Of a DNA stretch of 64,000 bases, positions 1 to 64,000 are shown piece by piece. The stretch's first letter is position 1. Each line of letters opens with the position of its first letter. The stretch comes from Aestuariivivens marinum (lineage in GTDB: Bacteria > Bacteroidota > Bacteroidia > Flavobacteriales > Flavobacteriaceae): the NCBI RefSeq assembly GCF_022662175.1, contig NZ_JAKMCR010000003.1, positions 124,001-188,000 on the forward strand, written 5' to 3'. The notes under the pieces were generated by a model. The model was given only the letters and a program-made list of their open reading frames with translations. It was not told where the DNA came from and searched no databases. Both the position numbers and the translations under genes were made by a program.

Positions 1-1920
<1,920 letters not shown>

Positions 1921-1941
1921 TAAGGGATTATAATTTTGTTA

Positions 1942-1996
1942 AATAAAAAAGCCTGTTGCACTTCGATTTCGCCAAGTGACCAACAGGCTTTTTATT
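1942..1996. terminator. Bidirectional hairpin terminator between katG and peroxiredoxin
   Basis: A long inverted repeat pairs AATAAAAA(A)GCCTGTTG (1942-1958) with CAACAGGCTTTTTATT (1981-1996). An inner stem CACTT/AAGTG (1959-1963/1974-1978) extends the helix. The outer A/T runs give a U-tract on either strand, so it should end both the katG transcript and the convergent peroxiredoxin transcript. Confidence 0.9.
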
Positions 1997-2017
1997 AGGT
2001 TGTTTTTTTAAAAAATA

Positions 2018-2656
2018 CTAATTAACGTGCTTTTCTAAAAATTCAGCAACACCTTCATGTGTAGCTTGCATACCAACTTTTCCTTTGTTCCAGTTTGCAG
2101 GACAAACTTCGCCATTTTCTTCAACAAACTGCAGTGCATCTACCATGCGCAAAGCTTCATCTACATTTCTTCCCAAAGGTAAATCGTTCACAACTTGGTG
2201 ACGTACAATACCTTCTTTGTCTATTAGGAATAAACCGCGGTAAGCGATTAATTCACCTTCTGCTTGAAGCATATCATTTTCGTCATAATACGTTTCACCA
2301 GCCAATACATCATAGTTGGCAGAAATGGTTTTATTGGTGTCGGCAACAAGTGGATAGCTAATGCCTTTAATGCCACCATGGTTCTTATCAACCTGTAACC
2401 AACCGTAATGTGACTGCTCTGTATCTGTTGAAACAGCAACTACCGCTACATTTCTAGCTTCGAAATCAGCTAATTTTTCTTGAAAAGCATGTAATTCAGT
2501 TGGGCATACAAAAGTGAAATCTTTCGGATAAAAGAATAACACAACATATTTTTCTCCAATGAATTGATCTAATGAAAAATCGTTCACAAATTCGCCACCG
2601 TTTACCACAGCTTGTGCATTAAATCGAGGTGCTTTTTTACCTACTAATACTGCCAT
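2018..2656 (-). CDS. Typical 2-Cys peroxiredoxin (AhpC/Prx1 family)
   Basis: A thiol peroxidase of 212 residues that reduces H2O2, organic peroxides and probably peroxynitrite in the cytoplasm. The peroxidatic Cys51 sits in 'FYPKDFTFVCPTE' and the resolving Cys185 in 'GEVCPANW', followed by the usual C-terminal tail ending 'EKHVN'. Length and motif order match the Prx1/AhpC group. No AhpF is nearby, so the electron donor is probably thioredoxin (inference). Its own promoter is a near-perfect Bacteroidota consensus about 40 bases upstream of the start, and the 3' end shares the hairpin with katG. The ATG at 2656 is followed immediately by conserved sequence, so the start is safe. Confidence 0.96.
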   Translation of the reverse strand: MAVLVGKKAPRFNAQAVVNGGEFVNDFSLDQFIGEKYVVLFFYPKDFTFVCPTELHAFQEKLADFEARNVAVVAVSTDTEQSHYGWLQVDKNHGGIKGISYPLVADTNKTISANYDVLAGETYYDENDMLQAEGELIAYRGLFLIDKEGIVRHQVVNDLPLGRNVDEALRMVDALQFVEENGEVCPANWNKGKVGMQATHEGVAEFLEKHVN

Positions 2657-2696
2657 TTTAATTAAATTTTATAAGTTGAAATTTTAAAAACAGCCG

Positions 2697-2726
2697 CAAA
2701 GATATGTAATGCTATACGAAAGGCAA
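2697..2726 (-). promoter_or_regulatory. Bacteroidota-type promoter of the peroxiredoxin gene
   Basis: Reading the minus strand, TTG (2726-2724), a 19-base spacer and TATCTTTG (2704-2697) match the Bacteroidota -33/-7 consensus (TTG, N19-21, TAnnTTTG). Transcription would start near 2690 and leave a leader of about 35 bases before the ATG at 2656. I see no obvious OxyR or PerR site. Confidence 0.75.
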
Positions 2727-2761
2727 TACTAAATTATTTTAAAAATTTATAGAGTAATAGT

Positions 2762-4234
2762 TTATGCTAATGCACCCTTTAATTGTTTGATTTTAATATT
2801 CAAAGCAGCAAAAAGTAAGGTAGTAAACGGACTTAACCAGTTGAAGACGGCATAGACAAAGTAGTCTACAACTCCTACGCCTAAAACACCAGATTGATAG
2901 GCGCCACAGGTATTCCAAGGAATAAGAACAGAAGTCACGGTACCCGAATCTTCAAGAGTTCTACTAAGGTTTTCGGGAGCTAAACCTCTATCATCGAATG
3001 CTTTTTTAAACATTTTTCCTGGGATAACAATTGCCAGATATTGATCTGAAGCAATGGTGTTTAATCCTAAACAACTAATCACCGTGCTAGCGAATAATCC
3101 AAAAACGGAAGACGCAATCGATAGCAGCGCTTCTGTTACTCTAGCTAAAGCACCAATGCCATCCATAATACCTCCAAAAACCATAGCACTAATTATGAGA
3201 TAAATCGTCCAAAGCATACCGCTCATACCACCTGCCGTAAATAATTCGTTTAGTTTTTCATTGTCGGTTGCTATTTCTGTATCGAATAAAATAGAATTAA
3301 AAATGGCGTTAAGGCTTGAGTTATTAAGTTCTTTGAGCACTTCAAGTTGAAAGATAAATGCAAATATGGCTGCAAGAATAATGCCCACGCTTAAGGCAAT
3401 TAAAGGCTTGGTTTTCATTAATATTAAAGCGATAACAGCTAATGGTACCATGAACAACCACGGAGACACGTTAAATGTAAGGCTTATGGAATGTAATAAA
3501 CCAGATATATCCGAGGTCCCAGAAGCGTCTATTGTTGCACTAATTATAGAAAAAACCACCAAAGTAACCAATATGGTTGGAACAGTGGTAATGGTCATGT
3601 AACGTATATGGGTAAATAAATCGGTGCCAGCTATAGCTGGAGCTAGGTTTGTAGTATCGCTTAGTGGAGACATTTTATCGCCAAAATAGGCTCCAGATAC
3701 TACCGCACCGGCTATCATACCTGTGTCAACACCTAAAGCAGTACCAATTCCAATTAAAGCAATACCCACTGTAGCAGAGGTGGTCCAGGAGCTTCCTGTA
3801 GCTATGGATATTATAGCACAAATAACAACACATGCCGGTAAAAAAATACTGGGATGTAAAATTTCCAAACCATAATATACCATAGCGGGTATGACTCCGC
3901 TTACAAGCCACGTGCCAGCTAGAGCTCCTACTAAAAGTAAAATAAGTACGGGCACAAAAACACTTTTTAGGTTTTCCCATATCTCGTCTAACATATTGGT
4001 AATAGATACTTTATTAAAAAAACCAACGATAGCAGCAATTAAGCCTCCAAAGAGTAAGATAAACTGATTGGAATATTCGCCTAACATTTCACCATCTGCA
4101 AATTGAATGTTGTAGAACAATAAGCCCATTAAGATAATTACAGGAATTAAAGCCTCCCAAATGTTTAGCTCTTTATTTTCTATAATACTTTGATTGTCTA
4201 TTTTAATTTTAGAAGGGTTTTTATCGTCTTGCAT
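2762..4234 (-). CDS. nhaC: Na+/H+ antiporter, NhaC family
   Basis: A polytopic inner-membrane protein of 490 residues with about a dozen hydrophobic segments and no signal peptide. It has NhaC-family landmarks: an early 'WEALIPVIILMGLLFYNI' helix, a Gly/Ser/Thr-rich 'ATGSSWTTSATVGIALIGIG' segment, 'SGAYFGDKMSPLSDTTNLAPA', and late 'TVTSVLIPWNTCGAYQSGVLG'. By family it exchanges internal Na+ (or an organic substrate, as in the malate/lactate NhaC branch) for external protons. I chose the ATG at 4234 (Met-Gln-Asp-Asp). An in-frame start at 4303 would add 23 residues that look like upstream noise. The gene stands alone between the peroxiredoxin promoter and a poorly coding gap. Family is confident, substrate is not. 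Confidence 0.88.
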   Translation of the reverse strand: MQDDKNPSKIKIDNQSIIENKELNIWEALIPVIILMGLLFYNIQFADGEMLGEYSNQFILLFGGLIAAIVGFFNKVSITNMLDEIWENLKSVFVPVLILLLVGALAGTWLVSGVIPAMVYYGLEILHPSIFLPACVVICAIISIATGSSWTTSATVGIALIGIGTALGVDTGMIAGAVVSGAYFGDKMSPLSDTTNLAPAIAGTDLFTHIRYMTITTVPTILVTLVVFSIISATIDASGTSDISGLLHSISLTFNVSPWLFMVPLAVIALILMKTKPLIALSVGIILAAIFAFIFQLEVLKELNNSSLNAIFNSILFDTEIATDNEKLNELFTAGGMSGMLWTIYLIISAMVFGGIMDGIGALARVTEALLSIASSVFGLFASTVISCLGLNTIASDQYLAIVIPGKMFKKAFDDRGLAPENLSRTLEDSGTVTSVLIPWNTCGAYQSGVLGVGVVDYFVYAVFNWLSPFTTLLFAALNIKIKQLKGALA

Positions 4235-4319
4235 GAAATTATTTTTATCTCGTAATGTTACGATTTTAGTTGAAGCTATGCAAATGCAAGGAGTTATGTG
4301 CATTTGATTTTTACTCTTT

Positions 4320-4544
4320 TTAATGAGATTTACATAGATTATCTTTTTTAAAGACCCTTAAATGAAAGTAACATTGTCTTTGAACGCTTTGTGGTTCAAT
4401 AGACCATTTTTTATAATATTTTACGATATAGTATTGCAAAAACCCAAGACGCTTATTTTCATTATTCGATGCTAATAAGTATTTTTTAAACTTTGTTAAA
4501 CTTTCCTGACAGTAAGATTTAAAATATTTAGAGTTTAAGGACAT
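4320..4544 (-). CDS. Possible small hypothetical protein (74 residues)
   Basis: The ~540-base gap between the NhaC gene and the PLP enzyme holds one reading frame of 74 residues. It is Lys/Tyr/Asn-rich, with no signal peptide, membrane segment or motif that I recognise. Its ATG lies directly after the T-run of a hairpin, which leaves no room for a leader or promoter. This argues against expression, and the composition is what AT-rich noise would give. I list it because nothing else occupies the gap. I see nothing in 4576-4775. Confidence 0.2.
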   Translation of the reverse strand: MSLNSKYFKSYCQESLTKFKKYLLASNNENKRLGFLQYYIVKYYKKWSIEPQSVQRQCYFHLRVFKKDNLCKSH

Positions 4545-4546
4545 AA

Positions 4547-4575
4547 AAAATAGCTTGGTTTAATAAGGCTATTTT
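4547..4575 (-). terminator. Hairpin downstream of the PLP-enzyme gene
   Basis: AAAATAGC pairs with GCTATTTT (4568-4575 and 4547-4554 on the plus strand) around a 13-base loop. On the minus strand the 3' arm runs into TTTTTTA. It is about 200 bases past the stop of the 4776-6008 gene, so it would be a distal terminator. Stem G+C is low. Confidence 0.4.
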
Positions 4576-4775
4576 AGTATTTATAAAACGAAAACGGGAA
4601 GTAGTGAATTCCAATATAAAAGATTTAAGGCATCCGCTTTAGATGTTATCAACCCTAATTCTTTTTACATTGTATAGAGATAATAACCAACGGGTACTGA
4701 AATCTTTTTAAGGGGATACTAAAAAACCAACAAAGTAATGCAATCCATTTAGAAATGTTTAAAAGGGATTTAATT

Positions 4776-6008
4776 TTAAACTTTACCATATGAATATTGA
4801 AGCTTAGGTTTGAGAATGTATAATTCTTCCATACAAGTTCTCATCATATAATAAGTGCGTTCTATATCGGCATCCAATCCTATTGAGAAACGTATAAGTC
4901 CATCACTTAATCCCATTTCCTTTTGTTCCTCTTCAGGTATTTCAGAGGAAGTTGATGTTCCTGGTGCACTAAAAAGTGTTTTATAGAATCCTAAACTTAC
5001 AGCCAGATAGCCTAAGTTTCTGTCTTGCATGAGCTCCATAAGTTCATTGGCTTTTTCTAGTGACCCCACATCGATAGTTAACATACCTCCAAAGCCATAT
5101 TGTTCATTCATCATGCTTTTAAATAGGTTGTGTGATGGGTGGGATGGTAATCCAGGGTATACTGTTTTTAATCCATCGGATTCAAATTTTTTAGCTAAAA
5201 ATAATGCGTTTCTGCTATGTTGTTGCATTCTTATATGGAGTGTTCTTAGATTCTTGAGTATAGATGCTGCACGTAAACTATCCATAGTAGAGCCTAATAG
5301 CATTGAAGCGCCATCGTTTACATTTCTTAATTGGTTTATAAATTTCTGGGTACCGCAAACTACACCGCCAACTGTATCGCTAGAGCCGTTTATAAACTTA
5401 GTTAAACTATGTAAAACAATATCTGCTCCTAACTTTGCAGGTGAAATGGATAGTGGTGAAAATGTATTGTCCACAACCAATTTTATATTGTATTTGTTGG
5501 CAATTTTGGCTAAGCCCTTAATGTCTGCGACTTCCAAAAGCGGATTGCTAACAGATTCACAATACAAAACCTTGGTGCTTTTTGTAATGGAAGCCTCAAC
5601 TTTTTCTAAATTGGTAATGTCTACAAATGTGGTTTCAATATTTAATCTAGGAGTAAAATTTTTTAAGAAGGCATAAGTTCCTCCGTATATGGTTCTGCTC
5701 GAAACTATATGGTCGCCGGCACCGCATAATTGCAATAAAACAGGAGTAATGGCACCCATTCCTGAAGCCGTTACATTAGCAGTTTCTGTATCTTCCATGG
5801 CGGCCAAGGCTTCGCCTAAGTATAAATTGGATGGTGATGAGTGACGGGAATATAAATAGCATCCATCAGCATTACCTTCAAACGTATCAAACATCGTCTT
5901 TGCAGACAAAAACGTATAAGTTGAGGAATCTGATATGGAAGGATTAACACCTCCAAATTCTCCGAAATATTGTAAATCTTGAATGTTGTTAGCGGGTTTG
6001 AAAGCCAT
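4776..6008 (-). CDS. Cys/Met-metabolism PLP enzyme (trans-sulfuration / methionine gamma-lyase-like)
   Basis: A 410-residue fold-type I PLP enzyme of the cystathionine beta/gamma-lyase superfamily. Lys204 in 'LHSLTKFINGSSD' should bind PLP, and Asp180 in 'LVVDNTFSPL' should contact the pyridine nitrogen. 'YSRHSSPSN' and 'SGMGAI' are the usual subunit and phosphate contacts. Members cleave or form C-S bonds in methionine, cystathionine or homocysteine. Tyr108 is kept, but the residue matching Cys116 of true methionine gamma-lyases is Gly110 ('IYGGTYAFL'), as in cystathionine lyases. The gene is divergent from an Lrp/AsnC regulator 158 bases away, which suggests amino-acid-responsive control. 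Superfamily is certain, exact reaction unknown. Confidence 0.88.
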   Translation of the reverse strand: MAFKPANNIQDLQYFGEFGGVNPSISDSSTYTFLSAKTMFDTFEGNADGCYLYSRHSSPSNLYLGEALAAMEDTETANVTASGMGAITPVLLQLCGAGDHIVSSRTIYGGTYAFLKNFTPRLNIETTFVDITNLEKVEASITKSTKVLYCESVSNPLLEVADIKGLAKIANKYNIKLVVDNTFSPLSISPAKLGADIVLHSLTKFINGSSDTVGGVVCGTQKFINQLRNVNDGASMLLGSTMDSLRAASILKNLRTLHIRMQQHSRNALFLAKKFESDGLKTVYPGLPSHPSHNLFKSMMNEQYGFGGMLTIDVGSLEKANELMELMQDRNLGYLAVSLGFYKTLFSAPGTSTSSEIPEEEQKEMGLSDGLIRFSIGLDADIERTYYMMRTCMEELYILKPKLQYSYGKV

Positions 6009-6166
6009 ATTTTTATGTTTTGTGATACTATAAAGTTCAATATAATTAGAATAAAAAACAATAAAGTATGTGTAAAATAGAAAATAAATCTATATAGATG
6101 TTTATTTACAGATTAAAAATTATTAAATTAGTGTTTTGATACTTATTTAAAGAAAATTTTTCAATC

Positions 6167-6625
6167 ATGGTTTTTGATGTTATAGACAAAAAATTGCTTG
6201 AATATTTACAGAACGATAGTAAACAGACCAATAAAGAACTTTCAAATAAACTAAACCTTTCCGTTACCGCTGTATACGAACGCATTAGGAAACTAGAACG
6301 AGAAGGGGTTATTAATGGATATGTAGCACAGATAAATAAAGAAAAAATTGATAAGGCTTTTGTGGTCTTTTGCCATGTAAAGTTGGTGCAACATGCCCAA
6401 GATTATGTTATAAAATTTGAAAATGAAGTTGCTGGTTTAAACGAGGTGTTGGAATGTTACCATGTAAGCGGTGATTATGATTATCTATTAAAAGTTATTG
6501 TGAAAGACATGGCTGCCTTTAGAGAGTTTATGGTAAAAAAATTAACCTCGATTAACCATATTGGTAGTACCCATAGCATGTTTGTTATTAATGAAGTAAA
6601 GCACGCTACGGCTATTAGTTTTTAA
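6167..6625 (+). CDS. Lrp/AsnC family transcriptional regulator
   Basis: A 152-residue feast/famine regulator. An N-terminal winged helix-turn-helix (residues ~5-60; 'DKKLLEYLQNDSKQTNKELSN', then 'SVTAVYERIRKLEREGVI') is followed by an RAM/ligand-binding domain ('CYHVSGDYDYLLKVIVKD', residues ~100-120). Length is typical. It is divergently transcribed from the trans-sulfuration-type enzyme, the classic arrangement for an Lrp-type regulator controlling the adjacent amino-acid enzyme in response to its substrate. That pairing is inference from position. The 158-base AT-rich spacer would hold the operators, but I could not pick out a clear repeat. Confidence 0.93.
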   Translation: MVFDVIDKKLLEYLQNDSKQTNKELSNKLNLSVTAVYERIRKLEREGVINGYVAQINKEKIDKAFVVFCHVKLVQHAQDYVIKFENEVAGLNEVLECYHVSGDYDYLLKVIVKDMAAFREFMVKKLTSINHIGSTHSMFVINEVKHATAISF

Positions 6626-6682
6626 TTTGTGATCACTAAATATAAAATAATGTAGTATACTCCACATGGATCTAACAATTAT

Positions 6683-8065
6683 CTAAAACAACCCAAAATA
6701 TTTAAATGCAGTTTTTAACAAACTTAACTTATTTTTATAAGGCGCATAGCGAAGAGGAGGGTCTATCCAAGTACCTCTTTTCATAATTGATTTTTGATGC
6801 GTGAATGTATCAAAACCATGTTTACCATGGTATTTACCCATACCACTCACCCCAATGCCTCCAAAGGGCAGCCTATAGTTGCCAAAATGAGTCAGCACAT
6901 CATTAATAACTCCCCCACCAAAGCTGTATTTTGTAATAATCCCTTTTGTGAATTTTTTGTTTTTTGAAAAGATATACAAGGATAAAGGTTTTTCCAAACC
7001 ATGAATTATAGTTTCAATATCTTTCTCAATTTCATAGGTAAGTATGGGTAAAATAGGGCCAAAAATTTCTTCAGACATTAAGGGGCTATCTAACTTTGGT
7101 TCTTCAACCAGTGTTGGAGAAATGTAGTTGTTTTTTTCGTCAGTGTTGCCACCAAAAACAACATTAGATTGGGTTAAAAGATCTTTTAATCGTAAAAAAT
7201 GTCTTTCGTTGATGATTCTAGGGAAGTCTTCAGAATCTTTAGGCTCATTACCATATTGTTTGGTGATCTCTAATTTTAAAGCATCAATAAATTGATTTTT
7301 AATGTTCGATTTTACAATTATATAATCTGGAGCGATGCAGGTTTGCCCTCCATTAAGTAATTTCCCCCAAACCAACCGTTTAGCTGTTAATTGTAAATTG
7401 ATGGTGCCGTCAATGATGCATGGCGATTTCCCACCCAGTTCCAGAGTAACTGGAGTTAAATGTTTTGCAGCTGCTTTAGCTACAATTTTTCCTACCTTAG
7501 TACTTCCCGTAAAGAAAACATAGTCCCAATGTTGCTTTAACAATTCGGTTGAAGTTTCCACACCGCCTTCAATAGCAATTGCCAATTCCTTAGTAAAAAC
7601 AGTTTCAATAATTTCAGTTATAATCTTTGAAACATGTTCTGTAAGTTCACTGGGTTTTAAAACCACTGTATTACCAGCAGCTATGGCCATAATAAGAGGT
7701 TCCATAGCCAATAAAAAAGAATAGTTCCAAGGTGCAATAACCAATACCGTTCCATATGGGTCTTTGTAAATATAATCTTTTGAAGGAAAGGTTAATAATG
7801 AAGCACTTACCCGTTTAGGTTTAGACCACTTTTTTAAGTTTTTAATGACCAGGTTTAACTCTGAAATTACTAACCCTAACTCACTTAAATAAGCTTCAAA
7901 TGAAGATTTCTTAAAGTCTTTATGAAGGGCGTCATAAATGTCATGCTCCCTCAAAAGGATTTCTTTTTTAAGTGTTTTTAAAAGGTTAAGACGATATTTG
8001 ACATCCTTTGTTTTTTGTGATTTAAAAAACGTTTTTTGTAATAAAACTATTTCAGGTATGGACAT
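6683..8065 (-). CDS. Aldehyde dehydrogenase (NAD(P)+-dependent, ALDH3-like)
   Basis: A 460-residue aldehyde dehydrogenase that oxidises an aldehyde to the acid. Asn114 ('VIAPWNYSF'), general-base Glu209 ('TLELGGKSPCI') and nucleophile Cys243 ('NGGQTCIAPDY') form the expected active site. 'FFTGSTKVGK' is the cofactor loop. The short N-terminus and the 'MSGMGKYHGKHGFDTFTHQKS'-like C-terminal segment place it with the ALDH3/fatty-aldehyde group. I chose the ATG at 8065 because homology to the family N-terminus begins there. An upstream in-frame start at 8107 would overlap the preceding gene. It lies 28 bases after the pseudouridine synthase and is probably co-transcribed with it, with no evident functional link. 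Confidence 0.92.
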   Translation of the reverse strand: MSIPEIVLLQKTFFKSQKTKDVKYRLNLLKTLKKEILLREHDIYDALHKDFKKSSFEAYLSELGLVISELNLVIKNLKKWSKPKRVSASLLTFPSKDYIYKDPYGTVLVIAPWNYSFLLAMEPLIMAIAAGNTVVLKPSELTEHVSKIITEIIETVFTKELAIAIEGGVETSTELLKQHWDYVFFTGSTKVGKIVAKAAAKHLTPVTLELGGKSPCIIDGTINLQLTAKRLVWGKLLNGGQTCIAPDYIIVKSNIKNQFIDALKLEITKQYGNEPKDSEDFPRIINERHFLRLKDLLTQSNVVFGGNTDEKNNYISPTLVEEPKLDSPLMSEEIFGPILPILTYEIEKDIETIIHGLEKPLSLYIFSKNKKFTKGIITKYSFGGGVINDVLTHFGNYRLPFGGIGVSGMGKYHGKHGFDTFTHQKSIMKRGTWIDPPLRYAPYKNKLSLLKTAFKYFGLF

Positions 8066-8093
8066 TAAGACTGTTTTTATAAAGGTATTAAAT

Positions 8094-8786
8094 TTATAAG
8101 CATGCATCCCATACGGGATCTTTTGGTAATGGTGCCAGTATATTTATGGGTGTTTGTTTTACAGGATGTATAAATTCAATATGCTTGGCATGCAAATGGA
8201 TACTAGCATTTTTATTGCTTCGGTCGAACCCATATTTTAAATCACCTTTTATAGGGCAACCAATATGGGATAGCTGTGAACGGATTTGATGATGTCTGCC
8301 CGTTTCCAAGTTAATTTCAAGTAAAAAGTAATGATCTAGTTTTTTTAAGGTTTTATAATGAAGAATCCCTTTTTTACTATCCTTAACCTCACTGGTATAT
8401 ACACTGGACTTATTATTTTTAGGGTTCTTTTTCAACCAATTGACCAATGTGTCTTTTGGTTTTGGAGGTTTATTTTTTACAACAGCCCAATAGGTTTTAT
8501 GGATGTCTTTAGAAAGAAATAATTTATTTAAACGAGGAAGTGCTTTACTGGTTTTAGCAAAAATAACGAGCCCAGTAGTGGGGCGATCTAAGCGATGTAC
8601 AACACCCAAATATACATTACCAGATTTATTGTACTTATTCTTAATATAATCCTTAACAATATCGCTTAAAGGTTTGTCCCCTGTTTTATCACCCTGAACA
8701 ATATCTCCAGCCCGTTTGTTAACAATAATGATGTGGTTGTCTTCATAAAGTACTTGTAGATTATGCAAATTGGATAGGACTTTCAT
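8094..8786 (-). CDS. RluA-family RNA pseudouridine synthase
   Basis: A 230-residue enzyme that isomerises uridine to pseudouridine in rRNA or tRNA. The catalytic Asp67 lies in the family signature 'VVHRLDRPTTGLVIFAKT', followed by 'INLETGRHHQIRSQLSHIGCPIKGD'-type motifs near residues 150-180. It lacks an N-terminal S4 domain, so it resembles TruC/RluA-like short forms. The target site cannot be told from sequence. It is the first gene of a two-gene run with the aldehyde dehydrogenase. Confidence 0.93.
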   Translation of the reverse strand: MKVLSNLHNLQVLYEDNHIIIVNKRAGDIVQGDKTGDKPLSDIVKDYIKNKYNKSGNVYLGVVHRLDRPTTGLVIFAKTSKALPRLNKLFLSKDIHKTYWAVVKNKPPKPKDTLVNWLKKNPKNNKSSVYTSEVKDSKKGILHYKTLKKLDHYFLLEINLETGRHHQIRSQLSHIGCPIKGDLKYGFDRSNKNASIHLHAKHIEFIHPVKQTPINILAPLPKDPVWDACL

Positions 8787-8841
8787 ATAAAAGCAAAAAA
8801 CAAACTTAATTATTAATTGTGAAAATACGCGATGTAAAATA

Positions 8842-8874
8842 AAAAATGGAAATGTGTTTTACATTTCCATTTTT
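8842..8874 (-). terminator. Hairpin terminator of the lipoprotein gene
   Basis: A perfect 14-bp stem, AAAAATGGAAATGT (8842-8855) with ACATTTCCATTTTT (8861-8874), has a 5-base loop. It starts 20 bases beyond the lipoprotein stop codon at 8895. The A/T ends give a U-tract on the minus strand. Confidence 0.85.
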
Positions 8875-8894
8875 AAAAAGAATATCATGTATTT

Positions 8895-9404
8895 TTATCG
8901 CCTAGGGCGCATTGGGCATTCAAAATACATATCGGTAGATTCAAAATCATTAATATCTAAAGCTTCAACATTGCAAGCTTCAGCATATTTACTAGCATCA
9001 ACACCTGTTTTTAGAATATTTAAATGCCAACGTCCCCCGTTGTAATCTTGATCTCCTGGTTTGGAGTCCGAAATTAAAGGAAGTCCATCATAAAACATTG
9101 CTTCAGGCATTACATAGAGTTCATCAAAGTTACCACTACTAGGTTTAAATGTGGCAGGAACAACCAAGCCAGAATATACAATACAGTCTGCCCAAATAGG
9201 AGGTTGGTCACGTTGTGAACCTTTAGATTTTGCATTACTGCTTTTGGCAGTATTGCCATTGCTTGACGACACTTGAGCTAAAAACTGAATAAGTTCTAAA
9301 TTATTGGCTTTAGATTCTTGAGGGATTTCGGTGCCTTCATTAGAGCAAGATGTGGCAAAAATTAGCGTGCCACATAGTAAGAGAAATGAAAATAGTTTTT
9401 TCAT
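8895..9404 (-). CDS. Putative secreted lipoprotein of unknown function
   Basis: A 169-residue protein with a lipoprotein signal peptide: Lys-Lys, a hydrophobic core, and the lipobox 'FATSC' with Cys20 as the lipidation site. The next residues, 'SNEGTE', are acidic, as in Bacteroidota lipoproteins sent to the outer membrane or surface. A Ser/Asn/Lys-rich linker (residues ~45-65) precedes a compact C-terminal region with four Cys residues, Trp-rich turns, and the end 'YFECPMRPRR'. I do not recognise a family. The leader carries two inverted repeats and a strong terminator follows the stop, so it is a monocistronic and probably regulated gene. Confidence 0.8.
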   Translation of the reverse strand: MKKLFSFLLLCGTLIFATSCSNEGTEIPQESKANNLELIQFLAQVSSSNGNTAKSSNAKSKGSQRDQPPIWADCIVYSGLVVPATFKPSSGNFDELYVMPEAMFYDGLPLISDSKPGDQDYNGGRWHLNILKTGVDASKYAEACNVEALDINDFESTDMYFECPMRPRR

Positions 9405-9408
9405 GATG

Positions 9409-9442
9409 TATAGTTTTAGGATTAATACAAACCAAAACTATA
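9409..9442. repeat. Inverted repeat in the lipoprotein leader
   Basis: TATAGTTTT (9409-9417) and AAAACTATA (9434-9442) form a perfect 9-bp inverted repeat with a 16-base spacer, just upstream of the lipoprotein ATG at 9404. It could be an operator or an mRNA hairpin. Confidence 0.5.
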
Positions 9443-9458
9443 GTATGTGGCGTACTTA

Positions 9459-9480
9459 AAATGTTAGCCAGCTAACATTT
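9459..9480. promoter_or_regulatory. 22-bp palindrome between panB and the lipoprotein gene
   Basis: AAATGTTAGC (9459-9468), CA, GCTAACATTT (9471-9480) is a perfect palindrome of two 10-base arms. It lies 38 bases after the panB stop and 55 bases before the lipoprotein ATG. The 2-base centre favours a dimeric repressor or activator site, but a panB terminator with an opened loop is possible. Confidence 0.5.
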
Positions 9481-9518
9481 ACATAAAAATTTCAGATAAT
9501 TTAACCTAATCGAATAGT

Positions 9519-10337
9519 CTAATATTGCTCATCATCATTCGGAAAGTCCATGCTTTTTACATCGGCCACATATTGTTGCATGGCTTTGGTCATGTCCTCA
9601 TAAAGGTTCATATAACGACGTAAAAAACGGGGATGAAACTCGTGGGTCATCCCCAGCATGTCATGTAATACCAAGACTTGTCCGTCTACACCATTACCTG
9701 CACCAATACCAATAATGGGAATGGACACGCTTTCGGCCACTTCCTTAGCCAGTTTGGCAGGGATTTTTTCAAGTACGATAGCAAAGCAGCCTGTTTTTTC
9801 TAACAATATAGCTTCTTCCTTTAACCGTTCGGCCTCCTCTTCTTCTTTGGCTCTAACAGTATAAGTGCCAAATTTATAGATGGATTGCGGTGTCAATCCC
9901 AAATGCCCCATCACGGGAATACCTGCATTTAAGATGCGTTTAATGGACTCTTTCACCTCCTTGCCGCCTTCCAACTTTACAGCATGGGCACCACTTTCTT
10001 TCATGATACGAATAGCAGAACGCAAGGCCTCTTTAGGGTCGCTTTGGTAGCTTCCAAATGGTAAGTCTACAACAATTAAGGCACGTTCTATGGCACGGAT
10101 TACTGAGGATGCATGATAAATCATTTGGTCTAAGGTAATGGGCAAAGTGGTTTCGTGACCCGCCATAACATTACTGGCCGAATCCCCCACTAAAATAACG
10201 TCAACCCCAGCACCATCAACAATTTTGGCCATGGTATAATCGTAAGCGGTAAGCATGGATATTTTTTCGCCATTGGCCTTCATATCCACTAATGTTTTTA
10301 CCGTAATGCGTTTGTATTCCTTTTTTGCTGTAGACAT
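9519..10337 (-). CDS. panB: 3-methyl-2-oxobutanoate hydroxymethyltransferase
   Basis: The 272-residue enzyme performs the first committed step of pantothenate (CoA precursor) synthesis, transferring a hydroxymethyl group from methylene-THF to 2-oxoisovalerate. The signatures are all present: '[19 protein letters not shown]', '[20 protein letters not shown]' (metal-binding Asp), 'AVKLEGGKE', '[12 protein letters not shown]' and '[21 protein letters not shown]' (catalytic Glu within the preceding 'LEKIP'). Length is standard. No other pan gene is in the window. The start at 10337 gives the usual short N-terminal extension. Confidence 0.97.
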
Positions 10338-10455
10338 TTTAGTTGGTTTTTTGATAGTGTGTAAAAGTACTAAATTAAGGAGAGACTGTTAAACTTTTCT
10401 TTAAACTCCAATGTGATTGCCCATGTTGTATTATTTTAGACCAAAACTTAAAATC

Positions 10456-10920
10456 ATGCAACGCATCTTAGTTTATTTAACATTGGTCGTTACCACCACC
10501 GTTTTTGGTCAGGTAGATGATACCTTAGACATTCGTAAAACAGTAGACACTTTTTTCGAAGGCTTCCATAAAGGGGATACCACACTAATGAAATCGGTTA
10601 TGATGGATAAAGTGGTATTACAAACCGCATTTAGAAATATGGAGGGGAAAGATGTTTTAAGAAATAACGGTAATCTATCTAAACTTTTGGAAACCATTGC
10701 CAACAGACCAGCCGACCAAAAATGGGATGAGCGACTATTGGATTACAGTATACAGGTAGATGGCAATATGGCCAATGCCTGGACACCATATGAGTTTTGG
10801 TTTAATGGGGAATTTAGTCACTGTGGTGTGAATTCCTTTCAGCTATTTAAGGATGGCGACCAATGGAAAATTATTTATTTGATAGATACGAGGCGACGTA
10901 AGGGTTGTTTGCAGGAGTGA
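10456..10920 (+). CDS. Secreted NTF2-like (SnoaL/DUF4440-type) protein
   Basis: A 154-residue protein with a signal peptide (hydrophobic 'ILVYLTLVVTTTVFG', cleavage likely before 'QVDD'). One NTF2-like fold follows: an early helix 'IRKTVDTFFEGFHKGD', a middle 'VDGNMANAWTPYEFWFNG' and an end 'FQLFKDGDQWKIIYLIDTRR'. Such proteins are small ligand-binding or enzyme domains with no single function. The ATG at 10456 was preferred over one at 10417 because the signal peptide begins there. It is divergent from panB and convergent with the TonB-type pseudogene. Confidence 0.82.
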   Translation: MQRILVYLTLVVTTTVFGQVDDTLDIRKTVDTFFEGFHKGDTTLMKSVMMDKVVLQTAFRNMEGKDVLRNNGNLSKLLETIANRPADQKWDERLLDYSIQVDGNMANAWTPYEFWFNGEFSHCGVNSFQLFKDGDQWKIIYLIDTRRRKGCLQE

Positions 10921-10976
10921 TTTTTAAAAACACTTTTTTTAACTCTAATATTCGTTGTAGCTAGTTTTTTTCATTT

Positions 10977-11371
10977 CTAGCTCTTAGTTTCTTTAAGCCT
11001 TTTTCGTTTTTGTTTTTCGGTCTGTATTGCAAAAATAATCGGTAAAGAAAACCTTGGACTGACTGGTTTTTCATTTAAACTAGGTGGTTCTAATTGTGGT
11101 ATCATTTTTATTATTCGTATTGCTTCATTTTCAAAAACGGGATGAGAGCCTCTTGCTTTTATATCTACAATCTGTCCTTCTTCGTTAATTGTGAATTGAG
11201 TAAGAACACGCACTTTGTCTCCACCTTTATATTTTAGACTATGGCTATACTATCAATTCTGTTTAAATTTTGATTTTCAGTGACAGATTTTTCAATAATA
11301 CTCGGGTCGATTTGAGAATTGATATATGATATGGTCAACAGTAATAAAAGCAATGTTATATATTTTTTCAT
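10977..11371 (-). pseudogene. TonB C-terminal-domain secreted protein, frameshifted
   Basis: From the ATG at 11371 the frame gives a signal peptide ('MKKYITLLLLLLTISYINSQ') and about 25 more residues, then hits TAA at 11236-11234. The neighbouring frame reads on as 'LKYKGGDKVRVLTQFTINEE' and continues through 'IVDIKARGSHPVFENEAIRI' and 'SPRFSLPIIFAIQ', a recognisable TonB_C domain. It ends at 10977. Restoring one base just before the stop joins both parts into a protein of about 131 residues. The downstream frame has only a GTG (11213) as a possible restart, without a signal peptide. This is either a real frameshift or a sequencing error. The intact protein would be a short periplasmic energy-transducer-like protein. 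Confidence 0.75.
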
Positions 11372-11379
11372 TGTTGTCG

Positions 11380-12302
11380 TTAGTTTTTACCCTTCTGGTT
11401 TATACTGAAGTTAAAAACATCAGGTCTTGAATAATGGCCAACGACATCGAACATTCGTTTGGCTTTAATAATATCCTGAAGATCAATATCCGCATATAAG
11501 ATGCCTTCTTTGGCCTCTAATGGTCCTGCGATTAGCTTTCCATTAGGTGAAATTATAGCGCTGTTGCCAACGTTAATCCATTCTCTTCCGTCAGGGTATA
11601 GATTCTTAAATTCGTATTCTTCAGGAATGTTATCCATTTTTAGAGGCATACACGCACTGATCACAAATAATCCTCCTTCTCTTGCGACGTGCTGCATAGT
11701 TTGAATCCAATTTGGGCTTTTGTCCCAAGTTGGAGAAATCAATATTTGTGTTCCTAACTCATAGATGGCGTTTCTGGCTAAGGGCATGAAGTTTTCCCAG
11801 CAAATTAAACCAGCGATCTTTCCAACAGATGTATCATAGCATGAAAGAGTGCTTCCATCTCCTTGAGACCATATTAAGCGTTCGCCACCTGTTGGAATTA
11901 ATTTTCTATGTTTTCCTAAAATAATTCCATTCTTATCTATGAAAAGTAAACTATTGTATAGACTTGAGTTGCTTGTTTCGGAGTTACGTTCATGCATACC
12001 AATAACCACATTAACTTTAGCCGCTTTAGCCGCTTCACAAAGTTTATCGGTAGAGTTATCTGGGACGGAAATCGCATTTTCTACAAGCCTTAAATAAAGT
12101 TCATTTAATTCAGCTCCTTTGCTATTAGGAATAAGCCAGACCCAGTCTGGATAACCAGAAATAAACACTTCCGGAAAACTATTAACCCGGCACCCTTTTG
12201 GCCAGCCTCTTTAATGGCTCCGCAAGCCTTTTCAATAGTTTTTTCTTTGTTTAAGAAAACAGGTGAAAGTTGTGCAGCAGCTACCTTTATATTTTTTCTC
12301 AT
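11380..12302 (-). pseudogene. Nitrilase (carbon-nitrogen hydrolase), frameshifted
   Basis: The N-terminus (from 12302, 'KVAAAQLSPVFLNKEKTIEK') runs in frame to 'GAGLIVF' and then goes out of register. The other frame resumes as 'VFISGYPDWVW' and continues to 11380. At 12171-12179 the minus strand reads GTTTTCCGG. One extra C would give Val-Phe-Pro-Glu-Val, the normal nitrilase motif carrying the catalytic Glu. The rest is intact: Lys in 'GKHRKLIPT', Cys in 'GLICWENFMPLAR'. Restored length is about 307 residues, normal for a branch-1 nitrilase that turns nitriles into acids. As read, the catalytic Glu is lost. It lies 8 bases from another frameshifted gene. Confidence 0.85.
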
Positions 12303-12491
12303 CTAACTTCTTGAGTAATTAACAACAACTAAGATATAAACACTATTGCGTTTATACTTATTTTACATATAAATTGTTTTTTATGGTTAGGATCAATATT
12401 TAACTAAGTTAATTATTTTTCTTACAGAAACAAATCCTTGCTTATAAAAAATAAACTAATAGAATGGAGCACGGGTTATTTAGAAATTTTT

Positions 12492-13718
12492 TCAGTCCCT
12501 TTCATAATTAAAATTATCTGGAAAGGTAACTGAGGCTTTCCACCATTTTTTTGTTTCGTCTTTACCGACCTTAGCAAAGTCTATCTGTTCCCAGATAAAT
12601 GCTTTTTCCATTTGTTCACCTAAGGCTAACAGTTTTTTACCGGTTTTAAGTTGTTGGTTGCTCCAGCGTTCAAGTGCATCGTCAATAGTATGGGTTTCTT
12701 TTAAGTTGGCAATTAAATCTTTTGCATTGTTATATCCCTTAAACACCCCTGAGCCTGTAAAGGGCTGAACTACCATACCGGCATCACCAATAAGGCACAT
12801 GTTATCTTTATAATAGCTATCGAGATCCAGCGTGTAGATAACTTGTATATAGCTATCCTTGGTTTTGTTTACTACCTTGGCATAGTAGGTAGGTATATGT
12901 TGTGAAAGAAACCGTTTTAACATAGACTCATTAGCCTCGCTTAAGTTTCCAGGTGGTAATGTGCCATTTCTTAAACGACCTGTTTTGTCGGTCATAACAT
13001 TATCTAACTCAGCTTCAGGAATAGCAATATAGGCTGCCCAATTAAACACACGTTGTCCTTTTTTTACCGATCCGTTTTGATCTGGAATAAAATAAACCAC
13101 ATTATGGCCCGGTTCACCAGTATAGGACAACCGCAGGATTTCATCTTTCAACGGGCAATCACCATCCATTTCAGATTCCTTTAAAAGACCTCTCCAAAGA
13201 ATATAGCCGCGATACTTTAATTTTTTTTCAGGAAACATTAGTTTACGCCCTAAAGATTGATAACCATCTGCAAACAAAACCAAGTCAAAATGTTCTGTGT
13301 TACCTAAACTTGTCGTTAACTCTACTTGGCCCTGAGGCAAACATTTGGCATCGACAATTTTTACACCAGCACGATAAAGTTTGTTTGGAACATTGCGCCG
13401 TAGATTCTTCCAAAGCTCATTCCACTGAAAAACATTAAAGTTCATTGGTATGGCCCAAGCCTTTTTTCCATAGGGTTCATGGGATGGCGCTTTGCCTACA
13501 AGTGGCATTTTATTGATTTGGAAAAGGGCAAAATCATCTTTGATTAATCTGTCAGTCTTTATTTGTTCCATCAAAGAAGATGTAGTGCCAATGCCACCAC
13601 CTCTTCCTACAAGGGTTTTGCTGGATCGTTCAAAAACGGTAACCTCATGGCCTTCCTTATGCAACAGAATAGCTGCAGAGCATCCAGCAATTGAGCCGCC
13701 TACAATTCCAATTTTCAT
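12492..13718 (-). CDS. FAD-dependent monooxygenase (PHBH/UbiH-like)
   Basis: A 408-residue flavoprotein of the group A aromatic-hydroxylase type. The N-terminal Rossmann motif 'KIGIVGGSIAGCSAAILL...VTVFERS' binds FAD. The GD motif 'MCLIGDAGMVVQPFTGSGVFKG' near residue 290-310 contacts the FAD ribose and NAD(P)H. Such enzymes hydroxylate aromatic or polyketide substrates; the substrate here is unknown. I chose the ATG at 13718, directly before the Rossmann strand; an upstream ATG-like start would add 21 unrelated residues. It lies 189 bases upstream of the frameshifted nitrilase, so the two could once have been a catabolic unit (inference). Confidence 0.87.
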   Translation of the reverse strand: MKIGIVGGSIAGCSAAILLHKEGHEVTVFERSSKTLVGRGGGIGTTSSLMEQIKTDRLIKDDFALFQINKMPLVGKAPSHEPYGKKAWAIPMNFNVFQWNELWKNLRRNVPNKLYRAGVKIVDAKCLPQGQVELTTSLGNTEHFDLVLFADGYQSLGRKLMFPEKKLKYRGYILWRGLLKESEMDGDCPLKDEILRLSYTGEPGHNVVYFIPDQNGSVKKGQRVFNWAAYIAIPEAELDNVMTDKTGRLRNGTLPPGNLSEANESMLKRFLSQHIPTYYAKVVNKTKDSYIQVIYTLDLDSYYKDNMCLIGDAGMVVQPFTGSGVFKGYNNAKDLIANLKETHTIDDALERWSNQQLKTGKKLLALGEQMEKAFIWEQIDFAKVGKDETKKWWKASVTFPDNFNYERD

Positions 13719-13858
13719 GGTCGTTTTTTTGATCTTCCCTAAAGTAGTCAATCCGTTACAGAACATCAAATAGATGTTCATTAAATTGAACCTATTTACA
13801 GAGGGATTGGGTCAATAATGAAAAGAGGGTAGCCCATGTTCTTTAAAGCAATTAAAAA

Positions 13859-15283
13859 TTAGCAATCTGTTAAATGCACACCCACGGCAAGACCACCTTT
13901 GCTCGTTTCTTTGTATTTGGTATTCATGTCCTTGGCTGTTTCCCACATAGTAGCGACCACCTTATCCAACGGTACTTTGGCACTTTCAGGGTCAGAGTCC
14001 AAAGCCAATTCGGCCGCATTAATGGCCTTTATAGCTCCCATGGCATTACGTTCTATGCAGGGTACTTGCACGAGTCCACCAATAGGATCACAGGTTAATC
14101 CCAAATGATGTTCCATAGCAATTTCGGCAGCCATTAAAACCTGCTCGGGTGAGCCGCCCAATAATTCGCAAAGTGCGCCGGCAGCCATAGCGGATGATAC
14201 ACCAATTTCAGCCTGACAGCCACCCATAGCGGCACTAATGGTCGCGCCTTTTTTAAAGATGCTGCCAATTTCGCCGGCCACTAATAAAAACTGCTTGATG
14301 TCCTCGAAATTGCCGTCGTGATTTTCAATCACCAAGTAGTACATCAAAACAGCTGGAATAACACCTGCACTACCATTGGTAGGGGCAGTAACCACACGGC
14401 CAAGAGAAGCATTTACTTCATTTACTGCCAAAGCAAAACAGCTTACCCACTTTATAATTTGCCTAAATTTAACTTCGGTGTTTCTTATGGTGTAAATCCA
14501 TTCTACGGGATTGTTGTAGGTAGTATCGCTAATTAAATTATTGTGGATATTATTGGCGCGACGTTTTACGTTTAAACCTCCTGGAAGTATCCCTTCGGTA
14601 TGACACCCCAAATACATACTTTCCAGCATGGTATTCCATATACGGTTGAGTTCAGAATCAATATTCTGTTCGGAACGAATGGATTTTTCATTTTCCAAAA
14701 CCACTTGTGAAACCGATTTGTTCAACTGATTACAATATTTTAACAAGTCATTGCCTGTAGCAATGGGATAAGGGAAGGTGCAATTAAAAATAATTTTGTT
14801 GGCTTTTGCCGTTTTTCGTTCTTCCTGAACTACAAAACCGCCTCCAATGGAATAATAGGTTGCATGGGATTTACGTCCATTAATAGTAGCCGAAAATCGT
14901 ATGCCATTGGCATGGAAAGGCAAGAATTTTTTATTAAAAACAATTTGTGTTTGGGGGTTGAATTCCAGTTGACGTTCCTGATTAAAATTTATGGTACAGG
15001 TATTTTTTATATCAGAAATGATTTGGGAAATGTTTTCGGTTGGCATAGTTTCTGGATCAGTACCACTCAATCCTAGCATTACGGCATAATCGGTAGCATG
15101 GCCTTTTCCTGTAAGTGACAATGAACCATATAGATTCACACTAATGTTTTCAGCCTTATCAAATTTTTGGGATGCTTTCAACTCTTTGATCCAAAGTTCG
15201 GCAGCACGCCAAGGCCCCAAGGTGTGGGAACTTGATGGTCCTACACCAATCTTTAACATATCGAATACCGAAATACATTCCAT
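13859..15283 (-). CDS. sdaA: L-serine ammonia-lyase (single-chain, iron-sulfur)
   Basis: A 474-residue L-serine dehydratase that deaminates serine to pyruvate with a [4Fe-4S] cluster. The beta domain is N-terminal ('[20 protein letters not shown]', then a small ACT-like region) and the alpha domain C-terminal, with '[19 protein letters not shown]', '[23 protein letters not shown]' and '[20 protein letters not shown]' supplying the cluster cysteines. This is the fused single-polypeptide form usual in Gram-negative bacteria. The start at 15283 matches the family N-terminus; a start 60 bases upstream adds non-homologous residues. With SerB at 32.2 kb, the window holds both a serine-making and a serine-degrading step. 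Confidence 0.96.
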
Positions 15284-15493
15284 ACAACTATATCGTTTTA
15301 GTTGGGCAAATATATGGTGTTTTTGTTTCTCATAAACAGTCAAAATAGAAAGTTTTGGTTCATTAATATATTATTGAGTTATTAGGATATACAGTCTTGT
15401 CATTAAAGGCTAAGTACAGTTGTTAGTTTAGTTGTTGTAGATAAGATATAGATAACAAATGACATATTACATATTAAGACTGCCTACTATATA

Positions 15494-15534
15494 TGACACT
15501 GTGTCAGTTTGTTTCCATTGGCATAATGATTGAC
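15494..15534 (+). promoter_or_regulatory. Palindrome and promoter-like element upstream of dnaK
   Basis: The 306-base gap 15284-15589 holds a perfect 13-base palindrome, TGACACTGTGTCA (15494-15506). Twelve bases further is TTGGCATAATGATTGAC (15518-15534), about 55 bases before the dnaK ATG. The second element resembles a sigma-54 site (TGGCAC, N5, TTGCA), with GG correctly spaced from the -12 region but GA instead of GC. No CIRCE inverted repeat is visible. The combination may be a stress-responsive control region (inference). I see nothing else in the gap. Confidence 0.45.
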
Positions 15535-15589
15535 TTATACAAATCGAAATTAAATAGAACATTCAACACTATAAAAAGTATAACATATT

Positions 15590-17503
15590 ATGAGTAAAAT
15601 TATTGGAATAGATTTAGGAACAACCAACTCATGCGTTTCCGTAATGGAAGGGAATGATCCCGTTGTGATTCCAAATGCCGAAGGAAAGCGTACTACACCT
15701 TCTGTGATTGCATTTGTTGAGGGTGGAGAAATAAAAGTTGGTGATCCAGCTAAGAGACAGGCAGTAACAAATCCTACTAAAACCGTTTATTCTATTAAAC
15801 GTTTTATGGGTAATAAATATTCTGAGTCTAAAAACGAAGCAGAGCGTGTGCCTTACAAAGTAGTAAAGGGTGATAACGATACGCCTAGAGTTGATATTGA
15901 TGGACGTTTATATACGCCACAGGAATTATCGGCAATGATTCTTCAAAAAATGAAGAAAACAGCAGAAGATTACTTGGGTCAAGATGTAACAAGAGCGGTA
16001 ATTACGGTACCAGCTTATTTTAACGATTCTCAACGTCAAGCTACTAAAGAAGCAGGTGAGATTGCAGGATTAAAAGTAGAGCGTATCATTAATGAGCCTA
16101 CTGCTGCTGCATTGGCTTATGGTTTAGATAAGAAAGGAACAGATCAAAAAATAGTGGTATTTGATTTTGGTGGTGGTACACATGATGTGTCTATCCTTGA
16201 GTTGGGTGATGGCGTTTTTGAAGTATTGTCTACCGATGGAGATACCCATTTAGGCGGTGACGATGTCGATGAAAAAATCATCAATTGGTTAGCTGATGAG
16301 TTTAAAGCTGAAGAAAGTATGGATTTAAGACAGGATCCTATGTCACTTCAACGTTTAAAAGAGGCTGCCGAAAAAGCGAAGATTGAATTGTCATCTTCAA
16401 CCCAAACAGAAATCAACCTACCTTATATCACGGCTACTGCCAGTGGACCAAAACACTTGGTAAGAACCTTAACACGTTCTAAATTTGAACAATTAATCGA
16501 TGATTTAGTAAAGCGTACCATAGCACCATGTGAGTCTGCATTAAAAGCAGCTGGTTTGAGCAAAAGTGATATTGATGAGGTAATTTTAGTAGGTGGTTCT
16601 ACTCGTATTCCTGCAGTACAAGCTGCTGTAGAGAAATTCTTTGGTAAAGCACCAAGTAAAGGTGTTAACCCAGATGAGGTAGTATCATTAGGAGCTGGTA
16701 TACAAGGAGGTGTGTTAACAGGAGATGTAAAGGATGTATTGTTATTAGATGTTACGCCTTTATCTCTTGGTATCGAAACTATGGGTAATGTATTTACCAA
16801 ATTAATAGAGGCAAACACGACTATTCCTACCAAGAAATCACAGGTTTTCTCTACAGCTGCTGATAATCAACCTTCTGTAGAAATCCATGTATTACAAGGG
16901 GAACGAGCTATGGCGGCTGATAACAAAACTATCGGACGTTTTCACTTAGATGGTATTCCTCCAGCAAGACGTGGTACACCACAAATTGAAGTAACTTTCG
17001 ATATTGATGCCAATGGTATCATTAAGGTGTCTGCTGAAGATAAAGCGACTGGTAAGAAACAGGATATTAGAATTGAAGCGTCTTCAGGATTGACAGAAGA
17101 AGAAATCCAAAAGATGAAAGCTGATGCAGAAGCTAATGCTGAAGCCGATAAAGCTGCTGCTGAAAAAGCACAGAAATTGAATGAAGCCGATTCTATGATT
17201 TTCCAAACAGAAAAGCAATTGGAGGAGTTTGGTGATAAATTATCAGATGATAAGAAAAAGCCAATACAAGACGCATTGGAAGAATTGAAAAAGGCTTACG
17301 AATCTAAGGATATTGCTGTAATTGAACCTGCTTTAGAGAAAATCAACGAAGCCTGGAAACATGCTTCAGAAGAGATGTATAAAGCACAAGCCGAAGCACA
17401 GCAACAAGGTGGAGCCGAAGCACAACCAGGACCAGATGCAAGTTCTAATGGACAAACAGAAGGTAGTGATGTTGAAGACGTTGACTTCGAAGAAGTGAAA
17501 TAA
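15590..17503 (+). CDS. dnaK: Molecular chaperone DnaK (Hsp70)
   Basis: A 637-residue cytoplasmic Hsp70 that folds and protects client proteins in an ATP cycle driven by DnaJ and GrpE. The Hsp70 signatures are intact: '[14 protein letters not shown]', '[19 protein letters not shown]' and '[14 protein letters not shown]'. The linker and substrate-binding beta domain follow ('[16 protein letters not shown]'), then the alpha lid and an acidic tail ending '[11 protein letters not shown]'. In the second signature the usual Thr-Phe-Asp-Val is His-Asp-Val ('GGTHDVS'), a common Bacteroidota variant. dnaJ and grpE are not adjacent. A hairpin terminator follows the stop by 42 bases, so it is monocistronic. 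Confidence 0.98.
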
Positions 17504-17545
17504 TAATTGTCATGCTGAATTCATTTCAGTATCTTATCGATATAT

Positions 17546-17573
17546 AACGCAACTAGAAATAGTTGCGTTTTTT
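17546..17573 (+). terminator. Rho-independent terminator of dnaK
   Basis: AACGCAACTA (17546-17555), GAAA loop, TAGTTGCGTT (17560-17569), then a T-run. The GNRA-like loop and 10-bp stem make it strong. Its T-run abuts the ATG at 17574. Confidence 0.9.
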
Positions 17574-18842
17574 ATGTTAAATAAGATACTTTTGAAGAAT
17601 CAAAATAAAATAAATTTGTTTTCAGATAAATTAAAATCTACTTATCAACCCAAACGTTTGGCGGTAAAACTCAATGCCAAAGGCGAACAGTTTGTGTTAA
17701 AGGGACATCCGTGGGTCTTTTCAAACAGTATTATTAAAATTAATCATGAAGCCAAAACAGGTGATTTGGCTGTTGTTTTCAGTAAAGGCAAGAATAAGGT
17801 CATTGGTTTGGGACTCTATGATGCCAATTCTCCCATTCTTATTAAAATGATCCATAACGGTATTGAAAAGGAAGAAATCAATGCAGCCTTTTTTCAAAAG
17901 AAAATAAATGAAGCTTTTCAAATAAGGCAACCACTTTTAAAAACCAACACCAATAGTTACCGTTTGTTGTTTGGGGAGAATGATGGTTTCCCTGGACTAA
18001 TAGCCGATGTTTATGCTTCGGTTTTGGTTATAAAATTATATTCTGAAATCTGGCTCCCTTATTTAGAGACTATTTTACCAAGCTTACAACAAACAGCTAA
18101 TGCAAAAACTGTTGTTGTTCGATTGAGTAGGAGTTTAGAGCAATCAAAATCACATCAATTAAAAAACGGAGAAGTAGTTTATGGAATTCTTGATGATGAA
18201 GTTGTTGGATTTGTAGAGCATGGTGTCAAGTTTTCAGCAAATGTAATTAAAGGTCATAAAACAGGTTATTTTTTAGACCATCGTGCCAATAGAAAGCAAG
18301 TAGGTGAATGGAGTAAGGAAAAAACTGTATTAGATGTGTTTTCATATGCTGGTGGATTTTCGGTACATGCCTTATATAATGGAGCTAAAGAGGTAACGAG
18401 TTTGGATATTAGTCACCAAGCTCTTGAAATTGCTGTTCAGAATGGTAAATTAAATTCGTATCTGGGCTTACATAAAACCATTGCAGGCGATGCATTTACA
18501 GAGTTAAATAATCTCATAAAAGCAAAAACCACTTTTGACATTGTGGTTATTGATCCGCCAAGTTTTGCCAAACAAGCTAGTGAAATAGCTATGGCTAAGA
18601 AAAAGTATGCCCAATTAGCTGCTTTAGGAGAAAAATTAACGGCTAAAAACGGATTGCTTGTTTTGGCCTCCTGTTCCTCTCGGGTGATGGCACAGGCTTT
18701 TTTTGATATTAATAGTCAAACATTGACAATGCAACACCGTAATTTTATAACCATATTAAAAACAGATCATGATATAGATCACCCTATCTCGTTTCCTGAA
18801 GGGGCATACTTAAAATGTGGTTACTATCGTTTTGTAGATTAA
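17574..18842 (+). CDS. SAM-dependent 23S rRNA methyltransferase (RlmI-like)
   Basis: Up to 422 residues. An N-terminal PUA-like domain ('RLAVKLNAKGEQFVLKGHPWVFSNSI', residues ~28-55) binds RNA, a middle region contains 'FPGLIADVY', and a C-terminal Rossmann methyltransferase has 'VLDVFSYAGGFSVHAL' (SAM), 'VTSLDISHQALE' and 'VVIDPPSFAK' (catalytic loop). This matches RlmI-type cytosine-C5 methyltransferases of 23S rRNA. The ATG at 17574 falls right at the end of the dnaK terminator, leaving no leader. Translation may really begin at a downstream in-frame TTG (17592 or 17616), since homology starts only near residue 25. Family confident, start uncertain. Confidence 0.88.
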   Translation: MLNKILLKNQNKINLFSDKLKSTYQPKRLAVKLNAKGEQFVLKGHPWVFSNSIIKINHEAKTGDLAVVFSKGKNKVIGLGLYDANSPILIKMIHNGIEKEEINAAFFQKKINEAFQIRQPLLKTNTNSYRLLFGENDGFPGLIADVYASVLVIKLYSEIWLPYLETILPSLQQTANAKTVVVRLSRSLEQSKSHQLKNGEVVYGILDDEVVGFVEHGVKFSANVIKGHKTGYFLDHRANRKQVGEWSKEKTVLDVFSYAGGFSVHALYNGAKEVTSLDISHQALEIAVQNGKLNSYLGLHKTIAGDAFTELNNLIKAKTTFDIVVIDPPSFAKQASEIAMAKKKYAQLAALGEKLTAKNGLLVLASCSSRVMAQAFFDINSQTLTMQHRNFITILKTDHDIDHPISFPEGAYLKCGYYRFVD

Positions 18843-18870
18843 TTTTTACTATGCACGCATAATATTTTAT

Positions 18871-18878
18871 TATATTTG
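18871..18878 (+). promoter_or_regulatory. -7 element upstream of the nitronate monooxygenase
   Basis: TATATTTG matches the Bacteroidota -7 box TAnnTTTG, 16 bases before the ATG at 18895. The -33 TTG is not clear. It lies just after the preceding gene, so the next genes probably have their own transcript. Confidence 0.45.
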
Positions 18879-18894
18879 TTAAAATCTATCCTTC

Positions 18895-19842
18895 ATGGAA
18901 ACCAAACTCACAGAACTTCTTAATATAAAATACCCTATCATACAAGCTCCTATGTTTTTGGTGTCAAATGTAGGCATGGTTAAAGAGGCTATGCATTGTG
19001 GTATAGCTGGCTGTATACCCGCATTAAACTATAGAACTTTAGATGAACTTAGAATAGCGGCTAAGGAGTTAAAATCAGCCAAAACAGAAGGAGGTTCATT
19101 TGGATTTAACTTAATTGTTAATAAATCTAATATAAAGTATAAGAGTCAATTGGAGGTGCTATGTGAAGAAGGTTGTGACTTTATAATAACCTCTTTAGGA
19201 AGCCCAGAAGAAACCATAAATCAGGCCCATAAGTATGGGATTAAGGTGTTTTGTGATGTAGTGGACTTAAAATATGCACAAAAAGTGGAGGCATTGGGAG
19301 CCGATGCTATTATTGCAGTAAATAGTGAAGCAGGTGGCCACAGAGGGAGTTTATCTCCGGACATTCTTATAAAAAAATTAAAATTGCATTGTAACATTCC
19401 CATCATTTCAGCTGGAGGTGTTGGGTGCAAAGCAGATATTGATAAAATGTTGATGTATGGTGCATCAGGTGTTTCAGTGGGTAGTCCGTTTATTGCTTCG
19501 GTAGAAGCCAGTGTCACAGAGGAATACAAGCAGGCCTGTGTGGATTATGGAGCAAATGACATCGTTGTAACCGAGCGTATTTCAGGTACACCATGCACGG
19601 TAATAAATACACCATATGTTCAAAAAATAGGTACTAAATCTACATGGTTGGAAAAACTTCTCAATAAAAACAGAAAGCTTAAAAAGTGGGTTAAAATGAT
19701 TCGTTTTTCAATTGGCATGAATGCTACAAAGAATGCTGCTACTAAGGCCACATATAAAACTGTATGGGTTGCAGGACCTAGTATTGAATATACCCATGCC
19801 ATTCTTCCTGTAAAGGATATTGTTAAAAAACTGATTGCTTAA
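18895..19842 (+). CDS. Nitronate monooxygenase family protein
   Basis: A 315-residue FMN-binding TIM barrel of the 2-nitropropane dioxygenase/NMO family, which oxidises propionate 3-nitronate and other nitronates with O2. Visible features are the N-terminal 'YPIIQAPMFLVSN' strand, 'GSFGFNLIV', 'VNSEAGGHRGS' with the His loop, 'PIISAGGVGCKADIDKMLMYGASGVSVGSPF' for FMN phosphate binding, and the C-terminal 'ATYKTVWVAGPSIEYTH'. It could alternatively be a FabK-like enoyl reductase, but the length and His loop favour NMO. A PPOX-type flavoprotein follows 30 bases later. Confidence 0.86.
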   Translation: METKLTELLNIKYPIIQAPMFLVSNVGMVKEAMHCGIAGCIPALNYRTLDELRIAAKELKSAKTEGGSFGFNLIVNKSNIKYKSQLEVLCEEGCDFIITSLGSPEETINQAHKYGIKVFCDVVDLKYAQKVEALGADAIIAVNSEAGGHRGSLSPDILIKKLKLHCNIPIISAGGVGCKADIDKMLMYGASGVSVGSPFIASVEASVTEEYKQACVDYGANDIVVTERISGTPCTVINTPYVQKIGTKSTWLEKLLNKNRKLKKWVKMIRFSIGMNATKNAATKATYKTVWVAGPSIEYTHAILPVKDIVKKLIA

Positions 19843-19872
19843 CTTTAGTTTTAAAAATATTTCAGTAAACGG

Positions 19873-20478
19873 ATGAAGATAACAAGCGTAGATCAACTTA
19901 GGGCGTTGTATGGTTTTCCCAGTGGAAGGTCCAAGGATAAGGTATTGAGCAAATTAGAAAAGCACAGTATTAGTTTTATTGAAAATGCTCCTTTTTTGGT
20001 CCTATCTTCAAATAATGCTCAAGGAAAATTAGATGCCTCACCTAGAGGAGGCCAATCAGGGTTTGTTAAGGTAATAGATGATTATCAAATTATTATTCCA
20101 GATGCTAAAGGCAACAATAGATTGGATAGTTTGATGAATATTATTGAAACAGGCTATATTGGACTATTGTTTTTTATACCTGGTGTAGATGAGACTTTGA
20201 GAGTTAATGGTAAAGCTTACATATCAACTGATACTGCCTTTTTGGAATTGTTTACATCAGAAATTCATACACCCAAAACCTGTATTGTCGTAAATGTCGA
20301 AGCCGTCTTTTTGCATTGCGCCAAGGCTTTTATGCGTTCTGGGTTGTGGGATTTAAACACCCAAATAGACAGAAACTGTTTTCCAACCATGGGGCAAATG
20401 CTTAAAGACCAACTACAAACTGATGGTATTCCCGAAACAAGAGATGAAATGGTTAAACGCTATATGAAGGACCTGTAG
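19873..20478 (+). CDS. Pyridoxamine 5'-phosphate oxidase-like FMN flavoprotein
   Basis: A 201-residue split-barrel flavoprotein of the PPOX/MSMEG_1061 type. Characteristic segments are 'SFIENAPFLVLSSNNAQGKLDASPRGGQSGFVKV' (residues ~35-68), 'DAKGNNRLDSLMNI', 'IGLLFFIPGVDETLRVNGKA' and the C-terminal 'HCAKAFMRSGLWD'. Members bind FMN or F420 and act as oxidoreductases on small molecules. The physiological substrate is unknown, and despite the name it is unlikely to be PdxH. It shares a probable transcript with the nitronate monooxygenase. Confidence 0.85.
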   Translation: MKITSVDQLRALYGFPSGRSKDKVLSKLEKHSISFIENAPFLVLSSNNAQGKLDASPRGGQSGFVKVIDDYQIIIPDAKGNNRLDSLMNIIETGYIGLLFFIPGVDETLRVNGKAYISTDTAFLELFTSEIHTPKTCIVVNVEAVFLHCAKAFMRSGLWDLNTQIDRNCFPTMGQMLKDQLQTDGIPETRDEMVKRYMKDL

Positions 20479-20649
20479 GTTTTTTATTCTTCCTTTTAGA
20501 TTTTCTTTATCTAACATATTTATAATTGTATTAATCCTTACTGTTTATCGATAATATTCACTTTTTATCGTTTTGTCTAATAAAAACTTGTAAAGATTAA
20601 ACAAAAATATTATGTTTGATAAAAATTTAAAAACATTAAACAAAACATC

Positions 20650-22065
20650 ATGGAAACAAGACATTTTAAGCTAGTCCCCTCAAATCTCTTTATGAAATTA
20701 CCTGTATTAATCATAGCTTTATTATTACTAACTTTTTCTTGTAGTAATGAAGATGTAGATACTATAGACATCAATTCTCAAGAGCCTAACATAGTAGAGG
20801 TATTAGATTCTTATAATAGAACGTCATCAAATTCAAAAGGTTCATTAAATAAAGATTACGATTCTGAACCTACATTTGAAATTCTTAGTGTTGCTTTGGC
20901 AAAAACGAAATTAGCTAGTACGGTATCAAAAAACAGATTAACAGTTTTTGCGCCAACAGATAAGGCTTTTGAAGCTATTGGTCTTAATAAGAAAAATATA
21001 GCAGATGTACCAGGCATTGTAGACGTATTGTTATATCATGTTGTTGGACAGGTGGTGTATAGTTCCGAGCTTGTTTCTGGTCCAGTACCGACCGTACAAG
21101 GTACTGATGTTATTGTAAATGTCGATGGAGATAATGTATTAGTAAACAATTCTATTGTGACCATTGCAGATATTAAGGCTAGAAACGGGGTTATACATGT
21201 CATTGATGATGTATTGACAATACCATCATTAAATATAGTTGAATTGGCTTTGAGCCAAGACCCAGAGTTTTCAATTTTGGTTGATGCTGTTACTAAAGCA
21301 GGACTAGGTGATGCTTTAGCAACAGGAGGTCCGTTTACAGTTTTTGCACCTACAAATCAGGCGTTCATAGATTTATTGGAAGCAACTCCCTTTGCAAGTT
21401 TGGATGATATACCGGTAGATTTATTAACACAGATACTGTTATATCATGTCGTTGATAGTTATGTGTTCAGTAACCAATTAACCAATGGCTTTGTACCAAC
21501 ATTAAACGGAGCAGCTGTACAAGTAAATTTAGACAACGCCCCAATGGTTTATATAAATGATTCCATGGTAGCATTGGCTAATGTACAAGCTACAAATGGT
21601 GTAGTACATGCTATTGATAAGGTATTAATGCCACCTACATTAAATTTAGTTGAAATGGCAAGTAGTTTTGCACCTGAGTTTTCTTTATTATTGGAAGCAG
21701 CCACTACAGCAGGTTTGGCCGATGTTTTGAGTGGAGCGGGACCTTACGAACAACTAACTGTATTTGCCCCAACCAATGCCGCTTTCATGGAGCTATTGGG
21801 TGAAAACGATATTGAAGCAGCTAAAGCAGTAATTAATGGTTTAGATACTACAACACTAACTAATATATTATTGTATCATGTGGTTGAAGGACGTGTGTAT
21901 TCAAGTGATTTGTCCAGTGGTGCAGTTACGACCTTAAATGGAGATTTTGATTTAGATTTAAGTAGTTTAAAAATTAATGATAGTGCCATGCTAATACCCA
22001 GTTTATTAAATGTACAGGCTACTAATGGTGTCATACATGTAATAGATGCTGTATTAGTACCATAA
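20650..22065 (+). CDS. Lipoprotein with three fasciclin (FAS1) domains
   Basis: A 471-residue surface or periplasmic lipoprotein. The signal peptide ends in the lipobox 'LTFSC', followed by an acidic stretch typical of outer-membrane-directed Bacteroidota lipoproteins. Three FAS1 repeats follow at about residues 65-200, 205-335 and 340-471. Each has the H1 box ('LTVFAPTDKAFE', 'FTVFAPTNQAFI', 'LTVFAPTNAAFM'), the 'LLYHVV' motif and the closing 'NGVIHVIDDVL' motif. FAS1 domains mediate adhesion or binding. Start could also be the ATG at 20692 (Met-Lys-Leu-Pro), which gives a tighter signal peptide. The leader contains TTAAACAAAA twice. A strong terminator follows. Confidence 0.9.
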   Translation: METRHFKLVPSNLFMKLPVLIIALLLLTFSCSNEDVDTIDINSQEPNIVEVLDSYNRTSSNSKGSLNKDYDSEPTFEILSVALAKTKLASTVSKNRLTVFAPTDKAFEAIGLNKKNIADVPGIVDVLLYHVVGQVVYSSELVSGPVPTVQGTDVIVNVDGDNVLVNNSIVTIADIKARNGVIHVIDDVLTIPSLNIVELALSQDPEFSILVDAVTKAGLGDALATGGPFTVFAPTNQAFIDLLEATPFASLDDIPVDLLTQILLYHVVDSYVFSNQLTNGFVPTLNGAAVQVNLDNAPMVYINDSMVALANVQATNGVVHAIDKVLMPPTLNLVEMASSFAPEFSLLLEAATTAGLADVLSGAGPYEQLTVFAPTNAAFMELLGENDIEAAKAVINGLDTTTLTNILLYHVVEGRVYSSDLSSGAVTTLNGDFDLDLSSLKINDSAMLIPSLLNVQATNGVIHVIDAVLVP

Positions 22066-22123
22066 ATTATATATAATGAAAAAGAAAAAGTTTGGTTGAT
22101 TTAGTTTGTTTGGTTTGTTAGTT

Positions 22124-22162
22124 AAGGGTATGGTTTTTTTAAACCATACCCTTTAATTTTTT
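22124..22162 (+). terminator. Hairpin terminator between fasciclin gene and guaC
   Basis: AAGGGTATGGTTT (22124-22136) pairs perfectly with AAACCATACCCTT (22141-22153), followed by TAATTTTTTTTT. It ends the fasciclin transcript and, with less of a U-tract, may also serve convergent guaC. Confidence 0.9.
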
Positions 22163-22172
22163 TTTGTAAAAT

Positions 22173-23213
22173 TTATTCAGTATAAACCGTGTTTTCCTGC
22201 TCATTAACCCTAATGAAAGTAGTCCGTTTAGTAAGTTCCTTCAATCGGGCAGCCCCAACATAGGTACAGGTACTTCTTAAGCCTCCCAAAATGTCTTGAA
22301 GGGTTAATTCCACTTCGCCCTTATAAGGCACTTCCACAGTTTTTCCTTCACTTGCTCTATAGTCTGCAATACCACCAATATGCTTTTCCATAGCGGTAGT
22401 GGAACTCATCCCGTAAAATTTTCTGAATTGTTTGCCGTCACGTTCAACAATTTCACCTCCACTTTCTTCATGCCCCGACAGCATGCCACCTAGCATCACA
22501 AAATCGGCCCCCGCACCAAAGGCTTTAGCAATATCACCAGGTATAGAACAACCACCATCACTAATAATTTGTCCTCCCAATCCATGTGCAGCATCAGAAC
22601 ATTCAATAATTGCTGATAACTGTGGGTAACCAACACCTGTTTTTACTCTTGTTGTACAAACAGAACCAGGACCTATGCCAACTTTTACAATATCAGCCCC
22701 AGAAATTAGGAGTTGTTCAACCATTTCCCCAGTAACAACATTTCCTGCAATAATTACTTTATCGGGATATTGATCTCGGGTTTGTTTTACAAACTCAGCA
22801 AAGTATTCTGAATACCCATTAGCAACATCAATACATATAAATTTAAGTGATGGATTATTCTGAAAAATGAATTTCAATTTTTCAGAATCCTGTTTGCCAA
22901 TACCTGTACTAACGGCGATATGGTTATAATATTCATGAGGAATATCTGTTAAAAACGCTTTCCAATCACTCAAAGAATAGTGTTTATGGATGGCTGTAAA
23001 CAGTTTTTTTTCAGCAAGCACCTTCGCCATGTTAAAGGTTCCAACGGTGTCCATGTTAGCAGCCATAATGGGAATACCTTTCCACAGCAGTGGACTATGT
23101 AAAAACTTAAATTCCCGCTCTAATGTAACTTGCGATCTACTTTTTATTGTGGAACGCTTTGGACGAATCATAACATCTTTAAAACCTAACTTAATATCGT
23201 ATTCAATGCGCAT
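22173..23213 (-). CDS. guaC: GMP reductase
   Basis: A 346-residue TIM-barrel enzyme of the IMPDH/GMPR family that deaminates GMP to IMP with NADPH in purine salvage. The active-site Cys lies in '[22 protein letters not shown]' near residue 186, and the phosphate-binding segments '[28 protein letters not shown]' and 'FYGMSS' follow. No CBS domains are present, which with the length and '[19 protein letters not shown]' near the start distinguishes GMP reductase from IMP dehydrogenase. The ATG at 23213 is chosen; a TAAATTTG -7-like box at 23223-23230 covers the alternative upstream start. It lies 88 bases downstream of ridA. Confidence 0.95.
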
Positions 23214-23301
23214 ATTAAAAACCAAATTTATTTACATATAAATTTAGCTGTTTAGCAGGAAAATAGAAAATATTTTAAAGCTTATAATAGTAGATCTGGA
23301 T

Positions 23302-23682
23302 CTATTGTACAGCAATCATGCTAATTTCAACATTAACATCTTTAGGTAAGCGTGCTACTTGAACTGTTTCCCTTGCTGGAGCGGTAGTATCATCAAAATA
23401 ACTGCCATAGGCTTCGTTTATAAGTGAAAAATCGTCCATGCTACTTATAAAAATAGTTGACTTAATAACATTGTCGAATGTCATATTTGCAGTTGCCAAT
23501 ACGGCTTTCAAGTTTTGCATTACTTGGTGGGTCTCCGTTTTTATGTCCTCTAAAATTAAATTTCCAGTTTCAGGATTAAAGGCAATTTGTCCAGAGGTAT
23601 ATAGGGTGTTTCCAACTAAAACAGCTTGATTGTAGGGACCTATTGGAACTGGAGCATTATGGGTATTTATTATTTTTTTCAT
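23302..23682 (-). CDS. ridA: RidA family enamine/imine deaminase
   Basis: A 126-residue YjgF/YER057c/UK114-type protein that hydrolyses reactive 2-aminoacrylate and related enamines released by PLP enzymes. Typical segments are 'APVPIGPYNQAVLVGNTLYTSGQI', 'QNLKAVLATANMTFDNVIKSTIF' and the C-terminal 'PARETVQVARLPKDVNVEISMIAV', whose Arg (substrate carboxylate contact) is kept. It is 22 bases downstream of lptD, so they share a transcript. Its substrate source could be the serine dehydratase or PLP lyase elsewhere in the window (inference). Confidence 0.95.
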   Translation of the reverse strand: MKKIINTHNAPVPIGPYNQAVLVGNTLYTSGQIAFNPETGNLILEDIKTETHQVMQNLKAVLATANMTFDNVIKSTIFISSMDDFSLINEAYGSYFDDTTAPARETVQVARLPKDVNVEISMIAVQ

Positions 23683-23704
23683 ATTATGATATAGTATTAT
23701 AAGG

Positions 23705-26395
23705 CTATAAAGCGCGGTCGGGTTGTCTTCGTTTTTCGTATTTTAAATCTTTTAATAGACTGGACTTAATGCCTATGAAGAAATTCCAAGAACTTCTGGT
23801 ACTAAAAGGCACCCAGCTAAAGCTCATGCGCCAGCTTAACAGATCACGAGTAAAATTCAACTGGGTAAAGGTAAAGCCTTGATTTTTTATATCATAACCT
23901 GAAGAAGCCTCAACCGACCATTTTTGAGATAGATCTACCTTACCTGAGAACATCAACGAGTGGGATGATATTTCGTTCTGTCTTCTGTTATTACTGTAGT
24001 TCACGGCATAAGCCAAACGTAGGCTCCAAGGAATCTTGTAATTATACAATTCACTGGGTTTTTCCTCTTCTTCATCTTCTTCTCTTGCACTGTCAATCTG
24101 TTGGTTGGAAAAATCCAAATTCTTTGGTAGTACGTCTTCTGGATTATTACTGGCTTCTTTATTTTTGTCCTTCTTATTGTCCTTGTTGGATAGCGAATAG
24201 CTTGCGGTTAGGTTGGCACTTGTTAATCGAAACAAGCTACCACCATTATCAATGTTAAATTTGTCTATTCTGTTATTATTGTTATCCAGAGCATAGGGAT
24301 CTAGGGTTGCTCCAAAATTCAGGCTCATTTTGTTGTTGAACAATTGTGTGCCCCCATTAACCCTAACAGGGCTCCATTGCAATGAATCTCCTGCTAAATT
24401 ATAAGAGGTAGAAAAGTTTAAATTGTTTAGAAGCTTTATTTTTTTTGGTTCGGTAGCTGTACTGTCCTTATCCCTTACCTTAGCTTCTAAATTGTTGGCA
24501 ATAGAAATACCAACAGAACTTGAAAATGTTTTACCCGGTAGACCAAAAAGGCCTCCTTCAAACCGTGAAAACTGGTCTTCCAGTTCACCAACAGTTTGCC
24601 CGTTAGCATCAACAACCTCTACATTTTCATAATACTTATTAAAAGCTGGGTTAATATTATAACTAATGGATGGTCGCATAACGTGCCGTATGGCCTGTAT
24701 TTTTTTATCCTCTCCAAAATCAAACATACCATAAATGGTTGTTCCTAAACTGGTACTAAAATTGTAGGTTCTAAAGGAGTCAAACCCTTTAATCTCTTCA
24801 GTAATGGTTTTTCCTTCATTTGAATCGTAATACTTATTAATGGTATTGAATGTCCATACTTCATTATAATTAGTACTAGCAGAAACACTAAAATACTTTA
24901 ATAGTTTAAAGTTAGTGTTTAAGGGTATATTGTGTTGAAATCCTGACCTGGCATCCTCAAACATTTCTTTTTTAAAGAAGAGTGAATCCGTGGTTTGAAT
25001 TCTGTTCTCGCCCCTAACACTATACTGAAGATTGATATTTTGAATAATTCCTTTTTTTGAACCCGATTTTGGAGCTAGCGGATAAATTCTGCCAACACTA
25101 CCTTGAAATGTAGGTAGGGTCATGTTTATCTGTTCGGTATTAGTGTTTTGTGAGTGAGTTGCCGTTAGACTAAAATTTACCGAAGGTTCTCCTTGAAATG
25201 TTTTGGAATAAGATACCGAAGAGGCTAGCGTATTATTTAAAAAATTACCGGTATTGATTTGGTTGAGCGAGTTTCTATAATAGTTACTACTTCCCAAATT
25301 TACAGATGCTGAAAAGCGCGAGCTAGGACTAGCCTTTGAATCTTGACTGTGGGACCATCTTAAGTTGTATATAGTATTTTTTGCATAATCAGGAAAACCA
25401 CGTTCACTAGTGATTAAGTTTTCATAACGAAAACTCAGATTACCTCTAAATTTATAACGTACCGCATAAGTGTTCTCGGCACGAAACCCATAGCTGCCAT
25501 TGGTATAATAATCGCCATACACTGCCAGATCAAAATAATCGCTTATGGCAAAATAGTACCCCATATTTTGTAAAAAATAACCACGATCGTTTTGCTCGCC
25601 AAAACTTGGAAGAATAATACCTGAAGTTTGCTTTTCAGATTGCGGAAAAAAGCCAAATGGGACACCTATTGGGGTAGGGACATCATAAATAAACAAATTG
25701 GCGAGTCCAGTTACAATCTTTTTTTTTGGCACAACCTTACCTTTTCTGAGTAAAATATAATATTCGGGATCATCTAAGTCCTGTGCGGTGGTATACTTTG
25801 CATTTTTTATAAAATACACCGAATCGTTTACCCGTTTGGTGACTTCTGCAATAACTGTGCCTTCACCTTGTTCTGTTATAGAGCGATAAATTAGTGCTTT
25901 TTCTGTTTTGGTGTTAAATAAAATAGAATCTGGTTCAACCACATTGCCACCTTGGGTAAAAACAGGCCCCTGTATGTAGCCTTCAAGACTATCTTTAATC
26001 CCTTTGGCATAAACTTCATCCTTACCAAGATCTATGGTAATGCTTCCCGCTTTAATGTTCATGTCTCCATAGTCTATTTCAGCTTCATTGTACAGGTAAA
26101 GCTTTTGTTGTTTTTTGTTGAATGAGGTATAATCGGAAGCTCTATAAGTTACGATGTCCGTTAAAATTTCTTTTTTAGGTTTTATAGAGTCGTTTGTAAT
26201 AGAATCCTGTTCCTTTTCAACTATGGTTTCAAAATTAATAATACTGTCTGTCTTTACAGTAACATTTTCTTTGTTAATCTCTTTTTTAGGATTGGTTACT
26301 TTTTGTTTTTTGGGAAACTCTTGAGCGAAGCCAAACATGTTAATAAACATGGTAAAACTTAAGGCAAAAAGTATTTTAAAGTTGTTTGTGTGCAA
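23705..26395 (-). CDS. lptD: LPS assembly outer-membrane protein LptD, Bacteroidota type
   Basis: An 896-residue outer-membrane protein. A signal peptide (ending near 'FGFAQ') precedes a charged Lys/Glu linker, then an OstA/LptA-like beta-jellyroll ('YLYNEAEIDYGDMNIKAGSI', residues ~100-250), then a long beta-barrel rich in alternating aromatic strands ending 'GIKSSLLKDLKYEKRRQPD'. It would insert LPS into the outer leaflet together with LptE. The start appears to be TTG at 26395: no ATG lies in frame upstream and the next ATG (16 codons in) would destroy the signal peptide. An acidic low-complexity loop 'REEDEEEEKPSELY' near residue 770 interrupts the barrel. It is the first gene of the lptD-ridA unit, divergent from the amidase. 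Confidence 0.88.
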   Translation of the reverse strand: MHTNNFKILFALSFTMFINMFGFAQEFPKKQKVTNPKKEINKENVTVKTDSIINFETIVEKEQDSITNDSIKPKKEILTDIVTYRASDYTSFNKKQQKLYLYNEAEIDYGDMNIKAGSITIDLGKDEVYAKGIKDSLEGYIQGPVFTQGGNVVEPDSILFNTKTEKALIYRSITEQGEGTVIAEVTKRVNDSVYFIKNAKYTTAQDLDDPEYYILLRKGKVVPKKKIVTGLANLFIYDVPTPIGVPFGFFPQSEKQTSGIILPSFGEQNDRGYFLQNMGYYFAISDYFDLAVYGDYYTNGSYGFRAENTYAVRYKFRGNLSFRYENLITSERGFPDYAKNTIYNLRWSHSQDSKASPSSRFSASVNLGSSNYYRNSLNQINTGNFLNNTLASSVSYSKTFQGEPSVNFSLTATHSQNTNTEQINMTLPTFQGSVGRIYPLAPKSGSKKGIIQNINLQYSVRGENRIQTTDSLFFKKEMFEDARSGFQHNIPLNTNFKLLKYFSVSASTNYNEVWTFNTINKYYDSNEGKTITEEIKGFDSFRTYNFSTSLGTTIYGMFDFGEDKKIQAIRHVMRPSISYNINPAFNKYYENVEVVDANGQTVGELEDQFSRFEGGLFGLPGKTFSSSVGISIANNLEAKVRDKDSTATEPKKIKLLNNLNFSTSYNLAGDSLQWSPVRVNGGTQLFNNKMSLNFGATLDPYALDNNNNRIDKFNIDNGGSLFRLTSANLTASYSLSNKDNKKDKNKEASNNPEDVLPKNLDFSNQQIDSAREEDEEEEKPSELYNYKIPWSLRLAYAVNYSNNRRQNEISSHSLMFSGKVDLSQKWSVEASSGYDIKNQGFTFTQLNFTRDLLSWRMSFSWVPFSTRSSWNFFIGIKSSLLKDLKYEKRRQPDRAL

Positions 26396-26606
26396 CGCTT
26401 TTAATGTATTTTTGTAAAAGTATGGCTCGGTTTTTGAATTGCCAAAATTACATATATTTTTCTGTGATTTAATTGATATTCCTCGAAAAATTTAAATTTA
26501 AAATAATCAAGGAACCTAAGTCGTTAAACCTCATAGAAGCATCAATTTTTGTTCCATTTTGGTTAAATGTTACATAACCAGAGTTTAAAATTATAAATGC
26601 ATACCC

Positions 26607-27710
26607 ATGAAATCGATAAAGGGATTACATTTTGTGTTTATCATAATTATATTAACCTTTTGCTCAACTTTGTATGTTGCGGCACAACACAATACCGAAA
26701 AATTTGTTGTGGTATTGGATGCAGGACATGGTGGGCATGATCCAGGTAATTTAGGCAATGGCTTTAGAGAAAAGGATATTGCCTTAAGGACTGCATTAAA
26801 AGTAGGGGAGCAGCTGGAAAAAAATCCCAATATAAAGGTGGTATACACAAGAAATAAAGATGTTTTTATTGGATTAAAGGAAAGAGGAGCCATAGCGAAC
26901 AAAGCTAGGGCAGATTTGTTTGTGTCCATTCATTGTAATTCACATGGGTCCAGTGCTCATGGCACTGAGACTTTTGTACTGGGACTAAAAAGTAACAAAA
27001 CTAATTTTGATGTTGTCAAAAAAGAAAACTCCGTAATATTTTTAGAAGACGATTACGAAAAAAAATATGCCGGTTTCGATCCTAATTCCCCAGAGTCGGT
27101 TATGAGTATTTTGCTGAGTCAGGAAGAATATTTAGATCAGAGTATATTATTGGCTGGTTTGATTGAGAAAAATTTCTCCGGAAACTTAAAGCGTAAAAGT
27201 AGGGGGGTTAAACAAGCAGCTTTTGTTGTGCTGCATCAAACCGTAATGCCAAGTGTTTTGGTAGAATTAGGTTTTTTAACCTATAAAAGTGAAGGCACCT
27301 ATTTAAATTCAAAAAAGGGGCAGTTGGATATGTCTCAAGCTATTGTTACTGCCATACTGGAATATAAAAATAGTATTGATGCTAATATCGATTATTATGG
27401 TGGAAATAATAGTATTACAAATACGGTTGATAAAGAAATTTCAAGTGATATAGTTTATAAAGTTCAAATTGCAGCCAGCTCTAATGCAATAGATACTAAA
27501 CCTTATAATTTTAAAGGGTTGGATAATATAACCATGTTAAAAGAAGAAAAACTATATAAATATTTTTATGGACAAACTTCAAGTTACGAGGATGCCAAGG
27601 CGCTGGTAGAACAGGCTAATCGTAGTGGTTATCCATCAAGCTTTGTAGTGCCGTTTAAAGACGGTAAAAAAATTACCTTGGACGAAGCTTTAAAAACAAG
27701 TACTAATTAA
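26607..27710 (+). CDS. N-acetylmuramoyl-L-alanine amidase with C-terminal SPOR-like domain
   Basis: A 367-residue exported cell-wall hydrolase that cuts the MurNAc-L-Ala bond of peptidoglycan. After a signal peptide (residues 1-26, ending 'VAAQ'), the Amidase_3 domain carries zinc ligands His41 ('DAGHGGHDPG'), Glu55 ('FREKDIAL') and His109 ('VSIHCNSH'), plus catalytic Glu220 ('SVLVELGFLT'). The C-terminal ~85 residues ('VYKVQIAASSNAIDTKPYNF' ... 'YEDAKALVEQANRSGYPSSF') look like a SPOR domain that would target septal peptidoglycan. It is followed by an MCE protein and is divergent from lptD, so this is an envelope-biogenesis locus. Confidence 0.93.
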   Translation: MKSIKGLHFVFIIIILTFCSTLYVAAQHNTEKFVVVLDAGHGGHDPGNLGNGFREKDIALRTALKVGEQLEKNPNIKVVYTRNKDVFIGLKERGAIANKARADLFVSIHCNSHGSSAHGTETFVLGLKSNKTNFDVVKKENSVIFLEDDYEKKYAGFDPNSPESVMSILLSQEEYLDQSILLAGLIEKNFSGNLKRKSRGVKQAAFVVLHQTVMPSVLVELGFLTYKSEGTYLNSKKGQLDMSQAIVTAILEYKNSIDANIDYYGGNNSITNTVDKEISSDIVYKVQIAASSNAIDTKPYNFKGLDNITMLKEEKLYKYFYGQTSSYEDAKALVEQANRSGYPSSFVVPFKDGKKITLDEALKTSTN

Positions 27711-27733
27711 ATTCATTCTTTTCAAATTTATCT

Positions 27734-27741
27734 TAAATTTG
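27734..27741 (+). promoter_or_regulatory. -7 element upstream of the MCE gene
   Basis: TAAATTTG fits TAnnTTTG and lies 20 bases before the TTG start at 27762. No clear -33 TTG is present. It may give the MCE/Fe-S genes a transcript independent of the amidase. Confidence 0.4.
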
Positions 27742-27761
27742 TTTTTCTAAAAACAAATATT

Positions 27762-28697
27762 TTGAAGCTATCAAAAGAAGTTAAAACTGCCCTATTAGTT
27801 ATTTCTGGAATCATCCTTCTTATTTATGGTTTTAATTATTTAAAAGGGGAAACCCTTTTTTCTAAAGAATCCAAATACTACACCGAGTTCGATTACAATG
27901 CCTTGAGTACTTCTTCCTTAGTTACCATTAAGGGAAATGCTGTTGGCAAGGTAAACGATATTACGTATGATTTTAAGACAGGGAAAACTAAGGTTTTTTT
28001 CACTGTTAATCCAGAATTAAAACTATCAAAGAACAGTAAGATAAGATTGTACGAAACAGGTATCATGGGAGGTAATGCCTTAGCCATTATTCAAGCGGAT
28101 GACAATGAATTGGCTAAAAATGGCGATTATATTGAGTCAGAAATACAGCCAGGGCTTATATCAAGCCTAAAAAAGAATTTTTCAGGACTTAGTACAAATT
28201 TGGATAGCACGTTGCGGTCTGCCGATACTTTGCTGGTTAGTTTAAACACATTGATTACGGATGAATCACAAAACGGACTTAATGCAACTATAGCTGAATT
28301 AAACAGTACATTGCGTGCCGTTAAGAATTTAGCAATTTCTGCACAAGTTATGGTCAATAACAACGATGATAAATTAGAAAAGCTAATTGATAATTTCAAT
28401 ACTACAAGTGAAAATTTAGCCACTTTATCCAACGACATCAAAAATATTGAAATTAGTAAAACTGTTTCTGCATTAGATAAAATGTTAGCTTCTTTTAACC
28501 TTATTTTAGACGAGATGGAACAAGGTAAAGGCTCTATGGGTAAACTACTTAAAGATGAAGCGCTTTACAATAACCTTGAAGGTACAACTAAAGAGTTAGA
28601 GGAACTTTTAAGGGATATAAAGCTGCATCCTAAACGCTATTTTAGAATTTTGTCTAAAAAAGAAATTCCTTATAGCGGAGATAGCCAAACCAATTAA
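27762..28697 (+). CDS. MCE/MlaD family lipid-transport protein
   Basis: A 311-residue protein with one N-terminal membrane anchor ('ALLVISGIILLIYGFNYL', residues ~8-25), then a single MCE domain ('YYTEFDYNALSTSSLVTIKG' to 'NALAIIQADD', residues ~40-115), then a long helical, coiled-coil-like C-terminus. MlaD-type proteins form hexameric rings that carry phospholipid between the membranes. Translation starts at TTG (27762), with Lys-Leu-Ser-Lys following. No MlaE permease or MlaF ATPase gene is adjacent, so partners must be encoded elsewhere. It ends 8 bases before the next gene, so it is co-transcribed with the Fe-S protein genes. Confidence 0.88.
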   Translation: MKLSKEVKTALLVISGIILLIYGFNYLKGETLFSKESKYYTEFDYNALSTSSLVTIKGNAVGKVNDITYDFKTGKTKVFFTVNPELKLSKNSKIRLYETGIMGGNALAIIQADDNELAKNGDYIESEIQPGLISSLKKNFSGLSTNLDSTLRSADTLLVSLNTLITDESQNGLNATIAELNSTLRAVKNLAISAQVMVNNNDDKLEKLIDNFNTTSENLATLSNDIKNIEISKTVSALDKMLASFNLILDEMEQGKGSMGKLLKDEALYNNLEGTTKELEELLRDIKLHPKRYFRILSKKEIPYSGDSQTN

Positions 28698-28705
28698 ACT
28701 ACACT

Positions 28706-30019
28706 ATGGAATATTTGCCAAACATATGTTTTGCTGTTGTCCTTATTTTAGGAATTGGATATTTTACAAAAAATGTAAAAAAGTTAATCCGCAATATTAA
28801 ATTAGGGCAAGATGTTGATGTTAGCGATAACAAACCCCAACGTTGGAAAAACATGTTAATGATTGCCCTAGGGCAAAGTAAAATGGTAAAGCGACCCATT
28901 GCAGGACTGCTACATATAATAGTTTATATTGGTTTTGTAATCATCAATATAGAGATTTTAGAAATCATTGTCGATGGCCTTTTGGGAACACATAGAATTG
29001 GTCTAAAGGTATTTCCCACTTTAATTTATGGTTTTTTAATTGGAACTTTTGAAGTACTGGCTGTTTTAGTATTTATTGCTGTTATTCTATTTTGGGTAAG
29101 ACGAAATGTTATTAAACTTCAACGTTTTTGGAAAAGCGAAATGACCAGTTGGCCTAAGAGTGACGCCAATTATATTTTATATTTCGAGATGGTCCTTATG
29201 ACACTGTTCTTGGTGATGAATGCTACCGATGTTGATTTTCAGGCTTTACAAACAGGAAATACTATTAGTCGGGATATAGCACCATGGTTTTCGGGATTAT
29301 CAGAAAGCAATTTGCATTTTGTAGAGAGAACAGCTTGGTGGTTCCATATTTTAGGTATTTTGGTATTTTTAAACTATTTATACTTTTCAAAGCATTTACA
29401 TATCTTATTGGCCTTTCCAAACACATTCTATGCAAAGCTAACACCTAAGGGGCAATTCAATAATCTTGAGGCCGTTACAAAAGAAGTTAAATTGATGATG
29501 GATCCTAATGTTGATCCTTTTGCAGCGTCTGCCGAAGGAACAGAAGCAGATATACCCGCCAAATTTGGAGCCAGTGATGTACAGGATTTAAATTGGGTGC
29601 AACTGCTTAATGCTTATACCTGTACCGAATGTGGCCGCTGTACGAGCGAATGTCCTGCGAACCAAACAGGTAAAAAATTGTCACCGAGAAAAATAATGAT
29701 GGATACTAGGGACCGTCTGGAGGAAGTCGGTAAAAACATCGATGCTAATAAAGGAATTTTTAGAGAAGATGACAAACAGTTATTAGACGATTATATTTCC
29801 CGTGAAGAGTTATGGGCTTGCACCACATGTAGCGCCTGTGTAGAGGCTTGTCCAGTTAGCATAGACCCTTTATCCATTATTTTGGACATGCGCCGCTATT
29901 TGGTTATGGAGCAAAGTGCAGCTCCATTAGAATTAAACAATATGATGACCAATATGGAAAATAACGGTGCGCCATGGCCATATAATCAAATGGATCGATT
30001 AAACTGGAAAAACGAATAA
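28706..30019 (+). CDS. Membrane-bound 4Fe-4S dicluster protein (HdrD/GlpC-like)
   Basis: 437 residues. The N-terminal half has about six hydrophobic segments, including 'ICFAVVLILGIGYFT', 'IIVYIGFVIINIEILEIIV' and 'ILGILVFLNYLYF', resembling nitrate-reductase gamma/HdrE-like cytochrome b modules with several His. The C-terminal half has two ferredoxin motifs, 'CTECGRCTSECPA' (near residue 308) and 'CTTCSACVEACPV' (near residue 372). It probably moves electrons between the quinone pool and its partner, encoded 10 bases downstream. This architecture is common in Bacteroidota, but its substrate has not been assigned as far as I know. Confidence 0.85.
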   Translation: MEYLPNICFAVVLILGIGYFTKNVKKLIRNIKLGQDVDVSDNKPQRWKNMLMIALGQSKMVKRPIAGLLHIIVYIGFVIINIEILEIIVDGLLGTHRIGLKVFPTLIYGFLIGTFEVLAVLVFIAVILFWVRRNVIKLQRFWKSEMTSWPKSDANYILYFEMVLMTLFLVMNATDVDFQALQTGNTISRDIAPWFSGLSESNLHFVERTAWWFHILGILVFLNYLYFSKHLHILLAFPNTFYAKLTPKGQFNNLEAVTKEVKLMMDPNVDPFAASAEGTEADIPAKFGASDVQDLNWVQLLNAYTCTECGRCTSECPANQTGKKLSPRKIMMDTRDRLEEVGKNIDANKGIFREDDKQLLDDYISREELWACTTCSACVEACPVSIDPLSIILDMRRYLVMEQSAAPLELNNMMTNMENNGAPWPYNQMDRLNWKNE

Positions 30020-30029
30020 ACTAAACAGG

Positions 30030-30821
30030 ATGAACGAAGGACTAAAAGTACCAACAATGGCAGAATTTATAGCTCAGGGAAAGCAGCCTGAAGTCTTGTT
30101 TTGGGTGGGTTGTGCTGGAAGTTTCGATGATAGGGCAAAAAAAATAACCAAAGCATTTGTCAAATTATTGAATAAAGCCAATGTTGAATTTGCCGTTTTG
30201 GGAACTGAGGAAAGTTGTACCGGAGACCCTGCCAAACGGGCTGGAAATGAGTTTTTGTTCCAAATGCAGGCAGTAACCAATATAGAGGTTCTGAATGCTT
30301 ACGAAATAAAAAAAATTGTAACTGCTTGTCCACATTGCTTTAATACAATTAAAAATGAATATCCTGGGTTAGGTGGGAATTATGAAGTTATGCACCACAC
30401 CCAGTTTTTAAAAGCCTTATTGGAAGAAGGTCGTTTAAGTATAGAAGGTGGTCAATTTAAAGGCAAGCGCATTACGTTCCATGACCCTTGTTATCTAGGG
30501 CGTGCCAATAATGTATATGAAGCACCACGCAATTTAATACAGAAATTAGAAGCTGAGTTGGTTGAGATGAAGAATTGCAGACAAAATGGTTTGTGTTGCG
30601 GGGCAGGAGGGGCGCAAATGTTTAAGGAATCAGAAAAAGGCCATAAAGATGTTAATATAGAACGTACAGAACAGGCTTTGGATACAAAGCCTCAAATTAT
30701 AGCTGCTGGCTGTCCGTTTTGTAATACTATGATGACCGATGGTGTTAAGGCTAAAGAGAAGGAAAGCGATATTTCGGTTATGGATATTGCAGAACTTATT
30801 GCTAGCGCACAGGATTTGTGA
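30030..30821 (+). CDS. CCG-domain Fe-S protein (heterodisulfide reductase subunit B / LutA-like)
   Basis: 263 residues with two cysteine-rich CCG modules. The first has 'GCAGSFDDR' and 'EESCTGDPAKRAGNEF' plus 'ACPHCFNTIKNEYP'. The second has 'HDPCYLGRANNVYEAPR', 'GLCCGAGGAQMFKE' and 'GCPFCNTMMTDG'. In HdrB such modules bind noncubane [4Fe-4S] clusters that cleave disulfides. Here the pairing with the membrane dicluster protein 10 bases upstream suggests a two-subunit oxidoreductase that passes electrons to or from the membrane. Substrate (a disulfide or a 2-hydroxy acid) is unknown. Confidence 0.87.
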   Translation: MNEGLKVPTMAEFIAQGKQPEVLFWVGCAGSFDDRAKKITKAFVKLLNKANVEFAVLGTEESCTGDPAKRAGNEFLFQMQAVTNIEVLNAYEIKKIVTACPHCFNTIKNEYPGLGGNYEVMHHTQFLKALLEEGRLSIEGGQFKGKRITFHDPCYLGRANNVYEAPRNLIQKLEAELVEMKNCRQNGLCCGAGGAQMFKESEKGHKDVNIERTEQALDTKPQIIAAGCPFCNTMMTDGVKAKEKESDISVMDIAELIASAQDL

Positions 30822-30961
30822 GTTTAAAAAGCAGTGTTTGGTCCCCAGTTTACATAATAGCTAGACTTGATATATGTAAAAGCAAAGAAAAATCAAGAAG
30901 AGGCAACAGCCTTTATAAAGAAGAAAACTAATAACGATTAACTCAATTACCAATAACTTAA

Positions 30962-31447
30962 ATGTTAGTAGATTTCAATACATTACCAGAAGAATCCCGA
31001 GTTTGGATATACCAAGCAAATCGTTCATTTACAGAACAGGAAACAGAAGAAATCAAACTTAAATTAAATACTTTTATAAATAATTGGACAGCGCATGGTA
31101 GTGATCTTCAATCTGGATATCTAATTAAATATAAGCGTTTTATAGTTATAGGTTTAAATCAAAACTTAAATAAAGCTACTGGCTGTTCTATTGACGCTTC
31201 TGTACATTTTATTCAGCATTTAGAAAAAGAATATAATGTGGATTTAATGGATAAAATGAATGTGTCTTACAAGCAAGGAGAATTTATTGCCTACAAACCA
31301 TTGGCAGATTTTAAAAAAATGGCAAAGGACAAAGCGGTTTCAAAAAATACCATTGTATTTAACAATTTGGTCACTAACATAGCAGAATTTAGAGACAATT
31401 GGGAAGTCCCTGCCATTGAGAGTTGGCATAGTCGGTTTCTTAAATAG
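30962..31447 (+). CDS. Conserved Bacteroidota protein of unknown function (often labelled ABC transporter ATPase)
   Basis: A soluble 161-residue protein with no signal peptide. Its opening 'LPEESRVWIYQANRSFTEQE' and the middle 'NKATGCSIDASVHFIQHLEK' are a pattern I associate with a small family conserved across Flavobacteriia and commonly named 'ABC transporter ATPase'. No Walker A, Walker B or ABC signature exists here, so that name is unsupported. It stands 140 bases after the Fe-S pair. I cannot assign a function. Confidence 0.8.
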   Translation: MLVDFNTLPEESRVWIYQANRSFTEQETEEIKLKLNTFINNWTAHGSDLQSGYLIKYKRFIVIGLNQNLNKATGCSIDASVHFIQHLEKEYNVDLMDKMNVSYKQGEFIAYKPLADFKKMAKDKAVSKNTIVFNNLVTNIAEFRDNWEVPAIESWHSRFLK

Positions 31448-31494
31448 ATTGTTTTGGTTTGTAACCTTTAGTTGTTAAAGGATAAAATGATATT

Positions 31495-31962
31495 ATGGAA
31501 AAATGGCATTTTAAAGCAAAAAACAATCCTAAAGAGATTAGTAAGAAAATAGAATCTGCACTTGAATTGATTAAAGGATTAGTTTTTAAAATGAATTATG
31601 ATAAAAATAATTCAATAACATTTAGGGTGCGTAAAAGGATACTATATCCATGGTATTTGTTCTTTTTAAATAGTATTGTTGTAAATGGAAAATTATTAAA
31701 AACGAAAAGGGAGAATGAAACTCTAGTTGAAGTTTCTTTTAATCAACACTTTTTGTGGAAATTAGTAATATTTACGGATATATTTGTAGGTTTTGGTATT
31801 CTAATCATATTAATCTTACAAGAAGATTTTAATGTTTTTATGTCTATTTTTGGAACACTATTTTTTGCAGTTGGTGTTCTATTATGGATAAGTATTCAGA
31901 AAAAGCGTGAAAGAAATATTCAAGAGTATAAGACATTATTTTCTGAAATATTAAAAATCTAA
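31495..31962 (+). CDS. Hypothetical membrane protein
   Basis: A 155-residue protein. The N-terminal ~75 residues are polar and basic ('MEKWHFKAKNNPKEISKKIE', 'FRVRKRILYPWYLFFLN'), and two closely spaced membrane helices lie at residues ~85-105 ('LVIFTDIFVGFGILIILIL') and ~113-132 ('SIFGTLFFAVGVLLWISI'), with a charged tail. It resembles no family I know. The pattern (soluble head, two-helix hairpin) is seen in small immunity-like or stress membrane proteins, but nothing supports such a role. The following 291 bases (31963-32253) contain no feature that I can support. Confidence 0.65.
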   Translation: MEKWHFKAKNNPKEISKKIESALELIKGLVFKMNYDKNNSITFRVRKRILYPWYLFFLNSIVVNGKLLKTKRENETLVEVSFNQHFLWKLVIFTDIFVGFGILIILILQEDFNVFMSIFGTLFFAVGVLLWISIQKKRERNIQEYKTLFSEILKI

Positions 31963-32253
31963 AAAAGCAGCAAAACCTGTCAATAAGAAAGCATAACTGT
32001 AATAAAGTGAATTTGTCTTTGCACAGCTAGACTAATTAAATAGCTATGGTAAATGATAGGCCGAAATGTTTTCTAAATGAATACATAACTAAATTTTATA
32101 TATAACCTAATGGTTATCAACTTTTCAATGTTTTACTCTAAAAATTAATCGATTATTAAAAATTAAAATCTAGAGTTATTATAAGTCTAAAAAACTTTCA
32201 TAAGTTAAATAGAATGCCCAATTTTATGGCTTGCAAAAAATAAATAGTGCATT

Positions 32254-33477
32254 ATGGCCAGTGAGATTTTTTTATTGAATATTTCGGGACAGGATAAACC
32301 CGGATTAACATCAAGTTTAACAGGTGTTTTAGCCGAATACGATGCTAAAGTATTAGATATAGGACAGGCCAACATCCATGAAACACTTTCTTTGGGTATT
32401 TTATTTAAGATCGAATCTGGAAAAAAATCGGCTGCTGTTTTAAAAGACTTGCTTTTTAAGGCCTATGAACTTGGTATTAAAGCTAAGTTCACACCCATTT
32501 CGTTAGGCGATTATGAGCATTGGGTAAGTTTGCAAGGCAAGAACCGTTATATTGTTACCATTTTAGGAGAACGCTTGGCAGCTGAGCAAATTTCTAAAGT
32601 TACAAAGGTTATTTCAGAAAAAAATCTAAACATCGATTCTATTAAACGGCTTACGGGGCGTTTGTCATTGGTTAAGGAAGAGGAATACCCTAGAGCCTCA
32701 ATTCAGTTATCTATCAGGGGTCAAATTGCTGATAAAGCAGAGTTTACCGAAAAATTCATGCAAATTTCACATGATCTAGATGTAGATATAGCCTTTCAAG
32801 AAGATAACATTTACAGGCGTAATAGGCGCTTGGTTTGCTTTGATATGGATTCTACTTTGATACAAACCGAAGTGATTGACGAACTGGCGGAACTTGCTGG
32901 TGTTGGTGAGGAGGTAAAATCTATTACAGAATTGGCCATGCAAGGTGAAATTGATTTTAACGAAAGCTTTATTAGGCGTATGAGCCTTTTAAAAGGCTTG
33001 AGCGAAGACGTACTTCACGACGTGGCCATTAACCTTCCAATAACTAAAGGTGCAAAACGACTTATAGACACTTTAAAATCCTACGGATTTAAAACTGCTA
33101 TTTTATCTGGTGGTTTCACCTATTTTGGCCATTATCTACAAAAAGAATTTGGGATAGACTATGTTTATGCCAATAAATTGGAGATAAAAGATGGTGTTTT
33201 AACGGGTAATTACCTGGGTGATATTGTAAATGGTGAAAAAAAGGCAGAATACCTTAAGGAAATAGCCAATAAAGAAGGCATTCATATCAATCAAACTATT
33301 GCGGTAGGCGATGGCGCTAACGATTTGCCTATGTTAAACCTTGCTGGTTTGGGTATTGCGTTTCATGCTAAGCCTAAAGTAAAAAATAATGCACAAAGCT
33401 CTATTTCTAGTATAGGATTAGATGGTGTATTATATCTATTAGGATATCATGACAGGCACATTGATTTATTACATTAG
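32254..33477 (+). CDS. serB: Phosphoserine phosphatase with N-terminal ACT domains
   Basis: 407 residues. Two ACT-type regulatory domains (residues ~5-80 and ~95-180; 'LLNISGQDKPGLTSSLTGVL') precede a HAD phosphatase. The HAD nucleophile lies in 'RLVCFDMDSTLIQTEVIDELA' near residue 200, the Ser/Thr motif in 'KTAILSGGFTYFG', and the metal-binding end in 'IAVGDGANDLPMLNLAGLGIAFHAKP'. It removes phosphate from phosphoserine in the last step of serine synthesis. The ACT domains suggest feedback by serine. serA and serC are not adjacent. Confidence 0.96.
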   Translation: MASEIFLLNISGQDKPGLTSSLTGVLAEYDAKVLDIGQANIHETLSLGILFKIESGKKSAAVLKDLLFKAYELGIKAKFTPISLGDYEHWVSLQGKNRYIVTILGERLAAEQISKVTKVISEKNLNIDSIKRLTGRLSLVKEEEYPRASIQLSIRGQIADKAEFTEKFMQISHDLDVDIAFQEDNIYRRNRRLVCFDMDSTLIQTEVIDELAELAGVGEEVKSITELAMQGEIDFNESFIRRMSLLKGLSEDVLHDVAINLPITKGAKRLIDTLKSYGFKTAILSGGFTYFGHYLQKEFGIDYVYANKLEIKDGVLTGNYLGDIVNGEKKAEYLKEIANKEGIHINQTIAVGDGANDLPMLNLAGLGIAFHAKPKVKNNAQSSISSIGLDGVLYLLGYHDRHIDLLH

Positions 33478-33605
33478 TTATGGCTATCCTTGGTTAATCA
33501 TTTCTTTATAATTCTATCTTAAAGTCTTTTTATCTTCCTTGTAAAAATAGTATTTTGGCATGGTTATTAGTATTTGTTATCTAAATACTACAAAACATAT
33601 TACTT

Positions 33606-36563
33606 ATGCGCCATTTCTTTTTATTATATGTGTTTTTTTGCTTATCAAATCTCACTTATAGTCAGGATAAACAAAGTCCTCTTATAACTGATGATACCAT
33701 TGCTCAACAGAAGTGGGTAGACAGTATATATGATTCATTGTCCTTAAGGGAGAAAATTGGCCAACTGTATATGATTATGGTTTTTTCCAATCAAGATGAA
33801 AAAACAAAACTCGATAATATAAAGCTAATACGTGATCATAAATTAGGAGGAGTTATCTATTCGTTAGGAGGTCCGGTAAGGCAAGCCAAACTTAACAATT
33901 CCCTTCAAGCGATATCGAAGGTGCCATTACTTGTTGGTATTGATGCCGAATGGGGTTTGGGTATGCGTTTGGATTCCACATATTCTTTTCCTTGGAATAT
34001 GACATTAGGAGCCATACGAGATAACGCACTTATTCAGCGTACTGGAAAACTTATTGGGGAGCATTGTAAAAGAATGGGCATACATTTTAATTTTGCTCCT
34101 GTAACAGACATCAACACCAATCCAAAAAACCCCATAATAGGAAACCGCTCGTTTGGTGAAAACCGCGATAATGTTACCGAAAAAGCTTTGGCGTTTATGA
34201 AAGGTATGCAGGGGGTAGGTGTTTTGGCTAATGCAAAGCATTTTCCGGGGCATGGTGACACCGATCAAGATTCCCATAAAACCTTACCAACAGTAGGGTT
34301 TAGTGAAAAGCGCATTGATTCTGTTGAATTGTATCCTTATAAAAAACTTATCAGGGAAGGGCTCTCAAGTGTGATGGTAGCGCATTTAAATGTACCGAGC
34401 TTGGAATCGCGCTTGGGTTATCCGTCATCATTGTCTAAGTATATTGTTACTGATATTTTAAAGCAACGCTTGGGGTTTAACGGACTTATTTTTACCGATG
34501 CTTTGAATATGAGGGGTGTGGCAGATATGGTTCAGCCTAGTGTCGATGGTAATACCTCAAGTACATTTTTAACTAGTGGAACTATAGACCTTGAAGCTTT
34601 TAAAGCTGGTAATGATGTTTTGCTCATTTCAGAGGATGTGTCTGCAGGGATTTCAAAAATTGCTGAGGCCTACAAAACAGGAGAAATTACAGAAGCACGT
34701 TTGGCCCATTCGGTCAAAAAGGTACTTCGTGCTAAATACAAAGTAGGGCTGCACGATTACCAACCGGTTGGTTTACACAACCTGTTAAATGATTTAAATA
34801 GGATTGAAGACAACCTGTTATATGAAGAACTAATGGAAAACGCCATAACAGTTGTCAAGAATGACAAAGATTTAATTCCTTTTCAAAAGCTGGAAACAAA
34901 GTCATTAGCTTATGTTGAACTAGGAGATGATAGTGGTACTCCATTTTTTGAGGGACTTAAAAAATACACCAAAATCCATAAGATAGAAGCTGATGGTTTT
35001 AGTGATTTAACTAATAAATTACAGGCCTATAATACAGTAATAATCGGCTTTCATCGTTCTAACGACAGTCCATGGAAAGCTTATAAGTTTAGTGAAGAAG
35101 AACAGCGTTGGATAAGCCAAATATCAAAAACCCATAATGTGGTTCTTGATATTTTTGTAAAGCCTTATGCGTTAATGGATTTAGAAAATATCGATGATAT
35201 AGAGAGTATCGTAATAAGCTATCAAAACAGTGTTGTCGCTCAGGAAAAATCTGCACAATTATTATTTGGTGCCATTCCTTCAAAAGGTGTTTTGCCTGTT
35301 TCTATAAGCAATCATTTTAAGGCAGGAGATGGAATTTTTAACAATTCAATCGAGCGCTTAAGTTATGGATTGCCAGAACATGTAGGCATGAATTCTAAAA
35401 AGTTAAGCAGATTGGATTCTGTTGCAAAACTTGCAGTGAAAGAAAAAATGACCCCTGGTATTCAATTACTGGTTGCTAGAAAAGGCAAGGTTATTTACAA
35501 TAAAAATTTCGGAAAGCATACCTATGAAGGAAAGGAAATAGTTCACTTCGATGATATTTATGATCTAGCTTCCTTGACCAAAATATTGGCGACACTGCCT
35601 CTTTTAATGGAGTTGGAAGAAGAAGGAATAGTTTCGTTAGATACAAAATTACCTGAAATTTTACCCGAATATAATAACTCCAATAAAGCGCAGATTACTT
35701 TAAAAAGCATGTTATCCCACTATGCTCAATTGCGTCCCTGGGAACCTTTTTATTATAAGACCTTAGATTCCATAACGAAAAAACCTAGTGAAACCTATTA
35801 CAGAAGAAAAAAAAGTAAGGAGTTTAATATAGAAGTAGCAAAAGAACTGTATTTAAGGAGTGATTACGAAGATTCCATTCAAGATATTATTAAGGATTCT
35901 GACTTGCTTGATAGAAAACAGTATCGATATAGTGATTTTCCTTATTACATATTAAAGAAATTTATTGAGTACCATTACGACAGAAGATTGGATGAGTTAG
36001 CTCAAAATCATTTTTATGAATCATTAGGAGCCAATTATACTATGTACAATCCATATCATACAATTAGTAGTAAAAAAATTGTACCAACTGAGATCGATGA
36101 TTATTATAGATATCAAAAAATACATGGTTATGTTCATGACATGGGAGCGGCTATGCAAAATGGAGTAGGTGGTCATGCAGGTGTTTTCAGTAATGCTAAT
36201 GATGTGGCTAAAATTATGCAAATGTATTTACAAAAAGGGTTTTATGGTGGTAAACGCTATTTTAAACCAGAAACCATCAATAAGTTCAATACCTGTTATT
36301 ATTGTGAAAATGATAACCGGCGGGGTGTTGGTTTTGATAAGCCTCAGTTAGAAGATGAAGGACCTACCTGTGGTTGTGTATCGATGACTAGTTTTGGCCA
36401 TTCTGGCTTTACAGGCTCTTATACTTGGGCAGACCCAGATGAAGAAATTGTGTATGTGTTTTTAGCCAATAGAACCTATCCAAAAGCTGAAAACAATATA
36501 TTGTTAAGAGAAAATATAAGAACCAAAATTCAGCGCTTAATTTATGAATCTATTGAAGACTAA
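33606..36563 (+). CDS. Exported GH3 (NagZ-like) beta-N-acetylhexosaminidase fused to a serine beta-lactamase-fold domain
   Basis: 985 residues with a signal peptide (cleavage near 'LTYSQ'). The N-terminal GH3 domain (residues ~40-375) has the NagZ motif at 211-219 ('KHFPGHGDT', then DSH) and nucleophile Asp298 ('LIFTDALNM'), so it should cut GlcNAc-MurNAc bonds of muropeptides. A middle GH3 C-terminal-like domain follows (~400-585). The C-terminal domain (~595-980) is a class-C-beta-lactamase/DD-peptidase-like hydrolase: Ser656-x-x-Lys659 ('SLTK'), Tyr775-Ser-Asp and His932-Ser-Gly934. Between the last two motifs lie four cysteines (897, 900, 922, 924), a possible metal site or disulfide pair. 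It is a one-chain periplasmic peptidoglycan-recycling enzyme (inference). Confidence 0.9.
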   Translation: MRHFFLLYVFFCLSNLTYSQDKQSPLITDDTIAQQKWVDSIYDSLSLREKIGQLYMIMVFSNQDEKTKLDNIKLIRDHKLGGVIYSLGGPVRQAKLNNSLQAISKVPLLVGIDAEWGLGMRLDSTYSFPWNMTLGAIRDNALIQRTGKLIGEHCKRMGIHFNFAPVTDINTNPKNPIIGNRSFGENRDNVTEKALAFMKGMQGVGVLANAKHFPGHGDTDQDSHKTLPTVGFSEKRIDSVELYPYKKLIREGLSSVMVAHLNVPSLESRLGYPSSLSKYIVTDILKQRLGFNGLIFTDALNMRGVADMVQPSVDGNTSSTFLTSGTIDLEAFKAGNDVLLISEDVSAGISKIAEAYKTGEITEARLAHSVKKVLRAKYKVGLHDYQPVGLHNLLNDLNRIEDNLLYEELMENAITVVKNDKDLIPFQKLETKSLAYVELGDDSGTPFFEGLKKYTKIHKIEADGFSDLTNKLQAYNTVIIGFHRSNDSPWKAYKFSEEEQRWISQISKTHNVVLDIFVKPYALMDLENIDDIESIVISYQNSVVAQEKSAQLLFGAIPSKGVLPVSISNHFKAGDGIFNNSIERLSYGLPEHVGMNSKKLSRLDSVAKLAVKEKMTPGIQLLVARKGKVIYNKNFGKHTYEGKEIVHFDDIYDLASLTKILATLPLLMELEEEGIVSLDTKLPEILPEYNNSNKAQITLKSMLSHYAQLRPWEPFYYKTLDSITKKPSETYYRRKKSKEFNIEVAKELYLRSDYEDSIQDIIKDSDLLDRKQYRYSDFPYYILKKFIEYHYDRRLDELAQNHFYESLGANYTMYNPYHTISSKKIVPTEIDDYYRYQKIHGYVHDMGAAMQNGVGGHAGVFSNANDVAKIMQMYLQKGFYGGKRYFKPETINKFNTCYYCENDNRRGVGFDKPQLEDEGPTCGCVSMTSFGHSGFTGSYTWADPDEEIVYVFLANRTYPKAENNILLRENIRTKIQRLIYESIED

Positions 36564-36729
36564 AGCATTTTTAATTAAAAGGTAAAGTGTGAAAGTTGAA
36601 TTATTTAATAGTTTTGGTCACCTATATCTTCTGCTGCTTAAAGTTTAAATATATAAACAGCTATGATTAATTTTTAATCATAAAACGGAATGATAATTTG
36701 GATGTTCCATTTGAAAAAAATATTAATAT

Positions 36730-37866
36730 ATGAAAATAGGAATCGTTTGTTATCCAACCTTTGGAGGAAGTGGAGTAGTGGCTACCGAACTGGGTTTAGA
36801 ATTGTCTAAACGAGGTCATGAAATTCATTTTATTACCTACAACCAACCTGTAAGACTGGAATTGTTAAGTAATAATGTACATTATCATGAAGTGACGGTA
36901 CCTGAGTATCCGTTATTCCATTATCAACCTTATGAGCTGGCTCTATCCAGTAAATTGGTAGACATGGTAAAACTTCATAAGATTGAAATTTTGCATGTAC
37001 ATTATGCCATTCCACATGCTTATGCAGCCTATATGGCAAAACAAATGCTTCAGGAGGAAGGTATTTATGTTCCTATTGTAACTACGCTTCATGGTACAGA
37101 TATAACATTGGTAGGTAGTCATCCATTTTATAGGTCAGCTGTTACTTTCAGTATCAATAAATCAGATGCTGTTACGGCAGTTTCAAAAAGTTTAAAGGAA
37201 GACACACTTAGGTTATTCGACATAAAGAACGAAATTCATGTAGTGCCTAATTTCATTGATTTAGATAAGCACAATTTTAATTTTACCGATTGCCAGCGAA
37301 GTATGATGGCAAGTGAAGATGAAAAAATTATTACACATATTAGTAATTTAAGACCTGTTAAGCGGGTTCAGGATGTTATAAAAGTGTTTTATAACATTCA
37401 GCAGAATATGCCTGCAAAGTTAATGGTAATTGGTGAGGGACCGGAACGGGAAAGAATTGAGTACGACTGTCAAAAATTGGGTATACTTGATAAAGTTATT
37501 TTCTTTGGAAGAAGTAATGAAATTGATAAAATATTATGCTTTAGCGACTTATTCTTATTACCATCGGAAACTGAAAGTTTTGGATTGGCAGCTTTAGAGG
37601 CTATGGCCTCTGGGGTTCCTATTATTTCAAGTAATACTGGTGGTATACCTGAAGTGAATGTTCATGGTGTTTCTGGATATTTGAGTGATGTTGGTGATGT
37701 CGATGATATGACCAAAAATGCCTTGTACATTTTGAGTGATGCCAATCGATTAAAAACATTTAAGGAAAACGCTAGAAAAGAATCCTTAAAATTCGATTTA
37801 CATGCCATTGTACCACAATACGAAACGATTTATGAGGACACTTTAGCGAAGTGTTTAGTTTTGTAA
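36730..37866 (+). CDS. bshA: N-acetyl-alpha-D-glucosaminyl L-malate synthase BshA
   Basis: A 378-residue GT4 glycosyltransferase, the first enzyme of bacillithiol synthesis, joining UDP-GlcNAc to L-malate. The start 'MKIGIVCYPTFGGSGVVATELG' is diagnostic of BshA. 'HVHYAIPHAYAAYMAK', 'TTLHGTDITLVGSHP', 'VVPNFIDLDKHNF', and the donor-site 'LPSETESFGLAALEAMASGVPIISSNTGGIPE' (EX7E) follow. Bacillithiol is the main low-molecular-weight thiol in many Bacteroidota. bshB and bshC are not in the window. It bears on the identity of the GshB-like protein at 45.6 kb, because a bacillithiol user need not make glutathione. Confidence 0.96.
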   Translation: MKIGIVCYPTFGGSGVVATELGLELSKRGHEIHFITYNQPVRLELLSNNVHYHEVTVPEYPLFHYQPYELALSSKLVDMVKLHKIEILHVHYAIPHAYAAYMAKQMLQEEGIYVPIVTTLHGTDITLVGSHPFYRSAVTFSINKSDAVTAVSKSLKEDTLRLFDIKNEIHVVPNFIDLDKHNFNFTDCQRSMMASEDEKIITHISNLRPVKRVQDVIKVFYNIQQNMPAKLMVIGEGPERERIEYDCQKLGILDKVIFFGRSNEIDKILCFSDLFLLPSETESFGLAALEAMASGVPIISSNTGGIPEVNVHGVSGYLSDVGDVDDMTKNALYILSDANRLKTFKENARKESLKFDLHAIVPQYETIYEDTLAKCLVL

Positions 37867-37870
37867 AATA

Positions 37871-37913
37871 ACCTCATAAAAAAAACACCGTTTTGGTGTT
37901 TTTTTTATGAGGT
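37871..37913. terminator. Bidirectional terminator between bshA and the barrel protein
   Basis: A perfect 19-bp stem, ACCTCATAAAAAAAACACC (37871-37889) with GGTGTTTTTTTTATGAGGT (37895-37913), has a 5-base loop. It sits between two convergent genes and has internal A/T runs on both arms. Confidence 0.9.
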
Positions 37914-37925
37914 ATATCTTTAGAA

Positions 37926-38417
37926 TTAGAATTGATAACGTAATCCAAGGGCGATATCAAAATCTAAATCATCATTAAAATTTCCAAATCCAATTTCTGG
38001 TCTAAAGTCAAGTGATATTAGTAAAGGAATATCAAAACTATATTCTATACCAATATCTCCAGCAGCAAAGAAAAAAGTTTCGCTATCACTAATGGGACCA
38101 TTAGGAGTATTAACATTAACATCAAATGAAGCTAAACCACCCCCAGCACCTACATACCAGTTAAACGTACCATCAAGAGGAAATACCCATTGGTATAGTC
38201 CTGCAAGTTTAAATCCATCATAATTGTTACCATCACGCCACCCTAGATCAAACTCTAAACGGTTATTGTCTCCTAAAGCACGTTGGTATGAAACTTCAGC
38301 ACCAAAACCATCACTGTCCCCAAGTCTTAACCCTAATGCATTGTCTGCAATAGCTTGAGCGTTCGACGTCACTGTAAATCCAATAAGTGCAATTGCTAAT
38401 AAAAATACTTTCTTCAT
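37926..38417 (-). CDS. Small outer-membrane beta-barrel protein
   Basis: A 163-residue exported protein. After a signal peptide (Met-Lys-Lys, hydrophobic core, cleavage near 'SNAQA'), it shows short alternating strands ('GFGAEVSYQRALGDNNRLEFDLGWRD', 'FKLAGLYQWVFPL', 'FNWYVGAGGGLASFDV', 'SLDFRPEIGFG') and a C-terminal aromatic residue ('GLRYQF'), as in 8-stranded OmpX/OmpA-like barrels. Such proteins are abundant in Flavobacteriaceae. Function unknown. Confidence 0.85.
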   Translation of the reverse strand: MKKVFLLAIALIGFTVTSNAQAIADNALGLRLGDSDGFGAEVSYQRALGDNNRLEFDLGWRDGNNYDGFKLAGLYQWVFPLDGTFNWYVGAGGGLASFDVNVNTPNGPISDSETFFFAAGDIGIEYSFDIPLLISLDFRPEIGFGNFNDDLDFDIALGLRYQF

Positions 38418-38565
38418 AAGTTTTAAAGTTTTTTGTTTTATTATTAATATACGATCAATTGTTAAAAATAGATCATTTTCAACATTGATGTACTTTTACA
38501 AAAATAACGCCAAAAATGTAATTAACTTTAACGGCAAATTAGATTTTAAACAATTTTTTTCAAAT

Positions 38566-41487
38566 ATGGGCTTAGCGTCACATTTACAGACCTTAAGAAA
38601 AAAACTAACAGGAGAATTATTTTATGACGATTTAACTAAAGCACTTTATGCTACCGATGCCTCTGTTTATAGAATGTTGCCTATGGCAGTTGCATATCCC
38701 AAGACTAATAAGGACATCAAACTACTTATACATTTTGCTAAAGTGCATAAAGCTACTTTAATTCCACGTACGGCTGGTACTTCGCTTGCAGGACAATGTG
38801 TTGGGAATGGTATTGTAGTTGATGTGTCAAAGCACTTCACAAAAATTTTAAGTTTCGATAAAGAAACACAAACCATAACAGTACAACCAGGAGTGGTTCG
38901 TGATGCGTTAAATCTTTTTTTAAAGCCCCATGGTTTGTTTTTTGGCCCTAATACATCAACATCCAATCGATGTATGATAGGAGGTATGGTAGGTAATAAT
39001 TCCTCAGGTTCTACTTCTATTAAGTATGGTGTAACAAGAGATAAAGTTTTACAGATCCATACCATATTGAGTGATGGTAGTGAGGCCATTTTTGGAGAAG
39101 TAAGTACTGAACAGTTTTTAAATAAAATAAAAGAAGTAAGTCTAGAAGGGCAAATCTATAATACCATTTATAAGGAATTAAAACCAAGAGCAGTACAAAA
39201 TCAAATAATTGAAAATTTCCCAAAACCAGAAATCCATCGTAGAAATACAGGTTATGCCATTGATGAATTGATAAAATCTGAAGTCTTTTCTTCCTCCAAA
39301 GAATCGTTTAACATGTGCAAATTGCTTTCAGGCAGTGAGGGAACTTTAGCTTTTACGACACAAATTACATTAAAATTAGATAAGTTGCCACCTTCTGAAA
39401 CCATTATGGTAGCAGCACATTTTAACAGTATAGAAAACTGTTTATATGCTGTAGCTCCCTTAATGAAACATGACTTATATACCTGTGAAATGATGGACAA
39501 GACCATTTTGGATTGTACAAAAAACAACAAAGCCCAACAGGAAAACCGAGAGTTTTTACAAGGAGATCCTATGGCAATTTTAATGTGTGAGGTTAGGGCT
39601 AATACATTACAAGAGGTTAATGAACAGGCTGAGTCACTAATAAAGGATCTGGAAAAAACTGGTTTAAGTTATGCTAATCCCAAACTTGTTGGTGACGAAG
39701 TCAATAAAGCCAATGCGCTTAGAAGTGCTGGTTTGGGGTTGCTTGGAAATATTGTAGGAGATAAAAAAGCAGTAGCCTGTATAGAGGATACGGCCGTTGT
39801 ATTGAACGATTTAGCCAATTACATTTTTGAATTCACAGCACTGATGAAATCTTATAGGCAAAAAGCCGTTTATTATGCACATGCCGGTGCTGGTGAGCTC
39901 CATTTGCGTCCTATTTTGGACTTGAAGCAAAAAGAGGATGTTAGCTTATTTAGAAAAATAACCACGGATGTAGCACATTTGGTTAAAAAATATAATGGCT
40001 CTATGAGTGGAGAACATGGGGATGGTATTGTTCGAGCTGAATTTATCTCCATGATGATAGGTAAGGAGAATTATGAAATTTTAAAGCGCATAAAACAAGT
40101 CTTTGATGCTGATAATGTTTTTAATGCAGGGAAGATTGTCGACGCTTTTCCTATGGACCAATCCCTGCGTTACGAAGTTGATAGGGAAGAGCCCGAAATT
40201 GAAACCCTGCTCGATTTTTCTAAATCCCAGGGTATTCTTCGTGAGGCCGAAAAGTGTAACGGCTCAGGTGATTGTAGAAAGCTCCCCGAGTTTGGTGGTG
40301 TGATGTGTCCGAGTTATCGTGCGACACGAAATGAAAAAGATACTACACGAGCTAGGGCAAACGCGTTACGCGAATTTTTAACCAATTCCAATAAAGACAA
40401 CCGATTTGACCATAAAGAACTTAAAGAGGTTTTTGATTTATGTTTAAGCTGTAAAGCTTGCGCCAGTGAATGCCCCAGTAGTGTGGATGTTGCGAGTTTA
40501 AAAGCCGAATTTTTATACCAATACCAAAAAGTGAATGGTGTATCATGGCGAACTAAGTTGTTTGCGTATAACAACCAATTAAATAAGCTGGCGAGCCGTT
40601 TACCAAAAATTTCGAATGCCGTTTTTTCAAATGGATTGACGGCATCCTTATTGAAACGTTCCTTTGGAATCGCTAAAGAAAGAAGCTTGCCTCTTATTTC
40701 CCATAAAAGTTTAGACAACTATTATTTAAAATTTAGAACAGACAGGAGAAGAGGAGGTTATATTAAAAAAGTGTATTTGTTTAATGACGAGTTCACCAAT
40801 TTTTTGGACACACCCATTGGAATAGATGCTCTTGAATTGTTAAAAAGCTTAAATTACTTCGTTGAAATAATTGATCATAAAGAATCTGGTCGTACTTTCC
40901 TATCAAATGGATTCCTTGAACAAGCTAAAGTTTGTGCTAATAAAAATATTGAACTTTTTAAGGATAGAATTTCTGCAGAAACGCCTTTAATAGGTATTGA
41001 GCCTTCGGCGATTTTTACATTTAAAGATGAATATTTAAAACTTGCAGACAACAAAAAGGCAGCAGAATACATTACAAATCATACCTTTTTAATCGAAGAA
41101 TTTATTCAAAAGGAGATAGAATTGGGGAATATTACTTCTGATAGATTTACATTGGAGGAAAAAATTGTTAAATTCCATGGGCATTGTCATCAAAAAGCGT
41201 TGAGTAACCAAAGCTCTAGTTTTGCAGTTTTGAATTTACCCAAAAACTATAAAGTTACTATTATACCAAGTGGTTGCTGTGGTATGGCCGGTAGTTTTGG
41301 CTATGAAAAAGAGCATTATAAGGTAAGTATGCAAATAGGTGAACAAATTTTGTTCCCTGCGGTTAATAAGGCATCCAGAGACACTATTATTGCAGCTAAT
41401 GGAACTAGTTGTAGGCATCAAATAAAAGAAGGTACAGAGCGTGAGGCAAAGCACCCTATTAGTATTTTAAGGGAAGCCCTTCTTTAA
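38566..41487 (+). CDS. FAD/Fe-S oxidoreductase, D-lactate / D-2-hydroxyglutarate dehydrogenase-like (YdiJ type)
   Basis: 973 residues from the ATG at 38566. An N-terminal PCMH-type FAD domain ('LIPRTAGTSLAGQCVGNGIVVD', 'MIGGMVGNNSSGSTSIKYG') and an FAD-oxidase C-terminal domain ('YYAHAGAGELHLRPILD', 'SMSGEHGDGIVRAEF') are fused to Fe-S modules. These are 'CNGSGDC...GVMCPSYRATRNE', 'CLSCKACASECPSS' and a CCG domain ('HGHCHQKAL', 'GCCGMAGSFGYE'). This is the architecture of YdiJ/glycolate-oxidase-like enzymes that oxidise D-2-hydroxy acids and pass electrons on. In-frame ATG/TTG at 38485-38488 could add 26-27 residues, but no homology is evident there. Family clear, substrate uncertain. Confidence 0.9.
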   Translation: MGLASHLQTLRKKLTGELFYDDLTKALYATDASVYRMLPMAVAYPKTNKDIKLLIHFAKVHKATLIPRTAGTSLAGQCVGNGIVVDVSKHFTKILSFDKETQTITVQPGVVRDALNLFLKPHGLFFGPNTSTSNRCMIGGMVGNNSSGSTSIKYGVTRDKVLQIHTILSDGSEAIFGEVSTEQFLNKIKEVSLEGQIYNTIYKELKPRAVQNQIIENFPKPEIHRRNTGYAIDELIKSEVFSSSKESFNMCKLLSGSEGTLAFTTQITLKLDKLPPSETIMVAAHFNSIENCLYAVAPLMKHDLYTCEMMDKTILDCTKNNKAQQENREFLQGDPMAILMCEVRANTLQEVNEQAESLIKDLEKTGLSYANPKLVGDEVNKANALRSAGLGLLGNIVGDKKAVACIEDTAVVLNDLANYIFEFTALMKSYRQKAVYYAHAGAGELHLRPILDLKQKEDVSLFRKITTDVAHLVKKYNGSMSGEHGDGIVRAEFISMMIGKENYEILKRIKQVFDADNVFNAGKIVDAFPMDQSLRYEVDREEPEIETLLDFSKSQGILREAEKCNGSGDCRKLPEFGGVMCPSYRATRNEKDTTRARANALREFLTNSNKDNRFDHKELKEVFDLCLSCKACASECPSSVDVASLKAEFLYQYQKVNGVSWRTKLFAYNNQLNKLASRLPKISNAVFSNGLTASLLKRSFGIAKERSLPLISHKSLDNYYLKFRTDRRRGGYIKKVYLFNDEFTNFLDTPIGIDALELLKSLNYFVEIIDHKESGRTFLSNGFLEQAKVCANKNIELFKDRISAETPLIGIEPSAIFTFKDEYLKLADNKKAAEYITNHTFLIEEFIQKEIELGNITSDRFTLEEKIVKFHGHCHQKALSNQSSSFAVLNLPKNYKVTIIPSGCCGMAGSFGYEKEHYKVSMQIGEQILFPAVNKASRDTIIAANGTSCRHQIKEGTEREAKHPISILREALL

Positions 41488-41672
41488 CCTAGATATTGAA
41501 TTATTGGTTAATAGTTATTAAGTACGTTATAGTACAGATTGTTTTCTTTATCATTGGTTATAACGTGTGACTGAGAGCTGAAATTGTAATTTGTTAATCG
41601 AAACGATCACTTTTTAGAAACAGTACATTGTGTATTTCTAAGAATAGATTTACTTTAGCAAAAAATAACATT

Positions 41673-42731
41673 ATGGCTGGTAATTCCTTTGGAAAACTAT
41701 TTAATTTAACTACTTATGGAGAATCCCATGGCCCTGCTTTGGGCGGTGTCATTGATGGTTGTCCACCAGGGGTAACTTTAGATATTGAAGCCATTCAAAA
41801 TGAATTGAACAGACGCAAACCTGGTCAGTCTGCCATTGTCACCCAGCGTAAAGAACCTGATACCGTAAAATTTCACTCTGGTATTTTTGAAGGAAAAACA
41901 ACGGGTACTCCCATTGGTTTCGTTATTGAAAACACCAACCAAAAATCACACGACTATAGCCATATCAAAGATAGTTACAGGCCAAGCCATGCCGATTATA
42001 CCTATGATCAAAAATATGGTTTACGGGATTATCGTGGTGGAGGTCGTAGTTCAGCTCGTGAGACTGCATGTCGTGTAGTTGCTGGGGCGATTGCAAAGCA
42101 AGTGCTAAAGGATGTTGAAATAACGGCTTATGTATCTGCCGTTGGCACTATGAAACTTGATAAGCTATATACCGAATTAGATTTATCCCAAACGGAATCT
42201 AACGCCGTACGTTGCCCAGATCAAACTATGGCCGCCAATATGGAAACCTATATAAAAGAAGTGCGCAGCAAAGGCGATACGGTTGGAGGTATTGTAAGCT
42301 GTGTGATTAAAAATGTACCAGTTGGTTTAGGCGAACCTGTTTTTGATAAATTACATGCCGAACTTGGTAAGGCCATGCTATCCATTAATGCGGTTAAAGG
42401 TTTTGAATATGGTAGTGGTTTTCATGGAAGTACCATGTACGGTAGTGCCCACAACGATGCATTTAATACAGATGGCTCTACAAAAACTAATTATTCTGGA
42501 GGTATACAAGGGGGGATAAGCAATGGTATGGACATTTATTTTAATGTAGCCTTTAAGCCTGTGGCGACCTTAATACAGAAATACGATACTATCGATAAGG
42601 ATGGTAATATTGTAGAAATGCAAGGTAAAGGACGCCATGATCCTTGTGTGGTGCCGCGCGCTGTACCTATTGTAGAAGCTATGGCTGCTTTGGTTTTAGC
42701 CGATTTTTATTTACTTAATAAGATGTATTAG
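41673..42731 (+). CDS. aroC: Chorismate synthase
   Basis: A 352-residue FMN-dependent enzyme that forms chorismate from EPSP, the last common step to aromatic amino acids. All three signatures are visible: '[18 protein letters not shown]' (residues ~15-32), '[22 protein letters not shown]' and '[18 protein letters not shown]'. The ATG at 41673 ('[10 protein letters not shown]') is the family start; a TTG 45 bases upstream is not needed. A TACTTTAG box at 41651 may be its -7 element. Confidence 0.97.
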
Positions 42732-42758
42732 ATTCATTTTTTAGTAATCTGTTTATTT

Positions 42759-43181
42759 ATGAAATTCTCTGACGAACAATTTGAGGCTGTTACCTATATT
42801 TTTGAAAGAGCACATGGAAATATAAAAACCGATTATGAGAACGAAGTGATAAATATGTCTGGGCTTTCAAAATTTGAGCATTCCTTTTTGGAAAGAAATA
42901 TCGTTAATGATCTTGATAAAGGAGTATATAACAATTCTACTGATCGAATAAGTGCTTATTGGGTATTGGGTAAGCGATTTAATAGAAATTTGATACCTGC
43001 CTTTCAAAAGTGGTTACGTTATGAATTAGATAGCAATGATGCTATTGCTGTTTATCAAATACTTATCGCTCTTGGAAACATGGATGAACCAGTTTTTAAT
43101 CCAAAACGAAATGGTTCTTATGCTTCTTGGGAAGCTGAACTAAATATTGAAGACGCAAAGGATTATCTAAAGCATATTTAA
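42759..43181 (+). CDS. Conserved small protein of unknown function (DUF5958-like?)
   Basis: A 140-residue soluble helical protein. 'SGLSKFEHSFLERNIVNDLDKGVYNNSTDRISAYWVLGKRFNRNLIPAFQK' suggests HEAT-like helices; the C-terminus has 'YQILIALGNMDEPVF' and 'NIEDAKDYL'. It resembles the small DUF5958-type proteins sometimes found with contact-dependent or T6SS toxins as immunity factors, but my recall of that family is not firm and no toxin gene is nearby. It lies 27 bases after aroC. Confidence 0.6.
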   Translation: MKFSDEQFEAVTYIFERAHGNIKTDYENEVINMSGLSKFEHSFLERNIVNDLDKGVYNNSTDRISAYWVLGKRFNRNLIPAFQKWLRYELDSNDAIAVYQILIALGNMDEPVFNPKRNGSYASWEAELNIEDAKDYLKHI

Positions 43182-43297
43182 AAATTCTTTTGATTACGTA
43201 TGGTATAATTTCTACATCTTATACATTCTAAATACAAAAGTAATTCGACTAAATAATTATTTCTTAACTTTCTATTCCAAATAGATAAGTGTTATAT

Positions 43298-43603
43298 ATG
43301 AGAAATAAGAAAGAAGGAACCATGATGCAAATGGTTCGGTTTAAAACCAGATTGTCAGAAGAACAACTTCTTAAAGTCGCCAAGGAGCGCGAACCTCAGT
43401 TTAAAGCCATTTCCAGAATCTTACAGAAATATTATCTCAAATTAGAAGATCATGAATATGGCGGTGTTTATGTTTGGGATTCTATAGAATCGCTAGAAAC
43501 ATACAGGACTTCAGATTTAGCTGTCTCCATCTCTGATGCTTATCAGGTTGTAGAGCCTCCTACCATTGAAATGATGGATTTCTTATTTGAACTTAGAGCC
43601 TAA
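43298..43603 (+). CDS. Small dimeric alpha/beta-barrel protein (YdhR/ABM-like)
   Basis: About 101 residues from the ATG at 43298 (an ATG at 43322 is also possible). The pattern 'QMVRFKTRLSEEQLLKVAKEREPQFKAI', 'LQKYYLKLEDHEYGGVYVWDSIESLETYR' and 'VEPPTIEMMDFL' is that of ferredoxin-like dimeric barrels such as YdhR and antibiotic-biosynthesis monooxygenases. Such proteins bind small hydrophobic molecules; catalysis is unproven for most. The next gene begins 10 bases after its stop. Confidence 0.72.
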   Translation: MRNKKEGTMMQMVRFKTRLSEEQLLKVAKEREPQFKAISRILQKYYLKLEDHEYGGVYVWDSIESLETYRTSDLAVSISDAYQVVEPPTIEMMDFLFELRA

Positions 43604-43613
43604 TACTGTTGTG

Positions 43614-44156
43614 ATGAGATGGGTTAAACTTCTTTTAATAATAGCGAAAGCTAGATTTAGACCAAAGGTTAATGGTTCAGAAACCACACGTGTAAATTTT
43701 AGGGTTTGGGTAACCGATATTGATGTATCGGTGATGAATCATGCTGCCATTATGACTGTTTTTGAAATGGGAAGAGCAGATTTTATGGTACGGACCAACT
43801 TTTTTAAAGTGGCTACAAAAAATAAATGGTTTTTTCCCAATCAAGCCATTCATGTACAGTTTTACAGGCCACTTAAAATGTTTCAAAAGGCTGAAGTTTA
43901 TACTAGAATGTCTTTTGTTGACGATACATGGTTCTATTTCGAACAAAAAATCATGAGAAAAGGGAAACCCGTAGCAGCTTGTTTAGCCAATGGTTTGGCC
44001 AAACGGGGCAGGGAGACAATAGCTACTTCAAAAATCATTGAAGCTTTAGAGATAGATTCCAGTAAAGTACCCCGAAAAAAAAATGAACTAATAAATCTTT
44101 TTAATGTTAGTAATGGAGAGATGACTAGCAAGATTATAGAAAACTGGGATCTGTAA
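43614..44156 (+). CDS. Acyl-CoA thioesterase-like (4HBT/THEM6-type) protein
   Basis: 180 residues from the ATG at 43614 (GTG at 43611 also possible). It has a hot-dog-fold pattern: 'TTRVNFRVWVTDIDVSVMNHAAIMTVFEMGRADFMVRT', where Asp/His lie at the 4HBT catalytic site, then 'IHVQFYRPLKMFQKAEVYTRMSFVDDTWFYFEQKIMRKGKPVAACLANGLAKR'. Members hydrolyse acyl-CoA or acyl-ACP thioesters. A C-terminal ~45-residue tail is outside the fold. It follows a YdhR-like gene closely and so may act with it on a hydrophobic metabolite (inference). Confidence 0.8.
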   Translation: MRWVKLLLIIAKARFRPKVNGSETTRVNFRVWVTDIDVSVMNHAAIMTVFEMGRADFMVRTNFFKVATKNKWFFPNQAIHVQFYRPLKMFQKAEVYTRMSFVDDTWFYFEQKIMRKGKPVAACLANGLAKRGRETIATSKIIEALEIDSSKVPRKKNELINLFNVSNGEMTSKIIENWDL

Positions 44157-44270
44157 AGATTATTTTACTTTTTTAAAAGTCAAAGTAATTTGGTTTTGAC
44201 ACAAAACCATCAAAAATAATTATATTGCTTCAGAAATAATTTCTAAAACAAATAATACAAAAAATAAACT

Positions 44271-45596
44271 TTGAAAAAACTAGCACTACACTGGAAGATT
44301 ATTATTGGAATGGTTCTGGGAATCATTTTTGGCTTCATTATGAATACTATTATTGGTGGAAAAGAATTTGTGACCGATTGGATAGCCCCATTTGGCACTA
44401 TTTTCATTAATCTTTTAAAGTTAATCGCTGTCCCTTTAATTTTGGCATCATTAATCAAGGGAATTTCAGATTTAAAAGATATCTCTAAAATAAAATCCAT
44501 GGGTTTAAGAACTATTGGAATATATATAACCACTACTTTGATAGCCATTGTTATAGGCTTAGGTATTGTAAATGCTATTAAGCCTGGTAATGGTATGCCT
44601 CAAGACACTATCGAAAAGATTAAATTAAAATACGAGAATGATGAAGGAGTAACAGGTAAACTAGTGGAAGCATCTGCTCAAAAAGATGCTGGGCCATTAC
44701 GTGCGTTAGTTGATATTTTTCCAAGTAATATATTTAAGTCTTTTTCAGAAGCTTCTATGTTACAGATCATCTTTTTTGCTTTGTTTGTTGGTATTTGCTT
44801 GTTGTTAATTGGTGAACGAAAAGCCAAACCCCTGATAGATTTTTTCGATTCCCTTAACGAAGTAGTAATGAAAATGGTGGATTTAATTATGCTATTTGCC
44901 CCTTATGCGGTTTTTGCCTTACTGGCCAATGTTATTATAGCTTTTGATGATACTGAAATATTAGTAAAACTTTTATATTATGCTCTGTGCGTTGTTGGAG
45001 GATTGATATTAATGATACTATTTTATCTTATTTTAGTTGGGGTATTTGTGAAAAAATCACCTTTGTGGTTTATTAAAGAGATTAGTCCCGCACAGTTATT
45101 AGCATTTTCTACTAGTAGTAGTGCTGCTACATTACCTGTAACAATGGAACGTGTTGAAGAACACTTGGGAGTTGATAAAGAAGTTTCGGGTTTTGTTTTG
45201 CCAGTTGGAGCTACTGTTAACATGGATGGCACCAGTCTATATCAGGGTATAGCTGCCGTTTTTATAATGCAGGTTATTTGGCCCGAGGGATTGACCTTTA
45301 CCAACCAAATGGTAATTGTTTTAACTGCCTTATTGGCATCTATTGGAAGTGCTGCGGTACCAAGTGCAGGTATGGTCATGTTGGTTATAGTATTGGAATC
45401 TATTGGATTTCCAGCAGAATTGTTGCCCATTGGTTTAGCACTTATTTTTGCAGTAGATAGACCGTTGGATATGTGCAGGACTGTAGTAAACGTTACAGGA
45501 GATGCTACAGTTTCCATGTTGGTTGCCAAATCTTTAGATAAGATACATGAGCCGAAGCCTAAAGAATGGGATGATCATTACGATGAAGTGAAGTAA
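44271..45596 (+). CDS. Dicarboxylate/amino acid:cation symporter (DAACS family)
   Basis: A 441-residue inner-membrane transporter of the GltP/DctA/GltPh family that imports glutamate, aspartate or C4-dicarboxylates with Na+ or H+. The re-entrant loop HP1 serine-rich motif 'LLAFSTSSSAATLPVTMERVEEHLG' and the 'VNMDGTSLYQGIAAVFI' (NMDGT) motif of TM7 are intact, as are 'SIGSAAVPSAGMVMLV' of HP2 and 'DRPLDMCRTVVNVTGDA' of TM8. Translation starts at TTG (44271). The gene precedes the ATP-grasp gene by 23 bases and may share its transcript. Confidence 0.95.
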   Translation: MKKLALHWKIIIGMVLGIIFGFIMNTIIGGKEFVTDWIAPFGTIFINLLKLIAVPLILASLIKGISDLKDISKIKSMGLRTIGIYITTTLIAIVIGLGIVNAIKPGNGMPQDTIEKIKLKYENDEGVTGKLVEASAQKDAGPLRALVDIFPSNIFKSFSEASMLQIIFFALFVGICLLLIGERKAKPLIDFFDSLNEVVMKMVDLIMLFAPYAVFALLANVIIAFDDTEILVKLLYYALCVVGGLILMILFYLILVGVFVKKSPLWFIKEISPAQLLAFSTSSSAATLPVTMERVEEHLGVDKEVSGFVLPVGATVNMDGTSLYQGIAAVFIMQVIWPEGLTFTNQMVIVLTALLASIGSAAVPSAGMVMLVIVLESIGFPAELLPIGLALIFAVDRPLDMCRTVVNVTGDATVSMLVAKSLDKIHEPKPKEWDDHYDEVK

Positions 45597-45619
45597 TTTA
45601 ATTAAAAACCTAAAACTAA

Positions 45620-46657
45620 ATGAACGTATGTTTTATAATGTACCCATGGGGTGACATTAATCCAGATACAGATTCATCCCTTGCGCTTATTAAAGAGTGT
45701 GCAAAAAGGGGACATGGCGTTGCGATGTGCACGCCAGCTAATTTAACCATTCGAAATAGTGTAACCAATGCATTTTGTACAGTTATTAATAGAATGGAAA
45801 AGGTACCCAGCAGCCAAAAAGTATTTTATAATAAAGCAAATTTACGTGAGGAGATGTTACCTTTGGCGGGGTTTGATGCCATATTTTTTAGAGCCAATCC
45901 ACCTTTGGATCCTATTATGTTGAATTTCTTGGATTCAGTAAAAGATGATGTCTTTATCATCAATTCACTGGAAGGTATGCGGGAGGCCAACAACAAACTC
46001 TATACCGCTGCCTTTGGTGATGCTCACAGCAATATTATACCAGCGACCCATGTATCAAAGAACAAGAAGTATTTAATCAAGCAGATTAAAGAATCCAAAG
46101 CCGATAAAATGATTTTAAAGCCATTGAATGGCTTTGGAGGATCGGGTGTTATATTGATTGAAAAGTCAGCGATGAGCAATATTAATTCGTTATTGGACTT
46201 TTATATTAATAGTGGTGATGGTGATTCCAATTACGTTATTTTACAGGATTATATTGAAGGTGCCGATCAAGGAGATATACGTATTCTTTTATTAAATGGC
46301 GAACCCATTGGAGCTATGAGGCGGGTTCCTGGTTCTGATGACCACCGTTCAAATGTTTCTGCTGGGGGTAGTGTGCAAAGACATAATTTAACTAAGGCTG
46401 AAAAAGCCTTATGCAAACAAATTGGCCCTAAGTTGGTTAATGATGGTCTTTATTTTGTAGGCATAGATGTGATTGGAGGCAAGTTAGTTGAGGTTAATGT
46501 GATGTCACCTGGAGGTATTACTTATATCAATAAGGTATATAAACCAAAGATTAAGATTGAAGAAAAAGTGATTGACTTTTTAGAAAGTAAGGTATTGGAT
46601 AAACTGCAAGCCTTCGATAGGCGCGCACGATTGCGAAAAACAGTAGAGGACGCTTAG
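45620..46657 (+). CDS. GshB-like ATP-grasp amide ligase
   Basis: A 345-residue ATP-grasp enzyme that resembles prokaryotic glutathione synthetase throughout. It has an N-terminal pre-ATP-grasp domain ('CFIMYPWGDINPDTDSSLAL', 'AIFFRANPPLDP'), the ATP lid 'MILKPLNGFGGSGVILIE', 'GDIRILLLNGEPIGAMRRVPG', and the Mg-binding end 'GLYFVGIDVIGGKLVEVNVMSPGG'. GshB joins glycine to gamma-Glu-Cys. No gshA lies here and the cell has bshA, so the true product may be another peptide or amide. It is followed by an amidohydrolase and a metallopeptidase, the pairing that makes this block interesting. Fold is certain, product is not. Confidence 0.88.
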   Translation: MNVCFIMYPWGDINPDTDSSLALIKECAKRGHGVAMCTPANLTIRNSVTNAFCTVINRMEKVPSSQKVFYNKANLREEMLPLAGFDAIFFRANPPLDPIMLNFLDSVKDDVFIINSLEGMREANNKLYTAAFGDAHSNIIPATHVSKNKKYLIKQIKESKADKMILKPLNGFGGSGVILIEKSAMSNINSLLDFYINSGDGDSNYVILQDYIEGADQGDIRILLLNGEPIGAMRRVPGSDDHRSNVSAGGSVQRHNLTKAEKALCKQIGPKLVNDGLYFVGIDVIGGKLVEVNVMSPGGITYINKVYKPKIKIEEKVIDFLESKVLDKLQAFDRRARLRKTVEDA

Positions 46658-46786
46658 TATAAATAGGTAGTTTACAGTTTGCAGTCTCATTTGTAATGAA
46701 AAAAATTAAAGTAATAACAAGATTGAAAATGAAGATTGAGAGATAGCATTACGCATAGAATCCATAATAACACAATAACCTAAAAA

Positions 46787-47608
46787 ATGAGTGTAAAAAT
46801 AACAATCACCCACCCATTAGTTTCTGTAGATTGGCTTAACGAGAACATTAATGCCGATAATTTGGTTGTTTTGGATGCAACCATGAACAAGCCATTAGAC
46901 GCTTCCCAAAAACAAATTCCTAACGCTCGTTATTTTGATATAAAAAATAGATTTAGTAATACCACTGATCCTTTTCCAAACACTTTTCCGTCAACTGAGT
47001 TATTTCAGGAAGAGTCTAGGCTATTAGGAATTTGTAATGATAGCGTTATAGTGGTGTATGATGACAAAGGCATTTATTCCAGTGCCCGTGTTTGGTGGCT
47101 ATTTAAGGCTTTTGGGTATGATAATGTAGCTGTTTTAAATGGTGGTTTTCCTGCTTGGACAAAGGCTAGTTATAGGACAGAACCCTTGCAGTTATATAAT
47201 GGTGAAACAGGTGATTTTACACCTAATCTTCAGCCTAACCTGATGAAGTTTTTTAACGACATAAAAGCTATTTCGAAAAATAAGAGCCATCAAATAATTG
47301 ATGCTCGTTCTGTAGGTCGGTTTAATTGTGAAGAACCCGAACCCAGAGCTGGGTTACGAATGGGAATTATTCCCAATTCAGTTAATTTACCCTACACAGA
47401 TTTGTTGGAAGATGGTATGTTAAAGGACGAAAACCTCTTAAAGCAAAAATTTGACCAATTGGCCGATACAGATGATCCACTAGTGTTTTCTTGTGGTTCA
47501 GGAATAACGGCTTGTGTATTGGCATTAGGTGCCGAAATTTCTGGTTATAATAATATTTCTGTGTATGATGGGTCTTGGACAGAATGGGGAACTTTGGTTA
47601 AAGAATAA
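46787..47608 (+). CDS. Two-domain sulfurtransferase (3-mercaptopyruvate/thiosulfate type)
   Basis: 273 residues with two rhodanese domains. The first (residues ~10-130, 'VLDATMNKP', 'YDDKGIYSSARVWWLFKAFGY') lacks a catalytic Cys. The second (~165-270) carries Cys236 in the loop 'FSCGSGITACVLALG', the CGSG-type loop of mercaptopyruvate sulfurtransferases rather than the CRxGxR of thiosulfate rhodaneses. It would pass sulfane sulfur to a thiol or cyanide. It ends 2 bases before the next gene, so it is translated from the same mRNA as the amidohydrolase and metallopeptidase. Confidence 0.92.
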   Translation: MSVKITITHPLVSVDWLNENINADNLVVLDATMNKPLDASQKQIPNARYFDIKNRFSNTTDPFPNTFPSTELFQEESRLLGICNDSVIVVYDDKGIYSSARVWWLFKAFGYDNVAVLNGGFPAWTKASYRTEPLQLYNGETGDFTPNLQPNLMKFFNDIKAISKNKSHQIIDARSVGRFNCEEPEPRAGLRMGIIPNSVNLPYTDLLEDGMLKDENLLKQKFDQLADTDDPLVFSCGSGITACVLALGAEISGYNNISVYDGSWTEWGTLVKE

Positions 47609-47610
47609 GT

Positions 47611-48441
47611 ATGGAAAAACTTTCAGTACAACAAATTATTCAAAATATAAAGGACGAAATAATTTTTGAAGCTGTTGCTTCGGATTATTCATTTACTATA
47701 AAGATTTCAGCCTATGTCCCTTATGCTTGTGGTGCAATACATGATGGACATCAATTTAGAAAAGAGCTATGGGAACCTTGTCTGCATACTGAATATGAGC
47801 GGTGGTACGAAGAAGACCCAGAAACTAAGAATATGGTGCAATCGCTTCCCATCGTTATTGCTGGTTGTGATTCACGATTTGAATACGATCTAAATAGGGG
47901 GCCAGATGAGGCTGTTTTTGTAACGGCTTGGGGCAAACAGTTATGGAAATATCCACTAACAGAAGCAATCATTTCTAAAAGCCTTGAGAAGCATGCAAAT
48001 TTTTATAAAGTAGTGCATGCCCTAATTGAAACTTTGGAATCTAAATTTGGGTTTTGTACGGTTTACGATATGCACAGCTATAATTGGAAACGATGGGATA
48101 GAGAAGTGCCGACTTGGAATTTGGGTACTAGCAATATTGATAATCAACGATTTGGAAATGCTATTGAGCAATGGCGGCTAAGCCTATCGGAAATACAATT
48201 TCCCAATGGAATTAAATCCACTTCAAAGATAAACGATACCTTTCAAGGCAATGGTTATTTTTTAAAATATATTACCCAAAATTTTAAAAATACCTTAGTT
48301 TTGGCAACCGAAATAGCCAAGGTGTACTGCGATGAATATGAACAAATTATATTCCCCGAAGTGGTTTCGACGGGAGAAAGGGAATTGAAGGAACGTATTC
48401 CCAAGCACGCACTGGAAACGTATAATATTTTTAAACCTTAA
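47611..48441 (+). CDS. N-formylglutamate amidohydrolase-fold protein
   Basis: A 276-residue member of the FGase family (zinc amidohydrolase fold related to M14 carboxypeptidases). It has 'VPYACGAIHDGHQFRKEL', 'CDSRFEYDLNRGPDEAVF' and 'TVYDMHSYNWKR', which carry the likely metal-binding Asp/Glu/His. The C-terminal ~65 residues are helical. Classical HutG-type enzymes hydrolyse N-formylglutamate in histidine breakdown, and hutI does occur at 59 kb. The conserved neighbours here (ATP-grasp ligase, DUF1704 peptidase) suggest another amide substrate. Gaps of 2 and 5 bases to its neighbours show a tight operon. Confidence 0.85.
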   Translation: MEKLSVQQIIQNIKDEIIFEAVASDYSFTIKISAYVPYACGAIHDGHQFRKELWEPCLHTEYERWYEEDPETKNMVQSLPIVIAGCDSRFEYDLNRGPDEAVFVTAWGKQLWKYPLTEAIISKSLEKHANFYKVVHALIETLESKFGFCTVYDMHSYNWKRWDREVPTWNLGTSNIDNQRFGNAIEQWRLSLSEIQFPNGIKSTSKINDTFQGNGYFLKYITQNFKNTLVLATEIAKVYCDEYEQIIFPEVVSTGERELKERIPKHALETYNIFKP

Positions 48442-48446
48442 GCTTA

Positions 48447-49607
48447 ATGTTGTTGGATAAGCATGTAGATTATAAAACACTCTTTGCAATTGATACTAAA
48501 ATTGATGCTTTAGTTAAGCAAATAGAGTTACTGGCTTATGTTAATCCCATAAATATTGAAACCGAAAAGATTCGTTTTTTTTCATCAAAGTATTTAACCG
48601 ATCCTGTTTTTAAATATCCTGAAATAAATTTTGACAGGTTTAAATTGCACAGGGAGTTGTTTATACAACCCTTAGAGCAAATTGAAGATACAGCTATTAA
48701 AAATTTATACGAGGATATTATATACAGCTATTCTGGATTAATTCAATGCATTGAAACCATTGGAAATGGTAAAAAATTCTATTATAACTGTCTACATTGT
48801 TTCGGCACGCCTACTGAAACAGATGTGGAAAATGCAAAGTTTATTCTTCATTTTGAAGATGAAGATATAAAAACAGAGCCTTTTGTTCCTAAATATTCTG
48901 CAAAAGAAGCCGAGGTCTTTTTTAGGGACTTTTCTAAACGCTATGACTTTAGTTATGAGGTAAAGCATTCCGATAAGATTTCGGCTATTGCTATGGTTTT
49001 AAATAATGTAAGAACATTAGTGTTAAATAGCAATTATACCTTTTCAGATAACGAAATAGCAGTATTAACCAATCACGAAATAGGGGTACACATGGTTACC
49101 ACTATGAACGGAATATTACATCCGTTAAAAATATTTTCACACGGATTTCCTAATTATGAAGAGACTCAGGAAGGGCTGGCCGTTTTTGCTGAATATATGA
49201 GCAATAATCTTACTGTAAAGCGCTTGAAGGAATTGGCGTACCGGGTAATAGCTGTTGATAGTTTAGCCAAAGGCTATTCTTTTTCAAGAACATTTAGGTT
49301 GTTGCACAATCAATATAATTTGGATAAGGAAAATGCCTTTTATATAACAGTACGTGCTCATCGTGGAGGAGGATTTACTAAGGATTACTTGTATTTAACA
49401 GGACTTAAAAAAATCTATAACTATTACCATGAAGGGAAGGATTTAAGCCTGCTTTTAACGGGAAAGGTGTCTTTGGAATATGTTGATGAAATTCAGTCAT
49501 TAATCGATAAAAAATTAGCAGTGCCTTCAAAACACATTACCGATGCTTATGCCCAAAACAAAAACACCAACAAAACCATAGATTTTATTTTAAGTAGTTT
49601 GAAGTAA
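48447..49607 (+). CDS. DUF1704 / QEGLA-motif metallopeptidase
   Basis: A 386-residue protein of the DUF1704 family, annotated in bacteria as 'flavohemoglobin expression-modulating QEGLA motif protein'. The HExxxH zinc motif is His210-Glu211-Ile-Gly-Val-His215 ('LTNHEIGVHMVTT') and the name-giving motif is Gln241-Glu242-Gly-Leu-Ala245 ('EETQEGLAVFAEY'), whose Glu should be the third ligand. Eukaryotic relatives MATCAP1/2 are tubulin carboxypeptidases that remove a C-terminal residue. No signal peptide is present, so it acts in the cytoplasm. It is the last gene of the unit and converges on a DCC oxidoreductase gene with 10 bases between stops. Confidence 0.88.
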   Translation: MLLDKHVDYKTLFAIDTKIDALVKQIELLAYVNPINIETEKIRFFSSKYLTDPVFKYPEINFDRFKLHRELFIQPLEQIEDTAIKNLYEDIIYSYSGLIQCIETIGNGKKFYYNCLHCFGTPTETDVENAKFILHFEDEDIKTEPFVPKYSAKEAEVFFRDFSKRYDFSYEVKHSDKISAIAMVLNNVRTLVLNSNYTFSDNEIAVLTNHEIGVHMVTTMNGILHPLKIFSHGFPNYEETQEGLAVFAEYMSNNLTVKRLKELAYRVIAVDSLAKGYSFSRTFRLLHNQYNLDKENAFYITVRAHRGGGFTKDYLYLTGLKKIYNYYHEGKDLSLLLTGKVSLEYVDEIQSLIDKKLAVPSKHITDAYAQNKNTNKTIDFILSSLK

Positions 49608-49617
49608 CCAATAAATA

Positions 49618-50037
49618 TCAATCCAAAAACCTACGCTTAAATTCAGGTGTAGGTATCATACAATCTTCTTTTTTTCCAAACCAGTTATAGCGGTTTATGG
49701 CAATATAATCATATATCGAATTGCGAATAACAGGAGGAACAATAAAAAAGATAGCGAGTAGGTTTCTTGGAAAACCTAATCTTGAAGCTATTTTTAGTAC
49801 TGCGGAACTTTTATAACTCAACCTGTTATCAGGAGTGTAAAGTAAAATAGAATCTAATGCTTTAGTGTCTATATTGAAATGTTCAATTATTTGTTGTCCT
49901 GTTTTGCCCTGTAATGGCGCAAATATAAATCGATTTCTTTTATCGTACTTAATAACGAATTGTACAGCACCATTGCATAAGTTACATATCCCATCGAAAA
50001 GGATAAGTTGTTTATGATTCGGTATTTGGGAGATCAT
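49618..50037 (-). CDS. DCC-family thiol-disulfide oxidoreductase (DUF393)
   Basis: A 139-residue thioredoxin-like protein with the family motif Asp15-Gly-Ile-Cys18-Asn-Leu-Cys21 ('LFDGICNLCNGAVQFV'), followed by 'FAPLQGKTGQQI' and a C-terminal 'YDYIAINRYNWFGKKEDCMIP'. DCC proteins are predicted redox or disulfide enzymes; substrates are unknown. Its ATG overlaps the TGA of mutS2 by four bases (50034-50037), so the two are probably translationally coupled. Confidence 0.9.
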   Translation of the reverse strand: MISQIPNHKQLILFDGICNLCNGAVQFVIKYDKRNRFIFAPLQGKTGQQIIEHFNIDTKALDSILLYTPDNRLSYKSSAVLKIASRLGFPRNLLAIFFIVPPVIRNSIYDYIAINRYNWFGKKEDCMIPTPEFKRRFLD

Positions 50038-52205
50038 TTTTTAGTCTCTACTAATTCCAATTGTTCTAAGCTAACATTTGTGGTAAACATACCGTAGTTA
50101 ACAACGGCTTTGTTTTTTTCAATTTTATCTATGCTGCCAACAGCGCGGCCATCTTCCATACGTACACGGTCCCCAATTTTTAAAACAGGTTTTGGCTTTT
50201 CGGCTTCTTTTTGTTTGGCAATTAGTTTTTCTGTTTTTTTCTTTTTCCTTATAACCTCTACTTTCTTTTCAACTTCTTGCTTAACCTTTTTTTCCTTGGC
50301 CTTTTCAACTTGCTTTTGTTTAGCAGATATTTTTTTTCGTTTAGAATTTTCTATTTGAACAACCTTAAATAATTCGGCCATGAGGTCACGTTTACGCTTA
50401 TTTTCAAAATATTTTTCAGCCAAATCATTTACTTTTTGACCTAAATAGATAAGCCGTTGGTTACTGTCGTACAATTCCTGATAGCTCTCTAATTTCTTTT
50501 GAATCTTGGCATTTATTTCCTCCAGTTTGTCGGCTTCGGCACTTTTCTTTTTTTCGTTAAGTTTTAGAGATTGCCCTGTTTTTTCGAGTCGGGATCGTTC
50601 TTTTTGGAGTTTGGCTATGGTAGCATCAAAACGAACTTTGCTACGCTCAATCTTCTTTTTAGCCCGATTAATTAAGCCGTATGGAATGCCGTTTTTTTGA
50701 GCTACTTCAAAAGTAAAGGAGCTACCAGCCTGTCCTACAACTAATTTAAACATGGGTTCTAGTGAGCGTTCGTTAAAGAGCATGTTGGCGTTCACCATGT
50801 GTGGTAATTCTGTAGCCAATATTTTTAGGTTGGAATAATGAGTCGTAATAATTCCAAAAGCTTTTCTATGGTAAAACTCTTCTAAAAAGGTCTCAGCCAA
50901 AGCACCTCCCAATTCAGGATCACTGCCTGTTCCAAACTCATCAATAAGAAAGAGCGTATTGGCATTACACTTTTTTAGAAAATAATTCATTTGCTTTAAG
51001 CGGTAACTGTAAGTGCTTAAATGGTTTTCTATGGATTGGTTGTCGCCAATATCACTCAACACCCTATCAAACAAACAGACCTTACTTCGTTCGTGTACTG
51101 GGATTAGAAGTCCGCTTTGCAACATCACTTGCAGCAGGCCAATAGTTTTAAGGGTAATGCTTTTTCCGCCAGCGTTGGGCCCTGAAATAACAATAATCCG
51201 ACTATTTTCTTTTAGCTCAATGGACTGAGGAAACGTTTCCTTATCCTTTTCTAAATTGTTTAAATAGAGAAGCGGGTGATAGGCATCCCTTAAATACATA
51301 CTCTTTTCTTCTGAAAATTCGGGGAGAATGGCATTTAATGATTTGGCATATTTTGCCTTTGCTGAAATAACGTCAATATCAATTAGAAAGGCTTGGTAGT
51401 CCTGAAGTAAAGGTAAATACGGACGAATGGTATTGGTGAGTTCCTTTAGTATTCTGATAATTTCCTCTTTCTCTTCATATTCTAAGTTGTTAAGTTCCCT
51501 AGAGTGTTGTAAAGTCGCTTCGGGTTCAATGTAAACAATGCTACCGGTTTTACTGTTCCCCATAACACTACCTTTAACTTTGCGACGGTACATGGCTTTT
51601 ACTGCTAATACACGGCAGTTATCGACCACAGATTCTCTAATATCATCTAAATATTCAAGATTATGATAAGCGTTGAGGGCTGTTGCAAAACTTTGGTTTA
51701 TTTTGCCCTTTACCTTGTTGATAGACTGTCTTAAATCGAAAAGTAGGGTGGAGGCGTTGTCTTTTATATCTCCAAAGCGATCTACAATGCTATCTACTTT
51801 TTCAATTAGAATTTTAGTGACCTTTATCTTAGTGGCATATTTGTTTAATGTAGGGTAGTATTCCTTAAATTTATCAAGAAATATTATGATTGAGTTTACG
51901 GTTAAGGAAATGGAAGCAATTTTTTTTAAGCCATGTATATCTAGATAGGTATTCTCTATCTTTAATAGCTTAAGTTCTTTTGAAATAGAATCAAAACCAT
52001 GGTTAGGAATACGGTTGTCGTTGTAGAAAGACGACAGGTATTCATTGGTCAGGTTTAAAGTAACCATGAGTTGCTCCATAGAACGGATTGGTGTAATACA
52101 TTGCGCTTCTTGGTTACCCAACGCGGTAATACATAGTTCGCTTACCTGCTGAAGCACTGCTGGAAATTCTAAATCTTCTAATGTTTTTTTATGAATACCG
52201 TTCAT
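50034..52205 (-). CDS. mutS2: MutS2-type ATPase lacking the Smr domain
   Basis: A 723-residue MutS-family ATPase. It has the MutS core and lever helices (residues ~1-300), then the ATPase with Walker A 'VISGPNAGGKSITLKTIG' (near residue 340), Walker B 'LFLIDEFGTGSDPELGGALAE' and 'ITTHYSNLKILA'. A very Lys/Glu-rich coiled coil follows (~500-660), then a KOW/SH3-like end ('LKIGDRVRMEDGRAVGSIDKIE'). MutS2 normally ends in an Smr nuclease domain (HGxG motif); here the protein stops before it. MutS2 suppresses recombination or rescues collided ribosomes in other bacteria. Start at 52205 fits the family; 52250 is possible. A TAAATTTG box lies upstream. Confidence 0.9.
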   Translation of the reverse strand: MNGIHKKTLEDLEFPAVLQQVSELCITALGNQEAQCITPIRSMEQLMVTLNLTNEYLSSFYNDNRIPNHGFDSISKELKLLKIENTYLDIHGLKKIASISLTVNSIIIFLDKFKEYYPTLNKYATKIKVTKILIEKVDSIVDRFGDIKDNASTLLFDLRQSINKVKGKINQSFATALNAYHNLEYLDDIRESVVDNCRVLAVKAMYRRKVKGSVMGNSKTGSIVYIEPEATLQHSRELNNLEYEEKEEIIRILKELTNTIRPYLPLLQDYQAFLIDIDVISAKAKYAKSLNAILPEFSEEKSMYLRDAYHPLLYLNNLEKDKETFPQSIELKENSRIIVISGPNAGGKSITLKTIGLLQVMLQSGLLIPVHERSKVCLFDRVLSDIGDNQSIENHLSTYSYRLKQMNYFLKKCNANTLFLIDEFGTGSDPELGGALAETFLEEFYHRKAFGIITTHYSNLKILATELPHMVNANMLFNERSLEPMFKLVVGQAGSSFTFEVAQKNGIPYGLINRAKKKIERSKVRFDATIAKLQKERSRLEKTGQSLKLNEKKKSAEADKLEEINAKIQKKLESYQELYDSNQRLIYLGQKVNDLAEKYFENKRKRDLMAELFKVVQIENSKRKKISAKQKQVEKAKEKKVKQEVEKKVEVIRKKKKTEKLIAKQKEAEKPKPVLKIGDRVRMEDGRAVGSIDKIEKNKAVVNYGMFTTNVSLEQLELVETKK

Positions 52206-52247
52206 GTTATTACGCTTCGCTAGTTTTTTGTTCTTCAAAAGGGCAAA

Positions 52248-52255
52248 CAAATTTA
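52248..52255 (-). promoter_or_regulatory. -7 element upstream of mutS2
   Basis: On the minus strand TAAATTTG (52255-52248) fits TAnnTTTG, about 42 bases before the ATG at 52205. A TTG about 23 bases further up is slightly too distant for a perfect -33. Confidence 0.4.
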
Positions 52256-52260
52256 AACAT

Positions 52261-52737
52261 TTAGAGGTTTAATTCTTCCAACTTTAAATTATAATCGTAT
52301 TGCAGGTCTTCGTGTACAGTTGCTACAGTTTTGTTAATTAATGCAATTTGTCTGTTATAGGTATTCATTAATTGTTGGCTTCGATTTATACTGGGACGAA
52401 ATTCTTTTAATTGTTCACAAAAATGAAGCAATAGTTCAATTTCAGTTTCCTTTTTTGGGGAATAACGTATGTATTTTTTTAGATTCCGTAAGATCTTGCG
52501 TATACTTTTTCTAATGTAGAAAAAACTTGCTCTGTTTATTTGTTTAAATTCATCTTCTATGTATTTTTTAATGCTTTTTATGTAAACTTCTTCATCAGTA
52601 GATTCAAACAACAAATAGGTGAGTAACTCTTTATTCTCTTTGTTGAATTTAGTAAGTCTCAAGCAAAGTTTTAGTAGATCTTCACGTGGGATTATGCTCA
52701 ATTCCTTTTTAATTTCCCGAAGTGTTGCTGCTTTCAT
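52261..52737 (-). CDS. Conserved hypothetical protein upstream of mutS2
   Basis: A 158-residue soluble, highly charged, all-helical protein ('REIKKELSIIPREDLLKLCLRLTKFNKENKELLTYLLFE', 'SIRKILRNLKKYIRYSPKKETEIELLLHFCEQL'). Position directly before mutS2 suggests a shared role, but I do not recognise a family. The start codon and first codons lie within a 19-base tandem duplication, so two ATGs occur in the same context. The upstream copy encodes only Met-Lys-Ala-Ala-Ile before a stop; the inner ATG at 52737 opens the gene. Confidence 0.75.
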   Translation of the reverse strand: MKAATLREIKKELSIIPREDLLKLCLRLTKFNKENKELLTYLLFESTDEEVYIKSIKKYIEDEFKQINRASFFYIRKSIRKILRNLKKYIRYSPKKETEIELLLHFCEQLKEFRPSINRSQQLMNTYNRQIALINKTVATVHEDLQYDYNLKLEELNL

Positions 52738-52765
52738 TTTATATTGCTGCTTTCATTTTATATTG
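52725..52765. repeat. Tandem 19-bp duplication over a start codon
   Basis: The unit TTGCTGCTTTCATTTTATA occurs at 52725-52743 and again at 52744-52762, followed by TTG. On the minus strand each copy contains ATGAAAGCAGCA, so the start of the 52261-52737 gene is doubled. Confidence 0.95.
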
Positions 52766-52782
52766 AGTATGAACGATAAATA

Positions 52783-52810
52783 TAAAAAAAACCATCACTT
52801 TTGTGATGGT
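52783..52810 (-). terminator. Terminator of the E1 fusion gene
   Basis: ACCATCAC (52791-52798), four-base loop, GTGATGGT (52803-52810). On the minus strand the stem is followed by a run of T (the A-run at 52784-52790), 26 bases past the stop of the E1 gene. Confidence 0.88.
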
Positions 52811-52836
52811 CAATATGATTTTATAGCACTATTGGT

Positions 52837-55251
52837 TTATCTCAACTTAGGAAAATGGGTTGGATTACTTTCGTGCATCACGTCGTAAACTGCTTCAAAA
52901 ATATCTTCTGCCGAAGGTTTGGAAAAATAATCGCCATCGTTTCCATAGGCTGGTCTATGCGCTTTTGCAGTTAGCGTTTTAGGTTCGCTATCTAAAAATT
53001 GAAATCCGTTTTGAACATTCAATACTTCATTTAAGATATAAGCTGAAGCACCACCAGGAACATCTTCGTCTATAATCATGAGTCGGTTGGTCTTTTCAAG
53101 ACTTTTTACAATATCATGGTTTAAATCGAAGGGCAATAAAGATTGAACATCTATGACCTCTGCATCTATACCAACACTTAGTAAGTCTTTGGCGGTTTCC
53201 ATAACAATGCGAAGGGTAGAACCATAAGAAACCAAGGTGATGTCCTTGCCTTCTTTAACCGTTTCAACGATGCCAATCGGTGTTCTTATTTCGGCTAAGT
53301 TACTTGGCATGCGTTCTTTTAATCGATAACCGTTTAAACATTCAATTATTAGAGCAGGGTCGTCACCTTCTAGAAGGGTGTTATAGAAACCTGCCGCTTT
53401 GGTCATGTTTCTTGGAACTAGAACAAACACCCCACGAATTAAATTTAAAATGCCTCCCATAGGCGATCCCGAGTGCCAAATCCCTTCCAATCTATGACCT
53501 CTAGTACGCACGATTAACGGGGCTTTTTGCATTCCTTTTGTACGGTATTGCAAGGTTGCCAAATCATCGCTTATAATTTGAAGGGCGTATAATACATAGT
53601 CCAAATATTGTATTTCTGCGATGGGGCGTAAGCCTCTTAGTGCCATGCCTATTCCTTGACCTACAATGGTAGCTTCACGAATTCCAGCATCGGCTATGCG
53701 CAGTTCACCATGTTTAGCTTGCAATCCTTCCAAACCTTGGTTAACATCCCCAATATTACCCGTATCTTCACCAAAGATTAAAGCTTCAGGATGGTTTTCA
53801 AAAATAGCATCAAAATTATCTCTAATAATAATTCTACCGTCTACATTTTTTACCTCATCAGCAGTGTAAATGGGTTTAACTTCCTTAACTAAAACAGCAG
53901 AAGTCTTGGCTTCAGAGTATAAGTTTGAGCTAAACTTTGGTTGGGTTTCGTCTAAAACACCATCAATCCAATTAGCCAGATTGTTTTTCTCACTTGAGGT
54001 TTCACCAAGTGTATAGCGGAGTGCCTTTCTGGCAATAGACATGACGTCCTTTCTAGAAGGTTCATGGATTTTGGACAACTCTTCCATTAATTTTGAAATG
54101 AACACACCGTTAGCACTAACTTCAACTAAACTTTTTAGGAGGAAAATAAGATCTTTTTGGTCTTTGCGTATAGGTTCTAAAAAAACTTCCCAAGTCGTTT
54201 TTTTAATTTCCCTTACATCCTTTTTTATACTTCTTTCCAAATCCAGAAGGGCTTCGTTTGTAGCAATACCACTTTCAATAATCCACTCACGCATTTTACT
54301 GTTACAATCATATGCAACTTCCCATTCCAATCGCTCTTTGGTTTTATATCGCTCATGGGAACCAGAAGTAGAATGTCCTTGAGGTTGTGTTAATTCCTGT
54401 ACATGGACAATAACAGGTACGTGTTCTTCTCTAGCAATATTGGCGGCTTCTTGATAGGTTTCAATAAGATTGGGGTAGTCCCATCCCTTTACACGTAAAA
54501 TCTCGTAACCTTTGTTGTTCTTATCGCGTTGAAACCCTTTAAGTATTTCAGAAATATTTTCTTTAGTAGTTTGATATTTTGCAGGAACCGAAATACCATA
54601 TTCATCATCCCAAATACTAATAACCATAGGTACTTGTAATACACCTGCAGCATTGATGGTTTCAAAAAATAAACCTTCACTAGTACTAGCATTACCTATA
54701 GTACCCCAGGCTACTTCTCTGCCCTTATTTGAAAATTTGCTGGCATCAATATCCTTAAGGTTTTTATAGATTTTTGAAGCTTGTGCCAAACCCAATAACC
54801 TAGGCATTTGTCCAGCAGTAGGGGAGATATCGGCACTAGAATTGTATTGTTTGGTTAGGTCTTTCCATTGTCCATTTTCATCCAGACTATGGGTTACAAA
54901 GTGGCCACCCATTTGCCGACCTGCAGACATGGGTTCAAGGTTTAGGTCTGTATTGGCATATAACCCAGCAAAGAAATGCTCTACCGTAAATTCACCAATT
55001 GCCATCATAAAAGTTTGATCTCTGTAATAGCCCGAACGCCAATCTCCCTTCTCAAAGGCCTTGGCCATAGCTAATTGAGGCACTTCCTTTCCATCACCAA
55101 AAATCCCAAACTTTGCCTTACCAGTTAAAACCTCACGACGACCTAATAAACTACATTCTCTACTTCTAAGAGCAACGGCATAATCACTTAAAACTTCAGC
55201 TTTAAAATCATCAAAAGTAATATTGCTTTTTAAATCAGGAATAATGTCCAT
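52837..55251 (-). CDS. Fused alpha/beta 2-oxoacid dehydrogenase E1 component
   Basis: 804 residues, with E1 alpha (~1-440) fused to E1 beta (~465-804), the form found in Bacteroidota for branched-chain or pyruvate dehydrogenase. The alpha part shows 'EVPQLAMAKAFEKGDWRSGYYRDQ', 'AWGTIGNASTSEGLFFETINAAG' (ThDP/Mg loop, GDG replaced by GTIGN) and 'QGHSTSGSHERYK' (phosphorylation-loop-like). The beta part shows 'FGEDTGNIGDVNQGLEGLQ' and 'REATIVGQGIGMALRGLRPIAEIQYLDY'. It decarboxylates a 2-oxoacid on ThDP and acylates the lipoyl E2. E2 and E3 genes are not adjacent. The branched-chain substrate is the more likely one (inference). Confidence 0.9.
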   Translation of the reverse strand: MDIIPDLKSNITFDDFKAEVLSDYAVALRSRECSLLGRREVLTGKAKFGIFGDGKEVPQLAMAKAFEKGDWRSGYYRDQTFMMAIGEFTVEHFFAGLYANTDLNLEPMSAGRQMGGHFVTHSLDENGQWKDLTKQYNSSADISPTAGQMPRLLGLAQASKIYKNLKDIDASKFSNKGREVAWGTIGNASTSEGLFFETINAAGVLQVPMVISIWDDEYGISVPAKYQTTKENISEILKGFQRDKNNKGYEILRVKGWDYPNLIETYQEAANIAREEHVPVIVHVQELTQPQGHSTSGSHERYKTKERLEWEVAYDCNSKMREWIIESGIATNEALLDLERSIKKDVREIKKTTWEVFLEPIRKDQKDLIFLLKSLVEVSANGVFISKLMEELSKIHEPSRKDVMSIARKALRYTLGETSSEKNNLANWIDGVLDETQPKFSSNLYSEAKTSAVLVKEVKPIYTADEVKNVDGRIIIRDNFDAIFENHPEALIFGEDTGNIGDVNQGLEGLQAKHGELRIADAGIREATIVGQGIGMALRGLRPIAEIQYLDYVLYALQIISDDLATLQYRTKGMQKAPLIVRTRGHRLEGIWHSGSPMGGILNLIRGVFVLVPRNMTKAAGFYNTLLEGDDPALIIECLNGYRLKERMPSNLAEIRTPIGIVETVKEGKDITLVSYGSTLRIVMETAKDLLSVGIDAEVIDVQSLLPFDLNHDIVKSLEKTNRLMIIDEDVPGGASAYILNEVLNVQNGFQFLDSEPKTLTAKAHRPAYGNDGDYFSKPSAEDIFEAVYDVMHESNPTHFPKLR

Positions 55252-55423
55252 AGATATTGGTTCTAATGCGTTGCAAATGTAGTTAAAGTTTGTTGTTTTT
55301 GCAATTATTGGACATGCTAAATAATTATCAATATGATAAAAAAATAGAATATTTCACCTTGAAAATTTCAAATTAATAAAAAAATACCATTAAAACAGAT
55401 AATAATTCAATTTTTAAAAGATT

Positions 55424-58258
55424 CTAATACCACCGTCTTCTAAATAAACCTAGTAAGACCTGCGGATCTACTGTGAACTTAAACCTTATTTTTTGATCAT
55501 AGTTAGGTTGTCCAATTTCCCAACCCAAATTGGAGTAAATTGGGAAATAAACTTCAAAATAATCGGTCACAAGATTAACTCTAATCCCTGAATCGTAAAC
55601 AAATTTTGGATTATTTCCCCTATTTTTTACTAACCCAATGTCGCCATAAGCCAAAATATAATTCCAGAGTGTAGTACTGGAATTTAATGTTGTAATCCAT
55701 TGGTTAGCAAAAGGAGTATCCAATTTCGATTTAAACCTGCCTTCGGCATCAATGTACTGCTGACTAAAAATCCCTGAGCTTTCAGACCTGCCCAAATATG
55801 CATAATCAAACAAATAATCTGTTGGTCTGTCAAGTGCAAAACTAAAATAGTCCGATGTGGGGTCGTTATTGTTAGTTATAAAAGCTCCTGCAAAAAGATT
55901 CAAATTTAATTGCCTATTGCTTTCAAACAGCTTCCTGTACTCATAATTAAACGATAGTTTGCTAAAGTGCTTTGCAGCTTGAAAATCAATAAACCATTTG
56001 TTGAAATGAATTAAATTATCGTTGGAATGGATGTATTTTGTATTAAAGACACTGTAATTAGGTTCTGATGAACTTAATGTGCTATTTGGATCATTGTCCC
56101 TATTTATATCTACATACCTAAAGATTAGAGCTTGTCTTTTATTTGATCTAAAATCGTTCTTTTGCCTAAACAATAGTGTAACCGAGGGAATAAATTGCCT
56201 AACAAATAAGTCTTCAGCATAAGATGTGTAACCACTTCTAACACCGTAGTTTAATAAATATAAATTACTGTTTTCAAAATAATGTTCCATAGATATGGCT
56301 GCAGCTCCAGTAAGAGATTTTGATCTAAATGAATATTTAGGCGCAATCTTATAATTAAAACGTTTTCTTAGTAATGCAGTATTGTAGAATCGCATACCTA
56401 ATGTAATTCCATCGTATATATTATTAAACTCGGCAAGTGGTAGTAGAAATACTTGGTTGTAATGTGGGTCTTCAACATCCTTAATTAATCTAAACTGAAG
56501 CGGTTTATTGTTGAAGAAAAATCCCTTTAATGATTTCCAATTATCTCTTAAATTAATTTCAGGGATAGTTTTTTCATAGTTTAAGACCAATTTGTTGACG
56601 TTTTGTTTGGGTATTGAAATGGTTTTACTTTCACTAATGTTTTCAACCCATATTTTAGAAATAATACTGTCGTTATTAAGCGAGTAAAGTGATACAGGCA
56701 TACTGTTATGACGTTTGTTCTTAATAGTAAGTGTTATCGAATCATCACTTTTTTTGACATTCTTAATTCTAAAATCTATTTTTTTTCGTGTATTTAAATA
56801 GTCTGTAAAAAACCAATCGATATCTTTTGTAGTTCTAGATCTTATGTGCGTTTCAAAGGCCTTTGTTGTTGTTGGTTTTAGTTTCGTTTCTTTTAAAAAA
56901 GCGGTTAAGCCTTCTTCTACTATATTGGAATTTATGAAATCATCTAAATACTTTAAGCCAACCCCTGCTTTATATTTATTAGCAATATTTTTATTGAATT
57001 TTAATAATGAATCTTTTGCCATTGTTAACGGCTGATCTCTATTGGTCCTAGCCATAAGCATATATGCAAACATATATTTTTCATTAAATTTCATATTAGC
57101 TGCATGAAACGACCGGATACCCCAAAAACCTGAAATTGAGCCCAAAAACTTCATGTTGGGATAATGGTCATCAACATATTTCATTAAATAATAAATTTGT
57201 ATAGCGTCCAATAACCATTGATCTTTTCTAGGATTTACAAGTAATGTGTTTTCTAAATAATTGTGTAAAGCTATTTTTAATAGGTTTAATTCATATTGAA
57301 AATGATTAGGATACGGTTTTATGAATTTTGGTAAAAAGTTTAGTCCGTAAATAGGATCTTTTATAAAATCGATTTGTGAAACAATTAGTTTCTCGTGTGG
57401 ATAATCTCCTAAATTTTTGATGATAAACTCGGTAACTTTGTCTGTTATAATTGCTTTGTCTATAGATTCAAGACCTTCATCATCAATACTGGAAATTAGT
57501 GAAAACCCATTAGATTCAATTTTGTCAAAAATTTTAGTTTTATTCAAATAAAGTCTTGTGTTTACTCTATCTCTTCCACTTAGCTTAACTATGCGATTCT
57601 TTTCAGTGTCTTCCAGTGTATTGTCAATATTTAATTCTGATGTTAAATAATAGGCTTTTGGAAATTCTATCTCTAAACTAAGATTAGCTTTTGGAATGTA
57701 TAAATCATCTAGGTTTTTATTACTAAAATAGTGCCATATCCCATCGTAAACTGCAGGTGTGATATACCAATACTTTAGGTTTATGTCGCCTTCTGGTGTT
57801 ATACCGTAATTAGTAAATTTATCATTTGGAATTCTTACTAGATATTTTAAGGTTATAGTATAGGATGCCTGTGGATATAAAGGTGTTTTAAGATCTACTT
57901 TAACGACATCTATTTGTCCTTTAAGCTGTTGATAGGTTATGTCTTGATTGTTTTGTTTTATAGAAGTTATTACAGAATAACCTCGATCTTCATTTTTTGC
58001 CAAATGAAAATCGTTGATATATTCATCAGCTATTCTTGTGGCTAGGGCTGTTTTTTTTGTAGCATAACTATTATTCCAATCATTTAAAAAAATGGTCTTT
58101 AAAGTGTCTTGTGTAGTGTTGGTATAGGTAATTTGTTGCTTTATGGATATTTGTCTGTTTTCAACATCAAATTTAGCCTTTACATGAATTTTGTCTTGAC
58201 AAAGCGCTAAAAAGGGTAGTAAAAAAAATAATAGTATTCTAGGAAAATCTTGTTTCAA
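55424..58258 (-). CDS. Exported M1-peptidase-like protein with degenerate active site and C-terminal outer-membrane barrel
   Basis: 944 residues from a TTG start; an in-frame TAA two codons upstream excludes an earlier start. A signal peptide (residues 1-20) precedes an M1-aminopeptidase-like N-terminal beta domain ('DVENRQISIKQQITYTNTT') and a catalytic-like domain. At the expected HExxH the sequence is His332-Asn-Tyr-Leu-Glu336, and the WLxEG motif is Trp348-Leu-Leu-Asp-Ala, so zinc binding is probably lost. From ~600 on, alternating strands and a terminal 'FRRRWY' indicate an outer-membrane beta-barrel. The fold is therefore peptidase-derived but probably acts as a binding or export module (inference). 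Confidence 0.8.
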   Translation of the reverse strand: MKQDFPRILLFFLLPFLALCQDKIHVKAKFDVENRQISIKQQITYTNTTQDTLKTIFLNDWNNSYATKKTALATRIADEYINDFHLAKNEDRGYSVITSIKQNNQDITYQQLKGQIDVVKVDLKTPLYPQASYTITLKYLVRIPNDKFTNYGITPEGDINLKYWYITPAVYDGIWHYFSNKNLDDLYIPKANLSLEIEFPKAYYLTSELNIDNTLEDTEKNRIVKLSGRDRVNTRLYLNKTKIFDKIESNGFSLISSIDDEGLESIDKAIITDKVTEFIIKNLGDYPHEKLIVSQIDFIKDPIYGLNFLPKFIKPYPNHFQYELNLLKIALHNYLENTLLVNPRKDQWLLDAIQIYYLMKYVDDHYPNMKFLGSISGFWGIRSFHAANMKFNEKYMFAYMLMARTNRDQPLTMAKDSLLKFNKNIANKYKAGVGLKYLDDFINSNIVEEGLTAFLKETKLKPTTTKAFETHIRSRTTKDIDWFFTDYLNTRKKIDFRIKNVKKSDDSITLTIKNKRHNSMPVSLYSLNNDSIISKIWVENISESKTISIPKQNVNKLVLNYEKTIPEINLRDNWKSLKGFFFNNKPLQFRLIKDVEDPHYNQVFLLPLAEFNNIYDGITLGMRFYNTALLRKRFNYKIAPKYSFRSKSLTGAAAISMEHYFENSNLYLLNYGVRSGYTSYAEDLFVRQFIPSVTLLFRQKNDFRSNKRQALIFRYVDINRDNDPNSTLSSSEPNYSVFNTKYIHSNDNLIHFNKWFIDFQAAKHFSKLSFNYEYRKLFESNRQLNLNLFAGAFITNNNDPTSDYFSFALDRPTDYLFDYAYLGRSESSGIFSQQYIDAEGRFKSKLDTPFANQWITTLNSSTTLWNYILAYGDIGLVKNRGNNPKFVYDSGIRVNLVTDYFEVYFPIYSNLGWEIGQPNYDQKIRFKFTVDPQVLLGLFRRRWY

Positions 58259-58365
58259 TTTTTATTAGCATTTGGGCTGTAAACGATTTGGTAAAAGGCA
58301 TTGCAATATAGCGAAATATATCTTCTAAGGGTTTTAATTCAATAAAACTATAGAGAATTGAAAAC

Positions 58366-59055
58366 TTAGAAGTTTGGACTTAAGCGATACTCTTTGTAGA
58401 ATGAATCCAATATTTCAATAACTTCATTTTCATTGTCCACAAGGTGTATTAAATCCAAATCTGTAACACTTATATTTGAAAACTTCAAAAGTAATGTTTC
58501 TTTGATCCATTGTATTAGACCTTCCCAAAACTCGGAACCAACCAGTATTATTGGAAACTTTTCAATTTTTTTAGTTTGAATAAGCGTCATAGCTTCAAAC
58601 AATTCGTCTAATGTGCCAAAACCACCTGGCATAACCACAAATCCTTGCGAATATTTAACAAACATTACCTTTCTAACAAAAAAATAATCGAAATCCAGAC
58701 TTTTGTCATGATCTATATAAGGATTATCATGCTGTTCAAAAGGTAATTCAATGTTTAATCCAACGGACGTACCTTCTCCTAAATGAGCACCTTTGTTTCC
58801 TGCTTCCATAATACCTGGACCACCTCCGGTAATGATTCCATAGCCAGACTCTACAATTTTTCTAGCCACTCTCTCAGCTAATTTGTAGTATTTATGTTCA
58901 GGTTTTGTGCGAGCAGAACCAAAAATAGAAATGCAAGGACCTATTTGACTCATTTTTTCAAAACCATTGACGAATTCACCCATAATTTTAAAAATGGCCC
59001 AAGAATCATTTGTTTTAATTTCGTTCCATCCTTTTCTACGTTGTTCTTTTCTCAT
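58366..59055 (-). CDS. LOG-family (TIGR00730) Rossmann-fold nucleotide hydrolase
   Basis: A 229-residue protein with the lysine-decarboxylase-like/LOG fold. Motifs 'ISIFGSARTKPEHKYYKLAERVARKI', 'GIITGGGPGIMEAGNKGA' and 'VVMPGGFGTLDELFEAMTLIQTKKI' (PGGxGTxxE) are those of phosphoribohydrolases that release bases from nucleoside 5'-monophosphates (cytokinin-activating LOG in plants, PpnN-like in bacteria). The N-terminal ~35 residues precede the fold. In bacteria the role is purine-nucleotide salvage or regulation. Lysine decarboxylase is an outdated name. Confidence 0.93.
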   Translation of the reverse strand: MRKEQRRKGWNEIKTNDSWAIFKIMGEFVNGFEKMSQIGPCISIFGSARTKPEHKYYKLAERVARKIVESGYGIITGGGPGIMEAGNKGAHLGEGTSVGLNIELPFEQHDNPYIDHDKSLDFDYFFVRKVMFVKYSQGFVVMPGGFGTLDELFEAMTLIQTKKIEKFPIILVGSEFWEGLIQWIKETLLLKFSNISVTDLDLIHLVDNENEVIEILDSFYKEYRLSPNF

Positions 59056-59154
59056 ATTTTAGTAGCAAGTTTTATTTTAAGTTCTAAGTGATATTAATAA
59101 GTGATATCATATAATTTGGCTATCATTTTTTAAAGTAGTTACACAAGTTTGGTT

Positions 59155-60390
59155 TTACATAACTATTCCGTTAATAATGACTTTATCAATATGGTTTTCA
59201 CCAAAAGCATAAGGTAAATAGTTATAACTAGGCACTTCTTTGGTGATTATTATGTTGGCTTTTTTTCCAATGCTAATACTACCATAATCCGTTGAACATC
59301 CCATAGCATAGGCTCCATTAATTGTAGCAGCATTAATAGCTTCCTCTGGGGTCATTTTCATTTTAATACAAGCAGTGCTAACCACAAAATTCATATTACC
59401 ACTTGGAGTAGATCCTGGATTGTAATCGGTTGCTAAAGCCAATGGTAAACCAGCATCAATTATTTTTCTTGCAGGGGTGTATGGAATACTTAAGAAATAA
59501 GAGCAGGAAGGTAATGCTACAGGCATGGTTTTGGAACCTTTCAAGGCCTCAATATCTTCATCGTTCAATTCTTCAAGATGGTCAACACTCAGTGCCCCGT
59601 ATTTAACAGCAAGTGCAACACCACCAAAAGCGTTAAACTGGTTGACATGTATTTTAGGAATGAGGCCATAATTTTTTCCTGCAACCATTATTTGTTCTGT
59701 ATCTTCTAAAGAAAAATAGCCCTTTTCACAAAAAGCATCAATATAATCTGCTAAGCCTTCTTCCATAACCACAGGAAGCATATCACTTACAATATGTTGT
59801 AGATATCCTTTTTTATCATCTTTGAATTTTTTTGGAAGGGCGTGGGCTCCTAAAAAAGTAGCTTTTATTTTTATAGGAACACTATCCCTTATTTTTCTAA
59901 TGACCCTAAGCATTTTTAATTCGGATTCCAAAGAAAGACCATAACCAGATTTAATTTCTAGGACTCCCGTTCCCATCTTAATAACCTGGTTTACCCTTTT
60001 TATGGATTGCTCGAACAAATCATTTTCACTAGTATTTCCTAATATTTTGGCAGAATTTAGGATACCACCACCACGATTTGCAATTTCTTCATAACTTAAT
60101 CCATTAATCCTGTCTACAAATTCCTGTTCACGATTACCAGCATAAACGATATGGCTATGAGAATCGCACCAGGTTGGTAGAACAAGCTTACCAGTGGCAT
60201 CAATTGTTTTGTCTGTTTCTATGTTAGGGCATTCAGACATAGGACCATATTTTACAATACGATCGTTTACAATTAATATATAGGCATTTTTTATTGTAGG
60301 AAGTATACCCATATCTTTTCCACAGACAATTTCTATGGCTTTATCCCTAACTTGTAAAAGTTCTTTTATATTAACAATAAGTAATTTCAT
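59155..60390 (-). CDS. hutI: Imidazolonepropionase
   Basis: A 411-residue amidohydrolase that opens the imidazolone ring in histidine degradation to give N-formimino-L-glutamate. Zinc ligands appear in 'WCDSHSHIVYAGNRE' (HxH), 'HVNQFNAFGG' and 'LATDYNPGSTPSGN', with 'GTGVLEIKSGYGLSLESELKMLR' and 'AFCEKGYFSLED' as family hallmarks. Other hut genes (hutH, hutU, hutG) are not adjacent, though the FGase-fold gene at 47.6 kb might be thought of as HutG. The Crp-type regulator gene is divergent from it, 161 bases away. Confidence 0.96.
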   Translation of the reverse strand: MKLLIVNIKELLQVRDKAIEIVCGKDMGILPTIKNAYILIVNDRIVKYGPMSECPNIETDKTIDATGKLVLPTWCDSHSHIVYAGNREQEFVDRINGLSYEEIANRGGGILNSAKILGNTSENDLFEQSIKRVNQVIKMGTGVLEIKSGYGLSLESELKMLRVIRKIRDSVPIKIKATFLGAHALPKKFKDDKKGYLQHIVSDMLPVVMEEGLADYIDAFCEKGYFSLEDTEQIMVAGKNYGLIPKIHVNQFNAFGGVALAVKYGALSVDHLEELNDEDIEALKGSKTMPVALPSCSYFLSIPYTPARKIIDAGLPLALATDYNPGSTPSGNMNFVVSTACIKMKMTPEEAINAATINGAYAMGCSTDYGSISIGKKANIIITKEVPSYNYLPYAFGENHIDKVIINGIVM

Positions 60391-60551
60391 TAATTGATAT
60401 TTAGAGTAGTTATTTTATAGTGTTATAATGTTTTAAATTTAAAACTAACAATAATAGTTCAAATTTAGGAACAATATAATAATTTCACTAACTTTAACTA
60501 ATGTATAGATAAATATCTAAAAGGTTGTTTTAAATACTTTAAACAGGATTC

Positions 60552-61130
60552 ATGAGTAACAAAAATTTTGACTTTTTAAATTCCATTACTGATATTTCTG
60601 AAGATATTTTTGAAGAACTAAAAAGTATTTCTGTATTTAGGGAGGTTCCTGAAGGCACACAGCTAGTAAAACTTAATGAAGTTCCCACCAAGATATACAT
60701 GTTAGTTTCTGGATTAATTAGATGTTATTTAATAACTGAAGAAGGTAAAGAGTATAATAAGAGTTTTTATTTACCAATATCTTTTGTTGCTTCATTAACA
60801 GCCCTAATAAGAAAAAAGCCTTCCTTGTTTGTTTTTGAAACCCTTGGAGATTGCAAAATATACGAAATAGAATATGCTAAACTAATGACGTTATGTAAAA
60901 ACAATATTCAATTAAGTGCGCTTTATGCAAAAGTTTTGGAAGTTGTTTATACAAAATATGAAAAACGTTTGGTTGAACTTATTTCATTGGATGCCAAAGG
61001 CCGCTATTTGGCGTTGCGTAGACAAATACCCAATTTAGATACTATTATCCCTCAGTACCATATCGCTTCTTTCCTTGGTATTACCCCAGTACAATTAAGC
61101 AGAATTAGAAAAAAAATTGACACGGATTAA
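60552..61130 (+). CDS. Crp/Fnr-family transcriptional regulator
   Basis: 192 residues. An N-terminal cyclic-nucleotide-binding-like barrel ('ISVFREVPEGTQLVKLNEVPTKIYMLVSGLIRCYLITEEGKEYNKSFYLP', residues ~30-80) connects through a long dimerisation helix (~105-140) to a C-terminal helix-turn-helix ('QYHIASFLGITPVQLSRIRKKI'). The Fnr cysteines and the cAMP-binding Arg/Ser motif are absent, as in most Bacteroidota members, so the effector is unknown. It is divergent from hutI, making hutI a possible target (inference). Confidence 0.9.
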   Translation: MSNKNFDFLNSITDISEDIFEELKSISVFREVPEGTQLVKLNEVPTKIYMLVSGLIRCYLITEEGKEYNKSFYLPISFVASLTALIRKKPSLFVFETLGDCKIYEIEYAKLMTLCKNNIQLSALYAKVLEVVYTKYEKRLVELISLDAKGRYLALRRQIPNLDTIIPQYHIASFLGITPVQLSRIRKKIDTD

Positions 61131-61217
61131 CATTTGTTAACAAGAATGTGTTTTTTAAACTATAAATTTAACCCGATTTCTTTTTATGATTAAAAGGATT
61201 GATAGCTAACCAACCAA

Positions 61218-61257
61218 AAAAAACAGGCAATATCAATTTGAGTAATGCCTGTTTTTT
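61218..61257. terminator. Bidirectional terminator between the Crp-type gene and fumC
   Basis: AAAAAACAGGCA (61218-61229) pairs with TGCCTGTTTTTT (61246-61257), 12-bp stem, between convergent genes, with a U-tract on both strands. Confidence 0.88.
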
Positions 61258-61272
61258 ATTTTTTAAACAAAA

Positions 61273-62670
61273 TTATTTTAAACTACCAACCATGTCTTCG
61301 GGTTTAACCCAAGCATCATAGTCTTCTTCTGTAACGTAACCTAAATTAATGGCTTCCTCTTTAAGTGTAGTACCATTTTTATGCGCTGTATTGGCAATTT
61401 CAGCAGCTTTGTAATAGCCAATCTTAGTGTTTAAAGCAGTTACCAACATCAATGAATTATTAACTAATTTTTTAATTACATCATGATTTGGCTCTATACC
61501 TATAGCACAATTAACATCAAAACTAACACATGCGTCTCCTAATAACTGTGCAGATTGTATAACATTTGCTGCCATTACAGGTTTAAAGACATTGAGTTCG
61601 TAATGGCCTTGTAAACCACCTACAGACACAGCAACATCGTTACCCATAATCTGGGCGCAAACCATAGTTAAGGCTTCAGATTGGGTGGGATTGACTTTTC
61701 CAGGCATAATGGAACTTCCTGGTTCATTAGCAGGAATAATAATTTCCCCAATGCCAGAACGTGGTCCAGAAGCCATTAAGCGAATGTCGTTGGCTATTTT
61801 ATTTAAGGAAACTGCTAATTGCTTTAATGCACCATGTGTTTCAACCAAAGCATCATGGGCAGCTAAGGCTTCAAATTTATTAGGGGCTGTTACAAAAGGT
61901 AGTGCTGTAAATTTTGCAATATATTCAGCAACACGTTTGCTGTAACCCTTAGGGGTATTTAAACCGGTACCTACTGCTGTGCCACCTAAAGCTAACTCAC
62001 TTAAATGCGGTAAAGTATTATGTAAAGCTTTTAAGCCATGATCTAATTGAGCTACATATCCAGAAAGTTCTTGTCCTAAAGTTAAAGGGGTAGCATCCAT
62101 TAAATGAGTGCGTCCAATTTTAACTACATTATTAAAGGCTTCCGATTTTTTCATTAAGGTGTCTCGCAATTGTTTTACACCCGGAATGGTAGTTTCAACT
62201 ATTTTTTTATAGGCAGCAATATGCATTCCTGTAGGGAACGTGTCGTTTGATGATTGTGATTTATTAACATCGTCGTTGGGCTGTATTACTTTTTCATCCT
62301 CTCCAATTACTTTTCCTGCTAGTTGTTGGGCTCTATTAGCTATTACTTCATTTACATTCATGTTACTTTGTGTGCCAGAACCAGTCTGCCATATAACCAA
62401 TGGAAATTGGTCATCGTGTTTGCCAGCTAATATTTCATCACAAACGTTAGCAATTAAATCCCTTTTTTCAATTGGTAAAACACCTAACTCACAGTTTGTA
62501 AATGCAGCTGCTTTTTTAAGATAGGCAAAGCCATAAATTATTTCTAACGGCATTGAAGCTGAAGCTCCAATTTTAAAGTTATTCCTAGAGCGCTCTGTTT
62601 GAGCTCCCCAAAGTTTATCTGCAGGTACTTTTACCTCGCCCATTGTGTCTTTTTCTATTCTATAACTCAT
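61273..62670 (-). CDS. fumC: Class II fumarate hydratase
   Basis: A 465-residue fumarase of the TCA cycle, oxygen-stable, homotetrameric. The start '[30 protein letters not shown]' and the signature '[20 protein letters not shown]' (catalytic Ser loop) are diagnostic, with '[19 protein letters not shown]' and '[16 protein letters not shown]' (catalytic His) in place. Length is normal. A TAACTTTG -7-like box lies at 62697-62704 on the minus strand. Confidence 0.97.
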
Positions 62671-62846
62671 TGTTAAAATGATTTAGTTTTGAATTGCAAA
62701 GTTAATTGTTTTAATGTGTTTTGTTTTATGATATCTGTTAGTTTTTTTAGTTGAGTTTTAACACATATATAACAACAATTTTTTGGTCAGTCTTTTATAA
62801 TATACTAATTTAATAGGAATAAAAATTTAACATAAATATTTACATT

Positions 62847-63488
62847 ATGGCAACAATTAGATTAGGAGATGTAGCACCGAATTTTGATGCAAAATCTACA
62901 GAAGGGAATATTAATTTCCATGATTGGCTTGGTGATAGTTGGGGAGTTTTATTTTCGCATCCAGCAGATTATACACCTGTTTGCACTACAGAACTAGGTA
63001 CTGTGGCAAAGTATAAAGCAGATTTCGATAAAAGAAATGTTAAGGTTGTGGCCTTAAGTGTTGATGGCATAGAATCTCATAAGGGTTGGATAAATGATAT
63101 TAATGAGACACAAGGAACAACTGTAAATTTTCCAATTATAGCGGATGAGGATAGAAAGGTGTCTGTGTTGTATGATATGATCCATCCAAATGCGGATAGT
63201 CAATTAACTGTGCGTTCGGTGTTTGTTATAGCCCCTGATAAAACCGTTAAGTTAATTATTACTTATCCAGCATCAACTGGAAGGAATTTTGATGAATTAT
63301 TGAGAGTCATTGACTCATTGCAATTAACTGCATACCATAAGGTTGCGACACCGGCCAATTGGAATAATGGTGATGATTGTGTTGTTGTGCCTGCCGTAGC
63401 TACAGAAGACATACCCGATTTATTTCCAAAAGGCTTTAAGGAAGTTAAACCCTATTTGCGATTAACACCACAGCCCAATTTAAACTAG
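62847..63488 (+). CDS. Peroxiredoxin, 1-Cys Prx6 type
   Basis: 213 residues. The peroxidatic Cys46 lies in 'FSHPADYTPVCTTELGTVAKY', and the longer C-terminal domain ('TPANWNNGDDCVVVPAVATEDIPDLFPKGFKEVKPYLR') is characteristic of the Prx6 group. It reduces H2O2 and phospholipid or other organic hydroperoxides. A second Cys near residue 178 ('GDDCVVVP') could act as a resolving residue, as in some archaeal members. It is the third peroxide-removing enzyme in the window, after KatG and the 2-Cys peroxiredoxin. Confidence 0.95.
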   Translation: MATIRLGDVAPNFDAKSTEGNINFHDWLGDSWGVLFSHPADYTPVCTTELGTVAKYKADFDKRNVKVVALSVDGIESHKGWINDINETQGTTVNFPIIADEDRKVSVLYDMIHPNADSQLTVRSVFVIAPDKTVKLIITYPASTGRNFDELLRVIDSLQLTAYHKVATPANWNNGDDCVVVPAVATEDIPDLFPKGFKEVKPYLRLTPQPNLN

Positions 63489-63521
63489 TGAAAAACTCTG
63501 TTAATAAATTTTAGTTTGATA

Positions 63522-63552
63522 TTGTAAAACACATTGCTTTGCGTTATATTTG
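63522..63552 (+). promoter_or_regulatory. Bacteroidota-type promoter of the small membrane protein gene
   Basis: TTG (63522-63524), 20 bases, TATATTTG (63545-63552) matches the -33/-7 consensus. The predicted start point is near 63559, which rules out the upstream GTG/TTG-like starts and supports the ATG at 63580. Confidence 0.7.
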
Positions 63553-63579
63553 CGGCATATTAAAAAGATATTAACAGTT

Positions 63580-63756
63580 ATGTTCGAATTTGATCAATAT
63601 TTAGGCTTTTTAGCATTTTTAACCATATTAACTATTGGTTTTTGGTTGATGATATTTTTATTAACCTTTGTAATTCCTTACTGGATTGGAGGTTCATTAA
63701 TTGAAAGATTAAAGGAAATTAGGGAGGAAAAGAAAGCAAAGAGATTAAATTCTTAA
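63580..63756 (+). CDS. Small single-span membrane protein
   Basis: 58 residues: a short N-terminus ('MFEFDQYLG'), one long or hairpin hydrophobic stretch (residues ~10-37, 'FLAFLTILTIGFWLMIFLLTFVIPYWIGG'), and a charged basic tail ('ERLKEIREEKKAKRLN'). The positive C-terminus implies that end is cytoplasmic. It has its own promoter and terminator, so it is an independent gene. I do not recognise a family. Confidence 0.7.
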   Translation: MFEFDQYLGFLAFLTILTIGFWLMIFLLTFVIPYWIGGSLIERLKEIREEKKAKRLNS

Positions 63757-63772
63757 GCGTATTCAATTATAT

Positions 63773-63808
63773 AAAAAAGGGGACTAAAAAATTTAGCTCC
63801 CTTTTTTT
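63773..63808. terminator. Hairpin terminator after the small membrane protein gene
   Basis: AAAAAAGGGGACTAAA (63773-63788) pairs with TTTAGCTCCCTTTTTT (63792-63807) with a two-base mismatch near the middle, then T. It lies between convergent genes and may serve both. Confidence 0.8.
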
Positions 63809-63833
63809 ATGATTTTTACTAAACGATTTTATG

Positions 63834-64000
63834 TTACATTTCCATGTCTCCACCACCAAAACCATCTCCAGATCTTTCCGGTTTCTTTTTTTGATTGAAC
63901 CTATAGGTAAATGATACTTTTAGAATTCTACCACCTCTAAACTGCAAATCTCTTTTACTTGAAAAAGTTTCGGTATTTATATCTCCTTTATATCTTCTAC
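63834..64000 (-). CDS. C-terminal end of an outer-membrane beta-barrel (TonB-receptor-like) protein, partial
   Basis: The minus-strand frame that stops at 63834-63836 is open to the window end, giving about 55 residues. They read as final barrel strands: 'RRYKGDINTETFSSKRDLQF', 'GGRILKVSFTYRFNQKKKPE', then a Gly/Asp/Met tail ending 'GGGDMEM'. This is the usual end of Bacteroidota 'outer membrane beta-barrel family' / TonB-dependent receptors with a carboxypeptidase-like N-terminal domain. The rest lies beyond base 64000. Confidence 0.7.
   Translation of the reverse strand, partial: RRYKGDINTETFSSKRDLQFRGGRILKVSFTYRFNQKKKPERSGDGFGGGDMEM

Follow-up and report, generated by a model that had tools for sequence, protein, structure and literature searches.

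What would a bacterium do with a relative of the human enzymes that trim tubulin, and why should its gene lie beside a ligase resembling glutathione synthetase? Both genes are found in Aestuariivivens marinum, on a 64,000-nucleotide stretch of contig NZ_JAKMCR010000003.1 (positions 124,001 to 188,000; hereafter the window). A sequence-only reading had proposed that four genes here form one block that writes and erases an amide-linked tag on a protein or peptide, a bacterial equivalent of the tubulin tyrosination cycle, and had named a small-metabolite pathway for an unusual thiol peptide as the main alternative. Distant bacteria keep three of the four genes together, those for the ligase and two hydrolases (the trio), and one hydrolase is related to a human tubulin-trimming enzyme; bacteria therefore seem to own an unexplored system that builds and trims a small peptide or tag.

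Gene content of the locus

All four proposed open reading frames are real and lie on the + strand. A GshB-like ATP-grasp peptide ligase of the PRK12458 subfamily (45620..46657, 345 aa, type I) is followed by a 3-mercaptopyruvate-type sulfurtransferase (double rhodanese; 46787..47608), both assigned by Pfam and NCBIfam profiles. Next come a metallo-amidohydrolase of the N-formylglutamate amidohydrolase fold (FGase; 47611..48441, 276 aa) and a DUF1704/QEGLA/MATCAP zinc carboxypeptidase-like protein (MATCAP for short; 48447..49607, 386 aa, type I). The gaps of 2 bases between sulfurtransferase and FGase and of 5 bases between FGase and MATCAP were confirmed. Upstream on the same strand, a GltP-like symporter of the SDF family (44271..45596), which scores below the GltP equivalog cut-off, ends 23 bases before the ligase starts.

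The claimed kinship of the DUF1704 protein to MATCAP is borne out by profile, predicted fold and catalytic residues. The protein matches PF08014 with 327.2 bits (cut-off 27); on the QEGLA family model TIGR02421 it reaches 310 bits, under the curated cut-off of 338.65, which is passed by a fused form (L015, 381.3 bits) and of which four type II proteins also fall short. Its AlphaFold model (pLDDT 91.4) matches human MATCAP (7z5g) with Z 24.8 over 293 of 386 residues at 22% identity, followed by a DUF885 protein and M32 carboxypeptidases; it has the fold of the MATCAP/TMCP tubulin carboxypeptidases (PF08014; KIAA0895L; PDB 7z5g, 7z6s). The HExxxH (His210, Glu211, His215) of the metal-binding and catalytic motif HEIGVH (residues 210-215, 49074..49091) and Glu242 of the QEG motif (residues 241-243, 49167..49175), by analogy with MATCAP the third metal ligand, do not vary in either of two alignments, one of 10 sequences and one of 44. 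Human MATCAP likewise has HExxxH and a Glu in (Q/E)EG, and it largely shares the stretch RxxRGGGxTKDxxYL (residues 303-317, 49353..49397), with RxxRG...KDxxYL present in both. Here, however, there are no microtubules, and the gene neighbours those of an FGase and a GshB-like ligase. Bacterial DUF1704 proteins are annotated with the uninformative name 'flavohemoglobin expression-modulating QEGLA motif protein', and the partner ligase as 'glutathione synthase'.

The FGase matches PF05013 with 47.3 bits (cut-off 28.9), and its AlphaFold model (pLDDT 92.7) shares the fold of N-formylglutamate amidohydrolases (2q7s, Z 23.9; 2odf, Z 21.3); carboxypeptidases, succinylglutamate desuccinylase and poly-gamma-glutamate hydrolase come next at Z 10-12. 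Identity to these amidohydrolases is nevertheless only 14-18%, the HutG equivalog TIGR02017 gave no NCBIfam match at E 0.001, and the window FGase is tied to MATCAP. Although the fold is known, a sequence search with the FGase profile for solved relatives returned none at E 0.1. Among 53 sequences, His44 of the HDGH motif (residues 44-47, 47740..47751) is invariant and His47 at least 90% conserved, SRFEYDLNR (residues 88-96, 47872..47898) is invariant, and so is His155 of DMHSYN (residues 153-158, 48067..48084). We take His44, His47 and His155 to be metal ligands, and SRFEYDLNR is presumably the substrate-carboxylate site.

Linkage, fusion and spread of the trio

Ligase, FGase and MATCAP genes occur together far more often than chance would give. 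In a sample of 148 Bacteroidota genomes, PF08014 was found in 10, and a strong PRK12458 ligase (at least 396 bits; the next genome reaches 194) occurs in these same 10 and in no other. The ligase is linked to MATCAP in all 10 of these loci and the FGase in 9. A further 80 loci, being the best 80 of at least 570 matches and therefore biased to close relatives, have the FGase adjacent to MATCAP in every case and the ligase within five ORFs of it in 76. Three of the four loci without a ligase are cut by contig ends; at L057, other genes occupy its expected place. Thus the proposed four-gene block stands in part: ligase, FGase and DUF1704 genes form a true conserved unit, and the sulfurtransferase falls outside it. 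The trio is not obligatory, because exceptions exist: besides L057, one locus has no FGase at all (G053/L021), and Vibrio HDW18 has fused hydrolases and no ligase within 7 kb. Presence and absence of the trio vary inside one genus.

The module spans Bacteroidota, Alpha- and Gammaproteobacteria. Eight of 12 opened plasmid or phage regions hold the trio (six rhizobial, two Photobacterium), and three of the 12 hold a DUF1704 relative alone. In Sinorhizobium meliloti 1021, FGase, long MATCAP and ligase are encoded on pSymB. Phage-borne copies were considered and set aside: three scans of viral contigs found no relatives of DUF1704 or FGase, and one with the ligase alignment returned two distant ATP-grasp matches. 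We infer that the trio is horizontally mobile.

FGase and MATCAP are fused in four loci (L015, L104 and L105 by Pfam, L113 by BLAST), and in a second lineage a long MATCAP bears a degenerate FGase domain, newly identified here (hhalign 93.4%, E 2.6e-7, vs 0.1% and 0.2% for two controls), for which a sequence search at E 1 returned no solved relatives. Through this domain, the cooperation of the two hydrolases can be approached directly.

Among the papers listed for the trio, its parts and MATCAP, we saw none that treats the three genes as one system. A 2009 survey by Iyer and colleagues, which lay outside the scope of that search, is said to predict ATP-grasp/peptidase amidoligase systems of the kind seen at L142/L143, where a C39-like peptidase, a RimK-type ATP-grasp protein, a GCS2 protein and an FGase are clustered. 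Such a cluster resembles the trio in bringing an ATP-grasp ligase, a peptidase (of a different fold) and an FGase together, but its ligase belongs to the RLAN/RimK family, a cysteine peptidase replaces MATCAP, and there is an extra GCS2 ligase. A co-mention of module genes in Zymomonas was set aside, the mentions in the part of the source available being unrelated (PMC4189746).

The ligase and its candidate product

The ligase carries the Pfam domains GSH-S_ATP and GSH-S_N, and its best NCBIfam model is PRK12458 (451.8 bits; curated cut-off 408). It passes one glutathione-synthase equivalog, PRK05246 (281.4 bits vs a cut-off of 272), and fails another, TIGR01380 (238 bits vs 299); the three type II ligases scanned fall below both cut-offs. 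Homology to E. coli GshB (1gsa) extends over the whole length of the ligase and includes both GshB domains, and 31 residues are invariant between E. coli GshB and both module ligase groups. Identity is only 32%, however, and the window ligase differs further from E. coli GshB in that it prefers PRK12458, strong matches to which occur, across the sample of 148, in the very genomes that have MATCAP. The TTL profile PF03133 gave no match to the window ligase at E 0.001, and a type II ligase (L016) reached E 0.012 only. By these profile comparisons, the ligase is a member of the GshB group and does not match the TTL family.

We looked in the same genome for a gshA that would make this an ordinary glutathione synthetase. 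None was found by PF04107 or PF04262, both searched with positive controls; PF08886, a further gshA family, also gave no match, but in a search that lacked such a control and is uninformative. BshC, our sole marker for bacillithiol, was found. Two results that would have told against the sequence-only reading, chance-level co-occurrence and a gshA elsewhere in the genome, were not obtained. Because gshA was not found and bshC was, ordinary glutathione is unlikely to be the product. Since PRK05246 is passed, albeit with TIGR01380 failed, the ligase might still perform genuine GshB chemistry, with gamma-Glu-Cys supplied from elsewhere.

On balance, we consider it slightly more likely than not that the trio is a mobile make-and-trim module for amides in a small, non-glutathione, probably glutamyl-type peptide. 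The ATP-grasp ligase would couple an amino acid, or an amine, to a carboxylate of a small acceptor, probably of glutamyl type; the zinc carboxypeptidase of MATCAP type would take a C-terminal residue off the ligase product; and the FGase-fold enzyme would cut an amide at a residue recognized through its carboxylate(s), the way related enzymes act on N-formyl-glutamate. The two hydrolases would act as one unit, whether encoded side by side, fused in one protein, or with an FGase accompanying a MATCAP that bears a degenerate FGase domain. Together the enzymes might regulate how much of the peptide is present, or recycle it, for example when salt drops. In Photobacterium damselae at low salt (1% NaCl), according to the available part of one report, GshB was induced 38.42-fold and the QEGLA protein 27.51-fold, from neighbouring locus tags (PMC10308900); this salt response offers a condition in which to seek the module product. 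In Vibrio vulnificus, too, ligase and MATCAP genes go together, both being clade-specific according to the portion of a second report available. Because they form one unit with FGase, and most of the genomes concerned have no detected gshA, the DUF1704 protein and the ligase acquire a testable joint function, and the trio gives the eukaryotic tubulin-modifying family a bacterial context.

Alternatively, though we regard this as rather unlikely, the trio might be a self-contained peptide-tag cycle in which the GshB-like ligase writes a residue on the end of a peptide or protein and a complex of FGase and MATCAP reads and erases. The hydrolase would then be two-headed, consisting of MATCAP with a live FGase, or with the degenerate FGase domain as a substrate clamp or partner. 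If so, the eukaryotic tubulin carboxypeptidases would descend from the erasing half of a bacterial system.

A shade less likely still is tagging of proteins as such, an analogue of the tubulin tyrosination cycle in which the ligase would add a residue to a protein, at a side chain or the C-terminal end, to be taken off again by MATCAP together with FGase. Writer and eraser genes are linked, and some ATP-grasp families, those of RimK and TTL among them, modify proteins. The MATCAP relative keeps its catalytic residues, and its human relatives are tubulin carboxypeptidases and deglutamylases (PMC10499314). Against this, the ligase groups with GshB and does not match TTL at E 0.001; neither the protein-borne tag nor the tubulin-cycle counterpart of the sequence-only reading is supported. 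We also found no conserved candidate acceptor among clustered ORFs of at least 60 aa. A TerB-like protein of ~108 residues was considered as acceptor and rejected: it occurs in 34 of the 80 loci, as a separate protein in 24 and fused with the sulfurtransferase in 10, is unmatched in the window, and has a tail in which inspection by eye shows no conservation. Moreover, the trio occurs in three bacterial groups with no target travelling along, which a small substrate fits more easily.

A second genuine glutathione synthetase, with peptidases that salvage external glutathione or its conjugates, is improbable. The full-length homology, the 31 invariant residues and the PRK05246 score speak for it. 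Yet PF04107 is absent from 9 of the 10 MATCAP carriers (the GCS2 protein being in G130) and PF04262 from all 10, all 10 have BshC, a GshB near a GCS2 protein that is likely GshA (G076) scores just 194 bits on PRK12458, and the scanned type II ligases fail both equivalogs.

Resident neighbours of the trio

Quite improbable, too, is detoxification or scavenging of an external acidic peptide or antibiotic, which the ligase would modify and the hydrolases degrade. The patchy distribution (10 of 148 genomes) and the plasmid and megaplasmid locations are consistent with it, as is a trio that comes and goes within a genus and within V. vulnificus. No transporter travels with the trio, however; the symporter is a resident gene, unmatched in the 12 opened plasmid or phage regions.

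The symporter query was also run on eight same-family genomes without PF08014. A close symporter (59-63% identity) is present in only three of them (G029, G107 and G084), next to a sulfurtransferase in G029 and G107 and without one in G084. Because two relatives keep both genes without the trio, we regard sulfurtransferase and symporter as bystanders. The best NCBIfam model of the former is 3-mercaptopyruvate sulfurtransferase (212.8 bits, below the cut-off of 250). A thiol-peptide pathway with the sulfurtransferase taking part is very improbable: the gene is part of the operon both in the window and in 49 of the further 80 loci (best 80 of at least 570), but it is missing from 7 of the 10 phylum-sample loci, is unmatched in the 12 opened plasmid or phage regions, and in G029 and G107 pairs with the symporter where no trio is present. 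Its bystander status removes the earlier argument for a thiol peptide, and the small-metabolite alternative stands on other grounds. Glutamate uptake by the symporter as part of the module was rejected on the same G029 and G107 pair and on the arrangement in G053, where oxidase, aroC and symporter are kept without trio genes and trio-like genes are placed elsewhere.

Association of the ligase, FGase and MATCAP genes

A domain search confirmed the four genes that the sequence-only reading had placed on one strand of the window: a GshB-like ATP-grasp ligase (45620-46657; top NCBIfam model PRK12458), a sulfurtransferase of the 3-mercaptopyruvate type, although below that model's cut-off (46787-47608), an FGase-fold amidohydrolase (47611-48441) and a MATCAP (DUF1704) protein (48447-49607). 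The end of a GltP-like symporter gene is 23 bases from the ligase, and a convergent gene terminates 10 bases past the MATCAP gene.

Among 148 Bacteroidota genomes drawn by tool, own genome included, ten carried PF08014 (MATCAP), and a strong PRK12458 match (at least 396 bits) was found in the identical set of ten, nine of which exceeded the cut-off of 408. The runner-up, genome G076, reached 194 bits. A match of any strength was present in 61 genomes, and the remainder of these scored below 94 bits. The chance of this agreement under random spread is ~1e-15, a figure that ignores shared ancestry. FGase was present in 22 of the 148 genomes, including nine of the ten carriers; the exception, G053, had no FGase anywhere in its genome. 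In all ten carriers the ligase lies within four ORFs of MATCAP, in one cluster, and in nine the FGase adjoins or is fused to MATCAP. A wider scan of named genomes took the best 80 of at least 570 relatives as loci, their titles nearly all naming Flavobacteriia or its genera (one only 'Bacteroidia bacterium'). FGase immediately precedes MATCAP in all of these best 80, and a same-strand ligase lies within five ORFs in 76. Three of the misses are cut off by a contig end; at the fourth, L057, other genes take the place of the ligase and the contig stops 2.4 kb upstream of FGase. The FGase and MATCAP ORFs, whose starts are mechanical, overlap in 29 of these 80 loci and are spaced by at most 121 bases in 79. 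The co-occurrence that the sequence-only reading had proposed to check was found, both as shared presence in the same ten of 148 genomes and as linked loci, and the three-enzyme association is confirmed and strengthened.

Outside Bacteroidota, protein searches found MATCAP relatives in 127 plasmid records, chiefly rhizobial. Twelve regions were opened, picked for variety (11 from plasmid records plus the single phage record found), and their trio content was judged by tblastn with the window proteins (type I) and those of a second module lineage (type II) as queries. Eight held the complete trio: Sinorhizobium meliloti (two strains), Pararhizobium, Aminobacter, Shinella, Ensifer and two Photobacterium, the ligases of the last sharing 59-60% identity with the window ligase. 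Vibrio HDW18 has a fused FGase-MATCAP and no ligase within 7 kb, and a MATCAP relative stands alone in the remaining three (Pseudoalteromonas, Aeromonas and an unverified Pseudomonas phage record). The solitary genes of Pseudoalteromonas and Aeromonas (L106:6710-7990 and L107:6692-8029) are divergent, lack a ligase or FGase nearby and may have a different role; that of Pseudoalteromonas adjoins a DUF3081 gene. The DUF1704-like stretch of the Pseudomonas phage Y1 record (L103:7701-8720) may be either phage or host DNA. Immediately upstream of the module in three Vibrionaceae regions (L104, L105, L113) lie genes for a divergent LysR regulator and a DUF413 (MaoP-type) protein, possibly a regulator pair.

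We take COG3930 to be the DUF1704 family. In Photobacterium damselae RM-71, A0J47_RS17020 (GshB) and A0J47_RS17025 (QEGLA protein), adjacent by their tag numbers, were up 38.42-fold and 27.51-fold, respectively, at 1% versus 3% NaCl (PMC10308900). VV2_1203 (COG3930) and VV2_1204 (glutathione synthetase) of Vibrio vulnificus are both clade-2-specific table entries (PMC3091676). These entries lend independent support to the module, which is not recognised as such in the parts of the two papers that report them.

Two lineages and the joining of the two hydrolases

In a midpoint-rooted tree of 22 MATCAP domains, flagged by the tool for possible long-branch attraction, nine type II sequences from Bacteroidota and rhizobia formed a clade with 100/100 support. 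The 11 type I rows (window, Flavobacteriia, L015 and Vibrionaceae) grouped at only 81/76, and two solitary forms sat on a long branch. Gene order is ligase-FGase-MATCAP in type I and FGase-MATCAP-ligase in type II (without FGase in L021, the locus of G053), and the two ligase types share ~30% identity. Hybrid operons in G103 and G118 (L016:8528-14224; L017:6478-11378) combine both ligases with one type I FGase and a type II MATCAP; because they hold both, the two ligase types are probably not redundant.

Type I FGase-MATCAP fusions occur at L015 (667 aa), L104 (663), L105 (665) and L113 (662). Type II MATCAP proteins carry ~235 additional N-terminal residues. Searched against Pfam at E 0.1, three of four such fronts had no match to the front region, and that of L021 had one chance-like match (E 0.043, arthropod neurohormone family). 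By profile comparison, the nine fronts are FGase-like (probability 93.4%, E 2.6e-7, 204 columns), against 0.1% and 0.2% for control profiles from the MATCAP and ligase alignments. The domain lies at L016:10777-11481 (minus strand), and at the corresponding position in eight further long DUF1704 proteins. Opposite the FGase motifs HDGH and SRFEYDLNR the nine fronts mostly have gaps, and none contains HxxH. His155 is faced by W (four), Y, D (two) or G (two); His44 by His in two (L102, L110) and F or Y in seven; Glu234 by Glu in one and another residue in eight. With ligand roles presumed by analogy with relatives, none of the nine would retain a complete metal site, and catalysis by this domain is improbable. 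The one front keeping Glu opposite the catalytic Glu234 belongs to L021:8879-10720, in the genome that lacks FGase. A separate FGase is also kept in most type II clusters. FGase and MATCAP belong together physically.

The AlphaFold model of the FGase (pLDDT 92.7) matched N-formylglutamate amidohydrolase 2q7s (Z 23.9, rmsd 2.5, 237 residues) and 2odf (Z 21.3), with metallocarboxypeptidases, succinylglutamate desuccinylase and phage poly-gamma-glutamate hydrolase at Z 10-12. That of MATCAP (pLDDT 91.4) matched human MATCAP (Z 24.8, rmsd 3.0, 293 residues), followed by a DUF885 protein (Z 16.0) and M32 carboxypeptidases (Z 11-12). By their motifs, E211 and E242 of the window protein would be the counterparts of the human MATCAP motif residues.

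Genes surrounding the trio

PF08014, FGase and a strong PRK12458 match are all lacking throughout two genomes, G029 (a congener of carrier G088) and G107. In both, the symporter and sulfurtransferase genes are neighbors and a DCC gene lies beyond; no ligase, TerB-like gene, FGase or MATCAP intervenes, which indicates, on gene content, that the trio was gained or lost around resident genes. The sulfurtransferase had been read as part of the system. This was not borne out, and we dropped it from the module: it occurs without the trio in these two genomes and is absent from many loci, being found in three of ten carrier loci and 49 of the best 80 of at least 570. The symporter occurs in six and 59, respectively, and tblastn matched neither in the 12 plasmid or phage regions. 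The symporter (44271-45596) and sulfurtransferase (46787-47608) may form a separate pair: a close symporter was found in three non-carrier relatives, and in two of them the sulfurtransferase adjoins it; in the other one, G084, no sulfurtransferase is located next to it.

A TerB-like protein of ~108 residues (L045:8771-9100 and relatives; weak TerB match in L019) is encoded in 34 of the 80 type I clusters taken as the best of at least 570 relatives, fused to the sulfurtransferase in ten.

Possible product of the module

GshB-type ligases activate a carboxylate with ATP and then join an amine to it, carboxypeptidases remove residues from the C-terminal side, and the FGase family cuts an amide beside an acidic residue. 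By analogy, the module ligase would form an amide from an ATP-activated carboxylate and an amine, MATCAP would take residues off the C-terminal side and FGase would cut an amide beside an acidic residue, the last two roles being those of their families. One writer with two joined erasers suggests that the trio would control how much of one product is present, or how long it is. We favor a small peptide on three grounds: a ligase of GshB-like type, an FGase family that acts on small N-acyl amino acids, and the spread of the trio over Bacteroidota, Alpha- and Gammaproteobacteria without a travelling protein target. Low-salt induction would fit if falling salt required the product or the glutamate pool to be adjusted. 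The tubulin tyrosination cycle, to which the sequence-only reading had likened the operon, is a possible but unproved analogy.

We infer that the small peptide is not glutathione. Of two gshA families, PF04107 (GCS2) was not found in nine of the ten carriers, own genome included, with one match in G130, and PF04262 was found in none of the ten; controls were detected in both searches. Two results count against this reading: the window ligase scores above the cut-off of one glutathione-synthase equivalog model out of two, and 31 invariant residues are common to both ligase groups and E. coli GshB. BshC, the bacillithiol gene searched, is present in all ten carriers, which therefore probably make bacillithiol. 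In G076, where the PRK12458 score is low, GshB is accompanied by a GCS2 protein two genes further on. Another ligase and hydrolase cluster, in Bacteroidota G119 and G124 (L142:5220-9351 and L143:5094-9192), aligns genes for a C39-like peptidase, an RLAN/RimK-type ATP-grasp protein, a GCS2 ligase and an FGase.
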